NCBI GenBank assembly: GCA_947625595.1
Contig: CANQOX010000005.1
Span: 1 to 45,256, forward strand
DNA from: an uncultured Clostridia bacterium
GTDB taxonomy: Bacteria; Bacillota; Clostridia; Christensenellales; Borkfalkiaceae
Direction of reading: 5' to 3'
DNA length: 45,256 bases
Numbering within the stretch: position 1 is the first letter of the stretch; every line of letters begins with the position of its first letter. The notes under the pieces are model-generated. The model worked only from the letters and a program-made list of their open reading frames with translations. It made no database searches and was not told the DNA's origin. Made by a program: the position numbers and the translations under genes. Below, in pieces: positions 1 to 45,256 of the stretch.

Positions 1-708
1 AAGCGTTCCGCCCCGCAGGAGGAGCTCTGCATTCTCGCGATCGGCGCAAAGTACAGGATCGTACATAACAGAGTGCAGAATCTTCTCTTTGCGCTCGGCA
101 TCATTCTCTCTATCGCGCTCTTTTGGCCGACGGGCGGGTGGTCCTTGGTCGGCTATGCTGTCTTCTCCTTCCTTGCGACCAAGGCGATCCGCTATCAGGA
201 CACTTACAGTCAGACCTATGGCAAACTGAACAAAGAGTATAAGGATTTCGTCGATGGATTCTTTGTGGAAAATGTCGGCTTGAGCATTCTCGACGGCTTT
301 GTCATGTTTGCGACATTCATCATCACCATTCCCTATCAGGCCATCATGATCCTCATCGGGACCTTCGCGCCCAACTTCGTCATCGCAAAGAACGGCATTC
401 TCGTCTCCATTCCGCAGGGGTACGACGTCGGCAATCTTGGAGCAGTCGGGGCGTACTATGCGAGCTTCAACTTCATCGACGAAGCCCTCTCGAACATGCC
501 CGAGCCCTCCGCACCGACAGAGGAGACGCCTTCGACGGAGGAGGCGTACACCTATGAGGACAGCCACGGCTATTCGCAGACGGTATACACGCATGGCGGA
601 AGCGACGCCTATGATGCGGGCGGTCACTATGTGGGGACAGTTTCGGGCGAGGGGAATGGCAAGAAATTCACGCCCGCAGGCTCTGATTCCAAAAAAGATA
701 CGAAATAA
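1..708 (+). CDS. Membrane protein of unknown function, 5' end cut off by window
   Basis: The reading frame is open from base 1, so the N-terminus lies outside the window; a GTG at 73 is in frame but the 24 codons before it are also coding-like. About 235 residues are visible. Two hydrophobic stretches (roughly residues 25-60 and 95-125 of the visible part) suggest an integral membrane protein. The last 80 residues are hydrophilic, rich in Glu, Thr, Ser, Gly and Tyr, and look like a flexible tail. I do not recognise the family. The stop is TAA at 706-708 and the next gene starts 41 bases later with its own Shine-Dalgarno sequence; no promoter was seen between them, so the two may be co-transcribed. 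Confidence 0.7.
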   Translation, partial: KRSAPQEELCILAIGAKYRIVHNRVQNLLFALGIILSIALFWPTGGWSLVGYAVFSFLATKAIRYQDTYSQTYGKLNKEYKDFVDGFFVENVGLSILDGFVMFATFIITIPYQAIMILIGTFAPNFVIAKNGILVSIPQGYDVGNLGAVGAYYASFNFIDEALSNMPEPSAPTEETPSTEEAYTYEDSHGYSQTVYTHGGSDAYDAGGHYVGTVSGEGNGKKFTPAGSDSKKDTK

Positions 709-749
709 AAGAGCAGAGCGCATCATTTTTTGAGAAAGAGGAGATCGAT

Positions 750-1372
750 ATGAAAGTTTTATTGTTGAATGGCAGCCCCGACCGCGACGGCTGTACGGCA
801 AGGGCGCTCGAAGAAGTTTCTCTCACCCTGCAGGGGGAGGGGATCGAGACGGAGACCATTTTTCTCGGCGGCCTCGACATCCGCGGCTGTATCGACTGCG
901 GGTATTGCAGAAAGGCCAACAAGTGCGTCTTTGAAGACATCGTCAACGAAGTCGGCGCAAAGTTTGAGACTGCGGACGGCATCGTCGTCGGCTCGCCCGT
1001 CTACTATGCGGGCGCAAACGGGACCATCCTTGCCTTCCTCGACAGGCTCTTCCACAGTACGATGTTCGACAAGACGATGAAAGTCGGCGCGGCTGTTTTG
1101 CCTCGCGCAGGGCGGGCAGTACGTCGGCCTTCGATGAGATCAACAAGTATTTCACCATCTGCGGCATGCCTATCGTCTCGAGTACCTATTGGAATGAGGT
1201 CCACGGCTACACGCGGGAGGACGTCGAGAAGGACAAGGAGGGACTTCAGACTATGCGCAATTTGGGACACAACATGGCCTTCCTCATCAAGTCGATCGCC
1301 CTCGGCAAGGAAAAATTCGGCCTTCCGAAGCGGGAACGCGGGTCATTCACCTGCTTCCACGACGGACTTTGA
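750..1372 (+). pseudogene. NAD(P)H-dependent FMN reductase family, frameshifted
   Basis: The N-terminal 115 residues match a flavodoxin-fold NADPH-dependent FMN reductase: start MKVLLLNGSP with the flavin phosphate loop, a C-x-x-C-x-x-x-x-x-x-C cluster (CIDCGYCRKANKC) and GSPVYYA. After residue 115 the frame becomes Arg/Ser-rich nonsense. The family continues in the frame two bases later: ASRRAGSTSAFDEINKYF, then MPIVSSTYWNEVHG, ending in TGA at 1370-1372. The switch is at the T run 1096-1099, consistent with loss of one base. The start has a good Shine-Dalgarno (AGAGGAG, 7 bases before ATG). This is either a true recent pseudogene or a single-base assembly error; the sequence alone does not decide. 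Confidence 0.8.
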
Positions 1373-1379
1373 AGCATGA

Positions 1380-1407
1380 AGGACGCTGAAACGGGCGTCC
1401 TTTTTTT
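1380..1407 (+). terminator. Intrinsic terminator after the FMN reductase
   Basis: Stem AGGACGC-type, six G/C-rich pairs (GGACGC 1381-1386 with GCGTCC 1395-1400), an 8-base loop, and a run of seven T at 1401-1407. Confidence 0.85.
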
Positions 1408-1436
1408 GTTACCTATTTTCACATTTCACCTAAAAA

Positions 1437-1453
1437 TGAAATATTTTATTTCA
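1437..1453. promoter_or_regulatory. 17-bp dyad upstream of the arabinofuranosidase promoter
   Basis: TGAAATA-TTT-TATTTCA is a perfect inverted repeat (7-bp arms, 3-base centre). It lies 23 bases before the -35 box. It may be an operator or activator site for the downstream GH51 gene, but no regulator is encoded next to it. AT-rich dyads also arise by chance. Confidence 0.3.
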
Positions 1454-1476
1454 AGATAAAATATTACGGCAAAACA

Positions 1477-1505
1477 TTGACGTTTTTTTCAGACTTTGCT
1501 ATAAT
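1477..1505 (+). promoter_or_regulatory. Promoter of the GH51 gene
   Basis: TTGACG (1477-1482), 17-bp spacer, TATAAT (1500-1505). Predicted start of transcription is near 1512. The leader to the ATG at 1568 holds two copies of GGGATCCG (1525-1532 and 1545-1552) exactly 20 bp apart. Confidence 0.85.
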
Positions 1506-1567
1506 ACGGGTAGCAAAGAAAAAGGGGATCCGTAAATTTAAGTTGGGATCCGCTTGAGGGGAGGAAT

Positions 1568-4171
1568 ATGCTGCATTACACGCTCGATGCAAAAAAAAGG
1601 GGCGTAGACGTTTCAAGACATCTCTACGGGCTCTTCTTTGAGGACATCAACCAGTCTGCGGACGGGGGATTGAATGCCGAGATGGTCATCAATAACTCGT
1701 TCGAGTATGAATATTTCACATATGACGACTACAACTGTGAATCGTATGTGGAATCGCGCAAAAACAAGCTCTTCTACTGGGATATCTACGGCGCGGGGCC
1801 GAAAAAGGTCACGACGAGGGGAGGCATGAATGAAAACAATCCCTCCTATCTTCAACTCGACGTCGGCGGGATCTATCATCTCGAGAATCCCGGGTATTAC
1901 ACCAACGGCGGCTATGATATCTACGGCATGCCCGTCGTCAACAAGGAGACCTACCACTTCTCCATGTGGGTGAAGCGGCTCGGCTTCAAGGGCGTCGCGA
2001 AAGTTTTTATCCGCGGCGCGCACGGCAGACACACCACGATCGGAAAGATCAGGATCCCCGAGGGGACGGACGGCGACTGGATCAAAGTGTCCTGCTCCAT
2101 CGTCGCCGAGAAGGACACGATGGGGAGGCTGTGCATCACGCTTGAGGGCCACGGCCGCATCGGCATCGACTATGTTTCCCTCCTTCCCGACACCGTGTGG
2201 GGGGATCCCGCGAAGTACAGGAACGGCAAACTTTCGCCCCGTATCGTCGAGGCCATGAAGGAGTGCCACCCGTCCTTCCTCCGCTTCCCCGGCGGCTGTG
2301 TCGTCGAGGGAGACGTGAGTTTCGACTATCAATATAAGTGGAGAGAGACGGTCGGTCCGCTCGAACAGCGCCGTCAGAAACCCAGCGTCTGGCGTTATAT
2401 GCAGTCCTACGGCATCGGGTTCTATGAATATTTCTGCCTCTGCGAAGACCTGAAGATGGCGCCTCTGCCCGTGCTCCACTGCGGTTTGCTCTGTCAGATC
2501 CGCATGGGCGAACAGCGCAAGACGGGCTATCAGCGCATTGTCCCGGGGACAAAGCAGTTCCAGAGCGAAGTCATCGACAACGTCGCCGACCTCATCTATT
2601 TTGCAAAGGGCGACATCGCTTCCGACGACAAGAATGAGGCCCATTGGGCCAAAGTCCGTTCGGACATGGGGCATCCCGCTCCGTTTGACCTTGAATACAT
2701 CGGCATCGGCAACGAGAACTGGGGGTATGAGTACTTCGACAACTTCGCCTCCTGTCTCCTTGGCGTCCGCCAGTACATGTATAAGGGAAGGCTCACCGAC
2801 CTTCTGAAGCTCTTCAATATCACCGTTGTGACGAGCGCGGGGGTGGACATCCGCCCGCAGGACAGCAACGATTCGTGGAAGGTCATCAACGAGAAATACC
2901 GCGACATGATCGTCGACGAGCACGTCTACAACTCCTATCAGTGGTTCATCGACAATACCAGGCGCTACGACTGCTACGACAGGAAGGGCGCGAAGGTCTT
3001 CATGGGCGAATACGCCATGCACACGATGTCCGACGGCAGGGGAAGGCTCAACGGCGACAACAACCTCCGTTCGGCCCTGTCCGAGGCGGCATTTCTGACG
3101 GGTTGCGAGCGGAATTCCGACGTCGTCAGAATGACCTGCTATGCGCCGCTCTTTGCCTCCACCTATCACTATCGTTGGACGCCGAACATGATCTGGTTCA
3201 ACGCCCGCGATGTCATGCTCACGCCCAACTATTATGTCCAGCAGATGTTTGCGGGGAATGTCGGGAAGTACACCTTGACGGATGTCGCCGAAGTCAACGA
3301 CGACAATGCAGGCGGCCTTCTCATCGGCGGCCACAGGACGGCAAGCGCGGTCTCGCGGGTCGTCGTGCGCGACATCGCCACGACGAAGACGCTCTATGAG
3401 CACGATTTCAAGGACGGCATGGGGGACTGGAAGGTCTATCCCAACTGTTGCGGCGGCCACATCGAGAACGGCGAACTCATCATCGAGGAGTGCGAGGCCT
3501 TCAACGGCTTCTACTACGACGCGCAGAAGTTCGGAAACTGCGAGGTCGAGATCTCCTTCCGACGCCTCTCGGGTGAGCAGAGCTTCATCGGCGGCGTCGG
3601 CGTCTCCGACGTGAGAGACATTGGCACAATGGACAGCGCGGGCTTCTCCATCTGCTGTCAATACGGCAAAAACCACAAGGGCTATGACGTCTCGTTTGAC
3701 AAGCGCGTGGACTTCATGCGAACAGTCTGCGAGATGATGGGCAAGGATAAATTCCTCGGCTACTCGCCCGAGGGGAACGTCCTCAAGCTCGTCTATACGA
3801 CGAAGACTTTCACGGCGAGCATCTTCAAGGACGGCGCATGGCACGAAGTCCTCAACAAGCACATCTGGAAGGTGAACGAGCGCGTGTTCCAGTCCGCGAC
3901 GGTCGGCGAGGACGGCAAGATCTACCTCAAAGTCGTCAATGTGTCCGACAGCGATGAGGAACTCGTTGCGACGCTCAAGGGCTTCGGCAAGAGGACGCGG
4001 GCGCACGTCATCACCCTCTGGGACGAGGATCCGACGGTCATCAATGAGATCAATGTGAAAGCGGGCAAAAAGCACAACATCGAACCCGTGGAGAGCGAGG
4101 TCCCGCTCTCGGGGAACGAGCTGATCGCCACGGTCAAGAAGAACAGCGTTTCGGTGTTTGTCATCGAATAA
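1568..4171 (+). CDS. GH51 alpha-L-arabinofuranosidase with an inserted domain
   Basis: Releases terminal arabinofuranose from arabinan or arabinoxylan oligosaccharides. Clan A GH51 marks are clear: FLRFPGGC, the acid/base motif GNENWG with E383, and the nucleophile motif FMGEYAM with E481. Residues about 85-215 resemble a CBM4-like beta-sandwich inserted near the start. Residues about 600-770 form an extra beta-rich, LamG/DUF1080-like block between the two parts of the C-terminal sandwich, giving 867 residues against about 500 for compact GH51 enzymes. No signal peptide: the catalytic fold begins at once, so it is likely cytoplasmic and acts on imported oligosaccharides. Start chosen by GGGGAGGA six bases before ATG. 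It is a single-gene unit; no arabinose transporter or other araA/B/D gene is nearby. Confidence 0.93.
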   Translation: MLHYTLDAKKRGVDVSRHLYGLFFEDINQSADGGLNAEMVINNSFEYEYFTYDDYNCESYVESRKNKLFYWDIYGAGPKKVTTRGGMNENNPSYLQLDVGGIYHLENPGYYTNGGYDIYGMPVVNKETYHFSMWVKRLGFKGVAKVFIRGAHGRHTTIGKIRIPEGTDGDWIKVSCSIVAEKDTMGRLCITLEGHGRIGIDYVSLLPDTVWGDPAKYRNGKLSPRIVEAMKECHPSFLRFPGGCVVEGDVSFDYQYKWRETVGPLEQRRQKPSVWRYMQSYGIGFYEYFCLCEDLKMAPLPVLHCGLLCQIRMGEQRKTGYQRIVPGTKQFQSEVIDNVADLIYFAKGDIASDDKNEAHWAKVRSDMGHPAPFDLEYIGIGNENWGYEYFDNFASCLLGVRQYMYKGRLTDLLKLFNITVVTSAGVDIRPQDSNDSWKVINEKYRDMIVDEHVYNSYQWFIDNTRRYDCYDRKGAKVFMGEYAMHTMSDGRGRLNGDNNLRSALSEAAFLTGCERNSDVVRMTCYAPLFASTYHYRWTPNMIWFNARDVMLTPNYYVQQMFAGNVGKYTLTDVAEVNDDNAGGLLIGGHRTASAVSRVVVRDIATTKTLYEHDFKDGMGDWKVYPNCCGGHIENGELIIEECEAFNGFYYDAQKFGNCEVEISFRRLSGEQSFIGGVGVSDVRDIGTMDSAGFSICCQYGKNHKGYDVSFDKRVDFMRTVCEMMGKDKFLGYSPEGNVLKLVYTTKTFTASIFKDGAWHEVLNKHIWKVNERVFQSATVGEDGKIYLKVVNVSDSDEELVATLKGFGKRTRAHVITLWDEDPTVINEINVKAGKKHNIEPVESEVPLSGNELIATVKKNSVSVFVIE

Positions 4172-4187
4172 CTGTTATAAGGGGGGG

Positions 4188-4216
4188 AACGGGAACGGCT
4201 CTGCCGTTCCCGTTTT
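4188..4216 (+). terminator. Terminator of the GH51 gene
   Basis: Perfect 12-bp stem AACGGGAACGGC (4188-4199) with GCCGTTCCCGTT (4203-4214), loop TCT, followed by T residues. Confidence 0.85.
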
Positions 4217-4222
4217 CTCTAC

Positions 4223-4246
4223 AAAAAAACGCCCGATGTACGGGCG
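4223..4246 (-). terminator. Terminator of aroA
   Basis: Read on the minus strand: CGCCCG, 5-base loop, CGGGCG, then seven T (A run at 4223-4229 on the plus strand). It sits back to back with the GH51 terminator. Confidence 0.85.
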
Positions 4247-4254
4247 GGATCCGA

Positions 4255-5520
4255 TCATTTCGTGAGCTCTTCGACGATTTCGAAGAAGTTCGGGAACGTC
4301 TTTCTGCAACAGGCGGCGTCGTCGATCGTGACGCCGCCGATCTTGAGGCCGACGAGGGAAAACGCCATTGCCATGCGGTGATCGCCGAACGTTTCGATGC
4401 GGCAGGGGCGAACGGGGGCGGGCTCGATGAAGATGTCGTCGCCGTTGGTGAAGGCACGGACGCCGAGCGCATTGAGGTTTTGCAGAATGGCGTTCACGCG
4501 GTCGCACTCCTGCGAGCGGATATGCGAGACGCCCCGCAGGATCGAGGGGGAGTCGGCAAACGCGGCGAGGACGGCGACGGTCATCGTCTGGTCGGAGAAA
4601 TCCTTCATCTCCTCGTCGATGCCGTTGTAGAAGGGGATCGTCCTTCCGTCGGCGAGAACGCCCTCGGCGCGGTCGGTGAGGCGGACGCCCTTGTCACGAA
4701 GCAGTTGTAAAAAGCGGACGTCGCCCTGCAGTGTGGAGAAATGCACGCCCCTGACCGTCACGGCGGCATTGCAGAGGAGGGAGAGCGCGTAAAAGTAGCA
4801 CGCGCCCGAGAGGTCGGGTTCCACGGCAAATTCCCCGACGGAGCCGACGATGGGTGTCACGCGGAAGCTCTTCCCCACGCCGAGAGGGGAGCATTCCCCG
4901 CCAAAGGCGCGAATGAGGGCGGCCGTCATCGCAAGATAACTGCCGTCCGTCCTGCTTCCTGTCAGGGCAACGTCGAAGGCTTTGCCGCTCAAGGCGGCCG
5001 CAAGCATCAGTCCGCTCGCATATTGGGTGCTGACGTCGGTGCCGATCTCGGCTTTGCCCGCCGCGACGCCGTTTGAGCGCATGCGGAAGGGGAAATGGCC
5101 GCTTTCCCGCGCGTAATCGATCCCGACGCCGAGGGCGGACAGGAGGGAGAGGATCTCCATGGGGCGGCCGCTCATCTGTTCGGAGGCCGAAAAGTCGTAT
5201 TCGCCGCCGAAGAAGGCGAGGATCGCGGGGAGAAACCTTGCCGCAGTGCCCGCGCTTCCGACGTTGAGCGTAGCTTTTCGCGAAAAATCCCTCCTTCCGT
5301 GTACGAGAAGTCCGTCTTCGCATGCCTCCACGGCGATGCCAAGGGCATTCAGACACCCGAGAAGGGCCAGAGTGTCGTCCCCATACTTGCCGCAGATGAG
5401 GCGGGTGTCGCCCTCGGTGAAGGCGGCGAGCAGGAGAGCGCGGCTCAAAATGCTCTTCGACGCGGGAACGGTCACGGTGAGATTTTTTTGTTTGAGTTGT
5501 CCGACCTTAAAAGGCTCCAT
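4255..5520 (-). CDS. aroA: 3-phosphoshikimate 1-carboxyvinyltransferase (EPSP synthase)
   Basis: Joins shikimate 3-phosphate and phosphoenolpyruvate in the shikimate pathway. The 421 residues are the usual length. Motifs: VPASKSILSRALLLAA near the N-terminus (phosphate-binding Lys/Ser/Arg), GSAGTAARFLPA, the SGACYFYAL segment, and DHRMAMAFSL near the C-terminus. No other shikimate gene is in the window; it is a single gene with its own promoter and terminator. The start is fixed by the conserved N-terminus, yet there is no Shine-Dalgarno and the -10 box ends 6 bases before the ATG, so the mRNA should be leaderless. Confidence 0.95.
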   Translation of the reverse strand: MEPFKVGQLKQKNLTVTVPASKSILSRALLLAAFTEGDTRLICGKYGDDTLALLGCLNALGIAVEACEDGLLVHGRRDFSRKATLNVGSAGTAARFLPAILAFFGGEYDFSASEQMSGRPMEILSLLSALGVGIDYARESGHFPFRMRSNGVAAGKAEIGTDVSTQYASGLMLAAALSGKAFDVALTGSRTDGSYLAMTAALIRAFGGECSPLGVGKSFRVTPIVGSVGEFAVEPDLSGACYFYALSLLCNAAVTVRGVHFSTLQGDVRFLQLLRDKGVRLTDRAEGVLADGRTIPFYNGIDEEMKDFSDQTMTVAVLAAFADSPSILRGVSHIRSQECDRVNAILQNLNALGVRAFTNGDDIFIEPAPVRPCRIETFGDHRMAMAFSLVGLKIGGVTIDDAACCRKTFPNFFEIVEELTK

Positions 5521-5526
5521 AGTGTG

Positions 5527-5555
5527 ATTTTATCACATTCCCGCCGTGAAGTCAA
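5527..5555 (-). promoter_or_regulatory. Promoter of aroA, predicted leaderless
   Basis: On the minus strand TTGACT (5555-5550), 17-bp spacer, TAAAAT (5532-5527), then six bases CACACT and the ATG at 5520. Transcription should begin at or within two bases of the start codon. The perfect dyad TGTGAT-TTT-ATCACA (5523-5537) covers the -10 box and could be an operator. Confidence 0.75.
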
Positions 5556-5560
5556 GAAAC

Positions 5561-5589
5561 TTGCAACGGCGCGTGAAATATGGTAGAAT
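5561..5589 (+). promoter_or_regulatory. Promoter of the ygjP-like gene, predicted leaderless
   Basis: TTGCAA (5561-5566), 17-bp spacer, TAGAAT (5584-5589), then ATTGGC and ATG at 5596. Its -35 box lies 5 bp from the -35 box of the divergent aroA promoter. Confidence 0.7.
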
Positions 5590-5595
5590 ATTGGC

Positions 5596-6225
5596 ATGGA
5601 ATACAGTGTAGTTCGGAGCAACAGGCGGACGGTCTCCATCGCCGTGAAGGGGGGTAAAGTCGTCGTCTATGCGCCTCTTGCCTATCCGCAGGATAAGATC
5701 GACGCCTTTGTCATCAAGCACAGGGTCTGGATCGCCCGCAGAGTAAAGGAGCAGGCGGAGGCCTTTGCGCCCGACTTTGCTGACGGCTCCGTCATGATCC
5801 TCCTCGGGAAGGAGAGGATCATCCGAACGGGAAGGACGGCTCTCACAGAGAGCGAAGTATTTCTTCCCGCCGAGGGGAGGGAGGAAGCGCTCACGAGGCT
5901 CATGAGAAAGCTCGCGCGGGAGCGTATGACCCGCCTCATCGCCGAGATCGCCGCCGTCTATAAGTTTCACTATGAGAAGCTCACGATCACTTCCGCACGA
6001 ACGCGGTGGGGCTCCTGCAACACGCGGGGGACGATCGCCTTCAGCTTCCGTTCGGCCGTCCTGCCCGACGGCCTCGCCGCCTACCTCGCCGTCCATGAGC
6101 TCTGTCACACGCGGCACATGGATCATAGCAAGGCTTTTTGGGAGGAGGTTTCGAGGATCCTACCCGATTACCGCGAGAGAAGGAAGGCGTTAAAGGGGTA
6201 TTCGTGGGCCATGAAATGCCTTTGA
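5596..6225 (+). CDS. YgjP/DUF45-family zinc metallopeptidase-like protein
   Basis: 209 residues of the DUF45 (YgjP, M48-like) family. The signature is WGSCNTRG, then the zinc site HELCHTRHMDHSKAFW near residues 170-187: HExxH replaced by HELCH as is normal in this family, plus the downstream His. Family members are cytoplasmic; no signal peptide or membrane segment is visible. Biological role is poorly known. It stands divergent from aroA with 75 bases between the start codons. No Shine-Dalgarno precedes the ATG; the -10 box ends 6 bases before it. Confidence 0.88.
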   Translation: MEYSVVRSNRRTVSIAVKGGKVVVYAPLAYPQDKIDAFVIKHRVWIARRVKEQAEAFAPDFADGSVMILLGKERIIRTGRTALTESEVFLPAEGREEALTRLMRKLARERMTRLIAEIAAVYKFHYEKLTITSARTRWGSCNTRGTIAFSFRSAVLPDGLAAYLAVHELCHTRHMDHSKAFWEEVSRILPDYRERRKALKGYSWAMKCL

Positions 6226-6250
6226 TTTTTCATTTTTACTCATTTTGCGA

Positions 6251-6273
6251 AGTACTTCGTCAGACATAGTACC
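6251..6273. repeat. Dispersed 23-bp palindrome, copy 1
   Basis: AGTACTTCGTC-A-GACATAGTACC. Consensus over five copies in the window is AGTACTATGTC-W-GACATAGTACT. This copy is flanked by the 9-bp direct repeat ATTTTGCGA (6242-6250 and 6278-6286). It lies between the ygjP-like gene and the next promoter. Confidence 0.6.
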
Positions 6274-6292
6274 TACAATTTTGCGAAAAAGG

Positions 6293-6321
6293 TTTACAAA
6301 ATCGCCGAAATGCGATATAAT
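6293..6321 (+). promoter_or_regulatory. Promoter of the DUF1934-like gene, predicted leaderless
   Basis: TTTACA (6293-6298), 17-bp spacer, TATAAT (6316-6321), then 7 bases to the ATG at 6329. Confidence 0.78.
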
Positions 6322-6328
6322 ATTGAAG

Positions 6329-6721
6329 ATGAAAGCACGCATTGAGATCGTGACGCATACGCTTGGGAGGAGCACACACTTCGAAGCGGTCGGAAATTTA
6401 CAGCAGAGCGAGGAGGGAGCGCTCATCTCGTATCCGACCGAGGAAGACATGACCTGCCTTGCGCTGCGGACAGACGGCGCCGAGATGCGGCGGGAGGGGG
6501 AAAACGGTCTGCACGCCGATTTTTCGGTCGGAAAGACGACAGAACTCTCCCTGTCACAGCAGGGCAGCGCCGCTTCGATCCCACTTCTTACACACGTTTA
6601 CAAACCTTCTTTTTCACAGTCAGAAATTTCTTGTCGGCTTGTTTATGACCTCATTTTCGGTCGTTCCACACAAAAGTTTTCGTTAAAAATTCAAATTCAA
6701 GTCATTTCGGAGGAGCAATGA
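6329..6721 (+). CDS. DUF1934-like small beta-barrel protein
   Basis: 130 residues. The length, alternating beta-strand pattern, early KARIEIVTHT strand, central ISYPTEED and late LVYDLIFG strand resemble DUF1934 (YwiB, a lipocalin-like fold of unknown role). The match is by eye and moderate. An in-frame ATG at 6245 exists, but the added 28 residues run through the palindrome and promoter, so I start at 6329, where the -10 box ends 7 bases earlier and no Shine-Dalgarno is present. The stop overlaps the next start (ATGA at 6718-6721), so it is translationally coupled to the MBL hydrolase; rho follows. Confidence 0.6.
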   Translation: MKARIEIVTHTLGRSTHFEAVGNLQQSEEGALISYPTEEDMTCLALRTDGAEMRREGENGLHADFSVGKTTELSLSQQGSAASIPLLTHVYKPSFSQSEISCRLVYDLIFGRSTQKFSLKIQIQVISEEQ

Positions 6722-7347
6722 AAATAAACTATATCGGGCACTCCTGCTTTCTTTTTCGTGAAAGCGGCGGGACAACCCTTCTGACCGATCCCTATGGAGA
6801 TGTCGGCCTTTCTTTGTCGCGCCTGAAGAGCGATATTGTCACCGTCAGCCACTCCCACTACGACCACTGCAACGTCAGAGCCGTAGAGGGGAACTCCGTC
6901 ATTCTCTCCCGCGCGGGAAAATTTTCCGTCCGCGGCGTGGAGATCGAGGCCTGCGAGAGCTTCCATGACGATGCAAACGGGGCAAAGCGGGGCAAAAATC
7001 TCATTTTTTCCTTTACGATGGACGGCGTCCGCGTCTGTCACTTGGGCGACCTCGGGCAGAAAATGGACGACAGCATTCTCGATAAGATCGGCCGACCCGA
7101 CATTTTGCTCATTCCCGTCGGCGGGAATTACACTATCGACGGCGGGGAGGCGGCGCGCTATGTGCGGGCGATCGCGCCTGCCGTCGTCATTCCCATGCAC
7201 TACCATGTGAAGGGGCTCACCGTCGATATTTCCGATGAAACGGCGTTTCTTTCGGAAATGGGGCCGTATGAGAGGGCGAAGGAGGCCGAATTCACCGCCA
7301 AGACCCTTCCCGCCGCGACCAAAGTTCTCCTCTTGGAGCGAAAATAA
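6718..7347 (+). CDS. MBL-fold metallo-hydrolase
   Basis: 209 residues of the UPF0173/UlaG-like branch of the metallo-beta-lactamase superfamily. IGHSCFLF opens the fold, HSHYDH (near residue 44) is the HxHxDH metal motif, HLGDLGQ supplies the bridging Asp and PMHYH a C-terminal His. These residues bind two metal ions in the family. The substrate cannot be read from the sequence. The start has GGAGGAGC before ATG and overlaps the preceding stop; 26 bases separate it from rho, so DUF1934-like, MBL and rho probably form one operon. Confidence 0.88.
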   Translation: MKINYIGHSCFLFRESGGTTLLTDPYGDVGLSLSRLKSDIVTVSHSHYDHCNVRAVEGNSVILSRAGKFSVRGVEIEACESFHDDANGAKRGKNLIFSFTMDGVRVCHLGDLGQKMDDSILDKIGRPDILLIPVGGNYTIDGGEAARYVRAIAPAVVIPMHYHVKGLTVDISDETAFLSEMGPYERAKEAEFTAKTLPAATKVLLLERK

Positions 7348-7373
7348 AAATTATCCCTAACGGAGCAAAGATC

Positions 7374-8810
7374 ATGGACATGGAACAGCTTGAAAAAGAT
7401 TACAGAGAATATCTCGAAACTTTGCCGATCGTCTCCCTTCGCATTCTCGGCAGACATGAGGGCGTCGCGCAGGTCTGCGCGACAAACAAGGAATCGCTCA
7501 TCAAGGGCATTCTCGACATTCTGTTGGGGCACGTCCAGCCCGCCGAACATTCGAAGCGCGGCGCCCCGCCCAAGACGACGTATCTCGATCCCGCGATTCT
7601 CGAGACCCTCGCTGAACTCAAGAGGAAAAATTCTGCCGCGGAGGGGCTTTCTGTCGCCTCGCCCGAGCATGAGGACGTCCGCTTTGTGGCGGAGGAGCTT
7701 CTCTACAGGGGCATTCTCGAGATCACATCTTCGGGCTACGGCTTTTTGCGGGCAAAGAATTGCCAGCCCTCCAAGGATGGGAGCGACGTCTTTCTTCCCG
7801 CGTCGGTCATTCACGCCCTCAAACTTCGGCAGGGCGACTATGTGACCTGTACCGCCACTCCTCGGCAGAAGAACGACTCGCCTGCCATCGACGCGCTCGG
7901 CACGGTGAACGGCCTGCCCATTGGCAAATACGACCAGCGGCCCTTCTTTGACGGCCTCACCGCCCAGTATGCGAACGAGAAAATTCAGCTTTCCAAGGAC
8001 AATCCCGAGCTTTCCCTCCGCCTTTTAGACCTCTTTGTCCCGATCGGAAAGGGACAGAGGGGGCTCATCATTGCTCCGCCCAAAGCGGGCAAGACGACCC
8101 TTCTGAAGAACATTGCCCGTGCCATCAGCGAAAATCATAGCGAGATCGAACTCATCGTGCTCCTCATCGACGAGCGGCCCGAGGAGGTCACAGACTTCAG
8201 GCAGAGTGTCCCGGGGGCAAAGATCGTCTTCTCCACCTTTGACGAAGGGGCCGAACGTCACGTCCGCGCCGCCGCGCTCACCGTGGAGCACGCCAAACGC
8301 CTCGTTGAGATGGGCAAGGACGTCGTTATTTTGCTCGATTCGCTCACCAAATTGACGCGCGCGTACAACTATGTGACCGAGAACACGGGCAAGATCCTGA
8401 CGGGCGGCCTCGACGCAGGGGCATTGGCCGAGCCGAAACGCTTCTTCGGCGCGGCACGCAATACTGTTGAAAAGGGCAGTCTCACGATCCTTGCGACCGC
8501 GCTCGTCGACACGGGCAGCCGCATGGACGACATCATCTATGAGGAATTCAAGGGGACGGGCAATGCCGACATCTTCCTCTCGAGGGAACTTGCCGAGCGG
8601 AGGGTCTTCCCCGCGATCGACCTTCGCCGCTCGGGGACGCGGAAGGAAGATCTGCTCTTGAGCGAAGAGGAACTTGCCGCCGTCTACAAACTGCGCGAGA
8701 GGGGACTTGCCGACAATCCCGTCGGCATGCTCGACATGCTCAAGCGGACCTCCTCAAATGAGGAATTTGTCGCCCGCCTCCCCGAATGGCTCCGCATCTA
8801 CAGGGCGTAA
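7374..8810 (+). CDS. rho: Transcription termination factor Rho
   Basis: Hexameric RNA-dependent ATPase that ends transcription. 478 residues: an N-terminal helical part (1-100) without an obvious long insertion, a cold-shock-like RNA-binding domain with GYGFLR (about 120-130), and a RecA-type motor with Walker A PPKAGKTT (K240), Walker [11 protein letters not shown], the R-loop region [11 protein letters not shown]. The Q-loop segment [10 protein letters not shown] is intact. Start chosen for GGAG 8 bases before the ATG at 7374; a second ATG lies six bases on. A strong intrinsic terminator follows. Confidence 0.95.
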
Positions 8811-8840
8811 AAGTGCTAAATTGAATTTTGAACATAATTC

Positions 8841-8865
8841 AAGGGAGACGTCTGTCTCCCTTTTT
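8841..8865 (+). terminator. Terminator of rho
   Basis: AAGGGAGAC (8841-8849) pairs with GTCTCCCTT (8854-8862), loop GTCT, T run to 8865. Confidence 0.88.
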
Positions 8866-8902
8866 CAAATTAAAAAATAGGGGAAGGATCGAGAAGAAGG
8901 AA

Positions 8903-9056
8903 GGCATCTTGCTGCCCCTCGTAGGGGAAGTGCCCCGCAGGGGCAAAGGGGTTTTTTGAAACCCTTCAGTCTCGCTTCGCTCGACAGCTCCCCTACAGGG
9001 GAGCCAAGAGAAAGGCGATACGCTCATCATCTCCCCTATAAGGGGCGACAAGCGCC
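8903..9056. repeat. Cluster of short palindromes in the rho/XRE gap
   Basis: Several hairpins in tandem: CCCCT-CGT-AGGGG (8915-8927), TGCCCC-GCA-GGGGCA type (8931-8945), GGGTTT-AAACCC type (about 8949-8964), GCTCCCCT-AC-AGGGGAGC (8987-9004) and a CCCCT..AGGGG hairpin near 9032-9044. CGCTTCGCTCG lies between. The look is that of REP/BIME-like intergenic repeats of gut Clostridia. No gene is seen in the 213 bases between the rho terminator and the XRE stop. Confidence 0.6.
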
Positions 9057-9079
9057 AACTCCTCTGTCACCCGTGAGGC

Positions 9080-10282
9080 TCATACTTCCCACGCTTGGAT
9101 CAGTTCGAGGAGGCGCGGGATCGTGAAGAGGGGAAGAAGAGACGCCTTTGCGGCGGCATTCCCCTCCACAAGTTCGGAGAGAAGCCGCGCTCGCTCCCCG
9201 TAGAATGCGGCCATCTGTGCTGTCTTTTTATCCGTCTTTTCCGTCAAAGACAGGAATTCGGCATACTCGGCGCGGAAGGCCTCCCTGTCTCCTTGCGCAA
9301 ACGCATCAACGCACTTCCAGAAACTCTTCCCAAAGGAGAACATTCGCGTCGTTATCTCGCCCAAATAGTCGCGGAAGTTCCCGTCGTCGCGGAGGGCAAA
9401 GTACGCAACGGCGATATTTAGCCGCAGAGCGTCGCAGATCTCGCTCCGCCCGTCGGGAAGCCAAACTTCGAGCAGAAATTTTGCATCCTTTATGGCGTGT
9501 TCGAATGCGTGCGCCTTCATATGTTTGTCGATCCTTTTCAGCCACAGCCGCGTGAACACAATGTTGCCGATCCCGAATGCGAGCACACACCCGCCAACGA
9601 CAAATTCCGCGGCAGTGCCGTCCCAGATCCCCAAGGCGCAGAGGACGACTGTGACGGCGATTGCCATGAGGATGATCCCGATGAGGATAATGAGCCCCAA
9701 CTTTCCCGTCTTTTTCGCGGGCGGGACGGTATGCGTGCGCGCGGAGACTTCCTCCCTCCGATCGGGAAAACTCGCATACAGTAGACGTCGCCTCTTGACC
9801 GTTAGGAGAAAAGTTATGATGACGCCCGCCTCCGACGCGACATGTAAGACGGCGCAGACCGCGAGGGGTGCGACCACCCAGGTGGCGAAGATCTCGCCCG
9901 ACGAGGTGACCTCGCCCCTTCCCCAAGCGATCCCCATGATGAGGAGCATGAGGAGGGGAGTGGAAAAGAAAATGATACAAAAGACGAGAAGTTCTTTCCT
10001 CGCCCGTCTGTACTCGCGTGCGAACATCTCGATCGCGAAGGCGATCTCTTCGCTCTCTTCTGCGTTGCTCTTTTCGCGTTTCCCGCAGAGCAGTTCCTCG
10101 ACGGTCACGCCGAGCGTCTCTGCGAGGAGAGCGAGTTTGCCCGAGCGCGGCTTTGCCTCTCCTGTCTCCCACTTGCTCACGGCCTTGTTCGATACGCCGA
10201 GGATCTTCCCGAGTTCGCTCTGCGACAATCCCTTTTCGGTCCGAAGTTCATAGATGAAATTGCCGAATCTGTAATCGTTCAT
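9080..10282 (-). CDS. XRE-family regulator with C-terminal membrane domain
   Basis: 400 residues. Residues 5-60 form a Cro/C1-type helix-turn-helix (LSQSELGKILGVSNKAVSKWETG). Residues about 97-119, 130-165, 194-219 and 225-247 are hydrophobic, so four or five membrane segments follow. The last 150 residues are soluble and helical. The DNA-binding head is thus held at the inner face of the membrane; the signal it senses is unknown. I start at the ATG 10282-10280 because GGAGGGG precedes it by 3 bases and the conserved fold begins there; an in-frame start at 10330 would lie on the -35 box. The coiled-coil PadR protein is next upstream on the same strand. Confidence 0.85.
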   Translation of the reverse strand: MNDYRFGNFIYELRTEKGLSQSELGKILGVSNKAVSKWETGEAKPRSGKLALLAETLGVTVEELLCGKREKSNAEESEEIAFAIEMFAREYRRARKELLVFCIIFFSTPLLMLLIMGIAWGRGEVTSSGEIFATWVVAPLAVCAVLHVASEAGVIITFLLTVKRRRLLYASFPDRREEVSARTHTVPPAKKTGKLGLIILIGIILMAIAVTVVLCALGIWDGTAAEFVVGGCVLAFGIGNIVFTRLWLKRIDKHMKAHAFEHAIKDAKFLLEVWLPDGRSEICDALRLNIAVAYFALRDDGNFRDYLGEITTRMFSFGKSFWKCVDAFAQGDREAFRAEYAEFLSLTEKTDKKTAQMAAFYGERARLLSELVEGNAAAKASLLPLFTIPRLLELIQAWEV

Positions 10283-10301
10283 ATCCCCTCCAAACAAGGG
10301 A

Positions 10302-10330
10302 ATTATAGCATAAGTCCGTCCCTTTTTCAA
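10302..10330 (-). promoter_or_regulatory. Promoter of the XRE regulator gene
   Basis: Minus strand TTGAAA (10330-10325), 17-bp spacer, TATAAT (10307-10302). Confidence 0.82.
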
Positions 10331-10380
10331 GGGGCGGACTGTCGAATCAAAGTAGAACTTTGTTTTGAGGATCTGAAATT

Positions 10381-12486
10381 TTACTTTTTCGGTTTAACCT
10401 GAACGAAGTAGCAGATCCCGAAGATGAGCTCACCCACAAAGAAGATGGCGGGGAGGAGCACATAGGTCATCAGTTGGGAGATGTCCGAGAAATCGATCCT
10501 GACGGAGAGCGCAACGATGAGAGCGATGATGTCGATGAGGACGTAGATGACGATCGCATTGATGAGCGCAAGGGAGGATTTCCGCAGTCGGTTTTCGCCG
10601 AAATGGTTGGCGTACATCAGTCCCGTCACGAGGGTGACGACAATGCCGAGGCACCACATGATGTAGGGATAGAAGGCGGGAATGGTGAGAGTTCCGCTCA
10701 AACCCATCGTGATGCCGCCGACGAGAATGCACCAAAGGAGGGTGAAAAGCGAGCTCAAAAAGAGCGCCTTGCCCTTGTGAACGGTGTTCACGATGTCCCG
10801 CTCCTTTGCGGCGACGGGCTTTGTCTCGCTTCCGACCGTCTCGACGCGGAGACCGTCGCGCGTGGCGCGCTTCTCGATGTCGCGGAAGTCGATCCCCGAG
10901 ACGGGCGTCGCCTCCGTGTCCTCCGTTGTCCTCGCGGGCGTGCGGACAGAATTCTCATAGAGCTGGCCGATGACAGAGCGGTAATCCTCCTGCTGGGGCG
11001 CGGGCTCCTCGGCGACGGGCGCGGCGGGCTGGGGACGGGAAGCGGGGGAGTCCACGAGCGAAATGAAGTTGCGGTGGATGATCTGCTTCTCGCGCTCTGC
11101 CATCTCCGCTTCCATCTGTCTGCGGAGGGCGGCGAGCTGATCCTCAAGCGCCTGTTGGTAGCGGGCGCGGTCGTCGCGGATCTGTGCGTCGTGGCGGGCG
11201 CTTTCCTCGGCAAGGGCGTTGTCGTACCGCTTTCTCTCCTCCATGAGGAGGGCGTCGAAGCGGTCGCGGTCGGCCGTTCTCTCGGCCTCGCGGAGTTTTG
11301 CCTCCTCGCCGCGGGCAAGGCGGACGGCGTCGTCCTGCGCCTTCTGCGCTTCCTCTCTCAAGGACTGCATCTCGCTGGCGTGCTTGTCCTCAAGTTCTCT
11401 GATGTCCTTCTCGCGAAGCTCTCTTTCGACGCGAAGCGACGCATCGCAGGCTTCGCGCTCCTCCGAGAGGGCCTGTTCGTTGGCCTCCTTAAGAGCGGAG
11501 AGGGCGCGTTCGTGTTCCTCGGCGGCCTCGTCAAATTTCTGCTTCTGCAATTCAAGCTCCGCCTTGAGGCTCTCGTCCTCCTCGGTCCTCTTGAGGACTT
11601 CGGCGTCCCTGTCGGCCTCGAGCTGTGCCCGCTCTTCGCTGATCTGCTGTTCGGCTTCCTCCCTTTGGGAGAGGAGAAGGGCCTCCTGCTGTTCGCGGAC
11701 GATGGCGAGCTGGCGAAGATTGGCGATGTAGGAGTCGTTGAGTTCCCTTTCGCGGGCGCTCATCTCCTCGGCCAAAGAGGCCTTCTCGGCCTCAAAATCG
11801 GCGCGTTCACGGTCGAGCGCGGCGAATTTTTCGGCATATTCGGTCTCGAGGGCCTGTTTTTTCTCATCAAAAGCGGCATCGAGCTCGGCCTGTCTCTCCT
11901 TGGCTTCCTCCTCGAATTTCTCCTTGAGGGCGGTGTCGTCAAAGCCCGCCTCGAAGGAAAATTCCTCGCCCTCGTCCTCATCGCCTGCGCGGGAGGGGAC
12001 GCGGGAAGTGGACTGCCGCAGAACGCGCATGTCCACGGCCGTGGGGGCAGGCATGTTGAAGTCAAAGTCGCGGTCTGAGATGAGCGAATCGATGATCGTG
12101 CGGGAATACTCCCACTCCGCCTGATTCTGCTCGGAGACCGCCTTGCCCTCGTCGGTGAGGGAGAAGTATTTTCTCCTGCCTCCGCCCACGGAGCCGCCCC
12201 AATAAGAGGTGATGTAGCCGTCCTTCTCGAGCCGTTTGAGCGCGGAGTAGAGGGAGGGCTGTTTCAAAGTGTATTGCCCCGAGCTCTTGCGTTCGATCTC
12301 GGCTATGATCTCATAGCCGTACTTGTCGCCGTCATAGAGCGAACGAAGAATGATCGTATTGATATGGCCGCGGATGAGGTCGGCGCTGACGCTCTTCTCG
12401 GCTCTGTCGTCGTCCTCGGCGGCATCTGCGGAACCGACGGAAGTCGCTTCGTCGTCCGTATCTACAGTCATGGTTTCGTCGTCCAT
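10381..12486 (-). CDS. PadR-type regulator with long coiled coil and membrane anchor
   Basis: 701 residues in four parts. Residues 1-35 are acidic. Residues 36-120 are a PadR winged helix (LRSLYDGDKYGYEIIAEIE, PSLYSALKRLEKDGYI, GGRRKYFSLTDEG). Residues about 185-472 are an almost unbroken Glu/Ala/Arg/Lys-rich coiled coil. A Pro/Ala/Glu linker leads to four hydrophobic segments (about 574-595, 603-625, 640-662, 674-697). Usual PadR proteins have 100-190 residues and no membrane part. The start at 12486-12484 is set by AAGGAGG 6 bases upstream; an in-frame ATG at 12567 lies beyond the promoter. Function is not known; tethering DNA or reporting envelope state are possibilities only. Confidence 0.85.
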   Translation of the reverse strand: MDDETMTVDTDDEATSVGSADAAEDDDRAEKSVSADLIRGHINTIILRSLYDGDKYGYEIIAEIERKSSGQYTLKQPSLYSALKRLEKDGYITSYWGGSVGGGRRKYFSLTDEGKAVSEQNQAEWEYSRTIIDSLISDRDFDFNMPAPTAVDMRVLRQSTSRVPSRAGDEDEGEEFSFEAGFDDTALKEKFEEEAKERQAELDAAFDEKKQALETEYAEKFAALDRERADFEAEKASLAEEMSARERELNDSYIANLRQLAIVREQQEALLLSQREEAEQQISEERAQLEADRDAEVLKRTEEDESLKAELELQKQKFDEAAEEHERALSALKEANEQALSEEREACDASLRVERELREKDIRELEDKHASEMQSLREEAQKAQDDAVRLARGEEAKLREAERTADRDRFDALLMEERKRYDNALAEESARHDAQIRDDRARYQQALEDQLAALRRQMEAEMAEREKQIIHRNFISLVDSPASRPQPAAPVAEEPAPQQEDYRSVIGQLYENSVRTPARTTEDTEATPVSGIDFRDIEKRATRDGLRVETVGSETKPVAAKERDIVNTVHKGKALFLSSLFTLLWCILVGGITMGLSGTLTIPAFYPYIMWCLGIVVTLVTGLMYANHFGENRLRKSSLALINAIVIYVLIDIIALIVALSVRIDFSDISQLMTYVLLPAIFFVGELIFGICYFVQVKPKK

Positions 12487-12514
12487 AATTTTCCTCCTTA
12501 TCGTATTTTTCCCT

Positions 12515-12543
12515 ATTATACGACAAATTTCGTTTTTTGTCAA
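12515..12543 (-). promoter_or_regulatory. Consensus promoter of the PadR-type gene
   Basis: Minus strand TTGACA (12543-12538), 17-bp spacer, TATAAT (12520-12515): both boxes perfect. A copy of the 23-bp palindrome lies 7 bases upstream of the -35 box. Confidence 0.9.
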
Positions 12544-12550
12544 TAGGCAG

Positions 12551-12573
12551 AGTACTATGTCTGACATAATTTT
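12551..12573. repeat. Dispersed 23-bp palindrome, copy 2
   Basis: AGTACTATGTC-T-GACATA is intact; the outer right arm (GTACT) is replaced by an AT run. Located between the divergent PadR-type and YkvI-like genes. Confidence 0.6.
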
Positions 12574-12601
12574 TTAAGAAAATGGAAAAATTTTCATAAA
12601 A

Positions 12602-12624
12602 ATACCTCTGTCAGACATAAGAAA
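12602..12624. repeat. Dispersed 23-bp palindrome, copy 3 (degenerate)
   Basis: Only the core CTGTC-A-GACATA matches the consensus; the outer arms are changed. It sits 40 bases from copy 2, and AGTACTATG occurs again at 12635-12643 at the start of the YkvI-like gene. Confidence 0.4.
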
Positions 12625-12629
12625 AGGGG

Positions 12630-13685
12630 ATGGGAGTACTATGCGGCGCATTGTTTATCGTCGGGGGCACGATCGGCGCGGGATTCATCACGGGAGCCGA
12701 ACTTGTCCGCTTTTTCGGCGCGAAGAACTTTCTCTTCCCGCTGATCTTGTCCTGCCTTATCTTCTTCATCCTCACCCTGCTTCACCTTCATCTCGGGAAA
12801 AAGCACGGCGGAGCGGCGGGCGTCTTCGCGCTCTTCGGGCGGGGCGAAAAGGTCGTCCGCCTCATTGTCCTTCTGTGTGCCTTCGTCTCCTCGGCGGGCA
12901 TGCTCGCGGGGCTGGACGCGCTCCTTCCGTCTCTCTCGCCGCTTCTGTCCCTCGCGGGGCTTGCAGTCGCATGCCTCTTCCTCGCAAGGGGCATCGGCGG
13001 CATCTCAAAGTTCAACTTTGTCCTCGTACCGCTGCTTATCGCCTTTGTCTTCTTCTACGCCCGCGGCGGGCTGAGGCTCTCCTATCCGATCGCCCAAGGA
13101 GGCGGGCTCGGCCTCCTCTATGCGGGTATGAACGTCTTCTTCATGGCGCCCGTCCTGATGGACGCGGGAAGGGAGATGAAACGCCCGCTCCTGTCCTCGC
13201 TCCTCGCCGCGGGGATCGTCCTTGCGGCCGCGGTCTGCATTCTCGGGAGCGTCTGCCGCGAGGGGGCAAACGCCGTCACCGCCGAGATGCCTTTCCTTGC
13301 CGTCGCGAAGGGGAAGGCCTTCTCCTTCGCCGTGGGGCTTGCCATCCTGACTTCTCTCGTCTCCTCGCTCTATACGCCGTTCTCGCTCTGTGACGCCCTG
13401 AAGGGAAAAAAGAAAATCGCCGCGAAGGGCGCAACGGTCCTTGCGGCGTTTCTTCTGTCAAGATTGGGTCTGAAGGGCATCGTCGGGCTCATCTATCCCT
13501 TCATCGGCGGGGCGGGGATCCTCTTTTCAGCTCTTTGCATCCTTTACGATCAACTTCTCGAGAAGGGCAACAAGGGCGTACATGCCTGCGGCGAGCACGC
13601 AGAGAATGCAGGTCGCGCTCATCACGAGGTCGAGCTTGAACACCTGCCCGCCGTAGACGATGAGGTACCCGAGGCCCGCCCGTGA
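12630..13685 (+). CDS. YkvI-like integral membrane transporter
   Basis: 351 residues, about ten hydrophobic segments, opening with GGTIGAGFITGAELVRFFG, which resembles the first segment of YkvI-type (APC-superfamily-like) permeases. The substrate is unknown. Residues after about 308 (from LEKGNKG) are polar and unlike the rest: they are the reverse strand of the ABC permease gene, giving a 159-base tail-to-tail overlap. The natural C-terminus was probably near residue 305, so the original stop may have been lost. A TAA lies 9 bases before the ATG at 12630, so the start cannot be further upstream. The Shine-Dalgarno is poor (GGGG directly against the ATG). Confidence 0.75.
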   Translation: MGVLCGALFIVGGTIGAGFITGAELVRFFGAKNFLFPLILSCLIFFILTLLHLHLGKKHGGAAGVFALFGRGEKVVRLIVLLCAFVSSAGMLAGLDALLPSLSPLLSLAGLAVACLFLARGIGGISKFNFVLVPLLIAFVFFYARGGLRLSYPIAQGGGLGLLYAGMNVFFMAPVLMDAGREMKRPLLSSLLAAGIVLAAAVCILGSVCREGANAVTAEMPFLAVAKGKAFSFAVGLAILTSLVSSLYTPFSLCDALKGKKKIAAKGATVLAAFLLSRLGLKGIVGLIYPFIGGAGILFSALCILYDQLLEKGNKGVHACGEHAENAGRAHHEVELEHLPAVDDEVPEARP

Positions 13686-14333
13686 CACGATGTATTCGCC
13701 CATGATCGATCCGATCCACGCCATGCCGACGTTGACTTTGAGCATGGAGATGAAGGAGGGAAGCGAGGACGGAATGACGAGCTTGAGGAGGATCTGAAAT
13801 TTGTTCGCTCCCATCGAACGGAGGAGCAGAATTTTGTTCTCATCCGTCGCCATGAAGGCGGTGAGCATGTGCAACGTCGCGACAATGACGCCTACGAGGA
13901 CGGTCATGAAGACGATCGCCTCGCTTCCCGTGCCGAACCAGATGATGATGAGGGGGCCGAGGGCGATCTTCGGGAGGGCGTTGAGGACGACGATGTAGGG
14001 CTCGAGCGTCTTTCTCAAAGTCTCGCTCCACCAGAGGAGGAGGGCGACGGTACAGCCGATGACAACGGCGATGACGAATCCGATGAGGGTCTCGGCAAGC
14101 GTCACGCCGATGTGGTAGAAGAGGGTCCCGTCGAGGTAGAGGGAGGCGATCGTCTTCGCGATGCGGGAGGGGGAACTTGTCAAAAAGGGATCGACGCACC
14201 CGAAGGCGGTGACCATCTCCCATACCCCCAAAAGGAGGGCGAGAATGCCGACGCGAAGGACCCAGACGAGGGCAAGATTGCGCCGCCCCCGCGCGAGATA
14301 TTTTCTGTGTTCCTTGGAAAATTCGTGTTTCAT
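13527..14333 (-). CDS. ABC transporter permease, NitT/TauT (SsuC-like) family
   Basis: 268 residues, about six membrane segments. The cytoplasmic loop that docks the ATPase is visible (ALPKIALGPLIIIWFG followed by MGANKFQILLKLVIP). The start at 14333 has AAGGAG 8 bases upstream and overlaps the stop of the ATPase gene as ATGA; the longer in-frame start at 14366 would extend 33 bases into that gene. Together with the next two genes it makes a complete importer of the nitrate/sulfonate/taurine/pyrimidine type. Its 3' end overlaps the convergent YkvI-like gene. Confidence 0.9.
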   Translation of the reverse strand: MKHEFSKEHRKYLARGRRNLALVWVLRVGILALLLGVWEMVTAFGCVDPFLTSSPSRIAKTIASLYLDGTLFYHIGVTLAETLIGFVIAVVIGCTVALLLWWSETLRKTLEPYIVVLNALPKIALGPLIIIWFGTGSEAIVFMTVLVGVIVATLHMLTAFMATDENKILLLRSMGANKFQILLKLVIPSSLPSFISMLKVNVGMAWIGSIMGEYIVSRAGLGYLIVYGGQVFKLDLVMSATCILCVLAAGMYALVALLEKLIVKDAKS

Positions 14334-15067
14334 ACGTTCAACTCCTTCCACAGCAACTCGAACCAAGTCGAAAACTGCCCTTTTTCCCTCCTCTTGATGG
14401 GGCGGGTCTCCTCTCCGAAGTCGAGCTCGTGCTCATAGGCGACGCGCGCAGGGCGCTTCGTGAGGACGATGACGCGGTCGGCGAGGGAGACGGCCTCGGA
14501 GATGTCGTGCGTGATGAGGAGGGCAGTCTTCTGCTCGCTTCGGATGATGGCGGCGACGTCGTCGCAGACGTTGAGCCGCGTCTGATAGTCGAGGGCGGAG
14601 AAGGGCTCGTCGAGGAGCAAAATGTCGGGCTCGGCCGCAAGCGTCCTGATGAGCGCCGCCCTCTGCCGCATGCCGCCCGAGAGTTGGGGCGGATAGCTCT
14701 GCAAAAAGTCTCCCAGCCCGTACTTTTGGGCAAGCTCCACGGCCCGTTTTCTCCGCTCTGCGGTGTTTTTCCGCGCGATCTCGAGGGGCAAAAAGATGTT
14801 TTTCTCAATGGTCCGCCACGGGAAGAGTTCATCTTTCTGCAACATGTAGCCGCAGGTGCCCTGCCGCGTGACTTTGCCGCTCGAGGGGACAAGCAGTCCC
14901 GCCGCGAGGGAGAGGAGGGTCGTCTTTCCGCAGCCGGAGGGGCCGATGATGGCGACAAATTCACCTTCCCGCACGGAGAAGGTGAGATTTTCGGCCGCCG
15001 TCGTCTCTCCGCGCCTCGTATGGTAGGTGAGCGATACATTCTCAAAGCGCAGGATCTCGTTTTTCAT
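14330..15067 (-). CDS. ABC transporter ATP-binding protein, SsuB/TauB-like
   Basis: 245 residues. Walker A GPSGCGKTT, signature LSGGMRQR, Walker B ILLLDEPFSALD and switch His in ITHDISEA are intact, so an active ATPase is expected. It energises import through the adjacent permease. The gene lies 22 bases after the binding-protein gene and overlaps the permease start by 4 bases, so the three are one operon in the order binding protein, ATPase, permease. Confidence 0.93.
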   Translation of the reverse strand: MKNEILRFENVSLTYHTRRGETTAAENLTFSVREGEFVAIIGPSGCGKTTLLSLAAGLLVPSSGKVTRQGTCGYMLQKDELFPWRTIEKNIFLPLEIARKNTAERRKRAVELAQKYGLGDFLQSYPPQLSGGMRQRAALIRTLAAEPDILLLDEPFSALDYQTRLNVCDDVAAIIRSEQKTALLITHDISEAVSLADRVIVLTKRPARVAYEHELDFGEETRPIKRREKGQFSTWFELLWKELNV

Positions 15068-15089
15068 AGGCGTGCCTTCCCTTCATTCG

Positions 15090-16085
15090 TTATGTGAGCT
15101 CTTGAAATACTTCCTTGACAAGCGTGTTGTCTGCGATCGACGCAAAGGGAATGCGCTCGGTGAGTTCGCCCGCCGCGTCGATGATGTCGAGAAGTCTCTG
15201 ATAACTTGCCTCGGTGATCTGCATGTCGCTTGCCCATGCGTCGATGCCCTGATATCTGCGGACGCTCGTCGCAAGGGAGCTCTCCGAGGTGTCGGGGAAG
15301 GCGCCCGTGAGGCCCTTGGCGATCTTCTCGGGCGTCTCCTCCTCGGCGTATTTCACGGCTTTTAGCATGGCGCGGAGAAATCCTTTCACGGTCTCTTTAT
15401 GGGAGTTGAGCCAAGACCTCTTGGCAATGTAGCTCGTGTAGGGGACTTCGCCGCTCGCCGCACCGACGGCCGCAACGATGTAACCGTTCCCCGCCGCCTG
15501 TACTTCGGAGGCCACGGGTTCAAACATGGTGCAGTAGTCCGCTGTGCCCTCGATGAAGGCCGCGGTCATGTTGTTGAAGGCGACGTCAAAGTTCAGGGTG
15601 TAGTCCTTGACGCCGTGTTCCTTTAAGATGTATTCAAAAGTCATCGCGGGCACGCCGCCGTTGCGGCCTGCGAGGATCTGCTTTCCCGCGAGATCTTCCC
15701 ACTTGAAGTTGGGTTCGGGGTTTCTTCCGACGAGGAAGGAGCCGTCGCGCATCGTGAGCTGGGCAAAGACGGTGGGAGCGTCGCTCGTTCCGCCCGCCGC
15801 AACATAGAAGGCCGCCTCGGGGCCGCAGAAACCGATGTCCGCATCGCCCGAGAGGACGGCCGTCATGACTTTATCGGCGCCGCCGCCGTTCGTGAGCTCG
15901 ATCTCGATGCCTTCTTCCTCAAAATAGCCGAGGGAGTCGGCAAGGTACATCGGCGCATAGAAGACGGAGTGCGTCACCTCGTTGAGGCGGATCTTGGTGA
16001 GCCCGCCTTCGTTTTCCCCGCCGCAGGCGGAGAGAGGGAGGAGGGCAAAGAGCGCCGCTCCGAGGGTTGCTAATAGTTTTTTCAT
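15090..16085 (-). CDS. ABC transporter substrate-binding lipoprotein, NMT1/SsuA-like
   Basis: 331 residues. The N-terminus is a lipoprotein signal (MKKLLATLG, hydrophobic core, LSAC lipobox with Cys 21). The body has the type II binding-protein pattern of the NMT1/SsuA/TauA group: HSVFYAPMYLADSLGYFEEEGIE, then VLSGDADIGF and FEPVASEV. It should sit on the outer face of the membrane and feed the permease. Ligand could be an alkanesulfonate, taurine, nitrate or a pyrimidine; no TPP riboswitch or sulfonatase gene is nearby to choose. Shine-Dalgarno CGGAG precedes the ATG. Confidence 0.9.
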   Translation of the reverse strand: MKKLLATLGAALFALLPLSACGGENEGGLTKIRLNEVTHSVFYAPMYLADSLGYFEEEGIEIELTNGGGADKVMTAVLSGDADIGFCGPEAAFYVAAGGTSDAPTVFAQLTMRDGSFLVGRNPEPNFKWEDLAGKQILAGRNGGVPAMTFEYILKEHGVKDYTLNFDVAFNNMTAAFIEGTADYCTMFEPVASEVQAAGNGYIVAAVGAASGEVPYTSYIAKRSWLNSHKETVKGFLRAMLKAVKYAEEETPEKIAKGLTGAFPDTSESSLATSVRRYQGIDAWASDMQITEASYQRLLDIIDAAGELTERIPFASIADNTLVKEVFQELT

Positions 16086-16137
16086 GGTATGCTCCGTAAA
16101 ATTTAGGATAATACATAGTATGCGCCGCTCTCTTTTG

Positions 16138-16166
16138 TTGACAAAGATAAGAAAAACAGCTATAAT
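16138..16166 (+). promoter_or_regulatory. Consensus promoter of valS
   Basis: TTGACA (16138-16143), 17-bp spacer, TATAAT (16161-16166). Only about 36 bases of leader remain, so there is no room for a T-box riboswitch. Confidence 0.9.
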
Positions 16167-16207
16167 AGGGAAAGTTCACTTTGAGTGAGAGGAAGGAAGC
16201 ATACATT

Positions 16208-18832
16208 ATGAAAGACATGCGGACAACGTACGATCCAAAGGATTTCGAGGGAAGGATCTATGAAAAATGGCTGAAGGAAACGTGCTTCCGTGCCGAGATC
16301 GACCCCGCGAAAGTCCCTTTCACCGTCATGATGCCTCCCCCCAACATCACGGGGAAGCTCCACATGGGCCACGCGATGGACGAGACGATGCAGGACATCG
16401 TCGTCCGCTTCAAGCGCATGCAGGGGTACTCTGTCCTCTGGCTTCCCGGGACGGACCATGCTTCCCTCGCCACGGAACACAAGATTGCGGAGAAATTGCT
16501 CGAGGAGGGCACTTCAAAGGAGGCGCTCGGACGGGAGGAATTCCTGCGCCGTGCGTGGGCGTGGAAGGAGGAGTTCGGCGGCGAGATCGTGGAGCAGCTC
16601 AAAAAGCTCGGCTGTTCCTGCGACTGGTCCCGCCTCACCTTCACCATGGACGAGAAGTGTTCCAAGGCCGTCCGCGAAGCCTTCTGCCGCCTCTATGAGA
16701 AGGGGCTCATCTACCGCGGGAGCCGCATCATCAACTGGTGCCCCGGGTGCAGGACCGCGCTCTCCGATGAGGAAGTGGAGCACACCGAGGATGCGGGTTT
16801 CTTTTGGCACTTCGCCTATCCCGTGGAGGGCTCGGATGAAAAAATCGTCATCGCGACGACCCGCCCCGAGACCATGCTCGGCGATACCGCCGTTGCCGTC
16901 CACCCCGCGGACAAGAGATATAAACATTTTATCGGCAAGACGCTTCTCCTCCCGCTCACGGGCAGGAAGATCCCCGTCGTCGCCGACGAGTACGTCGATC
17001 CCGCCTTTGGGACGGGAGCGGTGAAGATCACGCCCGCGCACGACCCCAACGACTTTGAGGTCGGCCTGCGCCACGGCCTTCCCATGATCAACGTCATGAA
17101 CGACGACGGGTCGATGAATGACCTCTGCGGCGAATTTGCGGGCCTCGACAGGTACGAGGCAAGGCGCCGCATCGTCGAGAAGATGAAGGAGCTCGGCCTC
17201 CTCGTCAAGATCGAGCCGCACACCCACAACGTCGGCCACTGCCACAGGTGCCATGCGACGGTCGAACCCATTGTCTCCAAGCAGTGGTTTGTCAAGATGG
17301 CGCCCCTCGCAAAGCCCGCCATCGACGCCGTCGTCAAGAACAAGACGAAGTTCGTCCCCGACCGCTTTGCCAAGATCTACTTCAACTGGCTGGAGAATAT
17401 CCGCGATTGGTGCATCTCCCGTCAGCTCTGGTGGGGACACAGGATCCCCGTCTGGTACTGCGAGTGCGGCGAGACGATCTGCGCGAGGGAGGACCCCAAA
17501 GTCTGCCCCGTCTGCGGCGGAACGCACTTAAAACAGGAGGAAGACTGCCTCGACACGTGGTTCTCCTCCGCGCTCTGGCCTTTCTCCACGCTCGGTTGGC
17601 CCGACAAGACGGACGATTTCAACTATTTCTATCCCACCGACGTCCTCGTCACGGGGTACGACATCATTCCGTTTTGGGTCATGCGCATGATGTTCTCGGG
17701 CATCGAGTACACCGACAAGGTTCCCTTCCATGATGTGCTCATTCACGGCCTCGTCCGCGATGAGAAGGGGAGGAAGATGTCCAAATCCCTCGGGAACGGC
17801 GTCGATCCGCTCGACGTCATCGAGAAGTACGGGGCCGACTCCCTGCGTTTGTCGCTCGTCACGGGCGTTGCGCCAGGTAATGACACCCGCTTCACCGAGG
17901 CCAAAGTCGAGTCCGCGCGCAACTTTATCAATAAACTTTGGAACGCCTCCCGCTTTGTCCTCATGAATGCGGACGGCGACGCTTTGAAGCTCTCCGAGAT
18001 CAAACTTCAGCCCGCGGACAGGTGGATCATTGCCCGCCTCATGGGGACCATCCGCGAGGTGACCGTTGCCCTGCAGCGGTACGACCTCGGCATTGCGGCG
18101 GACAAGCTCACAGACTTCACATGGAACGATTTCTGCGACTGGTACATCGAGCTTTCCAAGCCCGCCCTCTACGGCGACGACCCCGAGAAGAAGCGGGGCG
18201 CCCTCGGCGTGCTCGTTTATGTCCTCGAGAATATCCTCAAACTTCTGCATCCCTTCATTCCCTTCGTCACGGAGGAGATCTGGAGTTATCTTCCAGGGGA
18301 GCGGGGGAACATCATTTCCGAGGATTATCCCCGCTACAACACCAAACTTTCCTATAAGAAGGAGGCAAAGGCCTTCGAGGAGATCATCGACCTCGTCAAG
18401 ACCGTCCGCGCCATGAAGGTTGACGTCAACTGCCCGCCTTCGCGGAAAGTTCACCTCTTCCTCATCACCGACCAAAAACGCCTCGTGAGCGTCAACAGAC
18501 AGTCCGTCCTTCGGCTTGCTGGGGCGAGCGAGATCGAGTTCATCGAAGCGGCCGAGGAGGCGGGGAAGAAGACGCTCTCCCATGTGTGTGAGATCGGGCA
18601 TCTCTTCATTCCGCTCGGCGACCTCGTCGACATCGAACAGGAGAAACTTCGCCTGCAGAGGGAGCTCGAACGCGTCGTGGGGGAGATCGCCCGCGCAGAC
18701 GGCAAACTGCTCAACAAGAACTTTGTCGCGAAGGCGCCCAAAAAGCTCGTCGACGACGAGAGGGCGAAGAAGGAAAAGTACCTCGACATGAAGGAGAAGA
18801 TCGAAGCACAGCTCCGCATGCTCAACAGTTGA
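16208..18832 (+). CDS. valS: Valyl-tRNA synthetase
   Basis: 874 residues, class I synthetase that charges tRNA-Val. HMGH (residues 52-55) is the HIGH motif after PPPNITGKL, and KMSKS is at 523-527. The editing domain lies between. The C-terminal 65 residues form the ValS coiled-coil arm. Start at ATG 16208 gives the family's usual N-terminus (TYDPKDFEGRIYEKW) with AGGAAGG upstream; a TTG at 16181 is in frame but would place the Shine-Dalgarno inside the gene. Unlike many Firmicutes synthetases it has no T-box leader. Confidence 0.95.
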   Translation: MKDMRTTYDPKDFEGRIYEKWLKETCFRAEIDPAKVPFTVMMPPPNITGKLHMGHAMDETMQDIVVRFKRMQGYSVLWLPGTDHASLATEHKIAEKLLEEGTSKEALGREEFLRRAWAWKEEFGGEIVEQLKKLGCSCDWSRLTFTMDEKCSKAVREAFCRLYEKGLIYRGSRIINWCPGCRTALSDEEVEHTEDAGFFWHFAYPVEGSDEKIVIATTRPETMLGDTAVAVHPADKRYKHFIGKTLLLPLTGRKIPVVADEYVDPAFGTGAVKITPAHDPNDFEVGLRHGLPMINVMNDDGSMNDLCGEFAGLDRYEARRRIVEKMKELGLLVKIEPHTHNVGHCHRCHATVEPIVSKQWFVKMAPLAKPAIDAVVKNKTKFVPDRFAKIYFNWLENIRDWCISRQLWWGHRIPVWYCECGETICAREDPKVCPVCGGTHLKQEEDCLDTWFSSALWPFSTLGWPDKTDDFNYFYPTDVLVTGYDIIPFWVMRMMFSGIEYTDKVPFHDVLIHGLVRDEKGRKMSKSLGNGVDPLDVIEKYGADSLRLSLVTGVAPGNDTRFTEAKVESARNFINKLWNASRFVLMNADGDALKLSEIKLQPADRWIIARLMGTIREVTVALQRYDLGIAADKLTDFTWNDFCDWYIELSKPALYGDDPEKKRGALGVLVYVLENILKLLHPFIPFVTEEIWSYLPGERGNIISEDYPRYNTKLSYKKEAKAFEEIIDLVKTVRAMKVDVNCPPSRKVHLFLITDQKRLVSVNRQSVLRLAGASEIEFIEAAEEAGKKTLSHVCEIGHLFIPLGDLVDIEQEKLRLQRELERVVGEIARADGKLLNKNFVAKAPKKLVDDERAKKEKYLDMKEKIEAQLRMLNS

Positions 18833-18855
18833 CAACTTTTGATACGGATACAGAC

Positions 18856-18890
18856 GAACCGTTCAACGTGGGTTGGACGGTTCTCTTTCT
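18856..18890 (+). terminator. Terminator of valS
   Basis: 12-bp stem GAACCGTTCAAC (18856-18867) with GTTGGACGGTTC (18872-18883), one G-T pair, loop GTGG, then TCTTTCT. Confidence 0.75.
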
Positions 18891-18927
18891 GCCGAAGGGG
18901 ATATTTTCAAAAAATCTTGTGTGGATA

Positions 18928-18956
18928 TTGACATTTTTGGGAATATTTGCTATGAT
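18928..18956 (+). promoter_or_regulatory. Promoter of adhE
   Basis: TTGACA (18928-18933), 17-bp spacer, TATGAT (18951-18956). No clear Rex-type operator was seen in the short leader. Confidence 0.87.
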
Positions 18957-18989
18957 TGAAACAGGTATTCTCTCGGATACGGAGGAAGT

Positions 18990-21611
18990 ATGAAGGATTT
19001 TATTGTAAATGATGAAGATTCATTGAAAAAACTTCTCACGCGTGTCCGCGCCGCGCAGGAGATCTTCTCAACATTCACGCAGGAACAGGTCGATAAGATC
19101 TTTTTTGAGGCGGCAATGGCGGCAAATAAGGCTCGGATCCCGCTCGCGAAACTTGCGGTCGAGGAGACGGGCATGGGTGTCGTGGAGGACAAGGTCATCA
19201 AGAATCACTACGCCTCGGAATACATCTATAACGCCTACAAAGACACGCGGACGTGCGGCGTGATCGAACGGGACGAGGGCTTCGGCATCACCCGCATCGC
19301 CGTGCCGATCGGCGTCCTTGCGGCCATCATTCCGACGACAAATCCGACGTCCACGGCCATCTTCAAGTGCCTCATCGCGCTCAAGACGAGGAATGGGCTC
19401 ATCATTTCCCCGCACCCCCGCGCAAAGCGTTCGACCATCGAGGCGGCAAAGATCGTCCTCGAGTCCGCCGTCAGGGCGGGCGCGCCCGAGGGGATCATCA
19501 GTTGGATCGATCAGCCCACGGTCCCGCTCTCGGGCATGCTCATGCGCGAGGCAGATATGATCCTCGCGACGGGCGGCCCCGGGATGGTGCAGGCGGCCTA
19601 CTCTTCGGGAAAACCCGCCATCGGCGTCGGCGCGGGGAATACGCCCGCCGTCATCGACTCCACGGCCGACCTCAAACTCGCCGCTTCGTCCATTCTCCAC
19701 TCCAAAACGTTCGATAACGGCATGATCTGCGCCTCCGAACAGTCCGTGATCGTCCTTTCCGACGTCTATGACGCCTTCAAGGCGGAAATGAAGCGCCGCG
19801 GCGCCTATTTCCTCACGCCCGAGGAGACGGAGATGGTGCGGAAGACCATGTTCATCAACGGCGGTCTCAACTCGCGGATCGTCGGACAGACGGCGCGGAC
19901 GATCGCCACGATGTCGGGCTTCGAGGCCCCCGAGGGCGCGCGCGTGCTCGTCGGCGAAGTCGAGAGCGTGGACCTCTCCGAACCGTTCGCCCATGAGAAA
20001 CTTTCGCCCGTCCTCGCCATGTACCGTGCGGAGACCTTCGATGATGCGGTGGCGAAGGCAGACAGGCTCGTCAAGGACGGCGGCCTCGGCCATACCTCTT
20101 CCATCTATCTCAACGTGAGAGAGGGGGCGGAGAAGCTCAAAAAGTTCAGCGACGTCATGCGCACTTGCCGTATCGTCGTCAACACGCCCTCCTCGCACGG
20201 CGGCATCGGGGACCTGTACAACTTCAAATTCGCGCCCTCGCTGACCCTTGGCTGCGGTTCGTGGGGCGGAAACTCCGTTTCGGAGAATGTCGGCGTCAAA
20301 CATCTCATTCAAATCAAGACGGTCGCAGAGAGGAGGGAAAACATGCTCTGGTTCAGAACGCCCGAAAAGGTTTATTTCAAGCGCGGTTGTCTCGGCGTCG
20401 CGCTCAAGGAACTCGGCGCACAGGTCTATCATCGCAAGAGGGCCTTCATCGTCACCGATAAATTCCTGTATGACAGCGGCTTCACGTCGCACATCAACGA
20501 CATTTTGCACGAAGAGGGCATCGAGTACGAGACCTTCTTCGACGTCACGCCCGATCCCACCCTCGCCTGTGCCAAGAAGGGGCTTGAAATGATGAGAAGT
20601 TTCGCCCCCGACGTCATCATCGCCGTCGGCGGTGGCTCTCCCATGGACGCGGCGAAGATCATGTGGGTGCTCTACGAACATCCCGAAGTCGACTTTGAGG
20701 GCATGGCGATGCGCTTTTCGGACATTCGGAAGAGGGTCTATTCCTTCCCGCACATGGGGGACAAGGCGATCTTCGTTGCCATTCCGACGACGGCGGGCAC
20801 GGGAAGCGAAGTGACGCCCTTTGCCGTCATCACCGATGAGACGACGGGTACGAAGTACCCGCTTGCCGACTATGAACTCATGCCCGACATGGCGATCGTG
20901 GACGCCGACCTCATGATGGACATTCCCAAAGGGCTCACCTCCTGCTCGGGCATCGACGCCGTCAGCCACGCTCTTGAGGCCATCGCCTCGGTCATGGCGA
21001 CCGATTTCACCAACGGCATTGCGAAGGAGGCCCTGCGGCTTCTCTTCACCTATCTTCCTTCGGCCTATCAGAACGGGGCAAACGACCCCGAAGCGCGGGA
21101 AAAGGTCGCCAACGCCGCCACTATGGCGGGAATGGCCTTTGCGAACGCCTTCCTCGGCGTCTGCCACTCCATGGCGCACAAGCTTGGCTCCTACTTCCAC
21201 ATCGCCCACGGCATGGCGAATTCGCTCCTCCTCGAGGAGGTCATCCGCTTCAACAGTGCAGAGTCGCCCACCAAGATGGGGACCTTCCCGCAGTACGCCT
21301 ATCCCCAGTGCATGGCCCGCTATGCGGACGCCGCGCGGTACATCGGCTGTACGGGAAAGAGCGACGAAGCCTTGGTGGAGGCCCTGATCAAAAAGCTCCG
21401 TGCGCTTCAGGACGCCATCGGACAGCCGCGCACGATCAGGGACGCCCTCGCGGGAAAGGTCACCGAGGAGGAGTTCCTTGCAAAGCTCGACCGCATGACG
21501 GAGGACGCCTTCGACGACCAGTGCACGGGCGCAAATCCCCGCTATCCGCTCATGTCCGAGATCAAACAGATGTATCTGAACGCCTATTACGGCCGAAAAG
21601 CGGCAAAATAG
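18990..21611 (+). CDS. adhE: Bifunctional acetaldehyde/alcohol dehydrogenase AdhE
   Basis: 873 residues. The N-terminal half (1-about 445) is a CoA-dependent aldehyde dehydrogenase with catalytic C247 in MICASEQ. The C-terminal half is an iron-dependent alcohol dehydrogenase: NAD loop GGGSPMDAAK and the metal ligands D656, H660, H726 and H740 (GIDAVSHALE, VCHSMAHKLG, HIAHG). It turns acetyl-CoA to ethanol and re-oxidises two NADH, a main fermentation step in anaerobes; family members form long filaments called spirosomes. GGAGGA precedes the ATG. It is a single-gene unit. Confidence 0.96.
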   Translation: MKDFIVNDEDSLKKLLTRVRAAQEIFSTFTQEQVDKIFFEAAMAANKARIPLAKLAVEETGMGVVEDKVIKNHYASEYIYNAYKDTRTCGVIERDEGFGITRIAVPIGVLAAIIPTTNPTSTAIFKCLIALKTRNGLIISPHPRAKRSTIEAAKIVLESAVRAGAPEGIISWIDQPTVPLSGMLMREADMILATGGPGMVQAAYSSGKPAIGVGAGNTPAVIDSTADLKLAASSILHSKTFDNGMICASEQSVIVLSDVYDAFKAEMKRRGAYFLTPEETEMVRKTMFINGGLNSRIVGQTARTIATMSGFEAPEGARVLVGEVESVDLSEPFAHEKLSPVLAMYRAETFDDAVAKADRLVKDGGLGHTSSIYLNVREGAEKLKKFSDVMRTCRIVVNTPSSHGGIGDLYNFKFAPSLTLGCGSWGGNSVSENVGVKHLIQIKTVAERRENMLWFRTPEKVYFKRGCLGVALKELGAQVYHRKRAFIVTDKFLYDSGFTSHINDILHEEGIEYETFFDVTPDPTLACAKKGLEMMRSFAPDVIIAVGGGSPMDAAKIMWVLYEHPEVDFEGMAMRFSDIRKRVYSFPHMGDKAIFVAIPTTAGTGSEVTPFAVITDETTGTKYPLADYELMPDMAIVDADLMMDIPKGLTSCSGIDAVSHALEAIASVMATDFTNGIAKEALRLLFTYLPSAYQNGANDPEAREKVANAATMAGMAFANAFLGVCHSMAHKLGSYFHIAHGMANSLLLEEVIRFNSAESPTKMGTFPQYAYPQCMARYADAARYIGCTGKSDEALVEALIKKLRALQDAIGQPRTIRDALAGKVTEEEFLAKLDRMTEDAFDDQCTGANPRYPLMSEIKQMYLNAYYGRKAAK

Positions 21612-21633
21612 GGCAGAAAATGCGATTTTGCAT

Positions 21634-21656
21634 AGTACTATGTCAGACATAATGCA
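21634..21656. repeat. Dispersed 23-bp palindrome, copy 4
   Basis: AGTACTATGTC-A-GACATAATGCA: core and left arm match the consensus. Imperfect 9-bp direct repeats flank it: AATGCGATT (21619-21627) and AATGCAATT (21651-21659). It lies between the convergent adhE and rplI genes. Confidence 0.6.
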
Positions 21657-21668
21657 ATTAGAGATACG

Positions 21669-21693
21669 AAAAAGGGCATCCCGCAGGATGCCC
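21669..21693 (-). terminator. Terminator of rplI
   Basis: Minus strand GGGCATCC, 4-base loop, GGATGCCC, then five T (plus-strand A run 21669-21673). Confidence 0.87.
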
Positions 21694-21709
21694 TTTGCTA
21701 TGTCAAATT

Positions 21710-22153
21710 TTACTGCGCGACGACGTTTACCTTGATCGTAGAGACGACGCCCTCCATCAGGCGGACCTCCACATCATAGGAGCCGACGGCCTTGATGGGA
21801 TCCTTTAGCAGAACTTTCTTCTTGTCGACGTCAAATCCCAACTCGGCGAGGGCCGAGGCGATGTGCTGTGATGTGACCGAGCCGAAAGTCCTGCCGTTCT
21901 CGCCCGCCTTGATGGCGAGGGTGATGCCCGTACCCGTGAGTTTCGCGGCGAGCTCTTTCAGGGCCTTCACATTCTCCGCCCTGTGGAACTCCTCCGATTT
22001 CTGTCTCTGCTTCATTTCGTTGATCGCGGCAGGGGTGGCGACCTCCGCAAGGCCCTTTTTGAGGAGGAAATTCCTCGCATATCCGTCGGAGACCTCGATG
22101 ATCTCGCCCCGTTTGCCGCTGCCCTTGACGTCCTCTTTTAAGATAACTTTCAT
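21710..22153 (-). CDS. rplI: 50S ribosomal protein L9
   Basis: 147 residues, the usual length. The N-terminal signature [36 protein letters not shown] is split here only by name; it holds the conserved GxxG and NFLLP-like site (NFLLKKG). A connecting helix (about 42-74) and the C-terminal rRNA-binding domain follow. AAGGAGC precedes the ATG. In many Firmicutes rplI neighbours a GdpP-type phosphodiesterase and dnaB; here it stands alone with its own promoter and terminator. Confidence 0.95.
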
Positions 22154-22176
22154 AGTTTCATGCTCCTTTTTTTCTT

Positions 22177-22205
22177 ATTTTACAGGTTTTTCCGTGATTT
22201 GTCAA
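22177..22205 (-). promoter_or_regulatory. Promoter of rplI
   Basis: Minus strand TTGACA (22205-22200), 17-bp spacer, TAAAAT (22182-22177). Confidence 0.87.
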
Positions 22206-22251
22206 GGGTATTTTTTTGCGAAGCGGGCATACTGACGGACAAGGAGGGACT

Positions 22252-22407
22252 ATGGAACACAATATCAACTGCGGCGTTTCCTGCGGCGTGACCGAATGCA
22301 GGTATAACCGCGACGGTATGGCGTGCGAACTCGCGAAGATCCATGTCGGCAACACCTGCGACTGCGAGCACTGCACCTGCTGTGACAGTTTTGAGACCCG
22401 CAAATAA
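22252..22407 (+). CDS. DUF1540 small cysteine-rich protein
   Basis: 51 residues with nine cysteines: C7, C11, C16, C25 and then CDCEHCTCC. The spacing, with IHVGNTC in the middle, matches DUF1540, a short Cys-rich domain presumed to bind metal, common in Clostridia. Role unknown. AAGGAGG lies 4 bases before the ATG at 22252; a longer in-frame start at 22216 has no such signal. No promoter was recognised. The gap after it can fold strongly. Confidence 0.85.
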   Translation: MEHNINCGVSCGVTECRYNRDGMACELAKIHVGNTCDCEHCTCCDSFETRK

Positions 22408-22419
22408 ACTTTGCATAAT

Positions 22420-22535
22420 TGCGTGTTTGTGACACAATCTATCCTTGAGCGGTATCGCTTTGGAAATAGAGCCTCTGCCGAGAAACACGCATGCACGGCA
22501 GAGGCGCAGAAGGGACGCTACGGCGTCCCTTCTTG
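22420..22535 (+). ncRNA. Candidate structured RNA with pseudoknot
   Basis: Between the DUF1540 gene and the next gene. P1: TCTATCC (22438-22444) pairs with GG-AA-ATAGA (22462-22470), enclosing AGCG-GTAT-CGCT. P2 abuts it: GCCTCTGCCG (22471-22480) with CGGCAGAGGC (22496-22505). The P2 loop contains AAACACGCA (22483-22491), complementary over 9 bp to TGCGTGTTT (22420-22428): a pseudoknot. P3: 11 bp (22508-22518 with 22523-22533), loop TACG, without a T run. A possible promoter TTGAGA-17-CATAAT (22391-22419) would start near 22426 and cut the pseudoknot strand, so a 3' UTR of DUF1540 is the alternative. Not matched to a known family. Confidence 0.35.
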
Positions 22536-22557
22536 CATGTGAGCGCCCGCCCCGAAA

Positions 22558-22572
22558 TACAATAGATATTGT
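22558..22572 (+). promoter_or_regulatory. Possible -10 box and dyad before the tethered binding-like gene
   Basis: TACAAT (22558-22563) ends 9 bases before the ATG; TTGCAT at 22533-22538 is the best -35 but the spacer is 19. The perfect dyad ACAATA-GA-TATTGT (22559-22572) covers the box. Confidence 0.4.
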
Positions 22573-23469
22573 ATGAAGGGAAAGATCGTAAAAACCGTCC
22601 TGCCGTTTCTGATCATTTTCGCGCTTGTCATCGTCTATTTCCGTCTCCCGAAGGGAAAAGAGGGCAAGGCGGACGAAAAAACCGTCGTTGAAGTGTGGAA
22701 TATCGACACCTTTGAGGGTGGGAAGGGCTCCCGCACGGCCTTTTTGAACAGGGCCGCCCGCCGCATCGAGGGGGACGGCGCCTACTATTACATTCTCTCC
22801 TACACGCTTGAGGGGGCGAGGGAGGCCTTTTCGCGCGGGGTATACCCCGATATGCTCTCCTTCGGCGCGGGGCTTGGAGAAGTTGCTGAGAAGTGCTTGC
22901 CGCTCGGCCTCTCCTCCGCGGGCGGGGAGGTGGGCGGAAAATGTCTCGCCGCCGCTTGGGCCGCGGGGAAATATTTCCTCTTCTCACTCAAAGACGACTT
23001 TACGGAGGCGGGAAAGACGGCGATCTCCGTCGGCGGGGCCAACCTTCCCGCCGTCGCCGCGAATCTCTCGGGCGTCGAGGGGGAGGAATTGCCATCGACG
23101 GAGGCCCATGTCCGCTTTCTGAACGGGGAATTCCGCTATCTTTTGGGGACGCAGAGGGACGAATGCAGGTTTCTCTCGCGCGGGGTCACCGTCTATCGGC
23201 GGGAATTGAAGGAGTATGACGACCTCTATCAGTACATTTCCGTCCTCTCTCCACAGAAGAGGGAGAGCTGTATGCGCCTTGTGGAAACGCTTCTCTCGGA
23301 GGAGACCCAAAATCGGCTCTCGGACATCGGAATGTATCCGCCGCGGGAGACGGGCGGGGGATATACGCTCAACGTCTTTTCGTCCGCAGAGGCGCGGGAG
23401 CAACTTCTCTCGGCGGCGCGGGAGGGGCAGGATGGAAAAATTCTCGAAAAATATCTGAAATCCCGTTGA
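22573..23469 (+). CDS. Membrane-tethered protein resembling a solute-binding protein
   Basis: 298 residues. Residues 5-24 are one hydrophobic segment without a Cys lipobox, so it is probably an uncleaved anchor with the rest outside. VVEVWNIDTFEGGKGSR, then a Tyr-rich strand and a GVYPDMLSFG segment, resemble the opening of family 1 extracellular binding proteins, where PDI/PDMLSFG follows the first ligand lobe. No ABC permease or ATPase adjoins it, and at 298 residues it is short for that family. It may be a reused binding fold. There is no Shine-Dalgarno before the ATG. Confidence 0.6.
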   Translation: MKGKIVKTVLPFLIIFALVIVYFRLPKGKEGKADEKTVVEVWNIDTFEGGKGSRTAFLNRAARRIEGDGAYYYILSYTLEGAREAFSRGVYPDMLSFGAGLGEVAEKCLPLGLSSAGGEVGGKCLAAAWAAGKYFLFSLKDDFTEAGKTAISVGGANLPAVAANLSGVEGEELPSTEAHVRFLNGEFRYLLGTQRDECRFLSRGVTVYRRELKEYDDLYQYISVLSPQKRESCMRLVETLLSEETQNRLSDIGMYPPRETGGGYTLNVFSSAEAREQLLSAAREGQDGKILEKYLKSR

Positions 23470-23494
23470 AATGTCGCCGAGAATATGATAAAAT
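23466..23494 (+). promoter_or_regulatory. Promoter of the murB-whiA-dnaE cluster
   Basis: TTGAAA (23466-23471), 17-bp spacer, TAAAAT (23489-23494). The -35 box overlaps the stop codon of the previous gene. Confidence 0.75.
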
Positions 23495-23509
23495 AAAGGA
23501 GAAAATAAA

Positions 23510-24406
23510 TTGGGTGTCTATGCGCTTTTCGCGGATATGCTACCGATGACGGCCGTCACTGCAGACTTTTCGCTCTCCCGCCACACGACGATCGGGTGCG
23601 GGGGAAGGGCCGCCCTTGCCGTCTCCCCGTCCGACGCCGAGGAGGCCGCCGAAGTTCTGTCCCTCCTGCACAGAAGGAGGATCCCACACGCCTTTTTAGG
23701 CGCGGGGGCAAATACGCTCCCGCCCGATGGAGATATTGACGGCGTTCTCGTCCGTTCCGACCTTCTCGGCGGGCTTGTCCTCGAAGGAGAAACGCTTTTC
23801 GCGGGCGCGGGTGTCACGGGGGGCGCCCTTCTGCGGTTTGCGATAGAGCACGGCATCGGCGGATTTGAACCCTTTGTCGGCATTCCTATGACCGTCGGCG
23901 GCGCGTGCGTGATGAATGCGGGCGTACGGGAGAGACACCTTTCGGACCTCGTCCTGCGTGTTCTCGCCGTGCACAGGGGCAAAATTGTCGGATTTTCCCC
24001 CGAGGCTTGCGCCTTCGGAGAGAAAAAGAGCGTCTTTCAGGAGGGCCTCTTCGTCGTCGGCGTCCTTCTTCGGGCCCAACGCGCTCCGCGGGAGACCATT
24101 CTGAAGCGGAGGGACCAATGCCTCGCCCGTCGCGCCCTGTTGCCGAAGGGCAGGAGCATGGGGTGCGTCTTCGTCAACCCCGACGGGGTCGGCGCGGGGG
24201 AGCTCATCGACCGATGCGGCCTCAAGGGAAGGCGGATCGGCGGCGCGCACGTCTCGGAGGAACATGCGAATTTTATCCTCAACGACGGGGGGACGTCGGA
24301 GGACGTTTCGGCCCTCATCGCGCTCATCAGGGCGGAAGTCCTCTCAAAGACGGGGATAGAACTTCGCGAGGAGATCAGAAGATTGACCTTTTCGGCGGAC
24401 GATTAG
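23510..24406 (+). CDS. murB: UDP-N-acetylenolpyruvoylglucosamine reductase, divergent
   Basis: Second step of UDP-MurNAc synthesis, FAD enzyme. 298 residues. Family marks: HTTIGCGGRA, the flavin loop GAGANT, VGGACVMNAG, and HANFILN near the C-terminus. The start is TTG at 23510 with GGAG 8 bases upstream. Several usually invariant active-site positions differ: the Y-R-x-S site reads FGEKKS, and the catalytic Ser of GSxFKNP is Cys in MGCVFVNP. IPGTVGGA reads IPMTVGGA. The Cys may still donate a proton. It opens the cluster murB, PHP, whiA, dnaE, pfkA, pfkB-type. Confidence 0.88.
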   Translation: MGVYALFADMLPMTAVTADFSLSRHTTIGCGGRAALAVSPSDAEEAAEVLSLLHRRRIPHAFLGAGANTLPPDGDIDGVLVRSDLLGGLVLEGETLFAGAGVTGGALLRFAIEHGIGGFEPFVGIPMTVGGACVMNAGVRERHLSDLVLRVLAVHRGKIVGFSPEACAFGEKKSVFQEGLFVVGVLLRAQRAPRETILKRRDQCLARRALLPKGRSMGCVFVNPDGVGAGELIDRCGLKGRRIGGAHVSEEHANFILNDGGTSEDVSALIALIRAEVLSKTGIELREEIRRLTFSADD

Positions 24407-24430
24407 GCTTACATACAGATTGGAGAATCC

Positions 24431-25201
24431 ATGAAACTTACAGCAGATTACCATATGCACACGCCGTATTCGGATGCAAAGAGCACGGTGATGGAAAATG
24501 CCCTGCGGGCGAAGGAGCTCGGCCTTGAGGCCATCGGGATCACCGATCACGGCTTCTCGCACGTCATGTTCGGCGTCAGGCGGAAGGACGTGCCCAAGAT
24601 CGTCGCCGAATGCCACGAAGCCGAGAGAGTGACGGGCGTCCGCGTCCTCATCGGGATGGAGTGCAACGTCCGCGGCGTCTCGGGCCTCACCTGCTTCAGG
24701 GAGGAGGACTATGAGACTTTTGAGCTCTTTCTTGCGGGCATTCACGTCATGGCAAGCTACGAGACATGGAGCGATTACAGGCTCGGATGGGAGAGCTGGT
24801 GGAGGACTTTGCTCCATCTCAAACCCTCCCGCAGTCTCGTCAAGGACACGACGCAGGCCTTCATCAATACCATCAAGCGCAACCCCGTGGACGTCATCAC
24901 CCACCTCAACTACCAGTGCTTTGCGGACGTTACGGAGGTCGCCAAATGTTGCAGGGACTACGGGACGTACCTCGAGATCAGTTCCAAAAAACAGCACATG
25001 ACCGACGAAGAACTCGACAAAGCCGTCCAGACAGGCGTGCGGTTCGTCGTCAATTCGGACGCCCACCACACTGACAGGATCGGCGACGTCCTCCTCGCCG
25101 AGGAACAGATCCTTCGGGTTGGGGTCCCGCTCGACAGGATCGACAACATCGACGGAAGACTTCCGACTTTCCGCTTCGCAGAGTACAAAAAGCATCTTTG
25201 A
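24431..25201 (+). CDS. PHP-domain phosphoesterase (YcdX/HisK-like)
   Basis: 256 residues. The PHP fold is clear: DYHMHTPYSDAKS (two metal-binding His and an Asp), GITDHGFSH, GMECNV (Glu/Cys position), and VNSDAHHTDRIG near the C-terminus. Such proteins bind three metal ions and cleave phosphoesters; the substrate is unknown (YcdX-type phosphatase or histidinol-phosphatase-like). No histidine biosynthesis gene is nearby. It sits between murB and whiA, 24 and 3 bases from them, where many Clostridia carry rapZ and yvcK. Confidence 0.87.
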   Translation: MKLTADYHMHTPYSDAKSTVMENALRAKELGLEAIGITDHGFSHVMFGVRRKDVPKIVAECHEAERVTGVRVLIGMECNVRGVSGLTCFREEDYETFELFLAGIHVMASYETWSDYRLGWESWWRTLLHLKPSRSLVKDTTQAFINTIKRNPVDVITHLNYQCFADVTEVAKCCRDYGTYLEISSKKQHMTDEELDKAVQTGVRFVVNSDAHHTDRIGDVLLAEEQILRVGVPLDRIDNIDGRLPTFRFAEYKKHL

Positions 25202-25204
25202 ACC

Positions 25205-26086
25205 ATGAGCTTTACCACCGACATCAAGCGGGAGCTGACCAAGACGGCTCCCGAAACGAGGGAGGCGCGTCTCGCACTCCTGCAGGCCGTCTTTCGCACG
25301 AGCGGCGTGAGGACGGCGGACGGCTTTGCCTTCATTAGTGAAAATGAGACCGCCACCGCCTATGTCATCGGCATCGCCGAGCAGTGCTTCGGCGTCCGCA
25401 TGACCCTGACCGAGGCCGTGCGCGACCCCAAACACGGACGGGACAAGCTGACCTTTTCCTACACGGGGCCCGATGCAGTGCCGAGAATGCGGGAGATCCT
25501 TTCGCAGGACATCGACACAGAGGACTGTTCGCTCGCCTTCCTGAAGGGGGCCTTTCTCGGGGGCGGGAGCTGTATGTTGCCGCGCGGCGAAAACAGGACA
25601 GGCTACCATCTCGAGGTCGTCTTCTCGGAGAGGACGGACGCCGAACTTTTCACCGAGGTCCTCGACGGCTCGCACCTCCTCGGTTCGCTTTTAGAGCGCG
25701 GCGAGAGGTACGTTGTATATTGTAAGAGCAGAGAGGGCATCGGGGACTATCTCTCCGTGCTCGGCGCAGAGGGGTGTTTGCGGGCATTTGAGCGCACGGT
25801 CGCCGCACGCGACGAGAGCAACAACCGCAACCGCCTCGAGAACTGCGTCGCGGGCAACGTTGACCGCTCCGTCTCAGCGAGCGCAAGGCAGATCCGCTAC
25901 CTCGAGGCGCTCGGGCGGACGGGGGCGCTTGCGACCCTTCCCGAGCCGCTTCGGCTGACCGCCGAGGCCCGCATTCAGAATCCCACGCTCACCTATTCGG
26001 AGCTTGCAAAGCTGCTCGGCATTTCAAAGAGCTGTCTGCAACATCGTTTGAAAAAAATCATGTCTTATCAAGGAGAACGCCCGTGA
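25205..26086 (+). CDS. whiA: DNA-binding protein WhiA
   Basis: 293 residues. N-terminal WhiA_N domain from MSFTTDIKRELTK, a LAGLIDADG-like segment (AFLKGAFLGGGS; the endonuclease acidic pair is absent, as in the family), then a C-terminal sigma-4-like helix-turn-helix (LTYSELAKLLGISKSCLQHRLKKI). WhiA is widely conserved in Gram-positive bacteria and linked to division, chromosome segregation and, in actinomycetes, sporulation. It starts 3 bases after the PHP gene and its stop overlaps the dnaE start by 4 bases. Confidence 0.95.
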   Translation: MSFTTDIKRELTKTAPETREARLALLQAVFRTSGVRTADGFAFISENETATAYVIGIAEQCFGVRMTLTEAVRDPKHGRDKLTFSYTGPDAVPRMREILSQDIDTEDCSLAFLKGAFLGGGSCMLPRGENRTGYHLEVVFSERTDAELFTEVLDGSHLLGSLLERGERYVVYCKSREGIGDYLSVLGAEGCLRAFERTVAARDESNNRNRLENCVAGNVDRSVSASARQIRYLEALGRTGALATLPEPLRLTAEARIQNPTLTYSELAKLLGISKSCLQHRLKKIMSYQGERP

Positions 26087-29000
26087 CGGATTTCGTACAT
26101 CTTCATCTTCATACCGAATATAGCCTGCTCGACGGGGCAGTGAAGGTTGACGATCTTGTCCGTCACTGCAAGGATCAGCACATCGACACCGTGGCCGTGA
26201 CCGACCACGGCAACATGTACTGTTCGCTCAAATTTGCCGAGAAATGCAAGAAAAACGGCATCAAGGCGATCATCGGGTGTGAATTTTACGTCGTGGACGA
26301 CTACCGCGAGCACATCGACCAGAGGGCGGACCACCTCATTCTCCTTGCCAAAAATAAGGCGGGGTACATCAACCTCGTCCAGCTCGATTCGCTCGCCTTC
26401 GTGGACGGCTATTACTACCGCCCGCGCATCGATTACAAGGTCCTGAAGGAGCACACCGAGGGCGTCATCTGCCTCTCGGCCTGTCTTGCGGGACGCATTC
26501 CGCGTTTGCTACTGGGGGGGGAGTATGAGAAGGCGAAGGAGTTCGCGCTCTACCTTCAGAGCCTGTTCGGGGACGATTTCTACATCGAAATTCAGGATCA
26601 CGGTATTCCCGAGCAGAAACAGATCCTTCCCGACCTCATCCGCCTCGCGCGGGAGATCGGCGCACAGCTCGTCGCGACCAACGACGTCCACTATCTCAAA
26701 AAGGACGACTGGGAGATGCAGGATGTCCTGATGTGCATTCAGACGAAGCGAACGCTCGACGACCCGACCCGCATGAAGATGCAGACGCACGAATTTTACA
26801 TGAAATCGGGCGACGAGATGGCCGCGCTCTTTCCTGACCTGCCCGAGGCCATTTCCAATACCCGCGCCATCGCAGATAAAGTCTCCGACACTGATACGCC
26901 CTTTGACCTCAAGGAGGACGGCTCGCCCGTCTATGACAAATCTCTCATTCCGCTCTATACGGCCGACGACGGCACGCCTTCTCCCGAATATCTGACGAGG
27001 CTGACGTGGGAGGGTCTTCCGAAGCGTTATCCCGACCTCACCGAGGAGATCAAAAAGAGGGCCGAGTACGAGCTCTCTGTCATCATCAAGATGGGCTTTG
27101 CCGACTATTTCCTCATCGTCTGGGACTATATCAACTGGTCAAAATCGCACGACATTCCCGTCGGACCGGGGAGGGGGTCGGGCGTCGGAAGCATCGTCGC
27201 CTACGCCATCGGCATCACCAACGTCGATCCGCTCCGCTATGACCTCCTCTTCGAGCGGTTCCTCAATCCCGACCGCGTCTCCATGCCCGACTTTGATGTG
27301 GACTTCTGCACAGAGCGGCGGGGGGAGACCATTGAATATGTGCGCAAGCGTTACCGCCCCGAGAACGTCGCGCAGATCGTCACGTTTGGTACCCTTGCCT
27401 CCCGCGCCGTCATCAAGGACGTGGGGCGGGTCATGCGCGTACCCTATTCCGAGACCGACCGCGTCACCAAACTCATGGACGGCAAATCGACCATCCGCGA
27501 GCTCCTCGGCCTCGACATCGAAGGCCGCAGAAAGAAAGCGGCCGATGCAGAACGCGCGCTTGAGGAGGCGAAGGGTGTTCCCGCGGAGACCGATGAGGAG
27601 AAGATGAAGCTCGCCGACCTCGAGGGCAAACTCGACGAGGCGCGGAAGAAAGTTTCCGAGCTTGAGGGCAAGCGGAACAGCGAATTCATCGAGATCTACC
27701 AGTCCGATGAGACGCTGAAACGGGTCATCGACATGGGGCTAAAGCTCGAGGGCATGCCCCGCAACACCTCCATGCACGCCGCGGGCGTCGTCATTTGCCG
27801 CAAGAAGATCGCCGACAATGTGCCGCTCTCCCGCAACGGCGAGGACATCACGACGCAATTTGACATGAAGGAAGTCGAGTCCATCGGCATGCTGAAGATG
27901 GACTTCCTCGCCCTCACGACGCTCACCGACATCAAGAAGACCCTCGACTATGTCTATGAGGACTATGGCGTGCGCGTCGAGTTCGATCAGGCCTGCGACG
28001 ATCAGGGCGCATACGATCTCATCGCCGAGGGCGACACGGACGCCGTCTTCCAGCTTGAGCAAGGGGGTATGAAGCGGTTCATGAAACAGCTTCGCCCGAC
28101 CTGTCTCGAGGATCTGATCGCAGGCATTTCCCTCTATCGCCCCGGGCCGATGGATTTCATTCCCGACTATCTCAAAAACAGGGCCGAGCCCGACAAGATC
28201 AGATACCTCACGCCCCTGCTCAAACCCATTCTCGAAAAGACGTACGGCGTCATCATCTATCAGGAACAGGTCATGCAGATCTTCCAGAACCTCGCGGGGT
28301 ATTCTCTGGGACAGGCTGACCTCGTCCGCCGCGCCATGGCGAAGAAGCACCTCAACGAGCTGATGGCGCAGAAGGAGAAGTTCATCTACGGCGACCTCGA
28401 CAAGGTCGTGGGGAAGGACAAGGACGGCAATCCCGTCTACGGCAATATCTCTGGCTGTCTTGCGCACGGCATTCCGCCCGAGGTCTCGGCCGAGCTCTTC
28501 TCGCAGATGGAGAGCTTCGCCTCCTACGCCTTCAACAAATCCCACGCCGCGGCCTATGCCGTCGTGACGTATGAGACGGCCTTTCTGAAAAAATACTATC
28601 CCAAGGAATTCCTCGCGGGCGTCCTGAACAACCGCATCTCCAAGATCGACGAGATCGCCAAGTATATCGTCTACATGAAGGAGAAGAACATCCGCATCCT
28701 TCCTCCCGACGTCAACCGCTCCAAGGCCTACTTTGCGGTGGAGGGGGACGGCATCCGCATCGGCCTCTGCGCCCTGCGTGGCGTCGGCATCGGCGCGATG
28801 GAGAACGTCGTCAGGGAGCGGCAGAAGAACGGCCCGTTCGCCGATTTTCCCGACTTCCTCATGCGCTGTACGGGGTTCATCAACAAGAAAATGGTCGAGG
28901 CGCTCATCTTGGGCGGCGCGTTTGACAGCATGGGACATCACCGTTCCCAGTACGCAGCCGTCTATGAGGACTTGATGCGCCGCATGCAGGCCCTTGAGAA

Positions 29001-29754
29001 GGAGAGGAGCGGCATGCAGATCTCCCTCTTCGGAAGCCTCATTCACGAGGAGGCGCCCAAGGCCGACTACCCGAACATTCCCGAGTGGGAGAAGGAGGAA
29101 CTTCTCTCAAAAGAGAAATCCATCCTCGGCGTGTACGTCAGCGGGCACCCCTTCGAGAAGTACGCCCACAAGTTCCGCGACTGCACCTTCAATACGGGCA
29201 TGCTCATGGACTTTGAGGAGGACGAGGAGACTCACGACAGGACGTACAACCTCGTCAAGGCGGGCGATCCCGTCATGATGGGGGGGATCATCTCCGCCGT
29301 CAAGAAGATCAGCACAAAATCGGGCGGATTCATGGCCTTTGTCACGGTGGAGGACCTGTACGGAAGCGTCGAATGCCTCGCCTTCCCCAAAATTTACGAC
29401 AGGACGCGCTCGGTCATCAAGCAGGACACAGTCGTCCGCATCAGGGGAAAGATCGACCTTCCCGCCGAGAAGGCGCCCGTCATCATCGTAGACACCATCG
29501 AAGCCCTTCAGCCCGACGACGTCAAGCCCGAGCCCGCGCAGGATCCCGCCGAGCAGGTCCTTTGGCTGGACGCGCGGACCCTCCCCGAGGAGGACTTTGA
29601 GGAGCTCATCGACGCCCTCGAGGGCTATCAGGGCGGGACGAAGGTCAAAATTTTACATAATAACAAGCGGTTTGAATACAGCGTGCGGCTCTCCCGCGCC
29701 CTTCTCGCGGAGGTCAGAATGTACCTGCCCGACCCCTGTATTAAAATTGTTTGA
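26083..29754 (+). CDS. dnaE: DNA polymerase III alpha subunit, DnaE type
   Basis: 1223 residues. N-terminal PHP domain (HLHLHTEYSLLDG), polymerase core with catalytic D403 and D405 in MPDFDVDF after GPGRGSGVGSIVAYA, then a helix-hairpin-helix and an OB fold near 1000-1100 (GGIISAVKKISTK). Residues about 479-535 are a charged coiled-coil insertion in the palm/thumb region (ERALEEAK...KLADLEGKLDEARKKVSELE style), which makes it longer than the usual 1100-1160. The start is GTG at 26083, inside the whiA stop (GTGA), with AAGGAG upstream. In Firmicutes a second polymerase, PolC, is usual; it is not in this window. Confidence 0.95.
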   Translation: MTDFVHLHLHTEYSLLDGAVKVDDLVRHCKDQHIDTVAVTDHGNMYCSLKFAEKCKKNGIKAIIGCEFYVVDDYREHIDQRADHLILLAKNKAGYINLVQLDSLAFVDGYYYRPRIDYKVLKEHTEGVICLSACLAGRIPRLLLGGEYEKAKEFALYLQSLFGDDFYIEIQDHGIPEQKQILPDLIRLAREIGAQLVATNDVHYLKKDDWEMQDVLMCIQTKRTLDDPTRMKMQTHEFYMKSGDEMAALFPDLPEAISNTRAIADKVSDTDTPFDLKEDGSPVYDKSLIPLYTADDGTPSPEYLTRLTWEGLPKRYPDLTEEIKKRAEYELSVIIKMGFADYFLIVWDYINWSKSHDIPVGPGRGSGVGSIVAYAIGITNVDPLRYDLLFERFLNPDRVSMPDFDVDFCTERRGETIEYVRKRYRPENVAQIVTFGTLASRAVIKDVGRVMRVPYSETDRVTKLMDGKSTIRELLGLDIEGRRKKAADAERALEEAKGVPAETDEEKMKLADLEGKLDEARKKVSELEGKRNSEFIEIYQSDETLKRVIDMGLKLEGMPRNTSMHAAGVVICRKKIADNVPLSRNGEDITTQFDMKEVESIGMLKMDFLALTTLTDIKKTLDYVYEDYGVRVEFDQACDDQGAYDLIAEGDTDAVFQLEQGGMKRFMKQLRPTCLEDLIAGISLYRPGPMDFIPDYLKNRAEPDKIRYLTPLLKPILEKTYGVIIYQEQVMQIFQNLAGYSLGQADLVRRAMAKKHLNELMAQKEKFIYGDLDKVVGKDKDGNPVYGNISGCLAHGIPPEVSAELFSQMESFASYAFNKSHAAAYAVVTYETAFLKKYYPKEFLAGVLNNRISKIDEIAKYIVYMKEKNIRILPPDVNRSKAYFAVEGDGIRIGLCALRGVGIGAMENVVRERQKNGPFADFPDFLMRCTGFINKKMVEALILGGAFDSMGHHRSQYAAVYEDLMRRMQALEKERSGMQISLFGSLIHEEAPKADYPNIPEWEKEELLSKEKSILGVYVSGHPFEKYAHKFRDCTFNTGMLMDFEEDEETHDRTYNLVKAGDPVMMGGIISAVKKISTKSGGFMAFVTVEDLYGSVECLAFPKIYDRTRSVIKQDTVVRIRGKIDLPAEKAPVIIVDTIEALQPDDVKPEPAQDPAEQVLWLDARTLPEEDFEELIDALEGYQGGTKVKILHNNKRFEYSVRLSRALLAEVRMYLPDPCIKIV

Positions 29755-29798
29755 AAAACGGAAAAAAGATTTTCTGAAACCCCTTTCTTTTTTGAAAA

Positions 29799-29812
29799 GT
29801 GTGTGTTATAAT
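29799..29812 (+). promoter_or_regulatory. Extended -10 promoter of pfkA
   Basis: TGTTATAAT (29804-29812) is an extended -10 box; the -35 position (29784-29789, TTTCTT) is weak. Confidence 0.6.
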
Positions 29813-29834
29813 AGGGGCGAGCACGGAGGTTGAT

Positions 29835-30797
29835 ATGAAAAGGATCGGTTTACTCACGAGCGGCGGCGACGCGCCCGGCATGAATGCGGCGATCCGTGCG
29901 GTCGTCCGCACGGCCATCTATTTCGGAATGGAGGTCTACGGCATCGAACGCGGCTATGCGGGTCTCATTGACGACACCATGCGCCAGATGGAGATGCGCT
30001 CCGTTTCGGATATCGTCCAGCGCGGCGGCACCATTTTGAGGACGGCAAGATGCCTTGAAATGCTCACCGTCGAGGGACAGAAACAGGCTGTCGCGACCCT
30101 TGAGAAGCATGGGATCGAAGGTCTCGTCGTCATCGGCGGCGACGGAAGTTTCCGCGGGGCGAAGTGCCTCACCGAGGACTACGGCATTCCGACCATCGGG
30201 ATCCCGGGGACGATCGACAACGACCTGCAGTACACCGATTACACGCTCGGCTTCGATACGGCGGTCAATACCTGCCTCGAAGTCATCAATAAACTTCGCG
30301 ACACGATGAATTCGCACGAGCGCATCTCCGTCGTCGAAGTCATGGGTCGGCATTGCGGTGACATCGCCCTGTATGCGGGCATCACCTCGGGCGCCGAGAT
30401 CATCGTCGTTCCCGAGATCGCCTACGACCTCGAGGACATCGTCATGCGCATCAACCGTTCCCGTGCAAACGGCAAACATTCCAACATCATCGTCGTCGCA
30501 GAGGGGGCCGTGACGGCTGACGCCTTTGCGAAGAAATTGCAGGAGATCACGACCTACTCCGTCCGTGCTACGACGATCGGTCACATTCAGCGCGGCGGTT
30601 CGCCCTCCATGGCGGACAGAATGCTCGCGGCGCAGTTCGGCAACAAGGCTGTCCGTCTTCTCAAGGACGGCATCGGCAACCGCGTCGTCGGCATTCACAG
30701 GAACGAGATCGTAGATATGGACATCATCGAAGCCGTCTCCATGAAGAAGAAGTTCAACTATGAGCTCTATGAGACGCTTCAGATGATCTCAATGTAA
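29835..30797 (+). CDS. pfkA: ATP-dependent 6-phosphofructokinase
   Basis: 320 residues, the standard bacterial length. Motifs: LTSGGDAPGMNAAIR, GGDGSFRGA, the catalytic PGTIDNDL and EVMGRHCGDIA. The Gly before TIDND (not Lys) and Gly in GGDGS point to ATP rather than pyrophosphate as donor. Commits fructose 6-phosphate to glycolysis. ACGGAGGT precedes the ATG at 29835 by 4 bases; an in-frame start at 29799 would overlap the promoter. The next gene encodes a second sugar-phosphate kinase. Confidence 0.95.
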   Translation: MKRIGLLTSGGDAPGMNAAIRAVVRTAIYFGMEVYGIERGYAGLIDDTMRQMEMRSVSDIVQRGGTILRTARCLEMLTVEGQKQAVATLEKHGIEGLVVIGGDGSFRGAKCLTEDYGIPTIGIPGTIDNDLQYTDYTLGFDTAVNTCLEVINKLRDTMNSHERISVVEVMGRHCGDIALYAGITSGAEIIVVPEIAYDLEDIVMRINRSRANGKHSNIIVVAEGAVTADAFAKKLQEITTYSVRATTIGHIQRGGSPSMADRMLAAQFGNKAVRLLKDGIGNRVVGIHRNEIVDMDIIEAVSMKKKFNYELYETLQMISM

Positions 30798-30844
30798 AAT
30801 AGGGGAGGCGTTCCCCCGCAGGGGTTCGCCGCAAGGGGGGAAGA

Positions 30845-31768
30845 ATGATTTTAACGGTCTGCATGAGTCCGAGCGTGGACGTCACCATCGAGCTCGACTC
30901 GCTCAACGTCGGCAAGGTCAACATGGTCAAGTCCAAGACGCTTTCCTTTACGGGGAAGGCGCTCAACGTTGCCATCGGCGTGGCGAGATTGGGCGGGGAG
31001 GCGCACGCGACGGGCTTCATGTACAATGAGAACGGCCAGATGTTCATCGATGCGCTCGACCGCGAGGGCGTCAGGTTCACCTTCGTCTGGAACAGCGGCA
31101 GGGTCCGCGAAAACTACAAGTGCATCGACAAGCGTTCCATGCTCACCGAGATCAACGATGTCGGCGGACAGGTGGAGGGGGAGAAGCTCGTGGAGCTTCT
31201 GCATATGATCCAGACCTCGTCGGCCTCCGCGGACGTCACTGTCATCTCGGGCAGTCTGCCCCGCGGCGTCGGCGACAGCTACTACCGCGACCTCTTCCGC
31301 TCGGTCGACCCGCGTTCGCTCCGCATCGTCGACACGGAGGGGGAGAGACTGCTTGCCGCGCTTGAGGCGGGCGTCGATCTCGTCAAGCCCAACCTCGAGG
31401 AACTTGAGAACACCCTCGGCCGCAAGCTGAAGAACAGGACGGAGATGCTTTCGGGCTGTCATGAGCTCCTTGACAGGGGCGCGAAGTGCGTCCTTCTCTC
31501 CCTCGGCGGCAACGGGGCAATTCTGACGAACGGCACGAAGAACTATTTCTGCAAGAGCATCAATGTTGCGGTCAATTCCACCGTCGGGGCGGGCGATGCG
31601 ATGGTCGCCGCCGTGGCGAACATGATGCAGCAGGGCGCCGATCTTCCCGACATTCTCCGCGCGGGCATCGCGGCGGGGACGGCGGCAGTCACGACGTTCG
31701 GCACGATCTCCTTCGCCCGCGAAAAGTACGAGGAGATCCTCGGAAACCTCAAAGTCACCGAGTTCTGA
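30845..31768 (+). CDS. PfkB-family sugar-phosphate kinase (FruK/LacC-like)
   Basis: 307 residues of the ribokinase superfamily, 1-phosphofructokinase/tagatose-6-phosphate kinase branch: opening ILTVCMSPSVDVTIEL, GKALNVAIGVARLGG (GKxxNVA), and the anion-hole motif STVGAGDAMVAAV with the catalytic Asp. It phosphorylates fructose 1-phosphate or a related sugar phosphate. No fruR or PTS gene is adjacent, so the exact substrate is open. GGGGGGAAG precedes the ATG. The 47-base gap to pfkA has C/G-rich hairpins and no promoter, so pfkA and this gene are likely co-transcribed. Confidence 0.88.
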   Translation: MILTVCMSPSVDVTIELDSLNVGKVNMVKSKTLSFTGKALNVAIGVARLGGEAHATGFMYNENGQMFIDALDREGVRFTFVWNSGRVRENYKCIDKRSMLTEINDVGGQVEGEKLVELLHMIQTSSASADVTVISGSLPRGVGDSYYRDLFRSVDPRSLRIVDTEGERLLAALEAGVDLVKPNLEELENTLGRKLKNRTEMLSGCHELLDRGAKCVLLSLGGNGAILTNGTKNYFCKSINVAVNSTVGAGDAMVAAVANMMQQGADLPDILRAGIAAGTAAVTTFGTISFAREKYEEILGNLKVTEF

Positions 31769-31860
31769 TCTCCCTTTCGGGGCGCGCGGAAAGTCGGTCT
31801 TAAGTGTGTAACATTTGCGCCCTGTGTTTCACCGAGGAATTCCTTTATATTTTCTTATAA

Positions 31861-31907
31861 CCACAAGATGTTGTGATTGAAATAAAAATTTTGTCAAAAT
31901 ATTGTGG
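31861..31907 (+). promoter_or_regulatory. Tandem NrdR-like boxes upstream of nrdD
   Basis: CCACAAGATGTTGTGA (31861-31876) and TGTCAAAATATTGTGG (31892-31907). Their TTGTG halves are exactly 31 bp apart, three helical turns, the usual geometry for paired NrdR boxes (consensus near ACACWATATNTTGTGT). The first matches about 13 of 16 positions, the second about 11. Confidence 0.65.
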
Positions 31908-31915
31908 CTAAATGC

Positions 31916-31944
31916 TTGACTTTTCTCAATATATGTTGTATGAT
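31916..31944 (+). promoter_or_regulatory. Promoter of nrdDG
   Basis: TTGACT (31916-31921), 17-bp spacer, TATGAT (31939-31944), 8 bases after the second NrdR-like box. Confidence 0.85.
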
Positions 31945-31947
31945 AAT

Positions 31948-31973
31948 AGCGTTCCCTTCGGGGAACGCTTTTT
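31948..31973 (+). terminator. Terminator-like hairpin at the start of the nrdD leader
   Basis: AGCGTTCCC (31948-31956), TTCG tetraloop, GGGAACGCT (31961-31969), then T to 31973. It begins at the predicted transcription start, so it could end read-through from upstream, or cap the 5' end of the nrdD mRNA. Confidence 0.65.
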
Positions 31974-32017
31974 CACCCTTTGGGGCATTGATAAGGGCAT
32001 TTGCAAGAGGAGAAATT

Positions 32018-34186
32018 ATGAAGATCATCAAGAGAAACGGTGCGGAAGTCAGCTTTGACATTCAGAAGATCATCAGCGCGATCAGGAAGGCGAACAACGA
32101 AGTGAGCGTAGACAACCGTCTCACCGAGGAGCAGATCTCTCTGATCGCGGACAAGGTCACCGCGCTCGCGGGCGACCTCAACCGCGCTGTCAGCGTCGAG
32201 GAGATCCAGGACTTCGTGGAGAATCAGATCATGGATCAGAAGGCGTTCGCCGTCGCGCGCAAGTATATCACCTACCGTTACTCCCGTGCTCTCGTCAGAA
32301 AGGCAAATACCACCGACGAGCGGATCCTCACGCTCATCGAATGCAACAATGAGGAAGTCAAGCAGGAGAACTCCAACAAAAATCCCACCGTCAACTCCGT
32401 CCAGCGCGACTACATGGCGGGGGAGGTGAGCAAGGACCTCACCAAACGTCTCCTTCTGCCCCCCGACATCGTCGAGGCGCACGAGGAGGGGATCATTCAC
32501 TTCCACGACGCCGACTACTATGCCCAGCACATGCACAACTGCGACCTCGTCAATCTTGAGGACATGTTGCAGAACGGCACCGTCATCTCGGGAACTCTCA
32601 TCGAGAAGCCCCATTCCTTCTCCACGGCCTGCAACATCGCCACGCAGATCATTGCGCAGGTCGCGTCCAACCAGTACGGCGGGCAGTCCATTTCCCTCAC
32701 GCACCTTGCGCCCTTTGTCGACATCAGCCGTCAGAAGATCCGCGCCGAAGTGGCCGAGGAGCTTGCCGACGTCGCCGTCATGGAAGACACGATCAACCGC
32801 ATCGCCGAGAAGAGACTGCGCGAGGAGATCAAGAAGGGCATTCAGACCATTCAGTATCAGGTCGTGACCCTTCTCACGACGAACGGACAGGCTCCCTTTG
32901 TCACCGTCTTCATGTATTTGGGCGAGGCGAGGAACGAGAGGGAGCGCGAGGACCTTGCGATGATCATCGAGGAGACCCTCGAGCAGCGCATCATGGGGGT
33001 AAAGAACGAGGCGGGAGTTTGGGTCACGCCCGCTTTCCCCAAGCTCATCTACGTCCTCGAGGAGGACAACGTCCGCGAGGGGAGCAAATATTGGTATCTC
33101 ACCCAGCTTGCCGCAAAGTGCACGGCGAAGCGCATGGTCCCCGACTACATCTCCGAGAAGAAGATGCTCGAGTTCAAAGTGGACAAGAACGGCGAGGGCC
33201 ACTGCTACACCTGCATGGGTTGCCGCAGTTTCCTGACGCCCTATCTCGATGAGAACGGAAAACCCAAGTACTACGGCCGATTCAATCAGGGCGTCGTCAC
33301 CATCAATCTCGTCGATGTCGCGCTCTCCTCGGGCGGTGATGTGGAGAAGTTCTGGAAAATTTTCGATGAACGCCTCGAGCTCTGCCACAGGGCACTGATG
33401 TGCCGTCACAACAGGCTGAAGGGGACCCTTTCCGATGCCGCGCCCATTCTCTGGCAGTACGGCGCCTTGGCCCGCCTCAAGAAGGGGGAGACCATCGACA
33501 AACTTCTCTATGGCGGATATTCGACGATCTCGCTCGGCTATGCGGGTCTCTATGAATGCACGAAGTACATGACGGGGAAATCGCACACCGACGCCGAGGC
33601 GAAGCCCTTCGCGCTGTCCGTCATGCAGCACATGAACGACAAGTGCAAGGAGTGGAAGGCGATGCACAACATCGACTTCTCGCTCTACGGCACGCCCCTC
33701 GAGAGCACGACCTATAAATTTGCCAAGTGTCTCCAGCAGCGCTTCGGCATCATCCCCGGCGTCACGGACAAGAGCTACATTACCAACAGCTATCACGTCC
33801 ATGTCACCGAGAAGATCGACGCCTTCACCAAGCTGAAGTTTGAGAGCGAATTCCAGCAGCTCTCCCCGGGCGGGGCCATCTCCTATGTCGAAGTGCCCAA
33901 TATGCAGGACAACATTCCCGCCGTCCTCGCCGTGATGCAGTTCATCTATGACAACATCATGTATGCCGAACTCAATACCAAGAGCGACTACTGTCAGGTC
34001 TGCGGATACGACGGAGAGATCGTGACGGTGGAGGAGGACGGAAAGTTCATTTGGGAGTGCCCGCACTGCGGGAACCGCGACCAGAGCAAGATGAACGTTG
34101 CCCGCCGCACCTGCGGCTACATCGGAACGCAGTACTGGAATCAGGGCCGCACGCAGGAGATCAGGGAGCGCGTTCTTCACCTTTGA
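32018..34186 (+). CDS. nrdD: Anaerobic ribonucleoside-triphosphate reductase
   Basis: Class III, oxygen-sensitive enzyme that makes deoxynucleotides with a glycyl radical. 722 residues: N-terminal ATP-cone (MKIIKRNGAEVSFDIQKI), catalytic barrel, a four-Cys zinc site (CQVCGYDG and CPHCGN), and the glycyl-radical motif RTCGYIG with G700. Start at ATG 32018 with AGAGGAG upstream; an in-frame start at 31904 would lie upstream of the promoter and is rejected. nrdG follows 6 bases on. The ATP-cone and the NrdR-like boxes suggest dATP and NrdR control. Confidence 0.96.
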   Translation: MKIIKRNGAEVSFDIQKIISAIRKANNEVSVDNRLTEEQISLIADKVTALAGDLNRAVSVEEIQDFVENQIMDQKAFAVARKYITYRYSRALVRKANTTDERILTLIECNNEEVKQENSNKNPTVNSVQRDYMAGEVSKDLTKRLLLPPDIVEAHEEGIIHFHDADYYAQHMHNCDLVNLEDMLQNGTVISGTLIEKPHSFSTACNIATQIIAQVASNQYGGQSISLTHLAPFVDISRQKIRAEVAEELADVAVMEDTINRIAEKRLREEIKKGIQTIQYQVVTLLTTNGQAPFVTVFMYLGEARNEREREDLAMIIEETLEQRIMGVKNEAGVWVTPAFPKLIYVLEEDNVREGSKYWYLTQLAAKCTAKRMVPDYISEKKMLEFKVDKNGEGHCYTCMGCRSFLTPYLDENGKPKYYGRFNQGVVTINLVDVALSSGGDVEKFWKIFDERLELCHRALMCRHNRLKGTLSDAAPILWQYGALARLKKGETIDKLLYGGYSTISLGYAGLYECTKYMTGKSHTDAEAKPFALSVMQHMNDKCKEWKAMHNIDFSLYGTPLESTTYKFAKCLQQRFGIIPGVTDKSYITNSYHVHVTEKIDAFTKLKFESEFQQLSPGGAISYVEVPNMQDNIPAVLAVMQFIYDNIMYAELNTKSDYCQVCGYDGEIVTVEEDGKFIWECPHCGNRDQSKMNVARRTCGYIGTQYWNQGRTQEIRERVLHL

Positions 34187-34192
34187 TTTGAT

Positions 34193-34708
34193 ATGAACTA
34201 CGCAGAGATCAAAAAATGTGATATCGCAAATGGAGAGGGAGTCAGAGTCTCCCTCTTTGTTTCGGGTTGCAGACGGCATTGCAAGGGGTGTTTCAATTCC
34301 GTTGCATGGGATTTTTCGTACGGAAAGCCCTTCACCGCGGAGACGGAGGGGGAACTTTTCGATGCGCTCACGCCCGACTATATCGCGGGGCTGTCCCTGC
34401 TCGGCGGGGATCCCTTTGAGCCCGAGAACAGGGCCGCGCTCCTCCCCTTTGTCAGAAAATTCCGCGAAAAATTTCCCCAAAAGGACGTCTGGTGCTACAC
34501 GGGCTATACCTATGCGGACGGAACGTTGAAGGAGGACGACGGCGAGGGGGTGAGGGAACTTCTCTCCCTCATCGACATTCTCGTCGACGGGCCCTTTGTC
34601 GAGGGCCTGAAGGACATCCGCCTCAAATTCCGCGGCTCATCCAATCAGCGCGTCCTCGACCTGAATGCTACAAGAGAGCGCGGGAGCATAGTACTATATC
34701 TGACATAG
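34193..34708 (+). CDS. nrdG: Anaerobic RNR-activating protein (radical SAM)
   Basis: 171 residues. Radical SAM cysteines C26-x3-C30-x2-C33 (CRRHCKGC) hold the 4Fe-4S cluster that cleaves S-adenosylmethionine and puts the radical on G700 of NrdD. LLGGDPFEP is the SAM-binding GGE-like segment. It follows nrdD by 6 bases. The last codons, LYLT and the stop TAG, are written by a copy of the 23-bp palindrome. Confidence 0.94.
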   Translation: MNYAEIKKCDIANGEGVRVSLFVSGCRRHCKGCFNSVAWDFSYGKPFTAETEGELFDALTPDYIAGLSLLGGDPFEPENRAALLPFVRKFREKFPQKDVWCYTGYTYADGTLKEDDGEGVRELLSLIDILVDGPFVEGLKDIRLKFRGSSNQRVLDLNATRERGSIVLYLT

Positions 34709-34712
34709 TACT
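34690..34712. repeat. Dispersed 23-bp palindrome, copy 5
   Basis: AGTACTATATC-T-GACATAGTACT: 11-bp arms with one mismatch, the most complete copy. It contains the nrdG stop codon (34706-34708). Confidence 0.65.
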
Positions 34713-34715
34713 TCG

Positions 34716-34764
34716 AAAAAAGGGCGATTTTTGCATCTAAAAAAGCAATTTTCGCCTTTTTTTG
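34716..34764 (+). terminator. Terminator of nrdDG
   Basis: AAAAAAGGGCGA pairs with TCGCCTTTTTTT around a 3x3 internal loop and an inner TTGC/GCAA stem; T run at 34757-34763. Confidence 0.7.
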
Positions 34765-34772
34765 TTTTGCGG

Positions 34773-34800
34773 TTGACTTTGGCAAAATTTGGGTTATAAT
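34773..34800 (+). promoter_or_regulatory. Promoter of the aminopeptidase-GTPase operon
   Basis: TTGACT (34773-34778), 16-bp spacer, TATAAT (34795-34800). Confidence 0.82.
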
Positions 34801-34834
34801 AGGATAGAAAACATTTTATCAAGGAGAAATTCAA

Positions 34835-36064
34835 GTGAATAAGTTACAGCTCAAAAGATACGCGAAACTTCTCGCGAAGACAGGCATCAACGTCAGAAAG
34901 GGTCAGTGGGTCGTCGTCGTTGCCGAGCTCGACCAGCCCGAGTTTGTCGAGATGGTCGTCGAGGAACTCTACAGGGCGGGCGCGGGAAAGGTCACCGTCG
35001 ACTGGTCCCACCAGCCCCTCATTGCCACGCATTACAAATATCAGTCGCAGGAGAGCCTCGAATCGTTTGCGAAGTGGGAGATCGAGAAGCTCGAATACAG
35101 GAAGGAGGAGCTTCCCGCCATGCTCTACCTCGAGTCGGCCGATCCCGACGGGCTGAAAGGGCTCGATCAGGAGAAATATACGGCCGTCCGCATGACCCGT
35201 TCCAAGACGATCAAGCCCATCCGCGACCAGATGGAGAACAAATATCAGTGGTGCATCGCGGCCGTTCCCTCCAAGGCTTGGGCGAAGAAGGTCTTTCCCG
35301 ACGCGCCGACGGCAAGCAGTGCGGTCGAGCGGCTTTGGGACGCCATTCTGAAGGCCTCCCGCGCAGACGGGGCGGACCCTGTCAAGGATTGGCACCGCCA
35401 CAACGACGCCCTCGCCGAGAAGTGCGACTATCTCGACAGGCTCAAGCTCGTCGCGCTCGAGTATAAGTCTTCCAACGGGACGGACCTTCGGGTCGGTCTC
35501 ATCGACGGGAGCCGCTTCTGCGGCGGTGGGGAGGAGACCCTTTCGGGGGCCTACTTTAATCCCAATATCCCGAGCGAAGAGATCTTCATTTCGCCCAAGG
35601 CGGGGGATGCAGAGGGCATCGTCTATTCCACCAAGCCGCTCTCCTATCAGGGCGAGCTCATCGAGGATTTCTCCGTCCGCTTCGAAGGCGGGAAGGTCGT
35701 CGAAGTCAAGGCAAAGAAGAATCAGGAACTTCTCGAGAAGATGATCTCAATGGACGAAGGGGCCAAAATGCTCGGCGAGTGCGCCCTCATCGCCTATGAT
35801 TCGCCCATCAACAACACGGGCATTCTCTTCTACAACACCCTCTTCGACGAGAATGCGAGCTGTCACCTCGCCCTCGGCAGGGGCTTCAACGAGTGCGTCA
35901 GGGGCTTTGAGGACATGACCAAGGAGGAGCTTCAGGCCAAGGGCATCAACGACAGCACGATCCATGTCGACTTCATGATCGGGAGCGAGGATCTCGACAT
36001 CGTCGGCGTCACGAAGAGCGGCGAGAGAGTGCAGATCTTCAAGAACGGCAACTGGGCATTCTGA
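34835..36064 (+). CDS. M29 family metallo-aminopeptidase (AmpS/PepS-like)
   Basis: 409 residues, the normal length of the M29 thermophilic aminopeptidase family. LAKTGINVRKGQWVVV opens the first domain; the catalytic part has NIPSEEIFISPKAG, with the first metal-binding Glu, then GECAL, ASCHLALGRGF and the late IHVDFMIGSEDLDI with ligand Asp residues. These enzymes remove N-terminal amino acids with two Co, Zn or Mn ions in the cytoplasm. The start is GTG at 34835 with AAGGAG 8 bases upstream. A COG0523 metal GTPase follows 39 bases later with no promoter between them. Confidence 0.92.
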   Translation: MNKLQLKRYAKLLAKTGINVRKGQWVVVVAELDQPEFVEMVVEELYRAGAGKVTVDWSHQPLIATHYKYQSQESLESFAKWEIEKLEYRKEELPAMLYLESADPDGLKGLDQEKYTAVRMTRSKTIKPIRDQMENKYQWCIAAVPSKAWAKKVFPDAPTASSAVERLWDAILKASRADGADPVKDWHRHNDALAEKCDYLDRLKLVALEYKSSNGTDLRVGLIDGSRFCGGGEETLSGAYFNPNIPSEEIFISPKAGDAEGIVYSTKPLSYQGELIEDFSVRFEGGKVVEVKAKKNQELLEKMISMDEGAKMLGECALIAYDSPINNTGILFYNTLFDENASCHLALGRGFNECVRGFEDMTKEELQAKGINDSTIHVDFMIGSEDLDIVGVTKSGERVQIFKNGNWAF

Positions 36065-36103
36065 TATCATTTTCATGAAAAATCGCGTAAAGAAGGCACA
36101 AAA

Positions 36104-37195
36104 ATGATCAAAATCGATATTTTTTCGGGATTTTTGGGCGCGGGAAAGACCACGCTCATCAAGAAACTCATCAAGGAAGCCTACGTCGGCGAGAAGGTCG
36201 TGCTCATCGAGAATGAGTTCGGCGAGATCGGCGTGGACGGGGGATTTCTGAAGGAAGCGGGCATTGAGATCACCGAGATGAATTCGGGCTGTATCTGCTG
36301 TTCGCTCGTGGGGGATTTTGCCAAGGCCCTCAAGAAAGTCGCCGAGCAGTTCGCGCCCGACCGCATTCTCATCGAGCCCTCGGGTGTCGGGAAGCTCTCC
36401 GACGTCATCAAGGCCGTCCAGCGTGCGCAGGTCGAGGACAGCGTGCTCAACGCCTTCTGCACCGTCGTCGACGCCAAGAAGTGCAAGGTGTACCTGCGCA
36501 ACTTCGGTGAATTCTTCCTCGATCAGGTGGAGAATGCGAGCTGTATCGTCCTTTCCCACACCTCCGACCCCGCCAAGACGGAGGAGGCGGCCGCGCTTCT
36601 CAAAGAGCACACCGCCGTCACCGTCATCACGACAGATTGGTCCGCGCTCGACGGCAAGGACATCCTTCTCGCCATGCAGAAGACGGACAGCCTCAACGCC
36701 GAACTGGAAAAGCTCGCCGCCGAGGCCGAACACGAAGACGAACATGAGCATCATCACCACCATCATCACCATGATGACGACGATGAAGATGAACACGAAC
36801 ACCATCACCACCACGATGACGATGATGAAGACGAAGAAGAACATCATCACCACCACCATCATCACGATGATGACGACGATGAAGATGAGCATGAACACCA
36901 TCATCACCACCATGACCATGACGCCGATGAGATCTTCACGAGCTGGGGAATGGAGACGGCGAAGACGTTTTCGCGCGAGGAGATCGAAAAGATCCTCGCG
37001 GCGCTTGACTCGGGCGCCTATGGGCAGATCCTCCGCGCAAAGGGCTATGTGAACGGCAAGGACGGCTGGATCTACTTTGATTACGTTCCCGAGGAGCCCG
37101 ACCTTCGCGGCGGTGCGCCCGCCGTCACGGGCAGGCTCTGCGTCATCGGCTGTGACATCGACGAAAGAAAGCTGAAAACACTGTTTTTGGGGTAA
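36104..37195 (+). CDS. COG0523 (CobW-like) GTPase with His/Asp-rich tract
   Basis: 363 residues. P-loop GFLGAGKTT (9-17), switch ENEFGEIGVD, and the metal motif C63-I-C65-C66 typical of COG0523 metallochaperones. Residues about 210-274 are almost only His, Asp and Glu, runs of five to eight His alternating with acidic runs; such tracts bind Zn, Ni or Co. The C-terminal CobW_C domain (280-363) ends with GCDIDERKL. The guanine-specificity NKxD is not obvious: SHTSDP stands there. It lies between the M29 aminopeptidase and a second GTPase, 3 bases before the latter. No Zur-like site was seen. Confidence 0.92.
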   Translation: MIKIDIFSGFLGAGKTTLIKKLIKEAYVGEKVVLIENEFGEIGVDGGFLKEAGIEITEMNSGCICCSLVGDFAKALKKVAEQFAPDRILIEPSGVGKLSDVIKAVQRAQVEDSVLNAFCTVVDAKKCKVYLRNFGEFFLDQVENASCIVLSHTSDPAKTEEAAALLKEHTAVTVITTDWSALDGKDILLAMQKTDSLNAELEKLAAEAEHEDEHEHHHHHHHHDDDDEDEHEHHHHHDDDDEDEEEHHHHHHHHDDDDDEDEHEHHHHHHDHDADEIFTSWGMETAKTFSREEIEKILAALDSGAYGQILRAKGYVNGKDGWIYFDYVPEEPDLRGGAPAVTGRLCVIGCDIDERKLKTLFLG

Positions 37196-37198
37196 ATT

Positions 37199-38149
37199 AT
37201 GCCGAAGGAAGTTCCCGTCTACCTCTTTTTGGGGTTTCTCGATGCGGGGAAGACAAAATTCATTCAGGAGACGTTCGAGGACGAGCGGTTTGATTCGGAC
37301 GAAAAGACCCTGCTCCTCGTCTGCGAAGAGGGGGAGGAGGAGTACACGCCCTCCCGCTTCGCCGTGCGCAAATACGCCGTCGCAAAGGTGACCGAGGCCG
37401 AGCTGACCATGTCAAATCTTACCCGCATCGCGCGGGAAAACAGGGTCGAGCGCGTGGTTGTCGAGTGGAACGGCATGATGCTCCTCGACAAATTTTTCGA
37501 GGCGATGCCCGATGGCTGGCTCATCGCGCAGGTGATGACCTTCTTCGACGCGAATACCTTCTTGAGCTACAATGCCAACATGCGCCAGCTCGTCTATGAC
37601 AAGATCCGCTTTGCCGATATGGTCGTGTTCAACCGTTTCAGGCCCGAGCTCAAGAGGGAGGAGTTTCACAAGATCGTCCGCGCCGCTTCGCGCAGGCCCG
37701 ATATCGTCTATGAATATGTCGGGGGCAGAGCCGAATACGATGATATCGAGGACCCGCTCCCCTTTGACATCGACGCGCCCGTCATCAACATCGAGGACCG
37801 CGACTTCGCCTATTTCTATCGCGACCTCCGCGAGGAGCCCGACAAGTACGACGGCAAGACGGTCTCGCTCAAGGGCATCGTCGCCCTCGACAGAAAGATG
37901 AAGGAGGGGACCTTCGGCATCGGACGGCTCGTCATGACCTGCTGTGCGGCCGACATCGCATACAGCGGCCTCGTCTGCGAGGGGGATCCCGCCCTCGGCC
38001 TGCAGACCAATGAGTGGCTTCAGATCACGGCGCGCATCGACGTCGAATTTCATAAACTCTACGGCGAAAGGGGACCCGTGCTCAAGGTCTACACCGCCGA
38101 ACGCGCCCAGCCTCTTTCCGAAGAGGACGAAGTCGCGACATTCTATTGA
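37199..38149 (+). CDS. CobW-like P-loop GTPase fused to a DUF1980/TIGR03943-like domain
   Basis: 316 residues. The N-terminal part (1-about 195) is a degenerate COG0523-like G domain with P-loop GFLDAGKT (12-19) and FNRFRPE where NKxD would be; it has no CxCC. The C-terminal part (205-316) resembles the end of TIGR03943/YcgQ-like proteins: YDGKTVSLKGIVALDR, then RLVMTCCAADIAYSGLVCEG with C248, C249 and D252, and a late beta strand, an OB-like fold. In other Firmicutes that domain is a partner of COG0701 permeases and COG0523 GTPases. No permease is present here. Probably acts with the preceding GTPase in metal handling. Confidence 0.8.
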   Translation: MPKEVPVYLFLGFLDAGKTKFIQETFEDERFDSDEKTLLLVCEEGEEEYTPSRFAVRKYAVAKVTEAELTMSNLTRIARENRVERVVVEWNGMMLLDKFFEAMPDGWLIAQVMTFFDANTFLSYNANMRQLVYDKIRFADMVVFNRFRPELKREEFHKIVRAASRRPDIVYEYVGGRAEYDDIEDPLPFDIDAPVINIEDRDFAYFYRDLREEPDKYDGKTVSLKGIVALDRKMKEGTFGIGRLVMTCCAADIAYSGLVCEGDPALGLQTNEWLQITARIDVEFHKLYGERGPVLKVYTAERAQPLSEEDEVATFY

Positions 38150-38167
38150 TCCCGAAGGAGGCAGGAC

Positions 38168-38641
38168 ATGAAAACACTTGTGGTCTATTATTCATTCGGC
38201 GGAAACACCCGCACGATCGCGAGGAGGATCGCAAAGTCGCTCGGCGCGGACATCGCCGAGATCAGGACGGTCAAGCGGTATCCCGACGATTACGACGTCC
38301 TCGTGAGCCTCGGCAAGAGGGAGGTGGAGAGCGGCTATGTTCCCCAGCTCTATCCGCTCGCCGTGGACATTGCAGAGTACGACACGATCGTTCTCGGCAC
38401 GCCCGTGTGGTGGTACAGTTTTGCACCCGCAGTCAAGAGTTTCATGAAGTCCGTCTCGTGGAAGGGAAAGACCGTCTATCCCTTTGCGACGAACGGCGGC
38501 TGGCTCGGCCACACGCCGAGCGACTTCAAGAAAGCCCTCCGCGGCGCGACCGTCTGCCCCGTTTTGAGCGTAAAATTCGATGAAAAAACACTCGTCACGC
38601 CCGAGAAGGACATCGACGAGTGGATCGGGAAGATCAAGTGA
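38168..38641 (+). CDS. Flavodoxin-like protein
   Basis: 157 residues. FMN-phosphate loop YYSFGGNTRT at the N-terminus, TPVWWYSFAP and TNGGWLGH as flavin-contacting loops. Family members are small cytoplasmic electron carriers or NAD(P)H-dependent FMN proteins. GGAGGCAGG precedes the ATG. It starts 18 bases after the fused GTPase and its stop overlaps the next start (GTGA), so it belongs to the same operon. Confidence 0.88.
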   Translation: MKTLVVYYSFGGNTRTIARRIAKSLGADIAEIRTVKRYPDDYDVLVSLGKREVESGYVPQLYPLAVDIAEYDTIVLGTPVWWYSFAPAVKSFMKSVSWKGKTVYPFATNGGWLGHTPSDFKKALRGATVCPVLSVKFDEKTLVTPEKDIDEWIGKIK

Positions 38642-39504
38642 ATGAAGCCCTGAAGGAGCTCCTTTGCTCCGATTATGGCGAAGCGGCCGCAGAAAAGATC
38701 TGGGAGGGCTATGTCCCCCGTCCCGTGACCCTTCGCGTCAACACGCTGAAATTATCCGCTGAAGAGGGGAAGTCTGCCCTTTTGGAGGCGGGTTTTTCGT
38801 TTGAAAGCGTCCCTTGGTACGCCTCCGCGCTCATTCTGCGGGGGACAAGGGAGGAAGAACTTCGCAGGACGCCCCTCTATGAAGAGGGAAAGATCTACCT
38901 TCAGAGCCTTTCCTCCATGCTCCCGCCCCTCTGCCTTGCGCCGAAGACGGGGGAGAGCATTCTCGACATGACGGCCGCTCCCGGGGGAAAGACGACCGAA
39001 CTTGCCGCCCTCTCGGAGGGGAAGGCCCTCATCACGGCCTGCGAGCGGGACAGGACGCGCTTTGAGCGACTCAAATTCAACCTCGCGCGGCAGGGAGCGG
39101 GACGGGTGACCGCGCTGTGCGCGGACGCGCTGACCCTCGACGAACATTTTTCCTTCGACAAGATCCTCCTCGACGCGCCGTGCAGTGGGAGCGGGACGGC
39201 AGACGGCAGGCCCTTGCGCATCGACAGCGCCTATGTGGAGCGCTGTGCCCGTCTGCAGGAGAACCTTCTGAAAAAGGCCCTCCGCCTCCTGAAAAAGGGC
39301 GGAACGATGCTCTATTCGACCTGTTCCGTTTTGAAGCGGGAAGATGAGCAGGTCCTGAAAAACGTCCTCCCGCCCAATGTCCGCATCGAGCCGATCGAGG
39401 GCTTCGAGGGCATTCCCCGCCTTCCCTCCATGGAGGGGACGGTGTGCGTCGCGCCGACGCAGCTCTATGAGGGCTTTTTCCTTGCGAAGCTCAAAAAGGA
39501 ATAG
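38638..39504 (+). CDS. RsmB/NOP2-type RNA m5C methyltransferase
   Basis: 288 residues. SAM motif DMTAAPGGKTTELAAL, DAPCSGSGT (motif IV, Cys that releases the product) and STCSV (motif VI, catalytic Cys). It methylates cytosine in rRNA or tRNA; the exact position cannot be told. Start taken as GTG 38638, which overlaps the flavodoxin stop; GTG 38620 is also in frame. The C-terminal PUA-like extension seen in YebU/RsmF is missing. Only 3 bases separate its stop from that of the convergent DUF1848 gene. Confidence 0.9.
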   Translation: MNEALKELLCSDYGEAAAEKIWEGYVPRPVTLRVNTLKLSAEEGKSALLEAGFSFESVPWYASALILRGTREEELRRTPLYEEGKIYLQSLSSMLPPLCLAPKTGESILDMTAAPGGKTTELAALSEGKALITACERDRTRFERLKFNLARQGAGRVTALCADALTLDEHFSFDKILLDAPCSGSGTADGRPLRIDSAYVERCARLQENLLKKALRLLKKGGTMLYSTCSVLKREDEQVLKNVLPPNVRIEPIEGFEGIPRLPSMEGTVCVAPTQLYEGFFLAKLKKE

Positions 39505-39507
39505 CCG

Positions 39508-40452
39508 TCAAACGTCAAAGAGGGAAATTTGCTTCCCGTCGTGCATGAGGAGACTGTTCTGCACGCCCTTGAGAAGGACGTCGTCCTCCTTTACATGGCC
39601 GATGAGGAGGGGGGAAGCGGGGTCATGCAGAGAAACATTGGTCTGCACGTCCTCGATGCCGCGGTTTGCATTGCAGTAGAGGCATTCGTTCGGGCAGGAA
39701 TCGTACCAGCCGATGTCGCGGCTCACAAAGCACTTGCACCCCGCCCTGTTGCCCGTGTGTTTGGTGAGCTTGAAGCGACAGTTGTTGGCATTGCCGAGCG
39801 TCTCGAGGGTGAGACAGCCCTCCCGCCTGATCCCATAGTCCTCATATCCGCTCTCCGCACAGCAGATCTGCAGCGGAAGGCGGTATTTTTTTGCAATTTT
39901 TGCGAAATTTTGGGCCAAGAAGTGCTTGGTCTCCGTCTTGAGGGGAAGGATATCGGGGATCCGCCTGTCGATCATGATGAACATTTCGACGAAGGAAAAG
40001 ATACACTTGCTCACATAGGGCGAGATCGCCGCGGCGAGGCGTTCAAATTCCTCGATATGCCGCTCGGGGGTGTATTGGAGCGTGGTGAGGACGGGGTCGT
40101 ACCGCCAAGCGAGACGGTCCTTTCCCACGATGCGGGAAAGGGCTTTGAGGGTCTCGACGCTCTCCTCGGCGGGCGGAATGTTCGGCTCGAGGTCCTTTCC
40201 GTACGGCGTGATCGTGTAGAAAAAGTAGGTGCGGAAGCGGCTGACGACCTTGCCGAGGCGGCTCAATGCGGGCGCATAATTTTTGGAACAGAAGCTGATT
40301 CCGTCCACTTTCTCGGGCACGAGCTCATAGGTGTTGACCCGCGAGGAAAAGAGGGGATTCCGCGCATAGACGAAACCCTCCTCAAACCTGCGGAAGAGCC
40401 AGTCGGTATAGCAGTTCACGATGTCCGTTCTCAAACCGACATTGAGGATCAT
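39508..40452 (-). CDS. DUF1848 protein (radical-SAM-like Cys motif)
   Basis: 314 residues. NVGLRTDIVNCYTDWLFRRFEEGFVYARNPLF and VDGISFCSKN are the DUF1848 opening, given here as separate family marks; the C-terminal part has GCKC and CPNECLYCNAN, a C-x3-C-x2-C cluster that probably holds an iron-sulfur centre, located at the C-terminus rather than near the start as in usual radical SAM enzymes. Biochemical role unknown. GGAGGG precedes the ATG at 40452. Confidence 0.85.
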   Translation of the reverse strand: MILNVGLRTDIVNCYTDWLFRRFEEGFVYARNPLFSSRVNTYELVPEKVDGISFCSKNYAPALSRLGKVVSRFRTYFFYTITPYGKDLEPNIPPAEESVETLKALSRIVGKDRLAWRYDPVLTTLQYTPERHIEEFERLAAAISPYVSKCIFSFVEMFIMIDRRIPDILPLKTETKHFLAQNFAKIAKKYRLPLQICCAESGYEDYGIRREGCLTLETLGNANNCRFKLTKHTGNRAGCKCFVSRDIGWYDSCPNECLYCNANRGIEDVQTNVSLHDPASPLLIGHVKEDDVLLKGVQNSLLMHDGKQISLFDV

Positions 40453-40484
40453 TGCATCCCTCCATCCTTCAGAGTATATCAGTT

Positions 40485-40513
40485 ATTATAGCAGAAACGG
40501 CGAGAAGAAACAA
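40485..40513 (-). promoter_or_regulatory. Promoter of the DUF1848 gene
   Basis: Minus strand TTGTTT (40513-40508), 17-bp spacer, TATAAT (40490-40485). Confidence 0.72.
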
Positions 40514-40520
40514 GGTACAG

Positions 40521-40542
40521 AAAAAGCTCCCGATATGGGAGC
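40521..40542 (-). terminator. Second terminator after spoVG
   Basis: Minus strand GCTCCC, loop, GGGAGC, then five T (plus-strand A run 40521-40525). Confidence 0.75.
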
Positions 40543-40544
40543 GG

Positions 40545-40574
40545 AAAAAAGAGGGGAACGGCCGTTCTCCTCTT
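40545..40574 (-). terminator. First terminator after spoVG
   Basis: Minus strand AAGAGG-A-GAACG, loop GGCC-type, CGTTC-C-CCTCT, then six T. Two terminators in tandem insulate the DUF1848 promoter. Confidence 0.75.
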
Positions 40575-40582
40575 GCGTTTGA

Positions 40583-40870
40583 TCAGTCCTCGGGATCTTC
40601 GTCGGCGCTTTCTTTCAAAAAGGCGGCATAGCGATCCAAAATGACAGTCTGAATGTACTCGCGGGTCTCTGTATTCAGCGGGTGAGCGATATCCTTGTAG
40701 GTACCGTCCGAGGCTTTGCGGCTCGGCATAGCCACAAAGAAAGCGCCATCGCGCTCGAAGATCCTGATGTCGTGTACGACAAAGCAATCATCGATCGTGA
40801 TCGAAGCGACCGCGCGCAGTTTTCCGTCAGTGTGCCGCACTTGGCGGATCCTCACGTCTCCAATTGTCAT
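40583..40870 (-). CDS. spoVG: SpoVG regulatory RNA-binding protein
   Basis: 95 residues. MTIGDVRIRQV, then FVVHDIRIFERDGAFFVAMPSRK and HPLNTETREYIQ are the SpoVG core, here quoted in pieces. SpoVG is a small dimer that binds RNA and DNA and affects sporulation, division septa or virulence, depending on species. Its presence does not prove spore formation; non-sporing Firmicutes keep it. AGGGAGG precedes the ATG. Confidence 0.95.
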   Translation of the reverse strand: MTIGDVRIRQVRHTDGKLRAVASITIDDCFVVHDIRIFERDGAFFVAMPSRKASDGTYKDIAHPLNTETREYIQTVILDRYAAFLKESADEDPED

Positions 40871-40902
40871 AAGTGTTTCCTCCCTATAACGTTCTGTTCA
40901 CT

Positions 40903-40930
40903 ATGTTACCACTTTTTTTGAAAAAATCAA
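40903..40930 (-). promoter_or_regulatory. Possible promoter of spoVG
   Basis: Minus strand TTGATT (40930-40925), 16-bp spacer, TAACAT (40908-40903). Weaker than the other promoters in the window. Confidence 0.45.
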
Positions 40931-40967
40931 TAGATATTAAATAAATTTAGCTAAAAATATCAAAAAA

Positions 40968-40997
40968 TTCACACAATTTTTATTTTCAACATAAAAT
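40968..40997 (+). promoter_or_regulatory. Promoter of murC, predicted leaderless
   Basis: TTCACA (40968-40973), 18-bp spacer, TAAAAT (40992-40997), then only ACGGT before the ATG at 41003. Confidence 0.65.
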
Positions 40998-41002
40998 ACG
41001 GT

Positions 41003-42328
41003 ATGAATTTTGCCGAAATCGGCTCTTTTTCGGGCGTTTATTTCATCGGGATCGGCGGCGTGAGCATGAGCGCGTTGGCCCGCTGTCTCAAGGACAGGGG
41101 CTTTTCCGTGCGCGGAAGCGACGCGCAGGAGAGCAATTTTACACAGACGCTCCGTCAGAAAGGCATTCCCGTGCACATCGGCGAGGACGAAGAAATTTAC
41201 GAAGACCTCGTCGTCGTGACGGGTGCCATTCTCCCCGAACACAGGCAGTTTCGCGAGGCGGTGCGCAAAAAGAAGAGGATCGTCTCCCGTGCCGAACTTC
41301 TCGGCGCGGTCGCGGGGGACTATGCGCACGTCGTCTCCGTCGCGGGGTGCCACGGCAAGACGACGACGAGTTGCATGCTTGCGCACATCATGAAGTCGTG
41401 CGGGAAGCCCTTTACCTGCCACATCGGCGGGGAGGATTCGGAGCTTGGAAACTACTTTTCCTGCGGCGGGAAGTACTTTATCACCGAGGCCTGCGAGTTC
41501 AAGCGCAGTTTTCTCGAGCTGAAGAGCGAGATCGGCGTCGTCCTCAACTGCGACCGCGACCACACAGACTGCTATAAGACCAAGGCCGAGCTTCTGCAGG
41601 CGTACAGGGAGTTTGCGGCAAAGTCGGAGAGGGCCGTCGTCAACGCCGACGACGTCAACGCACGCTCCATTCCGCATGCGCTCTCCTTCGGCCTGCACAA
41701 CGGCGACATCCGAGCGACTTCCCTTCGGAGCGACAGGGAAATTTATTCCTTCACCGTCGAGGAAAAGGGCATTCCCGTCGTGCGCGTCAGACTGAACGTC
41801 ATAGGCGTCTTCAACGTGATGAACGCCCTTGCCGCCTATGCCTGCGCCCGCCTTCTCGGCCTCACCGCCGAGGAGATCAAGGCGGGGATCGAGAGCTTTC
41901 ACGGCGTCAGGAGGAGATTTGAACGGGTGGGGACCTTCTGCGGCGTTCCGCTCATCTGCGACTACGCCCATCACCCGCGGGAGATTGCCGCGACGCTCTT
42001 CACGGCACAGCGCATCTGCGAGGGGAAGGTCCGCCTCGTCTTTCAGCCCCATACCTATACGCGCACAAGGGATCTCATGGACGACTTCATCGCCGCGCTC
42101 TCAAGGGCCGAGGGGGCCGTCATCTACAGCACTTACGCCGCGCGGGAGGCGTATGACTTCGCGGGAAGCGCCGTGCGGCTCACGGGAATGCTTCCCTCCG
42201 CCGTCTACATCGCCTCGCCCGAACGGCTCTCCGACTATTTGCGGCAGAAGGTCGGGCCGAAGGACTTGGTCCTCGTCCTCGGCGCGGGCAATATCTATGA
42301 GATCGCAAAGTCCATCAGGGACCCCTGA
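41003..42328 (+). CDS. murC: UDP-N-acetylmuramate--L-alanine ligase
   Basis: Adds L-alanine to UDP-MurNAc in peptidoglycan synthesis. 441 residues, usual length. IGIGGVSMSALA opens the UDP-binding domain, VAGCHGKTTTSCML is the ATP loop, TEACEFKRSF and NCDRDHTDCY supply metal and carbamoyl-lysine neighbours, and CDYAHHPREI plus FQPHTYTRT mark the C-terminal domain. The start is given by the conserved N-terminus (FAEIGSFSGVYFIGIGG in two pieces); no Shine-Dalgarno is present and the -10 box ends 5 bases earlier. Divergent from spoVG, not linked to other mur genes. Confidence 0.95.
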   Translation: MNFAEIGSFSGVYFIGIGGVSMSALARCLKDRGFSVRGSDAQESNFTQTLRQKGIPVHIGEDEEIYEDLVVVTGAILPEHRQFREAVRKKKRIVSRAELLGAVAGDYAHVVSVAGCHGKTTTSCMLAHIMKSCGKPFTCHIGGEDSELGNYFSCGGKYFITEACEFKRSFLELKSEIGVVLNCDRDHTDCYKTKAELLQAYREFAAKSERAVVNADDVNARSIPHALSFGLHNGDIRATSLRSDREIYSFTVEEKGIPVVRVRLNVIGVFNVMNALAAYACARLLGLTAEEIKAGIESFHGVRRRFERVGTFCGVPLICDYAHHPREIAATLFTAQRICEGKVRLVFQPHTYTRTRDLMDDFIAALSRAEGAVIYSTYAAREAYDFAGSAVRLTGMLPSAVYIASPERLSDYLRQKVGPKDLVLVLGAGNIYEIAKSIRDP

Positions 42329-42380
42329 CGCGGAAAAAACGGCGCATTTTTGCCGTTCTGCCCCCAAGGATCTGTCGGAG

Positions 42381-42403
42381 CCTCGCCGTCGGCGGGGTTT
42401 TTT
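42381..42403 (+). terminator. Terminator of murC
   Basis: CCTCGCC (42381-42387) with GGCGGGG (42391-42397), loop GTC, T run 42398-42403. Confidence 0.8.
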
Positions 42404-42444
42404 CTTTTTTTCAAAAAAGTCAGACGAAAATTTGAATTTTGGTA

Positions 42445-42473
42445 TTGAAAGTACGCACAAAATATAGTATAAT
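42445..42473 (+). promoter_or_regulatory. Promoter of glgBC
   Basis: TTGAAA (42445-42450), 17-bp spacer, TATAAT (42468-42473). A GC-rich leader of about 60 bases follows, with a GTTC...GAAC hairpin. Confidence 0.85.
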
Positions 42474-42541
42474 AGGATAGGTTCGGGCGGAACGCCAAGG
42501 GACATCCCGCGTTTCACGCCGCGACGCACAGAGGGAAACAT

Positions 42542-44464
42542 ATGGACAAACCGATGAAAGAGACGGACTTCCCGCTCTACCTGTACCATCATGGAAAAAA
42601 TGACCGCATCTATGAGATCTTCGGCGCTCACAGGGCGGTAAAGGACGGAAAGGAGGGATACGTCTTTCGCGTCTGGGCGCCCCATGCGAGGGCGGTCTCC
42701 GTCGTTGGCGATTTCAACGGCTGGGATCCCAATGCAAACGTCATGGAGCGCATGATCGACAATGAGTGCTTCGAGCTCTTCATTGCGGGACTGAAACAGT
42801 ACGACACCTATAAGTATTGTATCACCGCTGCTGACGGACGCCTTCTCTACAAGGCCGACCCCGTCGGATTCCATACCGAGACGCCTCCCGCGACCGCGTC
42901 CAAGATCTACGATCTTGACGGATATCAATGGGGGGACAGCGCATACTTTGAGAAGATCGCCGCGCGGAACATCTATTCCTCGGCTGTCAACATCTATGAA
43001 GTCAACCTGCTCTCGTGGAAAAAGTACGAGGACGGCAATTACTATTCCTATCGCGACCTTGCACGGGAGCTTGTTCCCTATGTCAAGGAAATGGGCTATA
43101 CCCATGTGGAATTCATGCCCGTGACCGAGTATCCCTTCGACGGCTCGTGGGGGTATCAGGTGACGGGATATTTTGCGGTCACCTCCCGCCTCGGCACGCC
43201 GAAGGACTTCATGTCCCTCGTGGACGCCTTCCATGCGGCGGGCATCGGCGTCATCGTCGACTGGGTCCCCGCACATTTCCCCAAGGACGCGCACGGGCTC
43301 TATGAGTTCGACGGACAGCCCCTCTATGAGAGCGGCCAGTGGGACAGAATGGAGCACAAGAGCTGGGGCACCCGCCGTTTTGACTACGGGAGGGAGGAAG
43401 TCCTTTCCTTCCTCATCTCGGGCGCGTGCTATTTCTTCGACGTCTTCCATGTGGACGGGCTTCGGGTGGACGCCGTCGCCTCCATGCTCTACCTCGACTA
43501 CGACAAGCGCGCGGGGGAGTGGGTCCCCAACATCTATGGCGAGAACAAAAATCTCGAGGCCATCGCCTTTCTCCGCCGTCTCAATGAGGCCGTCTTCCTG
43601 CGTTTCCCGTATGCGATGATGATCGCAGAGGAGAGCACGGCATGGGGCCTCGTCACAAAGCCCGGTTCGGTGGGCGGGCTCGGTTTCAATTTCAAGTGGA
43701 ATATGGGCTGGATGAATGACATGCTCTCCTATCTCTGCCTCAATCCCTATTTCCGCATGAACAATCACAATAAACTGACTTTCTCCATGATGTACGCCTT
43801 CTCGGAGAACTACGTTCTGCCCATCTCGCATGATGAGGTCGTCCACGGCAAGTGTTCGCTCATCAACAAGATGCCGGGCACCTATGAGGAAAAGTTTGCG
43901 GGCGTGCGCTCCTTCCTCGGCTACATGATGGCTCACCCCGGGAAGAAGCTCAACTTCATGGGGTACGAATTCGGCCAGTTCAAGGAGTGGGACTACAAGG
44001 AGGGGATCGAGTTCTTCCTCCGCGACAACTACGAACTGCACGGCAAACTCTCCGAGTACGTCCGCGCGCTCAACCGTTTCTATGCCGCAACGCCCGCCCT
44101 CTATGAGATCGAGGACAGCTGGGACGGCTTTGAGTGGCTTGCGCCCGACGACGCGGACAGGAACATGGTCTCCTTTATCCGCCGCGACAGAGAGGGGAAT
44201 GAGATCATTTGCCTGACTTCCTTCTCGGGCGTCGACGCCGACGACTATCTTCTTGGCGTCAACAAGCGCGGCAAGTACAGGATCGTCTTCAACTCCGATG
44301 AGAAGAAATTCGGCGGGGAGGGGAAGCTGTCAAAGAAGACCTTCACTGCGGTGAAGAAGCCCAGCCACGGCAAACAGTATTCCCTTCAGATCCCGATGCC
44401 GAAGCTCACGACGCTCTATCTTGTCTATGAGCCCGCCTCTCCCAAAAAGACGGGCGCCAAATAA
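42542..44464 (+). CDS. glgB: 1,4-alpha-glucan branching enzyme, GH13
   Basis: Makes alpha-1,6 branches in glycogen. 640 residues. N-terminal CBM48 ([22 protein letters not shown]), then the GH13 barrel with nucleophile D310 in GLRVDAVAS, acid/base E363 in IAEEST and transition-state D431 in SHDEVVHG, then the all-beta C-terminal domain. GAGGG precedes the ATG at 42542. It is followed 22 bases later by glgC, so a glycogen operon begins here and continues beyond the window. Confidence 0.95.
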
Positions 44465-44486
44465 AGAAACAATGGGGGTAAAATAT

Positions 44487-45256
44487 ATGTTGAGAAAAAA
44501 GGAATGTGTGGCAATGTTGCTTGCGGGCGGGCAGGGCTCAAGGCTCTACGCGCTCACAAATAACATTGCAAAGCCCGCAGTTGCGTTCGGCGCAAAGTAC
44601 CGCATCATCGACTTTCCGCTCTCCAACTGCATCAACTCGGGGATCGACACGGTCGGCGTTCTGACGCAGTATGAACCGCTCGAGCTCAACGAGTACATCG
44701 GGAACGGCCAACCGTGGGATCTTGACCGCGCCTACGGCGGCGTGCATATTCTCTCGCCCTATCAGGCCAAGAAGAAGCAGTCTTGGTTCGAGGGAACTGC
44801 AAACGCCATTTATCAGAATCTTCCCTTCATGAAGAAGTACGATCCCGACTATGTCCTCATTCTCTCGGGCGACCACATCTATAAGATGAACTACGCCGAG
44901 ATGCTCCGCGCACACAAGGCGACGGGGGCCGACTGCACGATCGCGGCCATCGAAGTCCCGATGAAGGAGGCTTCCCGCTTCGGCATTCTCAACACCAATG
45001 AGGACGGCTCCATCTACGAATTTGAGGAGAAGCCCAAACAGCCCAAGAGTAACCTTGCCTCCATGGGCATCTATATCTTCACGGCCGAGAAGCTCTTCAA
45101 ATATCTCGAGGAGGACGACGCAAACCCCACTTCCACCAAGGACTTCGGAAAAGACGTCCTTCCCGCCATGCTCAATGCGGGGGAAAGGATGTTCTCCTAC
45201 CGCTTCAAGGGGTATTGGAAGGACGTCGGCACGATCTCTTCGCTCTGGGAGTCCAA
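44487..45256 (+). CDS. glgC: Glucose-1-phosphate adenylyltransferase, 3' end beyond window
   Basis: ADP-glucose pyrophosphorylase, the control step of glycogen synthesis. 256 codons are visible and the frame is open at the window edge. Motifs: [15 protein letters not shown] (nucleotide loop), [19 protein letters not shown] in pieces, [27 protein letters not shown] (metal Asp) and [19 protein letters not shown], all as expected. Start at ATG 44487 with GGGGG 8 bases upstream. Confidence 0.94.

Follow-up and report, generated by a model that had tools for sequence, protein, structure and literature searches.

A PadR-type protein with a membrane domain and a polar palindrome around dif as a candidate terminus-anchoring system in Candidatus Gallimonas

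One described counterpart of the system reported here is MatP/matS, the system of the terminus macrodomain in Enterobacteria and Vibrio, which combines a DNA-binding protein with a short palindrome that recurs throughout the terminus region around dif. Polar sites that flank dif and point at it are known from RTP/ter of Bacillus and Tus/ter of E. coli, and RTP has a winged-helix fold. In other bacteria FtsK reads polar dif-directed motifs (KOPS); FtsK/SpoIIIE proteins combine four transmembrane helices and a long linker of variable length with a winged helix for reading such motifs. PadR regulators control their own or a neighbouring gene via an inverted repeat of the ATGT/ACAT type and are, to our knowledge, small and soluble. 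In the excerpts of the papers cited here, ter sites are described as asymmetric, flanking dif and pointing at it, and the two described fork-trap proteins as limited to few clades (PMC6549158), with RTP acting as a dimer on overlapping half-sites (PMC10331603). According to excerpts of the same kind, MatP links the terminus and the divisome (PMC6549158) and touches lipid membranes (PMC6538776), ZapT of Caulobacter binds terminus DNA and is tied to the division ring via ZauP/ZapA (PMC7858052), FtsK reads polar motifs directed at dif in other bacteria, and XerS/difSL has its dif-type site near the recombinase gene (PMC5357621). Among the matches listed in the open-licence PMC literature (PadR with membrane or terminus, Clostridia fork traps, Gallimonas and tethers; no preprints) the present system was not described, and no terminus organiser for these Clostridia was found among them.

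The window, i.e. the whole stretch of DNA analysed here, comprises 45,256 nucleotides (contig CANQOX010000005.1 of assembly GCA_947625595.1) from an uncultured member of the Borkfalkiaceae belonging to the genus Candidatus Gallimonas. It encodes on the minus strand (10381-12486, ATG at 12486) a protein of 701 aa, here called PadR-TM. With a probability of roughly 0.6 we regard PadR-TM as a membrane-anchored terminus-binding protein that tethers the dif region to the membrane, MatP/matS-like in function. Its N-terminal winged helix (residues 35-136, 12079-12384, minus strand) was delimited by Pfam, matches to solved structures and AlphaFold2. PF03551 (PadR) matched residues 46-117 with an E-value of 2.4e-19 and 69.5 bits against a curated cut-off of 27, and profile A1 matched the solved PadR structures 1xma (1.6e-34) and 3f8c (2.2e-28), the latter presumably LmrR; among solved structures 1xma, 9qbc and the 3f8c group were closest to the PadR head. 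A long charged helical spacer follows (residues 188-478, 11053-11925, minus strand), for which AlphaFold2, run with 45 aligned sequences, predicted helices at residues 188-350 and 358-478, that is 284 residues within a span of 291. Residues 183-475 consist to 47% of D/E/K/R with no Pro and one Gly, and because heptad periodicity is weak in this region, a coiled coil could not be told apart from a single charged helix. Around Y502 (10942-10992, minus strand) lies a short pre-membrane motif of the [DEN]Y[KR]xV type, which by our reading of alignment A4 is discernible in most aligned families. The C-terminus carries hydrophobic segments predicted to form four transmembrane helices (residues 571-596, 605-626, 640-661 and 669-697; 10396-10776, minus strand). 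Both structure models, of the full protein and of the C-terminal domain alone, give these four helices, the latter with pLDDT mostly above 90 in the transmembrane part. The full-protein model had a pTM of 0.29, so that the relative placing of the parts is not fixed by it.

The transmembrane domain belongs to no known family. It stayed below every Pfam cut-off, no functional homologue of it was found, and a profile of it, run against 117 further genomes from the class that included members of the same order, gave only four weak partial matches. DUF1129, which together with DUF1700 and DUF1048 makes up the HAAS domains, matched 4 of 55 transmembrane domains (best E 0.0033). The Pfam matches of PadR-TM included no MatP model (E≤0.01), no RTP match (PF02334) and no FtsK-type motor domain. 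A second PadR gene was not found in the own genome (1.5-Mb assembly, 88% completeness). The adjacent gene at 9080-10282 (minus strand) encodes an HTH_3 domain (PF01381, E 4e-15) followed by four hydrophobic segments, and is thus a predicted second membrane-bound DNA-binding protein.

PadR-TM differs in several respects from the systems introduced above. Unlike MatP it reads DNA, if the assignment is right, with a PadR winged helix, which is an unrelated fold, it has an integral membrane anchor, and the sites are polar. It differs from RTP/ter and Tus/ter in being membrane-anchored and in that some sites are two-sided. In contrast to ZapT, the DNA reader carries its own membrane anchor. Compared with FtsK/SpoIIIE the domain order is reversed, there is no motor and the sites are palindromic; FtsK is separately present. 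PadR/LmrR and HAAS-PadR proteins share the winged helix and, in the cited excerpt, links to membrane proteins (PMC11237479), but HAAS-PadR pairs consist of a HAAS domain and a stand-alone PadR, whereas here the head and the membrane domain lie in one chain. Solved PadR proteins among the matches have 98-204 residues, and the build of PadR head, rod and membrane domain is not seen among the known PadR-type proteins compared.

The window protein was matched in 56 of 61 genomes including 37/37 of the genus (own genome counted), and many of the matches outside Gallimonas were short PadR proteins. Of 40 fetched regions 39 held a complete ORF of 421-1202 aa, the remaining one being cut by the contig end. 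All 39 complete orthologues keep the N-terminal PadR domain and the C-terminal hydrophobic segments, with four such segments in 37 and three above threshold in two. Much of the winged helix is invariant (35 columns in an alignment of 8 sequences). The build is also kept in 7/24 sampled sister families, where the two ends are joined by a low-complexity linker, disordered and not coiled-looking, in place of the long helix. Within Gallimonas the spacer between the FDF and pre-membrane motifs measured 278-711 residues in 74 of 76 orthologues. Since linker length varies and linker type differs between families, it is the two ends that are conserved, the spacer being free. The preliminary description of this locus had proposed a PadR winged helix, a long helical region and four membrane segments, and this architecture is borne out by the PF03551 match, the AlphaFold2 helices and the four predicted transmembrane segments. 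Its coil of about 290 residues agrees with the helical span in length, the choice between coiled coil and single charged helix being left as stated above, and the coiled coil as an essential part is contradicted by the variable or low-complexity linkers. The objections it raised against itself, fusion by assembly and loss of HTH residues in relatives, are answered by the 39 orthologues and the largely invariant winged helix, and the taxonomic survey it suggested placed the build in Gallimonas and the seven sister families. Its suggestion that the protein could keep a distant DNA site at the membrane would fit the terminus-centred sites described below together with the membrane domain.

Upstream of the gene lies a promoter (TTGACA-17-TATAAT, 12515-12543, minus strand) matching the consensus at 12/12 positions, just as previously noted in the preliminary description, which predicted high expression from it; among 75 orthologues, 62 have both hexamers without a mismatch. 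Twelve bp from its -35 box we found a candidate operator (12551-12573, unstranded) whose 13-bp core (12556-12568) is exact; of its two arms one is full and the other degenerate. This core is TATGTCWGACATA within AGTACTATGTCWGACATAGTACT, and the consensus of the polar palindrome is TTTTGCATAGTACTATGTCWGACATAAT; we take the palindrome to be a PadR-like inverted repeat (ATGT...ACAT). A second copy with one mismatch (12607-12619) adjoins the start of a divergent gene (12630-13685, plus strand) that encodes 351 aa with about ten hydrophobic segments and matches no Pfam or NCBIfam family at E≤0.01; by our reading a similar divergent start lies upstream of many Gallimonas orthologues. The palindrome was present upstream of the -35 box in 67/75 orthologues at up to one mismatch and in 71/75 at up to three (exact in 47, one mismatch in 20, two or three mismatches in 4), and in these 71 its spacing to the -35 box of the TTGACA/TATAAT promoter was 11-14 bp. 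In G053, a genome of a different family, the one exact copy in the genome is located at the promoter of the PadR-TM gene, where the exact control also gave one match and counts at up to one mismatch were 9 versus 7 for the control. The near-fixed operator position in orthologues and the copy in the G053 promoter link the palindrome to the protein, and judged by these patterns it is very probable that the protein's own site is this palindrome next to its promoter. The preliminary description had named it as such; that part stands as an operator candidate, and what it missed is the dispersed, polar, terminus-centred set of sites pointing at dif. In G041, of another family, the PadR-TM promoter (L065, about 5681-5705) carries a different perfect palindrome, ATTTTACATC-N5-GATGTAAAAT, which is single on its contig.

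Within the window TATGTCWGACATA occurs exactly at 12556 and 21639 and with one mismatch at 12607 and 34695, and a limit of two mismatches yields 9 strand-matches, spread over 5 places, where 0.17 would be expected. The copy with exact core 21639-21651 (site 21634-21656) lies between two convergent genes, 28 bp past a stop codon. The site at 34690-34712 has one core mismatch and full arms on both sides and overlaps the end of the ORF 34193-34708, whose stop codon lies within the overlap. A weak terminus-like site with two core mismatches is found as a sequence match at 6251-6273. The own genome has 24 places at up to one mismatch against one for the reversed control. Exact copies were present in 35 of the 37 genus genomes (control 0), and the 23-mer at up to three mismatches in 99/103 genus genomes (control 0 in 103). 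In other families 4/24 genomes had 1-2 exact copies, with one control match each in two genomes.

A one-component membrane regulator of the ordinary type, either CadC-like or derived from a HAAS-PadR pair by fusion and with a regulon defined by the palindrome, would fit the PadR family membership and the site at the own promoter. It would also fit the sites 15-67 bp upstream of thrS in three genomes, and HAAS-PadR pairs, in the cited excerpt, tie PadR to membrane-stress signalling (PMC11237479). Gene context, judged with our own simple gene caller, speaks on both sides. Six of the 24 own-genome places lie within 100 bp upstream of a start, two of them solely so (one being the operator) and four also just after a stop. 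However, 10/24 lie within 35 bp after a stop codon (including the four that are also within 100 bp of a start) and 6/24 inside called ORFs, with six elsewhere. Sites also lie inside dxs in four genomes and inside spoIIIAE in four genomes, the spoIIIAE assignment scoring below its NCBIfam cut-off. Moreover, the sites cluster at the terminus, and their polarity is that of the replichore even next to genes with the opposite direction. The distribution of the palindrome thus does not look like an obvious regulon, and we consider a membrane regulator of this kind quite improbable. The sites inside dxs and spoIIIAE are read in the same frame, as STLSDI or STMSDI (L087 2981, L093 11461). In three species (L098, L108, L124) a terminus site lies in the thrS leader, where it might influence expression of thrS as well.

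A small mobile or selfish repeat gathered near the terminus is disfavoured and in our view highly improbable. Dispersed palindromes, often just after gene 3' ends, would suit it, but, A/T preferences aside, the copies have little sequence in common further out than about 23 bp in one direction and 3 bp in the other. Its positions are moreover orthologous across species (dxs, spoIIIAE, thrS, dif), and its polarity is tied to dif.

Exact sites are concentrated on the contig carrying the PadR-TM gene in genomes where that contig is long. In G007 9/14 exact sites were on this contig (binomial P 3e-4), in G130 5/8 (7e-4), in G127 2/2 (0.05) and in G129 2/4 (0.09). For G015 the count was 5/6 with the operator left out (2e-5), a value that is not clean because the genome was picked after its clustering had been noticed. 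G128, picked together with the others for its long padR contig, gave 0/1, its single exact site being on another contig with a reversed control of also one. The short padR contigs of G018 (0/6), G028 (1/6) and G017 (1/13), again without the operator, say little; G120, with 34 exact sites on many contigs, stood outside this test. Within all five padR contigs studied the gene strands flip from right-pointing to left-pointing, and a cumulative GC-skew maximum lies near the flip on 4/5 contigs (weakly in G007), none being seen near it in 80 kb of G129. The gene dnaA is on a contig other than that of the PadR-TM gene in 9/9 genomes with a known padR contig, and no exact site was found on the dnaA contig, in some cases a short one, in 9/9 genomes with full site lists.

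The switch region of G007 encodes scpB, a pseudouridine synthase, lexA, hflX and a tyrosine recombinase, which scores best with the XerS model, though below that model's cut-off. Beside the XerS-like gene a dif-like site, AACTATTCGCAAAA-N6-TTTTACGAATAGTT, was present in 8/8 genomes with a variable 6-bp centre that differs between species and few arm changes; in the own genome it is at G000:C61:1230-1263. At up to three mismatches it was found in 96/103 genus genomes (control 0), with G008 and G126 as the two exceptions to a single place per genome, and this predicted dif-type site is newly found for Gallimonas. G008 has two dif-like places on different contigs and is perhaps a mixed bin. In G007 and G002 an extra dif half (TTTTACGAATAG) lies upstream of xer close to its start codon, possibly indicating autoregulation by the recombinase.

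A palindrome copy lies about 85-250 bp beyond dif in 8/8 genomes (better copy with 0-2 mismatches), and in six of these a second copy at up to three mismatches follows 18-20 bp from the first; in G000 the two copies have opposite arms. In a scan within 600 bp of dif, 27 of 30 fetched genomes with dif (two overlapping with the eight) had a copy at up to two mismatches, 158-377 bp from dif (control 0/30), 13 of the copies being at up to one mismatch and 9 exact; only 2/30 genomes had a doublet at up to two mismatches. Across the contigs studied the sites spread out to about 100 kb on one side of dif and 190 kb on the other, and on the five long contigs they lie to either side of the replication terminus as marked by the gene-strand flip, the GC skew (4/5) and dif. 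Short palindromic sites are thus concentrated at the terminus in the manner of matS, with G128 and the short contigs as exceptions. In 4 of 7 sister-family loci (G038, G041, G045, G059) the PadR-TM gene itself lies beside xer, about 0.1-1.1 kb apart, and xer was not found in 9-10 kb around the gene in G053, G049 and G055.

The sites are polar with respect to dif. Orientation by replichore alone of 43 sites more than 6 kb from the strand switch yielded the consensus AAAwt-N5-TTTTGCATAGTACTATGTCAGACATAATA, in which information extends for 23 bp towards the origin and, leaving aside more distant A/T preferences, for 3 bp towards dif. Taking dif as boundary on five contigs, we counted 15 L, 1 R and 1 tie on the left and 2 L, 24 R and 3 ties on the right (Fisher 2e-8), so that 39/42 non-tied sites point at dif; with the gene-strand switch as boundary the counts were 14/1 and 6/26 (p 1.4e-6), these P values, like those for clustering, overstating certainty because they assume independence among related species that have part of their sites in orthologous positions. 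Polarity in the own genome was uniform on contigs C7 (5/5), C18 (3/3), C21 (2/2) and C78 (2/2), whereas C5 (3 L, 1 near-tie) and the dif-bearing contig C61 were mixed. At the operator locus polarity follows the replichore although the PadR-TM gene points against it: right-side sites in ++ context numbered 6 R, 1 tie and 0 L, the six being the operator locus of four genomes. Two-sided sites with full arms on both sides occur at 34695 in the window and at 189113 on G007:C1.

Polar sites flanking dif and pointing at it, as found on the five contigs, are the arrangement of a fork trap. A polar fork barrier, a third fork trap beside Tus/ter and RTP/ter, would let forks pass towards dif and stop them when leaving, the anchor adding strength or place. 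It would account for the asymmetric sites, and the overlap of two palindromes, CATAGTACTATG and TATGTCWGACATA, is reminiscent of the A/B half-sites in RTP terminators, as these appear in the cited excerpt (PMC10331603). The RTP gene (PF02334) is also missing from 10/10 Gallimonas genomes in a search that found B. subtilis as control. However, the two-sided sites and the dif-proximal doublets, the latter in 6/8 genomes and only 2/30 of the wider set, speak against a pure polar fork barrier because forks from both sides would be stopped there, and a barrier needs no transmembrane rod. Strict polarity is in turn not expected of a simple MatP-like tether and counts against the tether reading; since such a tether leaves it unexplained, the fork barrier is the foremost rival, albeit an unlikely one.

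Alternatively, the palindromes might be read by another factor, either an FtsK-type translocase or a so far unnamed soluble terminus protein, with the PadR copy due to the terminus location of the gene. FtsK with a gamma domain was present in 10/10 genomes. G054, of another family, had 11 sites, two of them exact, where the control gave 1, and only a short PadR match was found there; this excess is unexplained by the tether reading and would suit a different reader. Against such a reader stand the near-fixed spacing to the -35 box of the PadR-TM promoter in 67/75 orthologues together with the G053 promoter copy, and the PadR-like inverted repeat of the site. FtsK motifs are short, non-palindromic and far more frequent. 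We therefore regard reading by another factor as very unlikely. In the sister-family genomes G038, G045, G049 and G059 the PadR-TM gene is present and sites are at or near background. Since sister-family counts other than the G053 operator are near background or mismatched, the pairing of protein and site is limited to Gallimonas and that one operator.

Taken as a tether, PadR-TM would work as follows. Its N-terminal PadR dimer would bind the polar palindrome at sites around dif, one copy adjoining dif, and the long helix, or the low-complexity linker in sister families, would span from the nucleoid to the membrane, where the four transmembrane helices would hold the opposite end with the DNA-reading head inside the cell. 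As a consequence the dif/terminus region would be linked to the membrane, with the division site as the likeliest place, and dif would be kept where FtsK and the XerS-like recombinase act. The palindrome at the own promoter would set the protein level by autoregulation. Because the palindrome is dispersed, polar, terminus-centred and pointing at dif, PadR-TM looks like a chromosome-organising factor, and since FtsK with its gamma domain occurs in ten of ten genomes and RTP in none, the dif/FtsK/Xer machinery probably exists to be served. More tentatively, and rather doubtfully at present, this might be a third independently evolved system of dif-directed polar sites, read by a transmembrane winged-helix protein that ties the terminus to the membrane, with the polarity also directing forks or FtsK near dif. 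PadR-TM would then be a motor-less mirror image of FtsK, composed of a reader, a length-variable rod and four transmembrane helices.

In this uncultured gut genus a conserved gene, a likely operator, a defined polar site, dif and an XerS-like recombinase make up a single testable system. If the tether reading is true, it would represent a direct link from DNA to membrane at the terminus, in which spacer length evolves freely and both ends are kept.
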